Of a stretch of DNA of 34,561 nt, positions 1 to 34,561 are shown in pieces. How positions within the stretch are numbered: position 1 is the stretch's first letter; each line of letters opens with the position of its first letter. A program made the translations under genes and the position numbers. The DNA is from Myxococcales bacterium (lineage in GTDB: Bacteria > Myxococcota_A > Polyangia > Polyangiales > Polyangiaceae). Below the pieces are notes generated by a model. That model searched no databases. It was not told the origin of the DNA and worked only from the letters and a program-made list of their open reading frames with translations. The stretch lies in the NCBI GenBank assembly GCA_012514535.1, contig JAAZAA010000122.1, positions 1 through 34,561 on the forward strand, in the 5' to 3' direction.

Positions 1-53
1 AGACGGACGGAGAGCGCCGCCCCGTGGAGGGCGGCTACGAGCACCTGACCTGA
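1..53 (+). CDS. C-terminal end of an off-window protein (partial)
   Basis: An open frame enters from the left edge (first full codon at position 3) and stops at TGA 51-53, giving a 16-residue tail that ends GGYEHLT. Fifteen of the sixteen codons end in G or C, as in the real genes of this window. This is the only direct evidence that it is coding. The family cannot be recognised from so short a tail. It converges with the lipoprotein gene ending at 222, and a strong hairpin lies between the two stops. Confidence 0.45.
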   Translation, partial: TDGERRPVEGGYEHLT

Positions 54-74
54 GGGCTCGGGCTCCGTGTTCGT

Positions 75-158
75 CGGCGAACGGCGCGTCTGCTCCGGCA
101 GCGAACGGCGGGTCTGCGCCCGACGGCGAACGGCGCGTTCGTACGTGCGGCGAACGCC
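75..158. repeat. Short degenerate tandem repeat, about 25-bp period
   Basis: Three copies of a core reading CGGCGAACGGCGCGTCTG (with substitutions) lie at 75-92, 99-116 and 124-141. A fourth, partial copy (CGGCGAACGCC, 148-158) forms the left arm of the adjacent hairpin. The array sits in the gap between two convergent genes. No function can be assigned. Confidence 0.6.
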
Positions 159-189
159 GCGAGCCCTCTCAGGGCCCGTGGCGTTCGCC
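149..189. terminator. Hairpin between convergent genes, likely bidirectional terminator
   Basis: The inverted repeat GGCGAACGCC (149-158) / GGCGTTCGCC (180-189) extends inward to a stem of about 19 bp with one mismatch and one wobble, closing on a 3-nt loop at 168-170. It lies 33 nt past the stop of the lipoprotein gene (222) and about 95 nt past the stop of the plus-strand gene (53). There is no T-tract on either side, so intrinsic termination is inferred from position and stem strength only. Confidence 0.5.
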
Positions 190-221
190 CAATCCGTCCG
201 GAGTTTGACCTTCGCGGAAGG

Positions 222-668
222 TCAGCGGCAGGCGCTCGGCAGACCCGCGCCACGGAGCGCGGCTTGCAGTGCCGTCGCCGCGCCAGCGGTCTGGCCAGCC
301 GCCACCATGCCGTCACACATCGACGCGGCGGTCTTCAGGTAGCCGTCGTTCGGCGGCGGCGCGTTGGCGGCGTTCTGGTGCAGGGCCGCGCAGCAAGCCT
401 TCAGGCTGGCCGCGGGCTTGCCGCCACCGCCCGACTTGGTCGTGGTGGGCTTGGAGTCGTCTTCGGACAGAGGCTCCTCCTCGACGACCAGCTCTGCGGC
501 CGGTGCGGGCGCGGCTGGTGCGGGCGCGGCGGGGAGTGGCGGAGGAGCTTCGTCTTCCTTGCAGCCGACCAGCGCCAGGGGCAACGCCAGTGCCAGCAAC
601 AAAAGGGAAGCTCGCGTCGTGGCACCCTCGGTGCCGAGTCGGATCGCGTCGGTGGAAAGTCGCTTCAT
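222..668 (-). CDS. Small alanine/proline-rich lipoprotein
   Basis: The 148-residue protein has a hydrophobic signal segment (about 20-35) ending in the lipobox L-V-G-C, with C36 as the predicted lipidated cysteine, so it should be a membrane-anchored lipoprotein. Residues 40-80 form a flexible Ala/Pro and acidic linker. The C-terminal region (about 88-148) is a compact Ala-rich segment with CC near its start, a central Cys and a Cys next to the last residue, suggesting disulfides outside the cytoplasm. The start is supported by GGAGG about 11 nt upstream. I do not recognise the family. Similar small Cys/Ala lipoproteins are common in myxobacteria, but no function can be given. Confidence 0.8.
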   Translation of the reverse strand: MKRLSTDAIRLGTEGATTRASLLLLALALPLALVGCKEDEAPPPLPAAPAPAAPAPAAELVVEEEPLSEDDSKPTTTKSGGGGKPAASLKACCAALHQNAANAPPPNDGYLKTAASMCDGMVAAGQTAGAATALQAALRGAGLPSACR

Positions 669-1037
669 GGTTTGCCTTCCTCCAGAGGATTTTGCCCTTC
701 GCTGGGACTCTCCGTCCGGAGCCCCTCCTTGTATCAGAGTCCCGCACTAGCGGAAAACCTCCGACCACGGGGCGCCCCAAACCGGCTGGGGCCCCTCCTT
801 CATGGTTCACGCTGTGATGCCGGCGGTGGCCTCCTCGAGGGCGAGGCTCCAGGCCGCCCTCCAGAGCGGCGGCTGTCGCAAGGGATGGTCAGGCTAGCCA
901 TCCAGACGGACGGCCAGCCTTGGCCCAGCTGCCCCTTCAGGGCTGTCTCTTCCGATCGCTGAGTGGAAACCTCACCAGCGCCGCCCCGCGGCGCCGAGAG
1001 CGAGCGCGTCGGGGGCGGTCGCTTCCGCTTCCGGCTC

Positions 1038-1086
1038 AGCGCCGGGCGGACGGCCGGCGCCGGGCGTCCGGCCGGGGGTCGGCGCT
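1038..1086 (-). other. GC-rich nested inverted repeat downstream of nrdJ
   Basis: AGCGCCG (1038-1044) pairs with CGGCGCT (1080-1086), and inside it CGGACG (1047-1052) pairs with CGTCCG (1065-1070). This gives a long, purely G/C hairpin. It follows the better terminator candidate at 1095-1133 in the direction of nrdJ transcription and may be a second barrier to read-through. Confidence 0.35.
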
Positions 1087-1094
1087 CCGCCAGA

Positions 1095-1133
1095 GCGACG
1101 AACGATCTGCCCGAAAGGCAGGCCGTTCGTCGC
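1095..1133 (-). terminator. Probable nrdJ terminator hairpin
   Basis: GCGACGAACG (1095-1104) pairs perfectly with CGTTCGTCGC (1124-1133). After a two-base internal mismatch, CTGCC (1107-1111) pairs with GGCAG (1117-1121) around a CGAAA loop. The hairpin starts 60 nt past the nrdJ stop. No U-tract follows on the minus strand, so this is a stem-only or Rho-assisted terminator or a 3' stabilising structure. Confidence 0.5.
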
Positions 1134-1192
1134 GACCAGAAGCCTGGAGCTCCGATCCGCGAGCAAGACTGAGCCTTGCGTGAGCCGGGCGC

Positions 1193-4462
<3,270 letters not shown>

Positions 4463-4470
4463 CCCTGTTT

Positions 4471-4476
4471 CCTCCT
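4471..4476 (-). promoter_or_regulatory. Shine-Dalgarno site that fixes the nrdJ start
   Basis: A perfect AGGAGG on the minus strand lies 8 nt before the ATG at 4462-4460. It makes this ATG much more likely than the in-frame ATG at 4600, which has no comparable site. Confidence 0.8.
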
Positions 4477-4540
4477 GAGCGCCCGTGGCGCGGATCGTCG
4501 GGGAACTCCCCACGCTCCGAGCGCACGCGCGTTGCTGCCT

Positions 4541-4582
4541 GTCGAGAAAGAACCTTGTTGACCGAAAGAACCGTCGAGAACC
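4541..4582 (-). repeat. Three repeated GGTTCT-containing motifs in the nrdJ leader
   Basis: On the minus strand GGTTCTCGAC (4582-4573), GGTTCTTTC (4572-4564) and GGTTCTTTCTCGAC (4554-4541) follow one another 80-120 nt upstream of the nrdJ start. Two copies carry the same TCGAC ending. They could be protein-binding sites or leader-RNA elements. No regulator is identified. Confidence 0.45.
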
Positions 4583-4791
4583 ATTGAAATGAGGGCGCAC
4601 CGAGAGGCGCGCCGGGTCACCCGCGTGCGGAGCCGACCCGGTGAGGCCCGTGGTTGGGCTCCGGGGGGGGAAGCGTTTGGCGATGGGCCGTCGAGGCCCG
4701 AGGGGGAAGGGGGCCCCGGGAGAGGCATCCCACCCTGGCTGACTTCCGTGCCTCGGTGGGTCGGGGGCGTCCGAATCTCGGGTCGGGGGCG

Positions 4792-4807
4792 CCCCCCAAC
4801 CGGGGGG
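4792..4807 (-). other. CCCCCC/GGGGGG leader hairpin
   Basis: CCCCCC (4792-4797) and GGGGGG (4802-4807) form a perfect 6-bp stem with a 4-nt loop. It lies just downstream, in the nrdJ direction, of the AT-rich island. If transcription starts there, the hairpin would be at the very 5' end of a leader of about 350 nt. Confidence 0.4.
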
Positions 4808-4816
4808 TATCTTACT

Positions 4817-4845
4817 AATTTAGCCTGATTCTCCGTTCAGTGCCA
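4817..4845 (-). promoter_or_regulatory. Candidate nrdJ promoter in an AT-rich island
   Basis: On the minus strand TGGCAC (4845-4840) and TAAATT (4822-4817) are 17 bp apart. The -10-like box lies in an AT-rich patch (4808-4830) that stands out in this GC-rich DNA. The -35-like box is a poor match to consensus, so the call rests mainly on base composition and position. Confidence 0.25.
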
Positions 4846-4874
4846 GACGTTCCGTTCGTAAGCGTTGCGCTCGC

Positions 4875-4918
4875 CTTGATCTGGGCTTGATCCGGGCTTG
4901 CTCCAGGCTTGATCTGGG
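4875..4918. repeat. Four-copy 11-bp tandem repeat
   Basis: CTTGATCTGGG occurs at 4875-4885 and 4908-4918. The variant copies CTTGATCCGGG (4886-4896) and CTTGCTCCAGG (4897-4907) lie between them, with no spacers. An 11-bp unit is close to one helical turn, which would suit binding sites on one face of the DNA. It lies upstream of the AT-rich island that may be the nrdJ promoter. Confidence 0.75.
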
Positions 4919-4956
4919 CCTCGGAGATGCGCGCCCTGGTCGATCCCTGCCGCTCC

Positions 4957-4990
4957 CTCACTCCTCAGGCTCACTCCTCAGGCTCACTCG
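4957..4990. repeat. 13-bp tandem repeat, about 2.6 copies
   Basis: CTCACTCCTCAGG occurs at 4957-4969 and again at 4970-4982, followed by a partial copy CTCACTCG (4983-4990). It lies 40 bp beyond the 11-bp repeat, in the same nrdJ upstream region. Confidence 0.7.
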
Positions 4991-5361
4991 TTGGCCCGCC
5001 CACGCGCCCCGGAGGAGCTCGTGGTGTGGGTCCTGTGTGTGGGGCCTGGTAGTTCCCGTGTGGCCCCTTCGGGGTGACGAGGGGTGGATCTACCCCAATG
5101 AGTTGGGGTCCGGCAAGGGAAAACCACAACCCGTTGGGGGCAGGTGTTTAGGTGCGAGAAGGTAGCACATTGTGTGACATTTCGCGCATGCGAGGGTCGG
5201 GGCGGCCCGCCAGCGCGGCAAGGCGAAGGGTTCCGGAGGGTTGTGGGGGGCGGGGGTGGCGTCACTCCGGGCGGCCAGGACGGGCGCCGGAGGGGACCGA
5301 GCGGGCCTGGAGGGCCGCTGAACGGGGGCCCACCCGTTTCCGGGGTGACCCGCCTCGAAAG

Positions 5362-5391
5362 CTGAACACAAGTTGGCCACGACTTGTTCAG
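5362..5391. promoter_or_regulatory. Interrupted palindrome, possible operator
   Basis: CTGAACACAAGT (5362-5373) and ACTTGTTCAG (5382-5391) are inverted copies around an 8-nt spacer, differing by a two-base insertion in the left arm. The site is distinctly AT-richer than its surroundings. It lies about 230 bp beyond the stop of the M16-like gene and 900 bp upstream of nrdJ. Confidence 0.35.
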
Positions 5392-5624
5392 TTGGGTCCA
5401 CAGGTTCTCCCCTCGAAATCCCCGCTCGGACCCCCAGATCGTCCACAGGCTGGCCACAGGCCAGCGCACGCCGAACCCGACGGGCCCGGACCCCGAGGCG
5501 CGCTCCCGCGGCGGAGGGCGCCTCGCGTGGGTGGAGAGGGCGTTTCGGTGCGTCCTTGCCGGGCACCTGACGGACCGGCACGAGCCGACACCATCGAGGT
5601 AGGGGGGGTCGCGGGGCGGACCCG

Positions 5625-7268
5625 TCAGGGGCCGGGCGTGTCTTCTTCCGTGGCCGAGGCGCTGATGTCTCGGGGAGCCTCGGGATCGTGGGCGACGCGG
5701 CGGAGCAAGCGCAGGTCGCGCTTCGGATCGAACACGAGCACCGGGCGCCAGGCGCTCAAGGCTTTCTCCAAGCGCTTCGCGTCGCCGACGACGGTCACCT
5801 CGAGCTCGTCGAGGACGTCGTCCCAGCGCCAGCTCGCGTCGAGCCGTCGTGCGATCGCGTCGAGCTCTCCGGGAGGCGGGCTGAGCTCTTCGGAGAGGAG
5901 CCGGGGATCGAGCCCTGCCCCCACGAAGCCCGCGAGGAGCGTCGCGAGCTGCTCCTGATCTTGCCATGCGCGGCGGAGACGCGCGCGTTCGACGTCGACG
6001 GCGCGCGCGATCCGGTCCGCGGAGAGGCCCGCCTGGGCGAGCCGCCGCAGCTCCGCGCGCACGGCGGTGGCGAGCTCGAGGGTCTTCTCTCCGGGCGCCG
6101 CGACGTCCACGTGGATCCGCCAGGAGTCGCCGTGCCGTGTCGCCGAGATCGTCGGCCGCGTCGCGCGCAGCTCGCGGGCGACGCGCTGCAGGCCCTCGGA
6201 GCCGCGCAGGAGCTCGAGTCCCCAGCGGAGCTGTGCCCAGGCGCGCTCACCGCTCGCTCCGTCGGGTCCGGCAAAGGAGAAATGCAGGTGAGCCCAGGCG
6301 CTGTTCTCCGCGTGGGCGAGCTGCAAGGAAGGGGAGCGCGGACGCTCCTTCGACGCGGGGAGCGGCGACGTCGACGACGTCGCGGGAGTCTTCGTGGACG
6401 TCGACCAGTCGCCGAAGCTGCTCCGCACCAGCGCGTCGGCGCGGGCAGCGTCGAGGGGGCCGAGGACCACGACGTGGATCTGGTCGGGGCGGAGCGCCTG
6501 GAGCAGCCAGCGCTGACACTCGAAGGAGCGCGGACTCTGCAGGGCCGGGTGGGGCGCTTGGAGTCGCAGCTGCTCGGGTCCTCCCGTGGGCAGCGCGGCG
6601 GTGGTCAGGTAGGTGGCGAGGTAGCCCGGCTCCGTGCGCAGGCGATGGATCTGGTGCCGCTCGAGTTGCCAGGCGACGGCGTCGAAATTCGTCAAGCGCG
6701 GGCTCTGGAGCTTCGCGGCGAGCCAGTCCAGGGCCGCCTCGAGCTGCTCCGGGCGCACGCTCCAGGCGATCTGCGCCCCGTGCTCCACCTCCGACAGGAT
6801 CACCTGCGGCTTCGAGCCGAAGGCCTCGAGGGCCGCCTCCTCCTTCTGGGTCGCGCTGCGCAGCAACGACGTCAGCGCCCAGAGCGCGACCCGTCGCTCC
6901 GCGGCGTTCGCGAGGGGAGCCCGGAGCGCCACCCGCAGGCTCACGAGGCGCGCCCCGGGCCGCTGCAGCACATGGACTTCCGACCCGTTCTTCAGCCGCG
7001 TCCGGGTCGGCTCTGGCAACAGTGGACCCGGCGTTTCCGGGGCCGCGGGAGGCGGTACGGCCAGGGAAGGGGGGAGCACGCCGCCCGCCGTGCCGTGCCT
7101 CCCCGTCTCCGAGCCATGGCCGGCGCCGGGCGCGGCGCTCGGTCCACCCGAACCGAAGGAGGCGCAGGCGACGAGGGTCGCGCTCGCCCACAGGCCGAGC
7201 GCGGTCGGGCCGACGTGGCGGATGAACCGGCACGCGGGGGCGTGCGCAGGGGAGGGCGCGGCTTTCAT
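5625..7268 (-). CDS. Lipoprotein with degenerate M16 (insulinase-like) peptidase fold
   Basis: The 547-residue protein starts with a signal peptide ending in the lipobox L-V-A-C (C35), followed by a Gly/Pro-rich linker to about residue 85. From there it reads like an M16 protein: an N-terminal domain opening with RLKNGSEVHVL, then a second domain from about residue 310 with features of the C-terminal M16 half. The zinc-binding HxxEH motif expected after the first beta hairpin is missing: that stretch reads AERRVALWALTSLL. It is therefore probably a non-catalytic homologue, like the inactive partner subunits in several M16 pairs. No active partner is encoded in this window. The start codon has no strong ribosome binding site, but the signal peptide supports it. 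Confidence 0.75.
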   Translation of the reverse strand: MKAAPSPAHAPACRFIRHVGPTALGLWASATLVACASFGSGGPSAAPGAGHGSETGRHGTAGGVLPPSLAVPPPAAPETPGPLLPEPTRTRLKNGSEVHVLQRPGARLVSLRVALRAPLANAAERRVALWALTSLLRSATQKEEAALEAFGSKPQVILSEVEHGAQIAWSVRPEQLEAALDWLAAKLQSPRLTNFDAVAWQLERHQIHRLRTEPGYLATYLTTAALPTGGPEQLRLQAPHPALQSPRSFECQRWLLQALRPDQIHVVVLGPLDAARADALVRSSFGDWSTSTKTPATSSTSPLPASKERPRSPSLQLAHAENSAWAHLHFSFAGPDGASGERAWAQLRWGLELLRGSEGLQRVARELRATRPTISATRHGDSWRIHVDVAAPGEKTLELATAVRAELRRLAQAGLSADRIARAVDVERARLRRAWQDQEQLATLLAGFVGAGLDPRLLSEELSPPPGELDAIARRLDASWRWDDVLDELEVTVVGDAKRLEKALSAWRPVLVFDPKRDLRLLRRVAHDPEAPRDISASATEEDTPGP

Positions 7269-7399
7269 CGGCGAAGCTCGAGGCTCGAGGGGAAGGTCGC
7301 AGCGCTCCGCTGCGATCGCGCCGCAGTATAGACGAAGGGAGCGGTGACCCCAGGTCGCCGGGCCGCGCGACTGGCCTAGAAAAAGCTAGCCTTCCGATT

Positions 7400-7621
7400 C
7401 TAACCCAGCGCGGCTGCCAGCACGATGCTGAGCCCGAGGACGATGGCGGCGAGGAGCACGGCGAGGGAGAGGTTCTGATTTTCGCCGATCTCCTTGCGCA
7501 GCGAGAAGGGAATCAAGGCGCTCGCCACGGCGATGCTGGCCGTGAACAGCGTGATGCCGATGAGCGACAGGACGACGGTCGAGAAGAGGTGCTCGAGGAA
7601 GCCAGCCCAGTCGATGCTCAT
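7400..7621 (-). CDS. DUF350-type small membrane protein
   Basis: The 73-residue protein has two hydrophobic helices (about 13-37 and 51-71) separated by a short charged loop with RKEIGENQN. This layout and the 'KEI-E-NL' loop motif match the DUF350 (UPF0719) family of inner-membrane proteins, which have no established biochemical role. The ATG at 7621 was chosen because GGTGAG lies about 6 nt upstream and the hydrophobic pattern starts right after it. The longer open frame upstream is Arg/Pro-rich and overlaps the oligopeptidase gene. A strong hairpin runs into its ribosome binding site. Confidence 0.8.
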   Translation of the reverse strand: MSIDWAGFLEHLFSTVVLSLIGITLFTASIAVASALIPFSLRKEIGENQNLSLAVLLAAIVLGLSIVLAAALG

Positions 7622-7632
7622 GTGACGCTCAC

Positions 7633-7677
7633 CCGCGCGGAGGAGGCGGGGTGGCGCGCCGCTCGTCCTCCGCGCGG
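7633..7677 (-). terminator. 12-bp perfect stem between the oligopeptidase and DUF350 genes
   Basis: CCGCGCGGAGGA (7633-7644) and TCCTCCGCGCGG (7666-7677) are perfect inverted copies. The hairpin begins 49 nt past the oligopeptidase stop, so it may terminate that transcript. Its last two bases on the minus strand are also the first bases of the GGGTGAG that serves as ribosome binding site for the DUF350 gene, so it could instead limit translation of that gene on a read-through mRNA. There is no U-tract. Confidence 0.5.
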
Positions 7678-7725
7678 CCCGGCCCCCGTGCAGCGGAACG
7701 GCCGGGGCGGGGCGCACTTGAGCTT

Positions 7726-9768
7726 CTACAGCAGGCCCTGCCGCTCGAGCATGGGCTCGAGCCGGGGCTCCCGCCCCATGAACTCCTGGAAGAGGGCCAG
7801 GGGCTCGTCGCTGTCTCCCCGGGAGAGGATGCTGTCGCGGAACGCGCGGCCCGTTTCGGGATTGAACAGCCCCTCTTTTTTGAAACGCGCGAAGGCGTCC
7901 GCGTCGAGGACCTCGGCCCACTTGTAGGAGTAGTACCCGGCGGCGTAACCCACCGGGTGCGCGAAGAGGTGGCTGAAGGAGGTGAGGAGGGCGTAGTCGT
8001 CCGGGAGCCGCGCGGGGTTGTAGCGCTGCAAGATGCGGTTGGCGTAGGCGAGCACGTCTCCGTGTTCTTCGGGTGAGTACTCGACGTGCAGCGCCAGGTC
8101 GACGGCGGCGAACCCCAGCTGGCGCATTTGCGCGTTCGCGGCGCGGAAGTTACGCGCGCGGATCAGGGACTCGACGAGCTTCGACGGGATCGGCGCGCCC
8201 GTCTCGTAGTGGCGGGCGAAGCGATCGAGGGCGTCCTTCTCCGCGCACCAGTTCTCCAGGATCTGGGAGGGGAGCTCCACGAAATCCTGGGCGACGCGCG
8301 TGCAGGCGAGGCTCCGCACGGGGACGCGGCTCAAGCAATGGTGCAGGAGGTGACCGAACTCGTGGAATACGGTCTCGACGTCCCGATGGCTCATCAAGGA
8401 GGGCTTCCCGCCGGCGGGGGGCTGCGCGTTGGCGCAGAACAGCGCGACGTGCGGCTCCGGCGGCACGGAGGCGATCAGCCCGTGCATCCAGGCGCCGTCG
8501 CGCTTGTCCTCCCGCGGGTAGAGATCCGTGTAGAAGACTCCCAGCACGGTGCCGTCCGCGTCCGTGATGCGGTGCGCCTGCACGCTCGAATGCCAGCCGG
8601 GGAGATCGGCTGAGGAGATCGTCACGCCGTACAGGCTCGTGGCGAGCTCGAAGGCGCCCTGCAGGACCTTCTCCGCGGGGAAGTAGTCGCGCAGCTGCTC
8701 CTCGTCGAAGTCGTACAGCGCGCGGCGCTGCTTCTCGGCGTAATAGGCGACGTCCCAGGGCTCGAGCTCGGGGGCGTCCGGGCCCTCCAGCTCCCGACGA
8801 AACGCCAGCAGCGCCTGGTTCTCTTTCTCGAAGGCCTGCTCCGTCTTGGCGGTCAGCTCGCGGACGAAGCGGAGTGCCTCGGCGCCGGTGCGAGCCATGC
8901 GATCTTCGGTGACGAGGTCGGCGAAGTGCTCGAAGCCGAGGAGGCGGGCCTTCTCCTTGCGGAGGCGCAGGATGTCCGCGACCAGGGGCAAGTTGTCGTG
9001 GCCCGGCTGCCTGCCGCGGCGATTGAAGGCGCGCCAGATCTCCTCGCGGAGGCGCCGATCGTCCGCGTAAGTGAGCACCGCGACCACGCTCGGGGCCTGA
9101 AGCGTGAAGCGCCAGCCGTCACGCCCCTTCGCCGCCGCGCTATCGCGGGCCGCCGCGCGGGCGGACTCGGGCAACCCGGCCAGCTCGGCGGGATCCGTGA
9201 CCCAGCGCTCGAAGGCGTTCGTGCTGTCCAGCACGTTCTGGGAAAAGCGCGTCGTCAGCTGGCTGAGCTCCTGATCGATCTCCTGCAGGCGCGCCTTCCC
9301 GGAGGCGTCGAGCTCGGCTCCGTGGCGTCGGAAGTCCGCGAGGGTCTTCTGCAGCAGACGCGCCCGAGGACCCGTCAGAGCCTTGGCCTCCTCGGTTTCC
9401 GCGAAGCTCTTGAGGGCGGCGTACAAGCCTTCGTGGAGGGCGATGCTCGACCAGAAGGCGCTCACCTTCGGCAGGACGGCGTTGTAGGCGTCGCGCAGGG
9501 CGGGGGTGGTCGCCACCGACTCCAGGTGCTCGACGACGCCCATCGCGTACTCGAGGGGCTCCGTCGCGTGCTCCAGGGCCCCGAGGGTGTCCTCGTAGCT
9601 GCGCGGTCCCGACTGGCTCGCGATGGCGTCGAGGGCTGCCTGGGCTCGCTCGAGGAGTTCGTCCACGGCGGGCACGACGTGCTCGGGGCGGATGAGCCCG
9701 AAGGGGATGGTCGTGCTGGGCCGGGTCAACGGGTTGGGGGTCGATGCGTTCGATGAATGGTCGGTCAT
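7726..9768 (-). CDS. prlC: Oligopeptidase A-like M3 family zinc metallopeptidase
   Basis: A cytosolic zinc peptidase that cleaves short peptides, including freed signal peptides, in the thimet oligopeptidase (M3) family. Its 680 residues match the usual length of about 680. The zinc site HEFGH is at 469-473, with the third ligand probably E498 in DFVELPSQ, a segment typical of the family. The substrate-closing region HPVGYAAGYYSYKWAEVLDAD near residue 610 is also conserved. There is no signal peptide. It is divergent from the acetoacetate-CoA ligase gene, with 228 bp of shared upstream DNA, and is followed on the same strand by the DUF350 gene. Dipeptidyl carboxypeptidase (Dcp) is the close alternative. 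Overall sequence favours oligopeptidase A. Confidence 0.93.
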   Translation of the reverse strand: MTDHSSNASTPNPLTRPSTTIPFGLIRPEHVVPAVDELLERAQAALDAIASQSGPRSYEDTLGALEHATEPLEYAMGVVEHLESVATTPALRDAYNAVLPKVSAFWSSIALHEGLYAALKSFAETEEAKALTGPRARLLQKTLADFRRHGAELDASGKARLQEIDQELSQLTTRFSQNVLDSTNAFERWVTDPAELAGLPESARAAARDSAAAKGRDGWRFTLQAPSVVAVLTYADDRRLREEIWRAFNRRGRQPGHDNLPLVADILRLRKEKARLLGFEHFADLVTEDRMARTGAEALRFVRELTAKTEQAFEKENQALLAFRRELEGPDAPELEPWDVAYYAEKQRRALYDFDEEQLRDYFPAEKVLQGAFELATSLYGVTISSADLPGWHSSVQAHRITDADGTVLGVFYTDLYPREDKRDGAWMHGLIASVPPEPHVALFCANAQPPAGGKPSLMSHRDVETVFHEFGHLLHHCLSRVPVRSLACTRVAQDFVELPSQILENWCAEKDALDRFARHYETGAPIPSKLVESLIRARNFRAANAQMRQLGFAAVDLALHVEYSPEEHGDVLAYANRILQRYNPARLPDDYALLTSFSHLFAHPVGYAAGYYSYKWAEVLDADAFARFKKEGLFNPETGRAFRDSILSRGDSDEPLALFQEFMGREPRLEPMLERQGLL

Positions 9769-9996
9769 GGATCGTCTCGGGCCCGCGGGGCGCGGTCGGT
9801 GGCGCGAGCTGCGGGCCCGCGCTGCGGGTCGGCGCTGCGGCGTGTCCCTCGACTCTACCGCGTCTCCCCGCCGTGACGAGCGGGTTCACCGAAGACGGGG
9901 CGCACTCGAGTCAGCCGTTCGTCCTCGCCCGGTCCCCCCCGGCACCCGTGCGCGCTACCATCCCCGTAACGGACCCGTCGCGGAGGGAGTGAAGTC

Positions 9997-12012
9997 ATGG
10001 CCGAGGAGCCCCGAGCAGCCGGCAGCGAAACCCTGGGAGATCCAGTCCTTTGGACCCCCGACGCAGCACGTCGCCAGTCGAGCCAGCTGAGCGCCTACAT
10101 GGCGTGGCTGACGGACGAAGCGGGGCTCGCTTTCGGGAGCTATCAGGAGCTGTGGCGGTGGTCCGTCACGGAGCTCGAGGAGTTCTGGCGGAGCATTTGG
10201 GACTACTTCGAGATCCGAGCCCACGCGCCGCCGACGGAGGTCCTCGCGGAGCGACGCATGCCGGGGGCGCGCTGGTTCCCGGGGGCGACCCTGAACTACG
10301 CCGAGCACGCCCTGGCGCGCCGCGGTCCGGAGCCCGCGCTCGTGGCGGTGAACGAGGCAGGGGGGCGCGTGGTGCTGTCCCGAGACGAGCTCGCAGCGCA
10401 GGTGGCGCGCGCTCGGGCCGGGCTGCGGCGGCTCGGGGTCGGGCGGGGGGATCGGGTCGTCGCTTTCCTGCCGAACGTCGCCGACACCGTCGTGGCCTTC
10501 CTCGCGACGGCGAGCCTCGGGGCGATCTGGTCGAGCTGCTCCCCGGAGTTCGGCGTCTCGAGCGTCCTCGATCGCTTTCGCCAGATCGAGCCCAAGGTCC
10601 TGCTCGGGGTGGACGGCTACGCGTACGGGGGGAAGACCTTCGATCGGGGCGCGGAGCTCGAGGCGATCGCGAAGGGGCTCCCCACCCTGGAGGCCACCGT
10701 GCTGTCGACGCAGCTCGGCACACGCAAGCTCGAGCTCGGGCGCAGCCTGTCCTTCGACGAGCTGCTGAGCGAGAGCGCGCCGCTGACCTTCGAGGCCATG
10801 CCCTTCGATCACCCCCTGTGGGTCCTCTACTCCTCGGGCACGACGGGGCTCCCGAAGGCGATCGTGCAGGGGCACGGCGGGATCCTGCTCGAGCACTTCA
10901 AGGCGCTCGCCCTGCACTGCGACCTGGGCCCGGAGGATCGCTTCTTCTGGTTCTCGACGACCGGATGGATGATGTGGAACTTCCTCGTGAGCGGCTTGCT
11001 CGTCGGCAGCACCATCGTGCTCTACGACGGCAGCCCCGCGTCGCCGGACCTCGGCGTCCTCTGGCGCATGGCCGAGCGCGAGCGGCTCACCTATTTCGGG
11101 ACCAGCGCCCCTTACCTGATGGCCTGCCGTAAGGCGGGGATCGAGCCCCAGCGCCACGATCTCACGGCGCTACGCAGCGTGGGGAGCACCGGCGCTCCGC
11201 TGCCTCCCGAAGGCTTCGAGTGGGTCTACGAGCACGTGAAATCCGATCTGCTCCTGGGATCGGTCAGCGGGGGGACCGACGTGTGCACGGCGTTCGCGCT
11301 GTCCTGCCCGCTCTTGCCGGTGCGGGCGGGTTCCCTGCAGTGCGCGGGGCTCGGGTGCAAGGTGGAGGCCTTCGATCCGGAGGGGCGACCCCTCGTCGGC
11401 GAGGTCGGTGAGCTCGTGCTCACGGAGCCGTTGCCCTCGATGCCCCTCTATTTTTGGGGGGACGAGGACGGCGCGCGCTACCACGAGAGCTACTTCGACA
11501 CCTTCGAGGGCGTGTGGCGTCACGGCGACTGGGTGGAGATCGCGTCGGACGGCTCCCTGGTGATCAGCGGGCGCAGCGACTCCACCCTGAACCGCGGGGG
11601 GGTGCGCATGGGCACCAGCGAGTTCTACGCCGTGGTGGAGGGGATCGAGGGGGTCGCCGACAGCCTCGTGGTGGACACCAGCTCCCCCCGGGAGCCCGAG
11701 GGGAAGCTGTGGCTGTTCGTGGTGCCGGCGGTGGGGGGCACCCTCGACGACGAGCTGCGCCGCGCCCTCGTCGACGCGATCCGGTCTCGCATCTCCCCGC
11801 GCCATGTGCCCGACGAGATCCGCGCGGTGCGCGCCGTGCCGCGGACCCTCAGCGGGAAAAAGTGCGAGGTGCCCGTCAAGCGTATCCTCGGGGGCGTGGC
11901 CCCGGAGCTGGCCGTGAGTCGCGACACCCTCGCGGATCCTGCCGCCATCGACGAATACGTCGCTCTGGCGCGAGAGCTGGGAGCGGCCCGGGAGGGCATC
12001 TCCGGCACCTGA
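9997..12012 (+). CDS. Acetoacetate-CoA ligase (acetoacetyl-CoA synthetase)
   Basis: Activates acetoacetate with ATP and CoA to acetoacetyl-CoA in the cytoplasm (EC 6.2.1.16), feeding ketone bodies or leucine breakdown products into lipid or polyketide precursors. The 671-residue protein is the usual length. The adenylate-forming signature YSSGTTGLPKAI starts at Y278. It is followed by HGGILLEHFKALALHCDL and FFWFSTTGWMMWNFL, which are specific to this subfamily rather than acetyl-CoA synthetase. The C-terminal catalytic lysine lies in RTLSGKKCEVPVK (K621). GGAGG lies about 11 nt before the ATG. It is a single gene, divergent from the oligopeptidase and convergent with the CBM3-like lipoprotein. 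Confidence 0.95.
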   Translation: MAEEPRAAGSETLGDPVLWTPDAARRQSSQLSAYMAWLTDEAGLAFGSYQELWRWSVTELEEFWRSIWDYFEIRAHAPPTEVLAERRMPGARWFPGATLNYAEHALARRGPEPALVAVNEAGGRVVLSRDELAAQVARARAGLRRLGVGRGDRVVAFLPNVADTVVAFLATASLGAIWSSCSPEFGVSSVLDRFRQIEPKVLLGVDGYAYGGKTFDRGAELEAIAKGLPTLEATVLSTQLGTRKLELGRSLSFDELLSESAPLTFEAMPFDHPLWVLYSSGTTGLPKAIVQGHGGILLEHFKALALHCDLGPEDRFFWFSTTGWMMWNFLVSGLLVGSTIVLYDGSPASPDLGVLWRMAERERLTYFGTSAPYLMACRKAGIEPQRHDLTALRSVGSTGAPLPPEGFEWVYEHVKSDLLLGSVSGGTDVCTAFALSCPLLPVRAGSLQCAGLGCKVEAFDPEGRPLVGEVGELVLTEPLPSMPLYFWGDEDGARYHESYFDTFEGVWRHGDWVEIASDGSLVISGRSDSTLNRGGVRMGTSEFYAVVEGIEGVADSLVVDTSSPREPEGKLWLFVVPAVGGTLDDELRRALVDAIRSRISPRHVPDEIRAVRAVPRTLSGKKCEVPVKRILGGVAPELAVSRDTLADPAAIDEYVALARELGAAREGISGT

Positions 12013-12031
12013 GGGCCTCCAAGGGGGCCGG

Positions 12032-12043
12032 ACTCGGCCGAGT
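12032..12043. other. 12-bp palindrome between convergent stops
   Basis: ACTCGGCCGAGT is a perfect palindrome in the 48-bp gap between the acetoacetate-CoA ligase stop (12012) and the lipoprotein stop (12061). It could contribute to termination in both directions. Palindromes of this size are expected a few times by chance in a window this long. Confidence 0.25.
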
Positions 12044-12060
12044 GGCTTCGGTCGATCGGC

Positions 12061-12924
12061 TCAGTCCGTCGGCGGTGGCTCTCCCCAGACCAGCACGCCG
12101 CCGGACTCCGTGATGCGGTGCAGGGTGATGCGCTCGCAGGCGCGCATCGTCGGGTTTTGCTCGAAGGAATAGTCGTTCCCCGGGAGCGTGGGCTGGCCCA
12201 CCACCTCGATGAGGGTGGTGGCGGTCATCTCACCGGGCGCCACGACGCCGTTCTCCGCGGAGAACTCCAGCTCGAGGGCGTGCGTGCCCGCGGGGGGCTC
12301 GTGGGGGCGCTGCTCGACCCGACGCATCCCGTCGCACCCACCGGGGAGCCCCGACATGGCGCACTCCGCCTGGTCGTTGTTCTCCGGCGCGAAGTAGTAG
12401 CGGAGGACGACCCCCTCGAGGTCGATGGGTTCGTCGCTGAAGTTGACGATCCGGACCTCGACCTGCGTCCGCAACGGGGAGCCGTTCAAGCAGTCGTTGG
12501 TACTGCCCATCGCACACCGGCACTGGACGGCGAGGCCGGTCTGACAATCGTGATCGAGGGTATGACAGCGCTGGCTGAAGCAGTCGTCGTTGGACTTGCA
12601 GCCTTGCCCGTTGGCGCAGCGTCCGCATTCGGGGCCGCCGCAGTCCGTGCCCGTCTCGTCGCCGTTGCGGATCCCGTCGGTGCAGGTCGGTTCGGGTCCC
12701 ACGCCTCCCGAGCCGCTCATGCCCCCGTCCCCGCCGCTCATGCCGCTCCCGGAGCCCCCGAGCGGGATGTCCCCGGCGCCGCCTCCCGTGTGGAGCCCGC
12801 CGACCGCCGCCCCACCGGAGGCCTCGTGCGCGAACTGGTACTCCGGGAAGGTGCACGCCCCTGGAGACACGACCAGGCTTGCGAGCAGCCCCACCGCGAG
12901 CAGGAGGCGAGACAAGGAAGACAC
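12061..12924 (-). CDS. Lipoprotein with cysteine-rich motif and CBM3-like carbohydrate-binding domain
   Basis: The 287-residue protein has a signal peptide with lipobox P-G-A-C (C24), a Gly/Ser/Met-rich linker (35-76) and a cysteine-rich module (81-137). The module begins C-T-DGIRNGDETGTDCGG, the myxobacterial motif common in surface lipoproteins. Residues 153-284 match the family 3 carbohydrate-binding module pattern: VEVRIVNFSDEPIDLEGVVL, then RYYF, a central ALELEF, NDYSF and the closing LVWGEPP. CBM3 modules bind crystalline cellulose or, in type 3c, assist a cellulase. Here no catalytic domain is attached, so the role may be adhesion to polysaccharide or matrix. The domain assignment comes from pattern recognition. 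Confidence 0.8.
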   Translation of the reverse strand: MSSLSRLLLAVGLLASLVVSPGACTFPEYQFAHEASGGAAVGGLHTGGGAGDIPLGGSGSGMSGGDGGMSGSGGVGPEPTCTDGIRNGDETGTDCGGPECGRCANGQGCKSNDDCFSQRCHTLDHDCQTGLAVQCRCAMGSTNDCLNGSPLRTQVEVRIVNFSDEPIDLEGVVLRYYFAPENNDQAECAMSGLPGGCDGMRRVEQRPHEPPAGTHALELEFSAENGVVAPGEMTATTLIEVVGQPTLPGNDYSFEQNPTMRACERITLHRITESGGVLVWGEPPPTD

Positions 12925-13032
12925 TGGTCCAGGGTAGCAGCGGCGGTCAGAGCAGAAAACACGCGGAACACCGCGTGGTGTCGCGGGTGTAGGTGGTGGT
13001 GGGACGTCGGCGCTCGGGGTCAGGCGTATTGG

Positions 13033-13050
13033 CGCAGCGACGTCGCTGCG
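13033..13050. repeat. 18-bp perfect palindrome
   Basis: CGCAGCGACGTCGCTGCG reads the same on both strands and lies in the 188-bp gap between the exported protein gene (stop 13113) and the start of the CBM3-like lipoprotein (12924). It could be a dimeric operator upstream of the lipoprotein or part of the terminator structure of the preceding gene. Confidence 0.5.
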
Positions 13051-13075
13051 TTGGCGTAGCGGCCTCGCACCGGCG

Positions 13076-13100
13076 CTTCGCCCGTGAAGTGCGGGCGAAG
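13076..13100 (-). terminator. Terminator-like hairpin after the exported beta-rich protein gene
   Basis: CTTCGCCC (13076-13083) and GGGCGAAG (13093-13100) form a perfect 8-bp stem with a 9-nt loop. The hairpin begins 12 nt past the stop codon of the minus-strand gene ending at 13113. No U-tract follows. Confidence 0.5.
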
Positions 13101-13112
13101 GTCCGACGACGC

Positions 13113-13829
13113 TTAGTTGTACAGGAGCGTCACGAGCAAGGTGGTCGTGATCGCGGTGGTGCGGGCGTCGAGCTCATCCTCGCTCCTGAATAGATAAGCG
13201 CCGCTCACCCGGAGCATGAGCCCCGTCGACCACTCGGGAGCCACCCACCAATCGTGCCCCACCCATGCGGCGGCGCCTCCGCCGAACGCGGAGCTCACGT
13301 GCCGGGGATCGTCCTCGAAGAGGCTCATCGCGAAGCCCAGCTCGGCGCCCACGTGCCATCCCGCCCTGTTGTCCGGGAACGCGTCGAAGAAGGGGCCCAC
13401 GATGAAGTGCCCCGCGCTCGTCCGGGTCACGTCCTGCCCGTCGTGACTCAGCTTCATGTCCAGGGCGGTGTTGGTGAGCAGGCCGACGCCGAGGGCGATC
13501 CCCGGGCTCGGGGAGGCGCCGACCATCAGGTCCGCGGCGATGGCGAAGGAGTTGCCGCTGAGATCCGAGTCGAGGTCGCCGCGATCGTTGAAGCTCGTCC
13601 ATTGCCACGCCGGCCCGACGTTGGCGCGCAGATAGAACCCCTCGTGGACGTACGCGGAGCGGCGGACTCGCTCGCCGGGCGGAGGCACCGAGACGTCCAT
13701 CTTGCGGGTGGTCTCCGCCGGGGGGGGCTCCGCGGTGTCCTCCTGGGCGAGGGCAGAGGGGGTGAAGGTCGACGTGCCGAGGGTCGCGCAGCAGAGGGCT
13801 GACGCCCAAACGACCGATTTGCGATTCAT
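13113..13829 (-). CDS. Exported protein, probable small outer-membrane beta-barrel
   Basis: The 238-residue protein starts with a classical signal peptide (MNRKSVVWASALCCATLG...) with likely cleavage after ALA, before QED. A short Pro-rich segment follows, then from about residue 60 a series of alternating, aromatic-rich strands (HEGFYLRANVGPAWQW, GHFIVGPFFDAF, GWHVGAELGFAMSLF, GHDWWVAPEWSTGLMLRVSGAYLF) typical of an 8-strand-type outer-membrane barrel. It ends LLYN instead of the usual terminal aromatic residue, so membrane insertion is uncertain. The ATG at 13829 was chosen because GAGGA lies upstream and it gives a complete signal peptide. No specific family is recognised. Confidence 0.75.
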   Translation of the reverse strand: MNRKSVVWASALCCATLGTSTFTPSALAQEDTAEPPPAETTRKMDVSVPPPGERVRRSAYVHEGFYLRANVGPAWQWTSFNDRGDLDSDLSGNSFAIAADLMVGASPSPGIALGVGLLTNTALDMKLSHDGQDVTRTSAGHFIVGPFFDAFPDNRAGWHVGAELGFAMSLFEDDPRHVSSAFGGGAAAWVGHDWWVAPEWSTGLMLRVSGAYLFRSEDELDARTTAITTTLLVTLLYN

Positions 13830-14013
13830 ACTCTTGTTCCTCGGTGAGTTCGGCTGTGGACGTGTTCTTCGCCGCAGGGGCCGGTGCAGAGGGCCCCAAC
13901 GGGGCACTCGGGGAGTGTTATCACGGGCCGGGGCCCGCGTGACGAGCCTACGTGTCCCGGTCCGGGGACGTTCCCGGACCACCGCGGAGCCCACGCGGTC
14001 CGGTGCCTCGGGT

Positions 14014-15369
14014 TCAGGGGAGCGGAGCCGTCGAGGCGCCCGGGGGCATCACGATCCCCGGAGCGAGCCCCGACCCGGGGACGAGCGGAGCGCTCGGAGG
14101 GAAGAACGGTGTGAGCGGACTTCCTCCCGGAGCCGCGCCCGCCCCGGACACGCCAGTGGGGGGAACGCCCCCCATGGTGTCGCCGAAGGCGTTGGTGCCC
14201 GGAGCCATCGGGCCGGCGACCCCGCCGCCCTCTCCGCCAACCCCGACTCCTCCGAAGGGCGCCAGGGTACCGAAGGGCGCGGCTCCGCCCGTCGCAGCGG
14301 GAGCCCCCACCACGCTCGCGGGGAGCTCGGGCGCGCCGACCAGGCCCACACCGGGCGACGGCATCGGTGTCCCCGTGCTCGTCACGGGAGGGCTCACGGG
14401 TACGGCGCTTCCCGGGGCGACGCCCGCGCTGCCGGGCGGCACGGCGCCGGGGATCATCGGCGTCGAGCCGGCGAAGAGAGGGATGAGGGCCTGCTGAATG
14501 GCCCACGCCGTCAGCGCCGCCGACTGTGCGCGCTCCTGATCTCGGAGGGCGCGCTCCCGGAGGTCCTCCTCCGGGGTGCGGGGCTGCGTCGTGGGTTCCC
14601 AGACGTCCTCCGCCGAGAGCGCGTTGGCGACGGACTGCTGGGCGAGCTCGTCTTCCAGCTCCGTGTCGACTCCATCCTCGAGGGGCGCCGTCTCCTCGAG
14701 GCCGCCCTCGGCGTTTGGATCCGGCGGCGCGAAGAGGGCGTTCAGCTCCCCGACGAAGGCGCGAGCGGCCTCGATACCCGCCTGGCGCGCCAGGGCCGAG
14801 ATCACCTCGGCCTCCGACGCGGGCGCAGCCCCGATGAGCCGTGGTGTCGCTCCGTCCGCCTCACCCGCTTCGTCTACCTCTCCCGCCTCGTCCGGGGGGG
14901 AGGCGTCGCCCGACGGCGTAGCCGCGTCTGGAGGGCGTCCCTCTGCGGACGGCGCTCGCTGCTCGACGCGCCCGGGGGCCTCGCCGGTCGCCGCGAGGCG
15001 CGGAGGCTCCGCGTCCGTGTCCACCGTGATCGGCGGCTGATCCCACACGCTTCGCACGCGCTCCTGAACCTCGTGGGGCAGGGCAGGGAGGGGCTCTCGT
15101 CCCAGGGGGATCCGGGGCTCCACGGGCTCGGCCGTCCCCTGTTCTCCGCGCTCCGCCCCCGCCTCCGCGTCGACCACTTCGAGTCCCGACCGATCCGGGT
15201 CACGTCGCGACGAGTCACCCTCCTGGGGGTCCGCGTCGGGGCGGGAGCTCCAATGCACGAGCCCATGGATGCCGCCGGGCCCGAACGCGATCAGCGTGCC
15301 CAACAGGATCACTCCGATGGTCCCGGCGGCCGCGCGACGCCCTTCGGTCCCCTCGTCGTACCCGCCCAT
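14014..15369 (-). CDS. Single-pass membrane protein with acidic and Gly/Pro/Val-rich low-complexity regions
   Basis: About 451 residues from the ATG at 15369. A short cytoplasmic N-terminus is followed by one transmembrane helix (about 14-35, AAAGTIGVILLGTLIAFGPGG). After it comes an acidic, Pro-rich stretch and a predicted helical segment around residues 185-300 with many Ala, Glu and Gln. The last 140 or so residues are a Gly/Pro/Val/Ala low-complexity tail with repeated APG, PGS and GGV steps. No catalytic motif is visible. The gene is divergent from the hybrid histidine kinase with only 71 bp between the starts, so they may share regulation. The start lacks a good ribosome binding site. 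I do not recognise the family. Confidence 0.6.
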   Translation of the reverse strand: MGGYDEGTEGRRAAAGTIGVILLGTLIAFGPGGIHGLVHWSSRPDADPQEGDSSRRDPDRSGLEVVDAEAGAERGEQGTAEPVEPRIPLGREPLPALPHEVQERVRSVWDQPPITVDTDAEPPRLAATGEAPGRVEQRAPSAEGRPPDAATPSGDASPPDEAGEVDEAGEADGATPRLIGAAPASEAEVISALARQAGIEAARAFVGELNALFAPPDPNAEGGLEETAPLEDGVDTELEDELAQQSVANALSAEDVWEPTTQPRTPEEDLRERALRDQERAQSAALTAWAIQQALIPLFAGSTPMIPGAVPPGSAGVAPGSAVPVSPPVTSTGTPMPSPGVGLVGAPELPASVVGAPAATGGAAPFGTLAPFGGVGVGGEGGGVAGPMAPGTNAFGDTMGGVPPTGVSGAGAAPGGSPLTPFFPPSAPLVPGSGLAPGIVMPPGASTAPLP

Positions 15370-15440
15370 ACATCGAGTATGGCACGACCGTCCGGGAGCA
15401 CCCTCGCGCGATCGCCCTGCTCGCCCCTTCTTGCTAACAG

Positions 15441-17942
15441 GTGGCAATGGTCGCAGTCCGCGATGACGGAAAGCAGCCAGCGCGGTCCGTCGCGCCGCCC
15501 GCGCACACCGACGAGCAGGCACCCTCGTCGCGCGGCGGCGAAGAATTCGACTCCGAAATCCTGCGAGAGCGGCAGCTGTTGCTGTCGATCACCGGGATCG
15601 GGCTCTTCGTCTTCATCCCGGCGACCTTCCTCATCGCGCTGAGCGGCCTCGGTGACAGCCCCTGGCTGTCCACGGTGGCGATGGCCACCTACGTCGCCGT
15701 GAGCGCGACCTCCTACGTGCTCGCCAAAAACTTCCTGGTGGCTCTGGCGAGTCACCTGGTGCTGACAGGCGCGCTCGTGCTCGCGATCTTCGGGGTGATG
15801 ACCTTCGGCGGCATGGCGGGGCCGCAGGGCGTGTCGTTCCCCTTCGTCGTGCTCGCGGCGCTCTTGCTGCGCGGGCGGCGCGCGGCGATCGGCTACGGGT
15901 TCGTGACCTCCGTGTTCATCTGGACGGTGGCCCTCGCGGAGACCTCCGGGCTCGTCGCGCCGCGCTACGGCGCGGGGCCGCACATGGGCGCGTTCCTGGT
16001 GGTGCTCCACGTGATCACGGCCAGCGTGGTCATCTCGATGGCGAACCGTCAGCGTCGGGGCGCACAGGACGAGGCGGAGCGCGTGGCGAAGATCGCCAAG
16101 ACGAACCAACGGCGCCTGGAGCAGCTCATCGCGGAGTCCCCCGACGGGCTCGCCTGGTTCGACTCCACGCCGCGCTTGATGGAGTGCAACCCGGAGTTCA
16201 GCAGGTTGTGTAACAGCTCACCGGCGCGTTTGATCGGCAAGCCCATCGGGCAGCTCGGTCGGTTCGCCGCTGCCAGCCGGATGGAAGCCGTGCGTGCGAT
16301 GGAGCTGCTCGGCGCGGGCGCCGGGGAACAGCGCTTCACGTTGCGATCGGAGGGGCTCCCCGCGTGCATCGTGGAGGTGCGGGCCAAGCGCGTCGTGCTC
16401 GCCGGAGGGCAAGAGGCCTTCCAGTGGATCGCGCGGGACGTGACCGAGCGGGAGATGGCCCGGGAGGCGCGCGAGCGTCTGGAGCTGGAGCTCCAGGCAG
16501 CGCGGCGCCTCGAGGACATCGGGCGCCTCGCGGGGGGTGTCGCTCACGACTTCAACAATCTGCTCACGGCCGTCAACGCGAACGTGCACCTGCTCGGGCG
16601 CGATTCCAGCTTGTCCCCGATCGCCCGGAGGCAGATCGACATCGTGCGCCAGGCCGGCGAGCGCGCCGCGGCCCTCACGCAGCAGCTGCTCGCCTTCGCG
16701 CGCCGTCAGGTGCTCGAGCCGCGGCCCGTGGAGTTGCGCGGGACGGTGGAGGGGATGGCGCCCCTCCTGCAGCAGCTGCTGGGCACGGCGATCGTCCTGG
16801 AGCTCCAGCTCGGCGCTCAGGACCTGTGGGTGGAGGCGGATCGCACGCGCTTCGAGCAGGTCCTCACCAACCTCGTGGTCAACGCACGGGATGCGATGCC
16901 CCTGGGAGGGCGCGTGGTCATCGGCCTCGACGTGGAGACCGTCGGTCAGCACCCGGTGCTCGGACCTGGCCCGCACGTGGTGCTGCGCGTCGAGGACACG
17001 GGGGAGGGCATGGACGCCGCGACCGTGGAGCGCATCTTCGAGCCGTTCTTCACGACCAAGGCGCCGAGCCAGGGGACCGGGCTCGGGCTCGCCACCGTCC
17101 ACGGCATCGTGCGGCAGAGCGGCGGCCATGTGTCGGTCCGCACCGGCGAGGGGCAGGGGGCGACCTTCCGGGTGTATCTCCCGCGGATCGCGCCTCCGCA
17201 GCCGTCGTCGTCCAGGGAGGACGACGCGAGTCCCTCCGCCTGGAAGGACGCCCGAGAGCCAGAGGCGGTCGCGCCGCCGTCGTCGGGGACCGTGCTGGTC
17301 GTGGACGACGAGTCCTTGGTGCGCCAGACCGTCGCGAACGTGCTCGAGCTGGCCGGGTTCCGGGTCCTCGCCGCGGACGGCCCAGGCTCCGTCGACGTCG
17401 TCCTCGAGGGCGCGACGACCCTCGACCTGCTCGTGACCGACGTCGTCATGCCTGGAGAGTCCGGCCCCGAGCTCGTCGAGCGTTTGCGCAAGCGCTGGTC
17501 GGGGCTCCAGGTATTGTTCATGTCCGGTTACGCCGACGAGCTGAACACGGGGCGTTGGCGTGTGGAGCTGCCTTACCACTATCTCCAGAAGCCGTTCTCT
17601 CCCGGAGAGCTCCTGCAGATCGTGTTCGAGTCGATGGCCGCGCGCGTCCCGGCCCACCATGGGGCGGGGCCCCGCGAGGTCGGGCGCCGCGAGGCGCGGG
17701 CCCGGGACGTGCTCTCCGAAGGGGCGTCGTCCGAGGGAGCGCGGGTTCAGGGGATCGAGGGAAGCTCCCCCAGCGAGCCGGGCTCTGCCGATGCGCTGGG
17801 CTCTGCCGATGCGCAGGGCTCTGCCGATGCGCTGGGCTCTGCCGATGCGCTGGGCTCTGCGGGCGAGCCGGGCTCTGCCGATGCGCTGGGCTCTGCCGAT
17901 GCGCAGGGCTCTGTCGGCGGGTTGGGCCCTGCGGGTCGATAG
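15441..17942 (+). CDS. Membrane-bound hybrid histidine kinase with receiver domain
   Basis: A sensor kinase of 833 residues. Six hydrophobic segments (about 47-68, 76-95, 98-119, 130-144, 148-166, 182-201) form a membrane sensor module. A PAS-like domain follows (about 223-335), then the H-box GGVAHDFNNLLTAV with phospho-acceptor H369. The ATPase domain has N481 in the N-box, DTGEGM and GTGLGLATV. A receiver domain spans about 616-735, with acidic pocket D622/D623, phospho-acceptor D667 and K717. The last 98 residues are low complexity and end in GSADAL-type hexapeptide repeats. The gene starts at GTG 15441 or ATG 15447. Neither has a clear ribosome binding site. No response regulator gene is adjacent. 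Its 3' end overlaps the methyltransferase gene on the other strand by 196 bp. Confidence 0.93.
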   Translation: MAMVAVRDDGKQPARSVAPPAHTDEQAPSSRGGEEFDSEILRERQLLLSITGIGLFVFIPATFLIALSGLGDSPWLSTVAMATYVAVSATSYVLAKNFLVALASHLVLTGALVLAIFGVMTFGGMAGPQGVSFPFVVLAALLLRGRRAAIGYGFVTSVFIWTVALAETSGLVAPRYGAGPHMGAFLVVLHVITASVVISMANRQRRGAQDEAERVAKIAKTNQRRLEQLIAESPDGLAWFDSTPRLMECNPEFSRLCNSSPARLIGKPIGQLGRFAAASRMEAVRAMELLGAGAGEQRFTLRSEGLPACIVEVRAKRVVLAGGQEAFQWIARDVTEREMAREARERLELELQAARRLEDIGRLAGGVAHDFNNLLTAVNANVHLLGRDSSLSPIARRQIDIVRQAGERAAALTQQLLAFARRQVLEPRPVELRGTVEGMAPLLQQLLGTAIVLELQLGAQDLWVEADRTRFEQVLTNLVVNARDAMPLGGRVVIGLDVETVGQHPVLGPGPHVVLRVEDTGEGMDAATVERIFEPFFTTKAPSQGTGLGLATVHGIVRQSGGHVSVRTGEGQGATFRVYLPRIAPPQPSSSREDDASPSAWKDAREPEAVAPPSSGTVLVVDDESLVRQTVANVLELAGFRVLAADGPGSVDVVLEGATTLDLLVTDVVMPGESGPELVERLRKRWSGLQVLFMSGYADELNTGRWRVELPYHYLQKPFSPGELLQIVFESMAARVPAHHGAGPREVGRREARARDVLSEGASSEGARVQGIEGSSPSEPGSADALGSADAQGSADALGSADALGSAGEPGSADALGSADAQGSVGGLGPAGR

Positions 17943-18940
17943 TCGTCCGCGGCGCGGCGCTGGTTGCCGCGACGCCCTCCCGTGGCCTCCTCCTTCGCGA
18001 CGTTCTCGGCGCGGTCCACGGCGAGCCCGTCCCCCCTGCGCTGGCCCATGACCTGGGCGAGGCGCCGGCTCGCGACGTCGTAGGCGAGCGGGCTCGCGTC
18101 GATGCCCGCCCAGCGACGGCCGAGTCGCTGGGCCGCCACGAGGGTCGTCCCCGAGCCGCACATCGGGTCGAGCACGCGCCCGCCGGGCAGAGAGGCGGCC
18201 CGCACGATGCGCTCCAGGAGCGCCTCTGGTTTCTGGGTGGGGTAGCCCGTCGCCTCCTTGATCAGGGGCGTGTTGGCGCGCATCGCCGGGAGATCGGTCC
18301 ACACGCTGCCGAGGCGACGTCCCTGGTCGGCGTAGTAACGGTAAGCCTTGCCGCCGATCACCCGCTCGCGATACCGGCGCCCGGCCTCGTCCACCTGGGT
18401 GAAGTGCATCCGGAGGCTCGTCTCCGCGTAAGGTTCGCGGAGGGCAGGATCGTCCTCGTTGTAGATGAAGTCCTCCCGCCGGCCGTAGATCAGCAGCGTC
18501 TGGTGAGTCTGGCTCGGCCCGCGACGGCGCCGCCCGCCATTGCCGGGCACCCAGATGACTTCTCCGACGAAGTTGCGTCGCCCGAAGACCCGGTCGGCCA
18601 ATACCTTGGCTTCGTGGACCGTGCGATGATCCAGATGCAGCCACAGGGTGCCCCGCTCGTCGAGGGCGTCGCGCATCGCCTCGAGGCGCGGCTCGAGCAT
18701 GGCGAGGAATGCGTCGATCCCGCCCCAGCTGTCCCGGTAGGCGATTTCACCGCTGGCGCGCGCGCCGGTTCCTCGCCGAGCGCCGCGGCTCACGCCCGCG
18801 TTGTAGGGAGGATCCACGTAGATCAGCTGGAAGTTCCCCCCGGCGCGCGCTGCGGGGATCAGAGACAGGCAGTCGCCCATCGCCAAGAAGCCCGCGCTCT
18901 TCGCGTCGGACGAAGGCGCGCTCGTCGCCTCACCCTCCAT
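17747..18940 (-). CDS. Beta-class DNA methyltransferase (adenine-N6 or cytosine-N4), apparently solitary
   Basis: Transfers a methyl group from SAM to an amino group in DNA. The 397-residue protein has the catalytic DPPYN (43-47) before the SAM-binding DPMCGSGTT (258-266), the motif order of the beta class. GYPTQKPEALLERI just before the SAM motif is also characteristic. The target-recognition region would be about 130-230. The core ends near residue 305. The last 92 residues are a tail with SASAEP-type repeats (about 345-388), encoded antisense to the histidine kinase tail. No restriction endonuclease gene is adjacent, so a regulatory or orphan methylase is likely. The ATG overlaps the mepA stop by 11 nt, suggesting translational coupling. 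A later start at M21 would cut into the first conserved strand (MGDCLSLI). Confidence 0.9.
   Translation of the reverse strand: MEGEATSAPSSDAKSAGFLAMGDCLSLIPAARAGGNFQLIYVDPPYNAGVSRGARRGTGARASGEIAYRDSWGGIDAFLAMLEPRLEAMRDALDERGTLWLHLDHRTVHEAKVLADRVFGRRNFVGEVIWVPGNGGRRRRGPSQTHQTLLIYGRREDFIYNEDDPALREPYAETSLRMHFTQVDEAGRRYRERVIGGKAYRYYADQGRRLGSVWTDLPAMRANTPLIKEATGYPTQKPEALLERIVRAASLPGGRVLDPMCGSGTTLVAAQRLGRRWAGIDASPLAYDVASRRLAQVMGQRRGDGLAVDRAENVAKEEATGGRRGNQRRAADDYRPAGPNPPTEPCASAEPSASAEPGSPAEPSASAEPSASAEPCASAEPSASAEPGSLGELPSIP
17781..17924. repeat. 18-bp tandem repeat coding on both strands, 8 units
   Basis: Eight contiguous 18-bp units start at 17781. The consensus is GGCTCTGCCGATGCGCTG, with five close copies plus GSAGEP and GSVGGL variants (units 5 and 8). 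On the plus strand they encode GSADAL/GSADAQ hexapeptides in the histidine kinase tail. On the minus strand the same DNA encodes SASAEP-type hexapeptides in the methyltransferase tail. Confidence 0.9.
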
Positions 18941-19856
18941 GGCGAGCGTCGCTCAGGGGCTCCGTGTCCGGGCGCTCGTCGTCCACCTCCGCGACCCGCT
19001 CCAGAGCGGGTTCGGGCTCGAAGGGATCATCCTGGGCGACCAGGGCGAGCAGCTCGTCGAGGGGGCCCTCCAGGGTCGGCAAGGGCTCGAGCCACTCCCA
19101 GTGGGGCCCGCCGCCCAGGCAGCCATTCACGGCATCCTCCGGGCGACAGGCGATGCGCATGTGCACGTGATCGCCGTGGGGCAAGCTGTCCACCGGCTGG
19201 ATCATCACGGTCTGCGCGCGCCACACCAGCGCGAGATCCGTCTCCTTGGCGAGCGCGTACTCGATCACGAGGGCCTCGAGCTCACGGCTCATGAACAGAA
19301 ACTGCACGTCGATTTCGGGATCCGTCAGGAGCTCCCGGAAGAAGAGCCACTGCCGCTCCACGTCGAGGCGCAGAAACCGGCCATCCGCGAGCTGAGCGAG
19401 GCCGTCTGCGCCCAGCGGGATGAACCCCGGATTGCGGATCGGGGCGCCGCTCGGCGTCGTCACGTAGTAGAGGAAGTCCACGTCGCGGCCGGTGCGGTGG
19501 GAGTTGTGGCGCGGGATCTTGCCGCCGTTCGGCCCCGACAGATCCCCCACGACCAGGGGAGCTCCACCCGGTCGCTTCTCCTCCACCGCTCGGGCCGCCC
19601 GCTCGATCGCCGCCACCAACCGCGGGTGGCCCCAATAGACGGGGCTGGTCGGTCGGAAGCGCTCGTATCCGGGGCCGCGGCGGGGAAGCTCGACGCCGCC
19701 CGTGAGGACGCCGTTGTGGGGCATGCCGATGGATCCCGCGAGGTTGGGCGCGAGGGGCGAAGGCATGCCGAGGCAGCCGAGGGACGAAGCCGCGGCCAAG
19801 CCTGCGAAGAGCAGTCGGCGCAGCGTGGGTCGGGGGGAGGCGCAGCGCGGGAGCAT
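18930..19856 (-). CDS. mepA: Penicillin-insensitive murein endopeptidase, lipoprotein form
   Basis: A LAS-type (M74) zinc endopeptidase that cleaves peptide cross-links in peptidoglycan in the periplasm. The 308-residue protein carries both MepA signatures: HNSHRTGRDVD (117-127, with zinc ligands expected at H120 and D127) and HGDHVHMRI (227-235, with H230/H232). The N-terminus is a lipoprotein signal with lipobox S-L-G-C (C28), whereas the E. coli protein is a soluble periplasmic one. The last 50 or so residues are an acidic extension. It starts 12 nt after the plsB stop and overlaps the methyltransferase start, so it is the middle gene of a three-gene minus-strand cluster. Confidence 0.93.
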   Translation of the reverse strand: MLPRCASPRPTLRRLLFAGLAAASSLGCLGMPSPLAPNLAGSIGMPHNGVLTGGVELPRRGPGYERFRPTSPVYWGHPRLVAAIERAARAVEEKRPGGAPLVVGDLSGPNGGKIPRHNSHRTGRDVDFLYYVTTPSGAPIRNPGFIPLGADGLAQLADGRFLRLDVERQWLFFRELLTDPEIDVQFLFMSRELEALVIEYALAKETDLALVWRAQTVMIQPVDSLPHGDHVHMRIACRPEDAVNGCLGGGPHWEWLEPLPTLEGPLDELLALVAQDDPFEPEPALERVAEVDDERPDTEPLSDARHGG

Positions 19857-19868
19857 CGGAGAGCGGGA

Positions 19869-22499
19869 TCAGGGTTTGGCGTCGTGCTTGCCTGTCACGT
19901 AGCCGAGGATGGCGCGTTCGATCTCGAGGAGGGACTCGCGAGAGGCGAAGGTCTCGGTGATCTCCCACTTTCCTTCGCGGCTCTTGAGGTACCCGAGCTC
20001 GAGGAAGGCATGGTACGCGTTGGAGAGGATGGGCTTGCTGATCGATTCTCGGCGTTCGATGGCTCCATCCAAGTACATTTGATGCCCCACCGAAAGGGCC
20101 TGCTTGACGAGATCCCTCTCGCCGATGGGCTCGTTCAGCAGGGCATGCAGGCTGCGTGCCGCCACCGCGTAACCTTCGACGAAGTTGCGCAGGATGGACG
20201 CGTAGGTGGCCAGCCAGGTGGCTCCATCCCACCCCGCGGAGCCCGGTCCCGCCTCCACCCGATCCTCGACCCGCGTGAGGTGGCCATCCTGCACCAGGGT
20301 GGCGAGGGTGTCGTCGAAGATGTCGGAGAAGGGCGCGTCCGCGCGGAAGCGGAACTCGTGCTTGAAGAGGCGCGAAATCCAGAGGACGCGCTCCCGAACC
20401 ACGTCGATGGGCGTGCCAGCCGTGCCGTGATCGAGGGCGCACGCCACCAGGCCGCGCTCGACGAAGAAGTGGACGATGATGTTCTTCGACGTGTCGAGCT
20501 GGATGCGCCGGCTCTCGACCACTGAGTAGATCAGCGTCTCGCGGGTGTGCCCGTTCTCCGTGAACGTTCCCTTGGCCACGTCGAGCATCTCCGCGTCGGC
20601 GAACATCTGCAGCGCCTCGCGGATCGACGCGTGCCTCAAGTCGCCGCCAGGGAGGATCGTCGCCGTGGTGACCCGGGCGCCCATGCGCTGCAGCAAGCCG
20701 AGCAAGCGCTCGGTGCGGGCCAGCACCTCCGGCTCCGCCATCCCACGCCGCGAGTGGCTGAGGAGGGCCATGGCGACGAGGGCTCCGGGCGTCACGGCGG
20801 TCACGCGGTTGATCTCGTCCATCACCCTGTTGCCGAGCCGGGTGACGACGGCCCGCCGCTTGGCGGGGCGGTGCAGCTGGTCGCGGTTGATGCCCAGCTC
20901 CTGGCAGATGTCGTCCAGGGTGAGAGCCGGGGAGACCTGCACGTTGATGCGCCCGTAGCGGTGACGCAGCGCCTCGGTGGCGTTGAGGAGATCCGCGGCC
21001 TCCTCCTTCTTCTTCTCGCCCCCGCTGACCTCGCGCTGGTAGCTGTCGGCCTCGATGACGCGCTCGTAACCGATGCTCACGGGGACGAAGTAGACTTGCT
21101 GCTGGGGCACCGAGAGGGCGGCGTCGACGATCATGTTGAGCAGGCCGAACTTGGGGGCCAGGAGTTTGCCCGTGCGGCTGCGCCCGCCCTCCAGGAACAG
21201 CTCGATGGGGAATCCGTCACGGATGAGGCGTCGGATGTAGGCGTCGACGACGGCGGCGTAGAGGCGGTCACCCTTGAAGCTCCTGCGGATGAAGAAGGCG
21301 CCTCCTCGTCGGAAGATCGGCCCCATCGGCATGAAGTTCAGGTTGTCCCCGGCGGCGATGAGCGGCAGGGGCAGGTTCCGCACGTAGAAGAAGTAGCTGA
21401 GGATCAGGTAGTCGATGTGGCTCTTGTGACTCGGCAGCAGGATGAGCGTCCCGCTCTTGGAGATCCTGCGGAGCTCCTCCAGGTCCGCCGGGTCGAACTC
21501 GATGCCCCGGTACATCTTGTGGAAGCCCCAATCGAGGGCGACCTCGAGCCCCTTGATCACCGTCAGGTCCGGGCGCGCCTGGAGCTCCTTGAGCATGGTG
21601 AGCGCCTTGGTGGTGTGGGACTTGCGCGCCTCCGGATCGTTGCCGGCGAGATCATCCACCACGCTGCGGAGCCGCGGGCTGCGGAGGATTTCCTCCCGAA
21701 CCCGCGCTGGAGCCTTCAAAGCAGGGCCCACGACCGCCCGCCGCTCCCGCTCCAGCCGACGCAGGACCGCGTAGGTCATGCGGCGCACGAGCACCTCGTC
21801 GCTCAGGCCGGGGTTCGCCGCGAGCAGGTCCGAGAGCTCCAAGGGCTCTGCCACACGCAGGGTCACGTGCTTGAAGTTGTAAGCGAACTGTCCGAGCGCG
21901 CGGGTCGGCGTGGGCCAGTGGCGTGGACCGAGCAAGAGGTCCATGGGACGGCTCCCGAGCTGGTCGGGGGACTTGCTCCAGACGAACACGATCGGCAGCA
22001 GGATCAGCGGGCGCTCACTCCGGCGTTGGATGCGGAAGAGCGCCTCCACCAGCTCGTCCCCCTCCTTCATCCCGCGCCCACCGGTCGCCCCCGCCGCGAC
22101 GTCGATGACGCTCGGCGGACGCTTCAGAAAGAGGGCTGCGCTCCCCCCGTGCTCGATGGCGTCGACCAGCTCCTCCTCGACGGGCGCACGACGGCTGGGC
22201 AGCAGGCGACCGAAGAAATCGCGCCCCGGTCCGCCCATCGCCGGGTTGAGGATCCAGAGGCCGAGATCGTTGACGTAGCGGATCGGCGGGAGGTCCTGGC
22301 GCTTCGTCAAGTAGTCGAGGGCGAGGAAGTCGAGCCAGTTGAGGTTGCGCAGCACGTACAGCACCGTCCCGCGCTCGCTGAGCCGACGCACCTGGTCTGC
22401 CCAGCCTTCGTCCACCTGGATGTGGTCGAAGAACCGACGATAGAGGATCTTCAGGACGGCCGGTGGTGTGTAGGGCCGAGTGAGCTCGCGTTCGGGCAT
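19869..22499 (-). CDS. plsB: Glycerol-3-phosphate 1-O-acyltransferase
   Basis: Catalyses the first acylation of phospholipid synthesis at the inner membrane, making lysophosphatidic acid from glycerol-3-phosphate and acyl-CoA or acyl-ACP. The 876-residue protein has all four acyltransferase blocks: HKSHID (HX4D with H358 and D363), GGAFFIRRSF (about 399-408), FLEGGRSRTGK (435-445) and YFVPVSIGYERVIE. The N-terminal part (about 40-200) resembles the catalytic half in outline (for example RGTVLYVLRNLNWLDFLAL) but lacks the catalytic His, as in E. coli PlsB. The C-terminal region is the usual helical PlsB domain. The ATG at 22499 is where homology begins. The frame is open to 22712, but that extension is Arg-rich. 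It is first in the cluster with mepA and the methyltransferase gene. Confidence 0.95.
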   Translation of the reverse strand: MPERELTRPYTPPAVLKILYRRFFDHIQVDEGWADQVRRLSERGTVLYVLRNLNWLDFLALDYLTKRQDLPPIRYVNDLGLWILNPAMGGPGRDFFGRLLPSRRAPVEEELVDAIEHGGSAALFLKRPPSVIDVAAGATGGRGMKEGDELVEALFRIQRRSERPLILLPIVFVWSKSPDQLGSRPMDLLLGPRHWPTPTRALGQFAYNFKHVTLRVAEPLELSDLLAANPGLSDEVLVRRMTYAVLRRLERERRAVVGPALKAPARVREEILRSPRLRSVVDDLAGNDPEARKSHTTKALTMLKELQARPDLTVIKGLEVALDWGFHKMYRGIEFDPADLEELRRISKSGTLILLPSHKSHIDYLILSYFFYVRNLPLPLIAAGDNLNFMPMGPIFRRGGAFFIRRSFKGDRLYAAVVDAYIRRLIRDGFPIELFLEGGRSRTGKLLAPKFGLLNMIVDAALSVPQQQVYFVPVSIGYERVIEADSYQREVSGGEKKKEEAADLLNATEALRHRYGRINVQVSPALTLDDICQELGINRDQLHRPAKRRAVVTRLGNRVMDEINRVTAVTPGALVAMALLSHSRRGMAEPEVLARTERLLGLLQRMGARVTTATILPGGDLRHASIREALQMFADAEMLDVAKGTFTENGHTRETLIYSVVESRRIQLDTSKNIIVHFFVERGLVACALDHGTAGTPIDVVRERVLWISRLFKHEFRFRADAPFSDIFDDTLATLVQDGHLTRVEDRVEAGPGSAGWDGATWLATYASILRNFVEGYAVAARSLHALLNEPIGERDLVKQALSVGHQMYLDGAIERRESISKPILSNAYHAFLELGYLKSREGKWEITETFASRESLLEIERAILGYVTGKHDAKP

Positions 22500-22620
22500 G
22501 GGTCGACGAGGGCGCGGAGACGTGCGCGTTGCGGCGAGTTCTGAACTGGTTTGACCGGTATCAGGGTAGGCCCCCCGAAGCCGCCTTCGCAAGGCGTCCG
22601 CCCTGTGATAGCCCGGCGCC

Positions 22621-24033
22621 GTGACGAAGGGCGCTCGCCTGCGTGTGCGCCGCCGGGCCGTCGGCCCGGTGTGCGCGGTGTTGTGTCCGCTGCTCCTGGC
22701 GCTCGGGTGCAAACGCGAGGCGAAGGTCTCCGAGGAGGAGCGCGCGGTGGAGACGAGCGACGGAGCCGGCCTCCTCGAGGACGGCTCCGCGCCGCCGGCG
22801 CCCGAAGAGCCAGGCCCGCCGCCGCGCTGCCAGCCGCCCGGAACGAAGTCGTTCCGCCTGCGCGGGCGTGACGGGGACCTCGACGCAACGGAGAGCGGTG
22901 TGGATCAACCCTTCGCGGTGGAGGTGGGGGGAGCCGTGTCGCTGACGTCGGGGTTCGCCGTCGGGGCCCTGCGCCACGACGCGGGCCGCACCGAGGCGCT
23001 CGTCGCTCTGGTGGACCCCCGCGCGGAGCGTGGTCGGATCGCCCCCCTCGGCCGCGTTCATGGTGGCGCCGAGCCGCCGCGTCTGGTGGCTCGTGGGGAT
23101 CGTTTGTTCCTCGCGGTGGTCGACAGTGACGCCAGCGGTCCGACCCTCCGCCTCGCCCGTCTCGACGCGGACGGCTCCGAGACGAAGCCCGTGTGGGGAC
23201 CCGAGGTGCAGCAGGGGCGGGACGAGTCGAGCGGGTTTTCGGTGGCCGTGGGCTCCGGCGACCGGGGCCTGTTGGTCTGGGACGATCACGAGGCGAGCAA
23301 GGGGCACTCCGTCGTGCGCATGCTCTCGTTCCGGACCGAGGCGTGGGGTGAGGCGAGCTCCCCGAAGATCGTGACGCCCGATCGGGACGACGCCGAGGCG
23401 CCTTTGCTCGCACCGCGACCGGGCGGGTACTGGCTCGCCTGGATCGCGCGGGCCGCTGCAGGTGCGGAGGGTGAGTCTGCGGCGCCCTCCGGGGAGGAGG
23501 CGGCCGAGGAGGGCGCGCGGGTGCTCGACGGCGCCTCGGGGCGGCTCCGCATCGCTCCCCTCGACGAGCGTGGCAACGTCGTCGGCGAGCCGCGCTTCGT
23601 CACGCCTGCGCGCTCGCAGGTCGTCGTGTTCGACTTGGCGAGCGCGCCGGGAGGTGGAGCGCGCCTGTCGTGGCGGGACGAGTCGAGGGCGCCGGGTGCC
23701 GCGGGGGGACCCCTGTCCGTGGCGCTCGTCGCTCCGGATGGCACGATCCAGGAGCACGTCGTGGAGGCGGCGGGGCTCGACGCGGGGTTCCCGGCGTTGC
23801 TGCAGGACGAGTCGTTGGGGGAGAACGCCGGCCATTGGCTGGCCGCCTACGGAACGCAAGGGGCGACGTTGCTGGGCGTCGTCACGGACACCGGGGTCCG
23901 TGAGCTGCGCGCGGAGCCCGCGCTGCTCGCGAAGCAGGCGCTCGCGGCGGGGCACGGCCGCATCTTGGTGGGCCAACCCCGGGGTGTCGATCTGCTCCTG
24001 GAAACGGCCGTTTGCTCCTCCGAGGTGCCCTGA
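22621..24033 (+). CDS. Lipoprotein, probable beta-propeller
   Basis: The 470-residue protein starts at GTG 22621 with a basic n-region and a signal peptide ending in the lipobox L-A-L-G-C (C30), followed by an acidic/Pro-rich linker to about residue 70. The rest is beta-rich with regularly spaced segments such as PPRLVARGDRLFLAVVD, PTLRLARLDADG, DRGLLVWDD, GGYWLAWIA and GHWLAAYG. This spacing suggests blades of a beta-propeller. There are no catalytic motifs. An insert around 275-300 is Ala/Glu-rich. No close family is recognised. The ribosome binding site is weak. It is divergent from plsB and upstream of the aminotransferase, with 98 bp between. Confidence 0.75.
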   Translation: MTKGARLRVRRRAVGPVCAVLCPLLLALGCKREAKVSEEERAVETSDGAGLLEDGSAPPAPEEPGPPPRCQPPGTKSFRLRGRDGDLDATESGVDQPFAVEVGGAVSLTSGFAVGALRHDAGRTEALVALVDPRAERGRIAPLGRVHGGAEPPRLVARGDRLFLAVVDSDASGPTLRLARLDADGSETKPVWGPEVQQGRDESSGFSVAVGSGDRGLLVWDDHEASKGHSVVRMLSFRTEAWGEASSPKIVTPDRDDAEAPLLAPRPGGYWLAWIARAAAGAEGESAAPSGEEAAEEGARVLDGASGRLRIAPLDERGNVVGEPRFVTPARSQVVVFDLASAPGGGARLSWRDESRAPGAAGGPLSVALVAPDGTIQEHVVEAAGLDAGFPALLQDESLGENAGHWLAAYGTQGATLLGVVTDTGVRELRAEPALLAKQALAAGHGRILVGQPRGVDLLLETAVCSSEVP

Positions 24034-24131
24034 GCGGGTGCGGAGACGGCCAGGCGAGAAGTGGTTGAACCGCCGGAAAGTGAGTCTCTGGTTGGAGCTG
24101 GCGGTGCGTATGGTATTGCCTAGGCCGAAGC

Positions 24132-25229
24132 ATGTCCCAGTCGCGATTCGACCTTCGCCCACTGGCAGAACCCCTGAGCGCTGAGCAGCGAGCGCAGCGC
24201 ATGAGCCATCTCGGCTTCGGGCGAGTGTTCACCGAGCACATGGTGACGATCGAGCACACCGAACCCGATGGCTGGGGCCGGGGTTCCCTCATCCCTTATC
24301 AGACCATCGAGCTCGATCCCGCGGCCTCCGTGCTCCACTACGGCCAGGCGATCTTCGAGGGCTTCAAGGCGTACCGGCAGGCCGACGGCGGTGTCGCGAC
24401 GTTTCGTCCCGAAGCGAACGCGCGCCGCTTCGCCGCGTCCGCGCGACGGCTCGCCATGCCGGAGCTGCCGCCGGACTTGTTCGTGGAGGCTGCGGACGTC
24501 CTCATCCGCCAGGAGCAAGCTTGGGTTCCCCCCGCCGTGGGTGAGAGCCTGTACCTGCGACCGCTCATGATCGCGACGGAGGCGGCGCTCGGCGTGCGCC
24601 CCGCGAAGCGTTACCTGTTCCTGCTGTTCGGCTCTCCCTCCGGCGCCTACTTCCCGAAGGGGGTGCGTCCCGTCTCCGTCTGGATCTCGACCGACTACAC
24701 GCGCGCCACGCCCGGGGGGACCGGTGAGGCGAAGTGCTCGGGGAACTACGCCGCGAGCCTGGCGGCTCAGCAAGAGGCCAATCGCCAGGGCTGCGAGCAG
24801 GTCGTCTGGCTCGACGCCCTGGAGCGGCGCTATGTCGAGGAGATGGGAGGCATGAACCTGTTCTTCGTGTACTCCCGCCCGGGGAAGGCCAAGCTCGTGA
24901 CGCCGCGCCTCACGGGGACGCTGCTCCCCGGTATCACTCGGGACAGCCTCCTCAGGCTGGCGCAGGATCTCGGCTACGAGGTCGAGGAAGGCACGCTCTC
25001 CGTGGATCAGTGGCGCGCGGACGTCGAGAGCGGCGCCATGACGGAGGTGTTCGCCTGTGGGACGGCCGCCGTCATCACCCCCGTTGGCTTCGTGAAGTCG
25101 AAGGCGGGCAACTGGCAGATCGGAGACGGTGAGACCGGGCCGGTCGCAGCCGAGCTCCGGAGCGCTTTGCTCGACATCCAGCATGGGCGCGCCGCTGACG
25201 CCTACGGCTGGATGCACCGGGTCTGCTGA
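24132..25229 (+). CDS. ilvE: Branched-chain-amino-acid aminotransferase
   Basis: A PLP-dependent fold-type IV transaminase that interconverts Val, Leu and Ile with their 2-oxo acids and glutamate in the cytoplasm. The 365-residue length and motifs fit the long (eukaryote-like) BCAT subgroup: VLHYGQAIFEGFKAYR, the PLP lysine in GEAKCSGNYAAS (K201), YVEEMGGMNLFF with its conserved Glu, and EVFACGTAAVITPVG near the C-terminus. Its product 2-oxoisovalerate is the PanB substrate and also the primer for iso-branched fatty acids, which are abundant in myxobacteria. No other ilv genes lie nearby. It converges with the DNRLRE-like lipoprotein gene. Confidence 0.96.
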   Translation: MSQSRFDLRPLAEPLSAEQRAQRMSHLGFGRVFTEHMVTIEHTEPDGWGRGSLIPYQTIELDPAASVLHYGQAIFEGFKAYRQADGGVATFRPEANARRFAASARRLAMPELPPDLFVEAADVLIRQEQAWVPPAVGESLYLRPLMIATEAALGVRPAKRYLFLLFGSPSGAYFPKGVRPVSVWISTDYTRATPGGTGEAKCSGNYAASLAAQQEANRQGCEQVVWLDALERRYVEEMGGMNLFFVYSRPGKAKLVTPRLTGTLLPGITRDSLLRLAQDLGYEVEEGTLSVDQWRADVESGAMTEVFACGTAAVITPVGFVKSKAGNWQIGDGETGPVAAELRSALLDIQHGRAADAYGWMHRVC

Positions 25230-25296
25230 GACGTCGCGTCACCGGACCGGCTCGGAGCTCCCGCGGCTCGGACCGGTTCGGCGCGGCGCCGAGTGG

Positions 25297-25324
25297 CGCG
25301 CTGGGTTTGGCGTGCTGGGTTTGG
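25297..25324. repeat. 14-bp tandem duplication
   Basis: CGCGCTGGGTTTGG (25297-25310) is followed directly by CGTGCTGGGTTTGG (25311-25324), and a third, partial copy begins CGCGCTG. It lies in the 114-bp gap between the convergent stops of ilvE and the next lipoprotein. Confidence 0.6.
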
Positions 25325-25343
25325 CGCGCTGCCGGGGCAGACC

Positions 25344-25946
25344 TCAGCGGCCGTAGAGCTCGAGCCGCGGCGCGAGGCGCTCCGTGGAGGCGACGTGCAC
25401 GTCCAGGGGCTCGTCGTTCGCGCTCTGGAGCGCCAGGCCGAGCGCCGGCGCTCCTCCACGCCAGGAGCGGACGATGTCGGTCACGTCGACGCGCAGGGGG
25501 CCCCCTCCCCGAACGGTGCCCGAGCGTCGGGTCGACGCCAGACGTCGCCCGCCCAAGGGGTGCTTCTCTACTGCAGAGAGCTCGAGGCGCGCGGGCGCGG
25601 CGCTCGCGGGGAAGACGACGAGGAAGGCCGCCTCGATCTCCCGGAGCGTCTGCCAGCGGGGCGTGAAGTGCAGGACCGTCGCTTCCCCGGCTCTCGGATC
25701 GAGGCGCAGGGGCGCGCCCGCGCTGGGCAGCTGGAGCGTACCGTCCAGGAGAGAGACACCATCGGCCTCGCACACCAGGCGTCGCGCGTCCGTCGTCGCC
25801 ACCGTGGAGCCCTCGGGCACACAGCGATGAGCGAGGCATTCGCGCCCCTCCGTGCAGACGCCGGCCGAGGTGCAGGGGACCGGACTGCGGGCGCAGGCCG
25901 CGGCGAGGAACAGCAGCGGAAGGGACGCGAGCAGTCGGGCCGACAT
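25344..25946 (-). CDS. Lipoprotein with cysteine-rich motif and DNRLRE-like domain
   Basis: The 200-residue protein has a signal peptide with lipobox A-A-A-C (C18), a short cysteine cluster (CTSAGVCTEGRECLAHRC, 25-42) and a beta-rich domain (about 70-198). The domain ends with VDVTDIVRSWRGG, LGLALQSANDEPLDVHVASTE and PRLELYG. That order (D-V-T-x-I-V-x-x-W, GLAL, S-x-E, PRLE) is the pattern of DNRLRE/CBM96-like domains found on secreted proteins, often with carbohydrate-binding roles. The typical N-terminal D-x-Y part is not obvious, so the assignment is tentative. The downstream neighbour ilvE is convergent. Confidence 0.7.
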   Translation of the reverse strand: MSARLLASLPLLFLAAACARSPVPCTSAGVCTEGRECLAHRCVPEGSTVATTDARRLVCEADGVSLLDGTLQLPSAGAPLRLDPRAGEATVLHFTPRWQTLREIEAAFLVVFPASAAPARLELSAVEKHPLGGRRLASTRRSGTVRGGGPLRVDVTDIVRSWRGGAPALGLALQSANDEPLDVHVASTERLAPRLELYGR

Positions 25947-26014
25947 GAGCTAGTGTCGCCCATCCGCGATGCGCCACAAGCGCGCGGCACCTCGTCGGCG
26001 CGCTCCTCCGCCGC

Positions 26015-26698
26015 TCATGGTTCGAGGCCCAGGGCCGCGTAGGTGTCGCGTCGATCGTCGTGAATGGCGAGCAGGGCGCGCTCGACGTCGCGGAGGCCCA
26101 CCCGCTGGACGGTCTCGAGGTTCGCCCGCGCCACCCGCTCCCGAGGCGATGGGCCCGGCGGCGCAGACACGTCGCCAGCGAGGAAGCGATCCAGGGACAC
26201 GAACGCCGTCCCGGTGCCGCGGCCCGGCTCGATGCGGTCGAGCACGTCCTTGCGGAGGGCTTGGACCATCGGGTCGGGGCTGCGTCGGAGGAAGGGGACC
26301 AGTCGCTCGGGGTGCGAGGTGTCCGCGGTCGCGTCCGGATGGAACGCGGCCATCACGAAGCGCGCGCCAGCCTCGTCGCGGACCGCTCGCACCAGGGCAT
26401 CGAAGTCCGCGCGAGCCAGACGGAAGCGAGGATAGACGAGGAGCACGAGCTCGAGCTCGGGGCGTTGCCAGCATCTGTCCAGGGCCCGAGCACCCTGGCG
26501 CGCTGCCTGCACCAGGGGGGGGCCCAACGTCGCGACGGGCTGGGAAAGGGCAATTATCTCCACCCGTTGTTGTCGGAGCGCAGGAGCGGCCCAGGGACAG
26601 AAATCGAAGGGCAGGACCACCTCGTCGATGTAGCGCCGGCAGAGCCGGACCGCTTCGCGCTCCAGGGTGGCGTCGTCCGGGATCGGGGGGGCGGTCAC
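26015..26698 (-). CDS. DUF1415 family protein
   Basis: The 227-residue cytosolic protein has the hallmarks of DUF1415: an N-terminal helix, then VVLPFDFCPWAAPALRQQ, a central ELVLLVYPRF, and FVMAAFHPDAT followed by a segment ending in RRSPDPMVQALRKDVLD. The family has conserved Cys, His and Asn/Arg positions but no experimentally defined activity. The match weakens in the middle (SHPERLVPF in place of the usual N-x-T-NRSP-type run), so this is a divergent member. It is divergent from the histone-like gene across a 642-bp gap. Confidence 0.7.
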   Translation of the reverse strand: MTAPPIPDDATLEREAVRLCRRYIDEVVLPFDFCPWAAPALRQQRVEIIALSQPVATLGPPLVQAARQGARALDRCWQRPELELVLLVYPRFRLARADFDALVRAVRDEAGARFVMAAFHPDATADTSHPERLVPFLRRSPDPMVQALRKDVLDRIEPGRGTGTAFVSLDRFLAGDVSAPPGPSPRERVARANLETVQRVGLRDVERALLAIHDDRRDTYAALGLEP

Positions 26699-26985
26699 GC
26701 TCGCCCTCCGCTGACGTTCCGTCCGCGTGCGGTCGCGCGCCGCGGGATCACGAGCGCGCGGTTGGTCCGTCGCTCGCGTCTCGGGCGGCGAGCTCGAAGG
26801 ACGGGTGTCCTCCGCGATGGTTCGGGAAGAGAGCGCGAGCGACGCTGACGGCGCGTGGGCAGCGCGGCCGCCTCTCGAGGGAGGAGCGCGGAGACGGCCG
26901 CGGCACGGAGGCTCCGCAGCGCAGGCCGCGGACGGAGGCGAGGCGAGACGGCGCGAGGGCAGGCGGGGAGGACGGCGCGCCAGGA

Positions 26986-27015
26986 GGCAGCGCTCCAGAA
27001 GGCAGCGCTCCGGAA
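26986..27015. repeat. 15-bp tandem duplication
   Basis: GGCAGCGCTCCAGAA (26986-27000) is followed immediately by GGCAGCGCTCCGGAA (27001-27015), one base different. It lies within a gene-free, purine-rich stretch. Confidence 0.6.
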
Positions 27016-27236
27016 GAGACGGCGCGGCGCGAGGGGGCGCGGCACCGGGTGCATGACGAAAGAGTGGATCATCTCGACTCGAATGGTCCGGCTCAGCTCA
27101 ACTGAAGGGTCGCGCGGCCGTTGTTCGGAACTGGCTGGGTCGATCGGTCGACACCAGCTCCTGACTCGACGAGATCCGCAAGCACATCGCAGTGAGCTGT
27201 CTTCGTGAGTGGACGATGGGTGCGACCCTGAGAGGT

Positions 27237-27287
27237 CTCGCATGCGAGGAGTTCTTGACGTCCGACGCGACAGCGCGGCAAAGTAAT
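27237..27287 (+). promoter_or_regulatory. Candidate promoter/operator of the histone H1-like gene
   Basis: A perfect 12-bp palindrome CTCGCATGCGAG (27237-27248) is followed by TTGACG (27255-27260), a good -35 match. An A/T-richer stretch CAAAGTAAT (27279-27287) lies where a -10 box could be, but no hexamer has both good consensus and 16-18 bp spacing. A leader of about 55 nt would follow. Confidence 0.3.
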
Positions 27288-27340
27288 CGTCAAGTCGCTT
27301 TTCAGATGGTGAGAGGGGACACTCGAACAAGGACCAAAGT

Positions 27341-27817
27341 ATGGCTGCAAGGAAGTCCAAGAAGAAGACGGATGGCGCTGCGTCGTCCGGGAGCGCGTCC
27401 CGTGGGGGCGTGCGCAAAGCGGTGAGGAAGACCAAGAAGGCGGCGAAGAAGGTCGCAAAGAAGGCGAAGAAGGCCGCTGGTACGGCCACGAAGAAGGCCA
27501 AGAAGACCGGCTCCACGAGCGCCACCAAGAAGACGACGAAGAAGGCCAGCGCGCCCGCGGCGAAGAAGACGGCGACCAAGAAGACGGTCGCGAAGAAGAA
27601 GACCACGAAGAAGGCCAAGAAGACGGGCTCCGCGGTCACCACCAAGAAGGCGACGAAGAAGGCGCCCCCCGCGAAGAAGACGACGAAGAAGGCCAAGAAG
27701 GCTCCCGCGACGGGCGCCAAGAAGGCCTCCACGAAGAAGGCCCCGGCGCGCGCCAAGAAGAGCAAGAAGCGCACGGTCCGGAAGGCCCCCGCCATGCCGG
27801 CCCCCCTGGGCATGTGA
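27341..27817 (+). CDS. Lysine/alanine-rich histone H1-like DNA-binding protein
   Basis: The 158-residue protein is about one-third lysine, arranged in KKA, TKK and AKK pairs across nearly its whole length and interspersed with Ala, Thr and Pro. It resembles the C-terminal tail of eukaryotic linker histone H1 and bacterial H1-like proteins such as Hc2 or AlgP. There is no globular domain, so it should be disordered and compact DNA by charge neutralisation. AAGGA lies about 8 nt before the ATG. The reverse strand also has a long open frame, which is an artefact of the lysine codons (AAG read as CTT). The C-terminus ends in an uncharged MPAPLGM. Confidence 0.88.
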   Translation: MAARKSKKKTDGAASSGSASRGGVRKAVRKTKKAAKKVAKKAKKAAGTATKKAKKTGSTSATKKTTKKASAPAAKKTATKKTVAKKKTTKKAKKTGSAVTTKKATKKAPPAKKTTKKAKKAPATGAKKASTKKAPARAKKSKKRTVRKAPAMPAPLGM

Positions 27818-27929
27818 TGCGCACTCCGCGCGGGTGGGACCCACATGAGGGGGACCGCCTGCGCTGGGTGGCTTGAGCGGGTTCCCTGAACGGACCCTTC
27901 GAACGGACCGCGTGACGTGGTCCGCCTGA

Positions 27930-27959
27930 GACGAGCGCCTCCCTGTCGGGGCGCTCGTC
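27930..27959 (+). terminator. Terminator-like hairpin downstream of the histone H1-like gene
   Basis: GACGAGCGCC (27930-27939) pairs perfectly with GGCGCTCGTC (27950-27959), with two further inner pairs and a 6-nt loop. The downstream sequence GTCGTTGTGG is only moderately T-rich. It lies 112 nt past the histone gene stop. Confidence 0.5.
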
Positions 27960-28251
27960 GTCGTTGTGGGGGGCGTCAACGGACGAGGACCTCTTCCTCC
28001 CGTCGCGAAGCCCTGTGTTGGGCCCCCTGTTGGCCCCCTGAGAGACGCGGTCCGGGGGGCTCGCCCCGCGGTTCGCTCGGCCCCCGAGCTGAAGGCTTCT
28101 CCGCAGAGGCCGAACGCTTCCCCGCAGAGCGCGCCGACGCCTCCTCCATTCGGGTGCGGCGCGCGTTGTGGACCCCCCGACGACGCACTACCCTGAGCCG
28201 CGCGTGGACCCCGGGCGTGTCCCGCGGCGCGCGCGACGAAGAACCACGAGC

Positions 28252-28256
28252 GGAGG
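28252..28256 (+). promoter_or_regulatory. Shine-Dalgarno site supporting a TTG start for panB
   Basis: GGAGG lies 9 nt before TTG 28266. No ATG or GTG at a suitable place gives a better start, and the PanB core begins within about 20 residues. Confidence 0.7.
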
Positions 28257-28265
28257 CTTGGGCGG

Positions 28266-29153
28266 TTGGCAAAGGAAAAAGTCACGGCGGTCTCCCTGTC
28301 CGCACGCAAAGGCAAAGGCCCCCCCATCGCGGTCGCGACCGCGTACGACGCCACCATGGCCCGTCTCCTCGACGCGGGCGGTGTGGACGCGTTGATGGTG
28401 GGCGACTCCCTCGGGATGGTCGTCCAGGGGCGGGAGCACACCCTGGCGGTGACGCTCGACGAGATCGTCTATCACTGTCGAGCCGTCACGCGGGTCCGTC
28501 CACGGGCTCACGTGGTCGCGGATTTGCCCTTCCTCTCCTATCAGGTGTCCCCCGAGCAAGCGCTCCGCTCCGCAGGGCGGCTCGTGCAAGAGGGAGACGC
28601 CGAGTCCGTGAAGCTCGAGGGGGGCGTGGTCCGCGCCGCGGCGGTGCGGAGCATCGTCGACGCGGGGATCCCCGTGATGGGGCACGTCGGGCTCACACCG
28701 CAATCCGTGCACCAGATGGGGGGCTTTCGCGTCCAGGGAAAGACCGTGGACGCCGCGCAGCGCATCTTCGACGACGCGCGAGCGCTGGAGGACGCGGGAG
28801 TCTACGCGATCGTGCTCGAGGGGATCCCGAGTGATCTGGGGGCGCGCATCACCGAGGCGGTGGCGGTGCCGACCATCGGGATCGGCGCAGGCCCCCACAC
28901 GGACGGTCAGGTCCTCGTCTGTTACGATTTCCTCGGCATGTTCCGGGAGTTCACGCCGAAGTTCGTGAAGCGCTTCGCGGAGGTCGGGGAGACGGTGGTG
29001 CAGGCGACGGAGGCCTTCGTCAGCGAGGTGCGCGCAGGGACGTTCCCGGGTCCCGAGCACGAGTTCAAGGCGGCAGGGGCTGCGGCGCCGGGGTCGACCG
29101 CCGCGCGCCCTGGAGCGTCGGGCGGCTACGGGCCGACCGGCGACGAAGGATGA
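28266..29153 (+). CDS. panB: 3-methyl-2-oxobutanoate hydroxymethyltransferase
   Basis: Adds a hydroxymethyl group from 5,10-methylenetetrahydrofolate to 2-oxoisovalerate, giving ketopantoate, the first committed step to pantothenate and CoA. The protein has 295 residues, with a Gly/Ala-rich extension of about 30 residues beyond the usual 264. It keeps [25 protein letters not shown] (Mg ligand D47), [22 protein letters not shown], the catalytic Glu in VLEGIP (E185) and [14 protein letters not shown]. It starts at TTG with GGAGG upstream. It is the first gene of a plus-strand operon, with panC starting 13 nt after its stop. Confidence 0.97.
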
Positions 29154-29166
29154 GCGGAGACTCCCC

Positions 29167-30084
29167 ATGAGCGTGCCGACTCTGACGACCGTCCACGAGC
29201 TGCGCACCCACTGTGAGCTCGTGCGCGCCTCGGGGCGCAGCGTGGGACTCGTCCCCACGATGGGCGCCCTCCACGAAGGACACCTCTCCCTCATCCGCCG
29301 GGCGAGGGAGCTCGCCGACGAGGTGGTCGTGACGATCTTCGTGAACCCGACGCAGTTCGGTCCCAACGAAGACTTCGAGCGCTACCCGCGGAGCCTGGAG
29401 CAAGATCGAGGACTCGCCGCCGAGGCCGGGGCGCACGTCGTCTTCGCGCCGGCGGTGGAGACGATGTACCCCCCCGGTGAGAAGACCCGCGTCTCGGTGG
29501 CGGATCTGACGCGCCCGCTGTGTGGAGCGTCCCGCGGGCCCGAGCATTTCACGGGCGTGGCGACGATCGTCACGAAGCTGTTCTCGGTGGTCGGGCCCTG
29601 CGTCGCGTGCTTCGGCCGCAAGGACTACCAGCAGCTCGCGGTGATCCAGCGCCTGGTTCGGGACCTGTTCTTGCCCGTGCGGATCGTGCCCTGCAGCACG
29701 GTGCGGGAAGAAGACGGCCTCGCGGCGAGCTCGCGGAATCGCTACCTGGACTCGAGCTGGCGCGCGCGGGCGGCGGCGATCCCCCGCGCTCTGTCCCTGG
29801 CCCACGCGACCTTCTCCTCGGGGGAGCGCCTCGCGGGGAACCTGCGGGCGCTGGTGCGGGCGGAGCTCGAGGAGCAGGGGCTCGAGATCGACTACGTGGA
29901 GCTGGCCGATCCGAACGAGCTCGAGGTCTTCGAGGACGCGGCGCAGGTGCCGGCGCGGGTCCTCCTCGCTCTGGCAGCCTTGGCCGGGGGCACACGCCTG
30001 ATCGACAACCTGGTGCTCGGCGAAGAGCCGGCACCCATCGGGAGTCTGAGGGGAGCGCTCCTCACCTCCGGGGGCGCCGCGTGA
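29167..30084 (+). CDS. panC: Pantoate-beta-alanine ligase (pantothenate synthetase)
   Basis: Joins pantoate and beta-alanine with ATP to make pantothenate, via a pantoyl-adenylate, in the cytoplasm. The 305-residue protein has [10 protein letters not shown] (30-39), FVNPTQF (58-64), GRKDYQQL (150-157) and SSRN (188-191), all active-site motifs of the family. Length is slightly above the usual 280. It lies between panB and tmk and overlaps the tmk start by 4 nt (GTGA). PanD, which supplies beta-alanine, and PanE are not in this window. Confidence 0.97.
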
Positions 30085-30767
30085 GCGAGGGGGCGTTCCT
30101 CGTCCTGGAGGGGATCGACGGTTCCGGGACGACGACCCAAGCCGCGTTGCTCGCGGAGGCCCTGCGCGCGCGGGGGCACGAGGTGGTGCTCACGCGGGAG
30201 CCGACGTCGCGCGCCATCGGCAGCCTGCTCCGGGCGGCCCTCCAGCACCGACTGACGCTGCCCTCGGGGGAGCCGGCGACGCTGCCTCCGACGAGCCTGG
30301 CGCTGCTCTTCGCGGCGGACCGCCTGGACCACCTCGCCCACGTGGTCGAGCCGGCGCTGGACCGCGGCGCCATCGTGATCAGCGATCGCTTCGATCTGTC
30401 GAGCCTCGTGTACCAGTCGGCGACGGACCCCGAGGGGGTCAAGGCGTTGGAGTGGTTGCGCTCGATCAACGGGCGGGCGCGCCGACCCGATCTCACCATC
30501 GTCGTGGATGTGCCCGCCGCGGTGGCGGAGGAGCGACGGCAACGCCGGGGGGGAGAAGCGGAGCTGTTCGAGCAGCGGGCGCTGCAGGAGCGCCTCGCGG
30601 AGTCCTATCGCAGGGCCGAGACTCTGGTGCCGGGGGATCGGGTGGTGCACGTCCGCGGGGACCAGTCCGAGGAGCTCGTCTCGGCGGAGGTCCTCGAGGT
30701 GGTGCTCGCCGAGCTGACGGCCCGCGACCGCCCTCGACTTGCCCCGCGGCCCGAGAAAACTTCATAG
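30081..30767 (+). CDS. tmk: Thymidylate kinase with an atypical P-loop
   Basis: Phosphorylates dTMP to dTDP, essential for dTTP supply. The 228-residue protein, starting at GTG 30081 inside the panC stop (GTGA overlap), has [18 protein letters not shown], the DR motif in [13 protein letters not shown] and an Arg-rich LID (RRQRRGG). The Walker A motif reads GIDGSGTTT (11-19): the invariant lysine that contacts the ATP phosphates is threonine (T17, codon ACG). The rest of the active site appears intact, so a working enzyme with a variant nucleotide site is more likely than a dead one, but this is unproven. Translation is probably coupled to panC. Confidence 0.92.
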
Positions 30768-30775
30768 TCGCCCGC

Positions 30776-31339
30776 ATGCTCTCCCCTGTCGCCACGCTCT
30801 GCCCTGCCGTCACGCGACGTGTTCATCGAGGCCAGCGCGGATCGCGCCTTCGAGCGCTCGGGTTCCTGGTGGCGGTGGGCTGCGTCGCCTGCGCCGGGGA
30901 ACCCAAGCAAGCCGAGGCACCGTTGATCTCGGTGGACGAAGAGCGCGCCAAGGCAGCGCGGCCGCGCGGACCGCGCCAGCTACGGCGCGCGGAGGTCGAC
31001 CAGGCCCTGGAGGCGGGCCTCGGTCATTTCCTGCAGCACGTCTTCGTGGAGCCGAGCCTCGTGGCGGGGCAGTTTCAGGGGTTCCGCATCCTCGAGCTGC
31101 GTCCCCGAGCGGCCTGGGAAGGCGTCGATCTGCGGGCGGGGGACATCGTCACCCGGATCAACGGCAAGCCCATCGAGCGCCCGGAGCAGGCGCACGCGGT
31201 CTTCATGGGGCTGAAGGAGGCCGATCGCGTCGTCGTGTCCTACGTGCGGGATGGGCAGCCCGCCGAGCTGGTGATCCCGATCCTCCCCGCGGAGGAGCGT
31301 CCGCCCGCTCCGCCACCATCCGACGCCCGCGATCTCTGA
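30776..31339 (+). CDS. PDZ-domain lipoprotein, GspC-like
   Basis: The 187-residue protein has a basic n-region and a hydrophobic segment ending V-G-C-V-A-C, so C36 or C39 is the likely lipidated cysteine. Residues about 95-170 form a PDZ domain: GFRILELRPRAAWEGVDLRAGDIVTRINGKPIERPEQA, ending in a strand YVRDGQPAELVIPI. The pattern is closest to the PDZ domain of type II secretion GspC proteins. No other Gsp gene is present, so it is not clearly part of a secretion system. It begins 8 nt after the tmk stop and may be cotranscribed. It converges with the lipase-like gene. Confidence 0.8.
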   Translation: MLSPVATLCPAVTRRVHRGQRGSRLRALGFLVAVGCVACAGEPKQAEAPLISVDEERAKAARPRGPRQLRRAEVDQALEAGLGHFLQHVFVEPSLVAGQFQGFRILELRPRAAWEGVDLRAGDIVTRINGKPIERPEQAHAVFMGLKEADRVVVSYVRDGQPAELVIPILPAEERPPAPPPSDARDL

Positions 31340-31364
31340 GGTCGCGGCCTTAGGTCGCGGCCCC

Positions 31365-32495
31365 TCAGCTCTTCAGCTGGTACGCCACCGCGGCCTCCAC
31401 CAATTTGGCGAAGTCCTTGCGCGTGAAGTGAGCGCCGCTGGTGAGCCAGTCCGTGTGGATCGCGGGGCGCTCGTCGTCCAGGAAGTGGCCGATGCTGTCG
31501 AGGTGATCCGCCTCTCCCGCCCACAGGAGGTCGCCCCACAACATGCTGAGGGTGGGAACGATGCCATCGCTGTCGCCGTCGGCGACCGTGCGTCCGATGG
31601 CGCGCGCCAGCGTGAGCTCGACCTCCCGGCTCGGGCGCGCGTAGGCGTACTGAGCGTGCCGCTGGCCGGCGAACTGATAGAGCGTCGTGTACAGGGCGGC
31701 GGTGAGCGCGCCGTACGGGGAACGGATGCGTCGCGCCGCGCGCATGGTCGCGGGCCGCGGGGAGGCGCACACCATGCACCCATAGCGCACGTGCTCGGCG
31801 CCCTCGACGGCGGCGTTGAACAGGTCCATCGCCTCCGGGCTGATCTGGAGGATCGCTCCTTGGTCCACCCGCACCCGACTGAGGAAATCCGTGATCTCGC
31901 CGCGCCCGTCTCGATCGATGAAGCGGAGCAGAGCGTTGGTGACTCCGCTGAACAGCTTCATGTCCTTCCCGATCAGCGCGTCGATGCCGCCGAGGCCTGC
32001 GAGGACCCGCGAGAAGATCGCGAGGGACGGCTCACCCAGCTTGAGGGACACCACCGTGAGCAGGCTCAGGGCGTAGAGCACGCGCGCGCCGGACACGGTG
32101 GCGAAGTAGCCGGCAACGGGGGTGCCGTAGTGGGGTGTGTTGATGGTGATGAGGGTCCGCACCCGCTGCGTCCAGCTCATCAGCTCGGCGGGCAGACGCA
32201 GGTTCACGGTGGGCGCCAGCACGAGGCGCGCGTCGAGGCCGCCCGTCGAATGTCCGATCAGGTGGATGGGCCCGCTGCGCGGGGCCGTGTGCCCCACGGT
32301 GGTGGCGAGGACTCGGGCGCGCTCGCGCAGGGACGAGGTGGGCGGCGAGGGTACGTCCTCGAAGCTCACCGGCACACCCGCGGCGGCGTATCGCTCCTCG
32401 ATGCCGCGGCGCAGGTGCTGAAAGTAGTCGTAGCCAGCGAGGGTGCCGAACCCGAAGAGCCCGGGGATGAAGTAGATCGTGTGGCGTTCCGTCAT
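31365..32495 (-). CDS. Alpha/beta hydrolase, triacylglycerol lipase-like
   Basis: The 376-residue protein opens with HTIYFIPGLFGFG (oxyanion strand). It has the nucleophile elbow GHSTGG (81-86, S83), TPHYGTP (120-126), an acidic residue candidate in DGDSDGIVP (D308 or D310) and a histidine candidate in ADHLDSIGHF (H331). This order fits bacterial triacylglycerol lipases and related esterases. There is no signal peptide, so it is probably cytosolic. Residues about 135-200 form a helical lid-like insertion. Its substrate cannot be told from sequence. It is a single gene, convergent with the PDZ lipoprotein gene with a 25-bp gap. Confidence 0.85.
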   Translation of the reverse strand: MTERHTIYFIPGLFGFGTLAGYDYFQHLRRGIEERYAAAGVPVSFEDVPSPPTSSLRERARVLATTVGHTAPRSGPIHLIGHSTGGLDARLVLAPTVNLRLPAELMSWTQRVRTLITINTPHYGTPVAGYFATVSGARVLYALSLLTVVSLKLGEPSLAIFSRVLAGLGGIDALIGKDMKLFSGVTNALLRFIDRDGRGEITDFLSRVRVDQGAILQISPEAMDLFNAAVEGAEHVRYGCMVCASPRPATMRAARRIRSPYGALTAALYTTLYQFAGQRHAQYAYARPSREVELTLARAIGRTVADGDSDGIVPTLSMLWGDLLWAGEADHLDSIGHFLDDERPAIHTDWLTSGAHFTRKDFAKLVEAAVAYQLKS

Positions 32496-32602
32496 CCACG
32501 CCCTGTCATCGAACGCTGTGTCGTCGAAACTCGGTCATCGCAGGAGCGTCGCGCTCGCACCCTGCGTCGTGAGGGGGCGTCGCGAGCGCTACGTCGGGAG
32601 CC

Positions 32603-33550
32603 TCAGGGCGCTCCGAAGGTCACCAGGTGCCCTTGAGAGAAGTCGAGGCGCAGCTCCACCTCGTCGACGGGGGATCCTTGCCACGGGGTGCGGAGGATGC
32701 GCAGGCGGTGGAGCAGGAGCTGCGCCGACTCGTGCTCCTCGAAGCCCGTGGGGACGAGGGTGCCTGCGCCAGCGGCGTCCTCGAAGGCGCACACGAGGCT
32801 CTTGGAGCTACGGGTGGACGTCAGCTCCACGTACACGCGGTCTGCCGGGTGGGTCGAGCCGCTCCAAATGACGTCCAAGGGTTCGTCCGTGGACACGGAT
32901 TCGAGCGCGTCGAAGGGCGTCCCGTTGAGGGTGACGTCCGTGAGGGGGTGCGGGGCGGCGTTCTCGATGTCCAGCGTACCGACGGCGCCGCCGTCCGCCG
33001 CGAAGCGGTAACGCTCCCCCGCGGGGAGCCCTTGTCCCGAGCGCTCACGGCTGGCGTAGAGCACACCCGAGATGAAATCGCCCACGCTCGGGAAGACATG
33101 GGGCGCCAGCTCGTGGGGAGGTCCCCCGTCCGCGATCACGCGCACGCGGCCCGCCTCCAAGAACTCGATGGCCGCGACGTCGCTCAGCTCAGGCCCCGGG
33201 CGTCCCTGCTCCCCCTGCCAGCAATGCCCCGGCTCCGGGAGGTGCATCCCGAGCCCGGCGAGCTCGAGGGCGACCGCTCGGTCCGTGGCCGCGGGGAACC
33301 GGATGAAGCCCGCGAGGGCGTCGGCGCGCGTCGCGCCCCCGGTGAGCTCCTGGCGGGAGATCGTGACCACGGCGTGGGTCGAGCCGCGCTCCTCGTCGCT
33401 GGAGTAGCTCTCGGGAGCCACGGAGCAGGCGATCGCGGAGGCGGCGAGGGCCCCCAGGCCGACCGCGCGCTCCAGGGCTCTCCGCGGCGCGGCGTGCGCC
33501 GGGAGACCAGGACCCGCGAGGGGAGCGAGCTGGGGGGCGGGGGGGGACAC
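32603..33550 (-). CDS. Hypothetical lipoprotein
   Basis: The 315-residue protein from GTG 33550 has a Pro/Ala-rich n-region, a pair of arginines, a hydrophobic segment and the lipobox A-I-A-C (C42). An earlier ATG (33655) exists, but it lies inside the next gene upstream and adds an Arg/Gly-rich segment. The mature part is beta-rich (THAVVTISRQELTGG, RVRVIADGG, PLDVIWSGSTHPADRVYVEL, DEVELRLDFSQGHLVTF) with two interior cysteines. No known domain is recognised. A ribosome binding site is not evident, so the start is uncertain. It is downstream of the outer-membrane-type lipoprotein on the same strand. Confidence 0.65.
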   Translation of the reverse strand: MSPPAPQLAPLAGPGLPAHAAPRRALERAVGLGALAASAIACSVAPESYSSDEERGSTHAVVTISRQELTGGATRADALAGFIRFPAATDRAVALELAGLGMHLPEPGHCWQGEQGRPGPELSDVAAIEFLEAGRVRVIADGGPPHELAPHVFPSVGDFISGVLYASRERSGQGLPAGERYRFAADGGAVGTLDIENAAPHPLTDVTLNGTPFDALESVSTDEPLDVIWSGSTHPADRVYVELTSTRSSKSLVCAFEDAAGAGTLVPTGFEEHESAQLLLHRLRILRTPWQGSPVDEVELRLDFSQGHLVTFGAP

Positions 33551-33594
33551 GTGCTCGGATCGTAGGAGGCGCCCCGGGATGGAGCAAGCATCCG

Positions 33595-33619
33595 GCCGGC
33601 CGGGGCGCCCGCGGCCGGC
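33595..33619 (-). terminator. GC-rich hairpin downstream of the outer-membrane-type lipoprotein
   Basis: GCCGGCCG (33595-33602) and CGGCCGGC (33612-33619) form a perfect 8-bp stem with a 9-nt loop, starting 11 nt past the stop at 33630. There is no U-tract. It lies between two minus-strand lipoprotein genes and could separate their transcripts. Confidence 0.45.
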
Positions 33620-33629
33620 GCGTCGGCCT

Positions 33630-34547
33630 TCAGTCGAGGTCCGCCACGAGCGCAAAGGAGGGGGTCAGGGTGAACCCTTCGAGGCTTGGGTAGTACGTCG
33701 TCCCATCGAGGGTGACCTCCGAGCTCACCCGCTGGTAGCCGCCGCTGAGTTCGAGCACCGCCCAGAGGGGGCGGAGCCCGAGCATCACGCCGGCGACCGC
33801 GCCCGCGAAGACGCGCGAGCCTTGGGCGGGGGCCACCGTGGCGACGTCGGGGCCCAGGTCGTAGACGAGGTCGGCGCTGAAGCGCTCGTAGAGGGCGTGC
33901 ACGCCGATCCACGCGGACGCCACGTCCTCCTGGGCCTCGGTGCCCAGGAGCAGGGGCACGTCGACGGTCCAGCCGGAGATGCTGCCTCCGTCGAAGCGCG
34001 GGATGGCCCCGCCGCTCGCGTCCGTCGCCGCGCCGCCCGTCCCGGGCGTGTTCGAGCCGAGGTCGGGGAGCACCGCGCCCAGACCGCCCCCGACGCTGAG
34101 GAGGACGTCGTCCAGCTCGAAGACGTGGCGGAGGTCCCCGCGCACGCGTCTCCCCGTCCACGACAAGCCCATCTCGTTGCCCCCGCCGAGCCCCGCGCGC
34201 GCGCCGACCCAAGGGGACAGCTGAGGGGTGGCGACGGCGTGGGCGACGGAGCCGTCCACGAACGCCTCCACGTCGGATTCCGAAACTCCGCCCGGCTCTG
34301 CCCCGACCGCTCGAGCCCGCTCGATGGCGTCCTCGGTCGGTCCGAAGGTGAGGTGGTGGCTGGCGCCAGCGCCCGCGCGGACCCGATGGGCGTCCAGGAC
34401 CTGCGCGGGGTGCATCAGCGGTGTGCCCGCGCCGCACCCGACACCGAGCACGCCAGCCCAGACCGCTCCGGTCACGAGGACCGCGACACGAAGGGTCCTC
34501 CCCCTCGCTCCGGCTCCGAGCACAGATCGGCCCAGCGACGGACGCAT
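33630..34547 (-). CDS. Lipoprotein with probable outer-membrane beta-barrel region
   Basis: The 305-residue protein has a signal segment with lipobox G-V-G-C (C38). The mature part alternates short hydrophobic strands with Gly turns (PWVGARAGLGGGNEMGLSW, DVLLSVGGGLGAVLP, WIGVHALYERFSADLVYDLG, RVFAGAVAGVMLGL, WAVLELSGGYQRV, FTLTPSFALVADLD), a pattern typical of outer-membrane barrels. A Gly/Ala/Thr-rich insertion lies around 165-185. The ATG at 34547 is near the window edge and no clear ribosome binding site is visible, so the true start could differ slightly. I cannot name a family. Confidence 0.65.
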   Translation of the reverse strand: MRPSLGRSVLGAGARGRTLRVAVLVTGAVWAGVLGVGCGAGTPLMHPAQVLDAHRVRAGAGASHHLTFGPTEDAIERARAVGAEPGGVSESDVEAFVDGSVAHAVATPQLSPWVGARAGLGGGNEMGLSWTGRRVRGDLRHVFELDDVLLSVGGGLGAVLPDLGSNTPGTGGAATDASGGAIPRFDGGSISGWTVDVPLLLGTEAQEDVASAWIGVHALYERFSADLVYDLGPDVATVAPAQGSRVFAGAVAGVMLGLRPLWAVLELSGGYQRVSSEVTLDGTTYYPSLEGFTLTPSFALVADLD

Positions 34548-34561
34548 CGCGAGCGACCCGG

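Follow-up and report, generated by a model that had tools for sequence, protein, structure and literature searches.

A sub-family of thymidylate kinases that appears to have dispensed with the Walker A lysine

P-loop enzymes are generally considered unable to use ATP without the Walker A lysine. In the accessible text of PMC5445408 its substitution is said to inactivate these enzymes as a rule; the same text describes a natural, family-wide loss of the lysine in the SAMD9 family (GGT/S for GKT/S), which is the nearest published natural case that we found. An engineered precedent is the Lys14Ala mutant of dephospho-CoA kinase, in which, according to the available part of PMC3019153, kcat was down by only 19% and the lid-side Arg140 was critical. 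According to PMC9599734, Arg16 of human thymidylate kinase (TMK) is the P-loop residue at K-3, and the DR motif has a catalytic role. Our literature search covered titles and abstract openings, with most subscription journals outside its coverage, and returned no description of natural lysine-less thymidylate kinases. Here we describe a thymidylate kinase gene (tmk) of this kind from a Myxococcales genome and the sub-family to which it belongs.

The tmk gene of the window and its family

An earlier note on the window (the whole stretch of 34,561 nucleotides that was analysed) had reported threonine in place of the P-loop lysine in a Tmk that otherwise looked intact. Both observations were borne out: GIDGSGTTT is read in frame with ACG as the codon of Thr17, and the DR[YHF] motif, R51, R81, Q112 and the lid arginine are all present (Table 1). 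The DR[YHF] motif is catalytic and the TREP motif takes part in dTMP binding; both motifs, like R81 and Q112, are components of the dTMP and phosphate sites. There are two lysines in the whole protein, K121 and K226. Five other P-loops that we read from the window genome contain GK[ST], as does that of a kinase on contig C171.

A sequencing error at the ACG codon, which the earlier note had named as a possible refutation, is ruled out, because 29 loci of other near genomes (L010-L038) carry 24 T and 2 S at the same position (besides 2 K and one sequence cut off before the position); non-lysine residues are found there in many other genomes. A panC-like gene is found at many tmk loci of relatives. 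Elsewhere in the window (27341-27817) lies an ORF of 158 aa that is very rich in lysine and alanine and histone H1-like by eye.

Table 1. Features of the tmk locus in the window
Feature	Position	Strand	Remarks
panC (putative, name from sequence reading alone)	29167..30084	+	ORF; upstream neighbour, overlaps tmk
tmk, lysine-less thymidylate kinase, 228 aa	30081..30767	+	ORF; GTG start overlaps panC stop; TGA end at 30767
P-loop GIDGSGTTT, residues 11-19	30111..30137	+	GGG ATC GAC GGT TCC GGG ACG ACG ACC, in frame
Thr17 codon ACG, Walker A lysine position	30129..30131	+	aligns with K16 of E. coli Tmk
TREP motif, residues 38-41	30192..30203	+	P41 in 184/184 and E40 in 173/184 lysine-less sequences
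FAADRLDH, residues 77-84, sub-family signature	30309..30332	+	F77, D80, R81 in 184/184; H84 in 183; D83 in 175; set against lysine-containing forms
DRF, residues 102-104 (DR[YHF] motif)	30384..30392	+	R103 in 184/184; D102 in 180/184
LID segment, residues 152-164	30534..30572	+	R152 plus one or more additional Arg/Lys in 184/184; proposed charge donors

The window protein scored 133.9 bits against the NCBIfam dTMP kinase model TIGR00041 (cut-off 83.25) and 129.2 bits against PF02223 (cut-off 27). An AlphaFold2 model built from a 72-row alignment (mean pLDDT 94.8, pTM 0.89) had thymidylate kinases as its best PDB matches, with a Foldseek E of 4e-15 to human TMK (1e9d). Fold comparison gave Z 25.9 to the human and A. 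aeolicus enzymes, with an rmsd of 1.7-1.9 over 190-197 aligned residues. The TIGR00041 cut-off was exceeded in 6/6 proteins tested from the branch described below, namely the lysine-less window protein, L063, L055 and L058 and the regained-lysine proteins L036 and L105. We conclude that the window protein is a thymidylate kinase by profile and fold which lacks the Walker A lysine of GxxxxGK[ST], having Thr17 instead. Within the branch this lysine was found only in the seven regained-lysine rows of 191. The hallmark of type I thymidylate kinases (human, yeast), Arg at K-3, is absent as well, residue 14 being Gly in 184/184 lysine-less sequences.

Conservation, distribution and history of the branch

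We compared 242 distinct rows, made up of 184 lysine-less, 51 lysine-containing and 7 regained-lysine sequences. Left out from 119 loci were L001, L009 (window itself), L066 (wrong frame), L093, L121 and L122 (paralogues), L022 (P-loop cut) and L111 (duplicate); refetched copies and the paralogous P-loop proteins L129-L149, L232-L262, L292, L323 and L325 were also left out. At the lysine position the 184 lysine-less sequences have T 146, I 16, L 9, G 6, S 4, V 1, C 1 and H 1. Invariant among them are E10, G11, D13, G14, G16, S/T18, P41, G47, R51, F77, D80, R81, R103, S107, Q112 and R152; at residue 13 the lysine-containing rows are divided between D (29) and E (22).

No lysine or arginine occurs at residues 11-20 in any of the 184 lysine-less sequences, with His seen once at residue 17 and in 18 sequences at residue 20. 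A basic residue relocated within the P-loop, as in a deviant Walker A motif, was rejected on this count. Searching the same 184 sequences column by column, we found no new basic residue outside the P-loop that is common to the whole family; the highest lysine frequency in a well-filled column (>100 rows) was 23%, at residue 5. Nineteen of the 184 cores contain no lysine at all, and at least two of these (L096, L128) come from loci cut at a contig end. R57 was considered as a replacement charge, being present in 143/184 lysine-less versus 15/51 lysine-containing sequences (gaps included), but it is absent from 41 of the former, all six G forms among them, and was likewise rejected.

The branch differs from lysine-containing forms by D at residue 83, where the latter mostly have Q/E, by L/M for E at residue 73 and by S/T for G at residue 42. 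Further differences are L/M in place of mostly polar or basic residues at 49, W125, N130 and the nearly invariant D80 and H84. None of these branch-specific residues brings a positive charge common to all members.

In Myxococcota, the window protein had a match in 37 of the 39 near genomes searched, its own genome counted in. We also sampled 188 Myxococcota genomes (≥90% complete); 181 of them matched TIGR00041 at E≤1e-6, with 178 exceeding the cut-off of that model. The earlier note had proposed aligning the Tmk proteins of Myxococcota at this position, and 111 loci, compared after removal of paralogues and duplicates, gave T 79, K 22, G 6 and S 4. With a profile of the branch (alignment A2), 123 of the 188 genomes had a best match of at least 207 bits, 55 had lower matches only (≤178 bits) and 10 had none at E≤1e-10; the 123 take in regained-lysine members such as G098 (L105). 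The branch counts given here and below for phyla sort genomes by profile score, and P-loops were read for the loci fetched. Eight P-loops read among Myxococcus vastator, M. eversor, M. dinghuensis, Anaeromyxobacter oryzisoli, four Corallococcus and one Labilithrix all have T (L156, L159, L160, L163, L164, L166, L186, L196). A scan of contigs matched at least 586 stretches with at least 525 relatives. The best 80 of these are all lysine-less (76 T, 1 V, 1 C, 1 L, 1 H), a biased frequency because the search pattern held [TGS] at the lysine position. Private degeneration of the window tmk was rejected on the presence of the branch in 123/188 Myxococcota genomes and on the purifying selection described below.

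Two features of gene order in Myxococcota may be recorded here. In Corallococcus sicarius (G223 C125:4089-5463; L239, L244) two PF02223 matches stand in tandem on the same strand, perhaps as two lysine-less tmk copies. In Myxococcus, Corallococcus and Anaeromyxobacter (L251, L255, L256, L257, L258, L260), panB/panC-like genes adjoin a kinase with GPIGVGKT that is deoxynucleoside-kinase-like by eye; the panC of the window adjoins tmk.

The branch extends to other phyla. In the Bacillota order of genome G217 it was found in 27 of 73 genomes (≥218 bits), with I 14, L 9 and K 4 among the P-loops read. Planctomycetota had it in 15/199 genomes (≥196 bits; 14 T, 1 I) and Chloroflexota in 3/151, with V, T and I at the lysine position. 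The next-best loci contain the lysine in 27/27 cases from Chloroflexota, 3/3 from the Bacillota order and 15/15 from Planctomycetota (for L286 and L418 the K was read from the sequence). Two lysine-less matches from Planctomycetota, L406 and L407, have two in-frame stops and one, respectively, and may be broken genes, frame ends or assembly errors.

Among viral contigs of IMG/VR, 44 loci gave T 37, K 4, S 1, I 1 and G 1, in a scan biased toward lysine-less forms by [TGS] at the lysine position in the pattern. Their branch-profile scores ran from 122 to 241 bits and thus began within the range of lysine-containing sequences, so the viral lysine-less sequences need not all belong to the same branch. 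The annotated TMP kinase gene 106 of the archaeal virus HGTV-1 (Halogranum tailed virus 1) reads GVDGAGTTT (L394:292-894); the TMP kinases of HCTV-5, HCTV-1 and HATV-2 keep K, these and HGTV-1 being the four read of 40 phage records. In a plasmid search every match was below 60% identity. The missing lysine is a property of a whole Tmk sub-family, beyond an oddity of one genome.

Trees were used to follow the history of the position. In a 254-row tree, calculated with residues 17 and 18 masked and with 12 rows that are second copies of the same genes, a group of 196 lysine-less and 7 lysine rows is separated from the other 51 lysine rows, and four changes are needed. A 67-row tree of chosen rows, which holds no second copies, also has four changes, three of them forced by well-supported branches; the 18 canonical lysine rows group together (support 86/97), and all lysine rows are united in 0/200 bootstrap trees. 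The lysine is general in P-loop kinases. Since the trees are unrooted, we rely on this generality in reading the four changes as one loss and three regains. These data imply an early loss followed by three regains of the lysine within the bacterial branch. Adding 48 viral rows (this tree also holds second copies) raises the number of changes to 11, with a support of 61 at the deepest split; more losses and regains are therefore likely, and a single loss is insecure.

The regains are L036/L038 (a family in the window's order), L105 and four Bacillota sequences. Two of the three produced the P-loop GKGTQ, in which the Mg-binding Ser/Thr18 has become Gly (6/7 rows: L036, L038, L299, L300, L302, L303); adenylate kinases also have GKGTQ. 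D83 changed to Q in one of only three regain events. That the lysine was regained within the branch suggests that it is still of some value.

Copy number, selection and a possible mechanism

Among 12 well-assembled genomes, the lysine-less protein had the highest PF02223 score in 12/12 and was the sole match over the cut-off in 9/12; G021 (single contig, 12.2 Mb) has no other PF02223 match at E≤0.01. In a second genome set the lysine-less protein was the sole PF02223 protein over the cut-off in 5/12 genomes, and a third set had a sole one in 8/11, one of the eight (G425) having regained K. Genomes with a sole copy include single-contig assemblies. For close pairs in the branch dN/dS was 0.08-0.38 (60 listed of 91 pairs; six between regained-K sequences). 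The lysine-less tmk is thus under purifying selection.

The window genome itself has one further PF02223 protein over the cut-off, on contig C171 (3477-4085; 41.8 bits). It has the normal P-loop GPDGVGKSTQ (L002:1243-1902), is encoded just downstream of an ORF that resembles a nucleotide-sugar dehydratase by eye, and scored 28.1 bits with TIGR00041, against the cut-off of 83.25. A second, lysine-containing PF02223 protein was also found in five Myxococcus/Corallococcus genomes (88-96 bits, ORF of ~570 aa). These ORFs (L246, L247, L248, L249, L254) have a PF02223 domain with lysine, FEGIDGSGKTTLSN.

The earlier note had left two options, an altered nucleotide site that works or another Tmk elsewhere in the genome. 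Conservation over most of the phylum and beyond, purifying selection and the sole-copy genomes of the three sets make the former the better supported option, as judged from genome data. The latter does not hold as a general answer, given the sole-copy genomes; a search of the window genome did turn up the C171 protein, which fails the dTMP kinase model, and with it and the second protein of the five Myxococcus/Corallococcus genomes another protein might supply the activity there.

We think it probable that the window gene is the cell's housekeeping dTMP kinase and that its sub-family gave up the Walker A lysine in the distant past and functions in its absence. From sole-copy status and selection we infer that lysine-less Tmk would phosphorylate dTMP with Mg-ATP. 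The P-loop backbone amides would hold the beta-phosphate as usual, and charge on the transferred phosphate would come from the remaining arginines, chiefly R103, the lid residue R152 and a second lid Arg/Lys, in a role like that of arginine in thymidylate kinases with lid arginines (E. coli-type). Since position 17 accepts Ile, Leu, Val and Gly as well, its side chain probably contributes no chemistry. R103 and R152 are found in lysine-containing enzymes too and so do not represent a compensating change, which speaks against compensation by arginine. It seems fairly likely, moreover, that a large and ancient group of essential P-loop kinases, found in several bacterial phyla and in viruses, transfers the phosphoryl group from ATP without the Walker A lysine or a P-loop substitute; on the same reading the catalytic lysine would be evolutionarily dispensable.

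The chief rival to the arginine mechanism is that an ion bound by the P-loop backbone and Asp13, either a monovalent cation (K+ or NH4+) or another metal besides Mg, replaces the charge of the lysine, which would make the enzyme cation-dependent. The lack of a conserved basic residue that takes over fits this idea, and so do the invariance of Asp13 in the branch (184/184, compared with D 29 and E 22 in lysine-containing rows) and the small or apolar residues tolerated at position 17, which leave space for an ion; the side chains of I, L and V, however, cannot ligate a cation, and the site is conjecture. We consider a bound ion unlikely. Distinctly unlikely, in our view, is that the lysine-less Tmk has degenerated, or moonlights in another role, and that dTDP comes from another kinase, such as the Tmk-like C171 protein, a deoxynucleoside kinase or another NMP kinase. 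Such a source is suggested by the full GKST P-loop of C171, by the lysine-containing second PF02223 protein of the five Myxococcus/Corallococcus genomes and by Pseudomonas putida KT2440, in which tmk is disrupted and for which the accessible text of PMC10653934 asks about the source of the essential activity and analyses dNMPK. Against it stand the low TIGR00041 score of C171 and its position after a nucleotide-sugar-enzyme-like ORF (by eye), the 9/12 genomes with no other PF02223 protein over the cut-off, and the purifying selection and invariance of the remaining catalytic residues.

Even less probable is a branch that uses a different phosphoryl donor or acceptor (e.g. GTP, ADP, polyphosphate or another nucleotide) and has no need of the lysine. 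Signatures away from the P-loop (D83, H84, N130, W125, S/T42) would agree with a change of substrate, but R81 and Q112 persist, as do the TREP and DR motifs, and the dTMP kinase model recognized each of the six branch proteins tested.

Comparison with known systems

A metabolic kinase needed by cells appears to dispense with the lysine over whole clades and to have Ile, Leu or Gly instead. If assays confirm this, a missing P-loop lysine could no longer be equated with loss of activity. The residues T, I, L, G, V, C and H, together with the regained K, would then form a natural series for measuring the contribution of the lysine, and the regained-lysine lineages, two of three with GKGTQ, a natural experiment on its added value. 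The finding may also bear on inhibitor design, as Tmk is an antibacterial target according to PDB titles. In the PDB the branch profile scored at most 151.9 bits, compared with at least 196 bits for every branch member found in bacterial genomes; apparently, therefore, there is no solved structure of such a member.

With the canonical E. coli-type Tmk (TIGR00041; 4tmk, A. aeolicus 2pbr, T. thermophilus 5x7j) the branch shares the fold (Z 24-26), the profile, the TREP, DR and LID motifs, Gly at residue 14 and the lid arginines. Unlike the canonical type, it lacks the Walker A lysine and has D83, L/M73, S/T42 and nearly invariant D80 and H84. One T. thermophilus structure, 5x8j (sequence u92526), was crystallised with Met at the lysine position, reading DGSGMTTQ where the unchanged enzyme reads DGSGKTTQ; it is presumably an engineered variant of an enzyme that normally has the lysine, in contrast to the natural branch.

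The SAMD9 family resembles the branch in that its loss of the lysine is natural and family-wide. Its members are described, in the accessible text of PMC5445408, as STAND-like NTPases with unproven NTPase activity, in which, it is proposed, an upstream His might stand in for the lysine. A basic P-loop residue of this kind is missing from the Tmk branch, which belongs to a family of metabolic enzymes. In dephospho-CoA kinase Lys14Ala (PMC3019153, as far as its available part goes), a P-loop kinase works without the lysine and an arginine on the lid side is critical; it is an engineered single mutant, whereas the lysine-less thymidylate kinases are a natural lineage.
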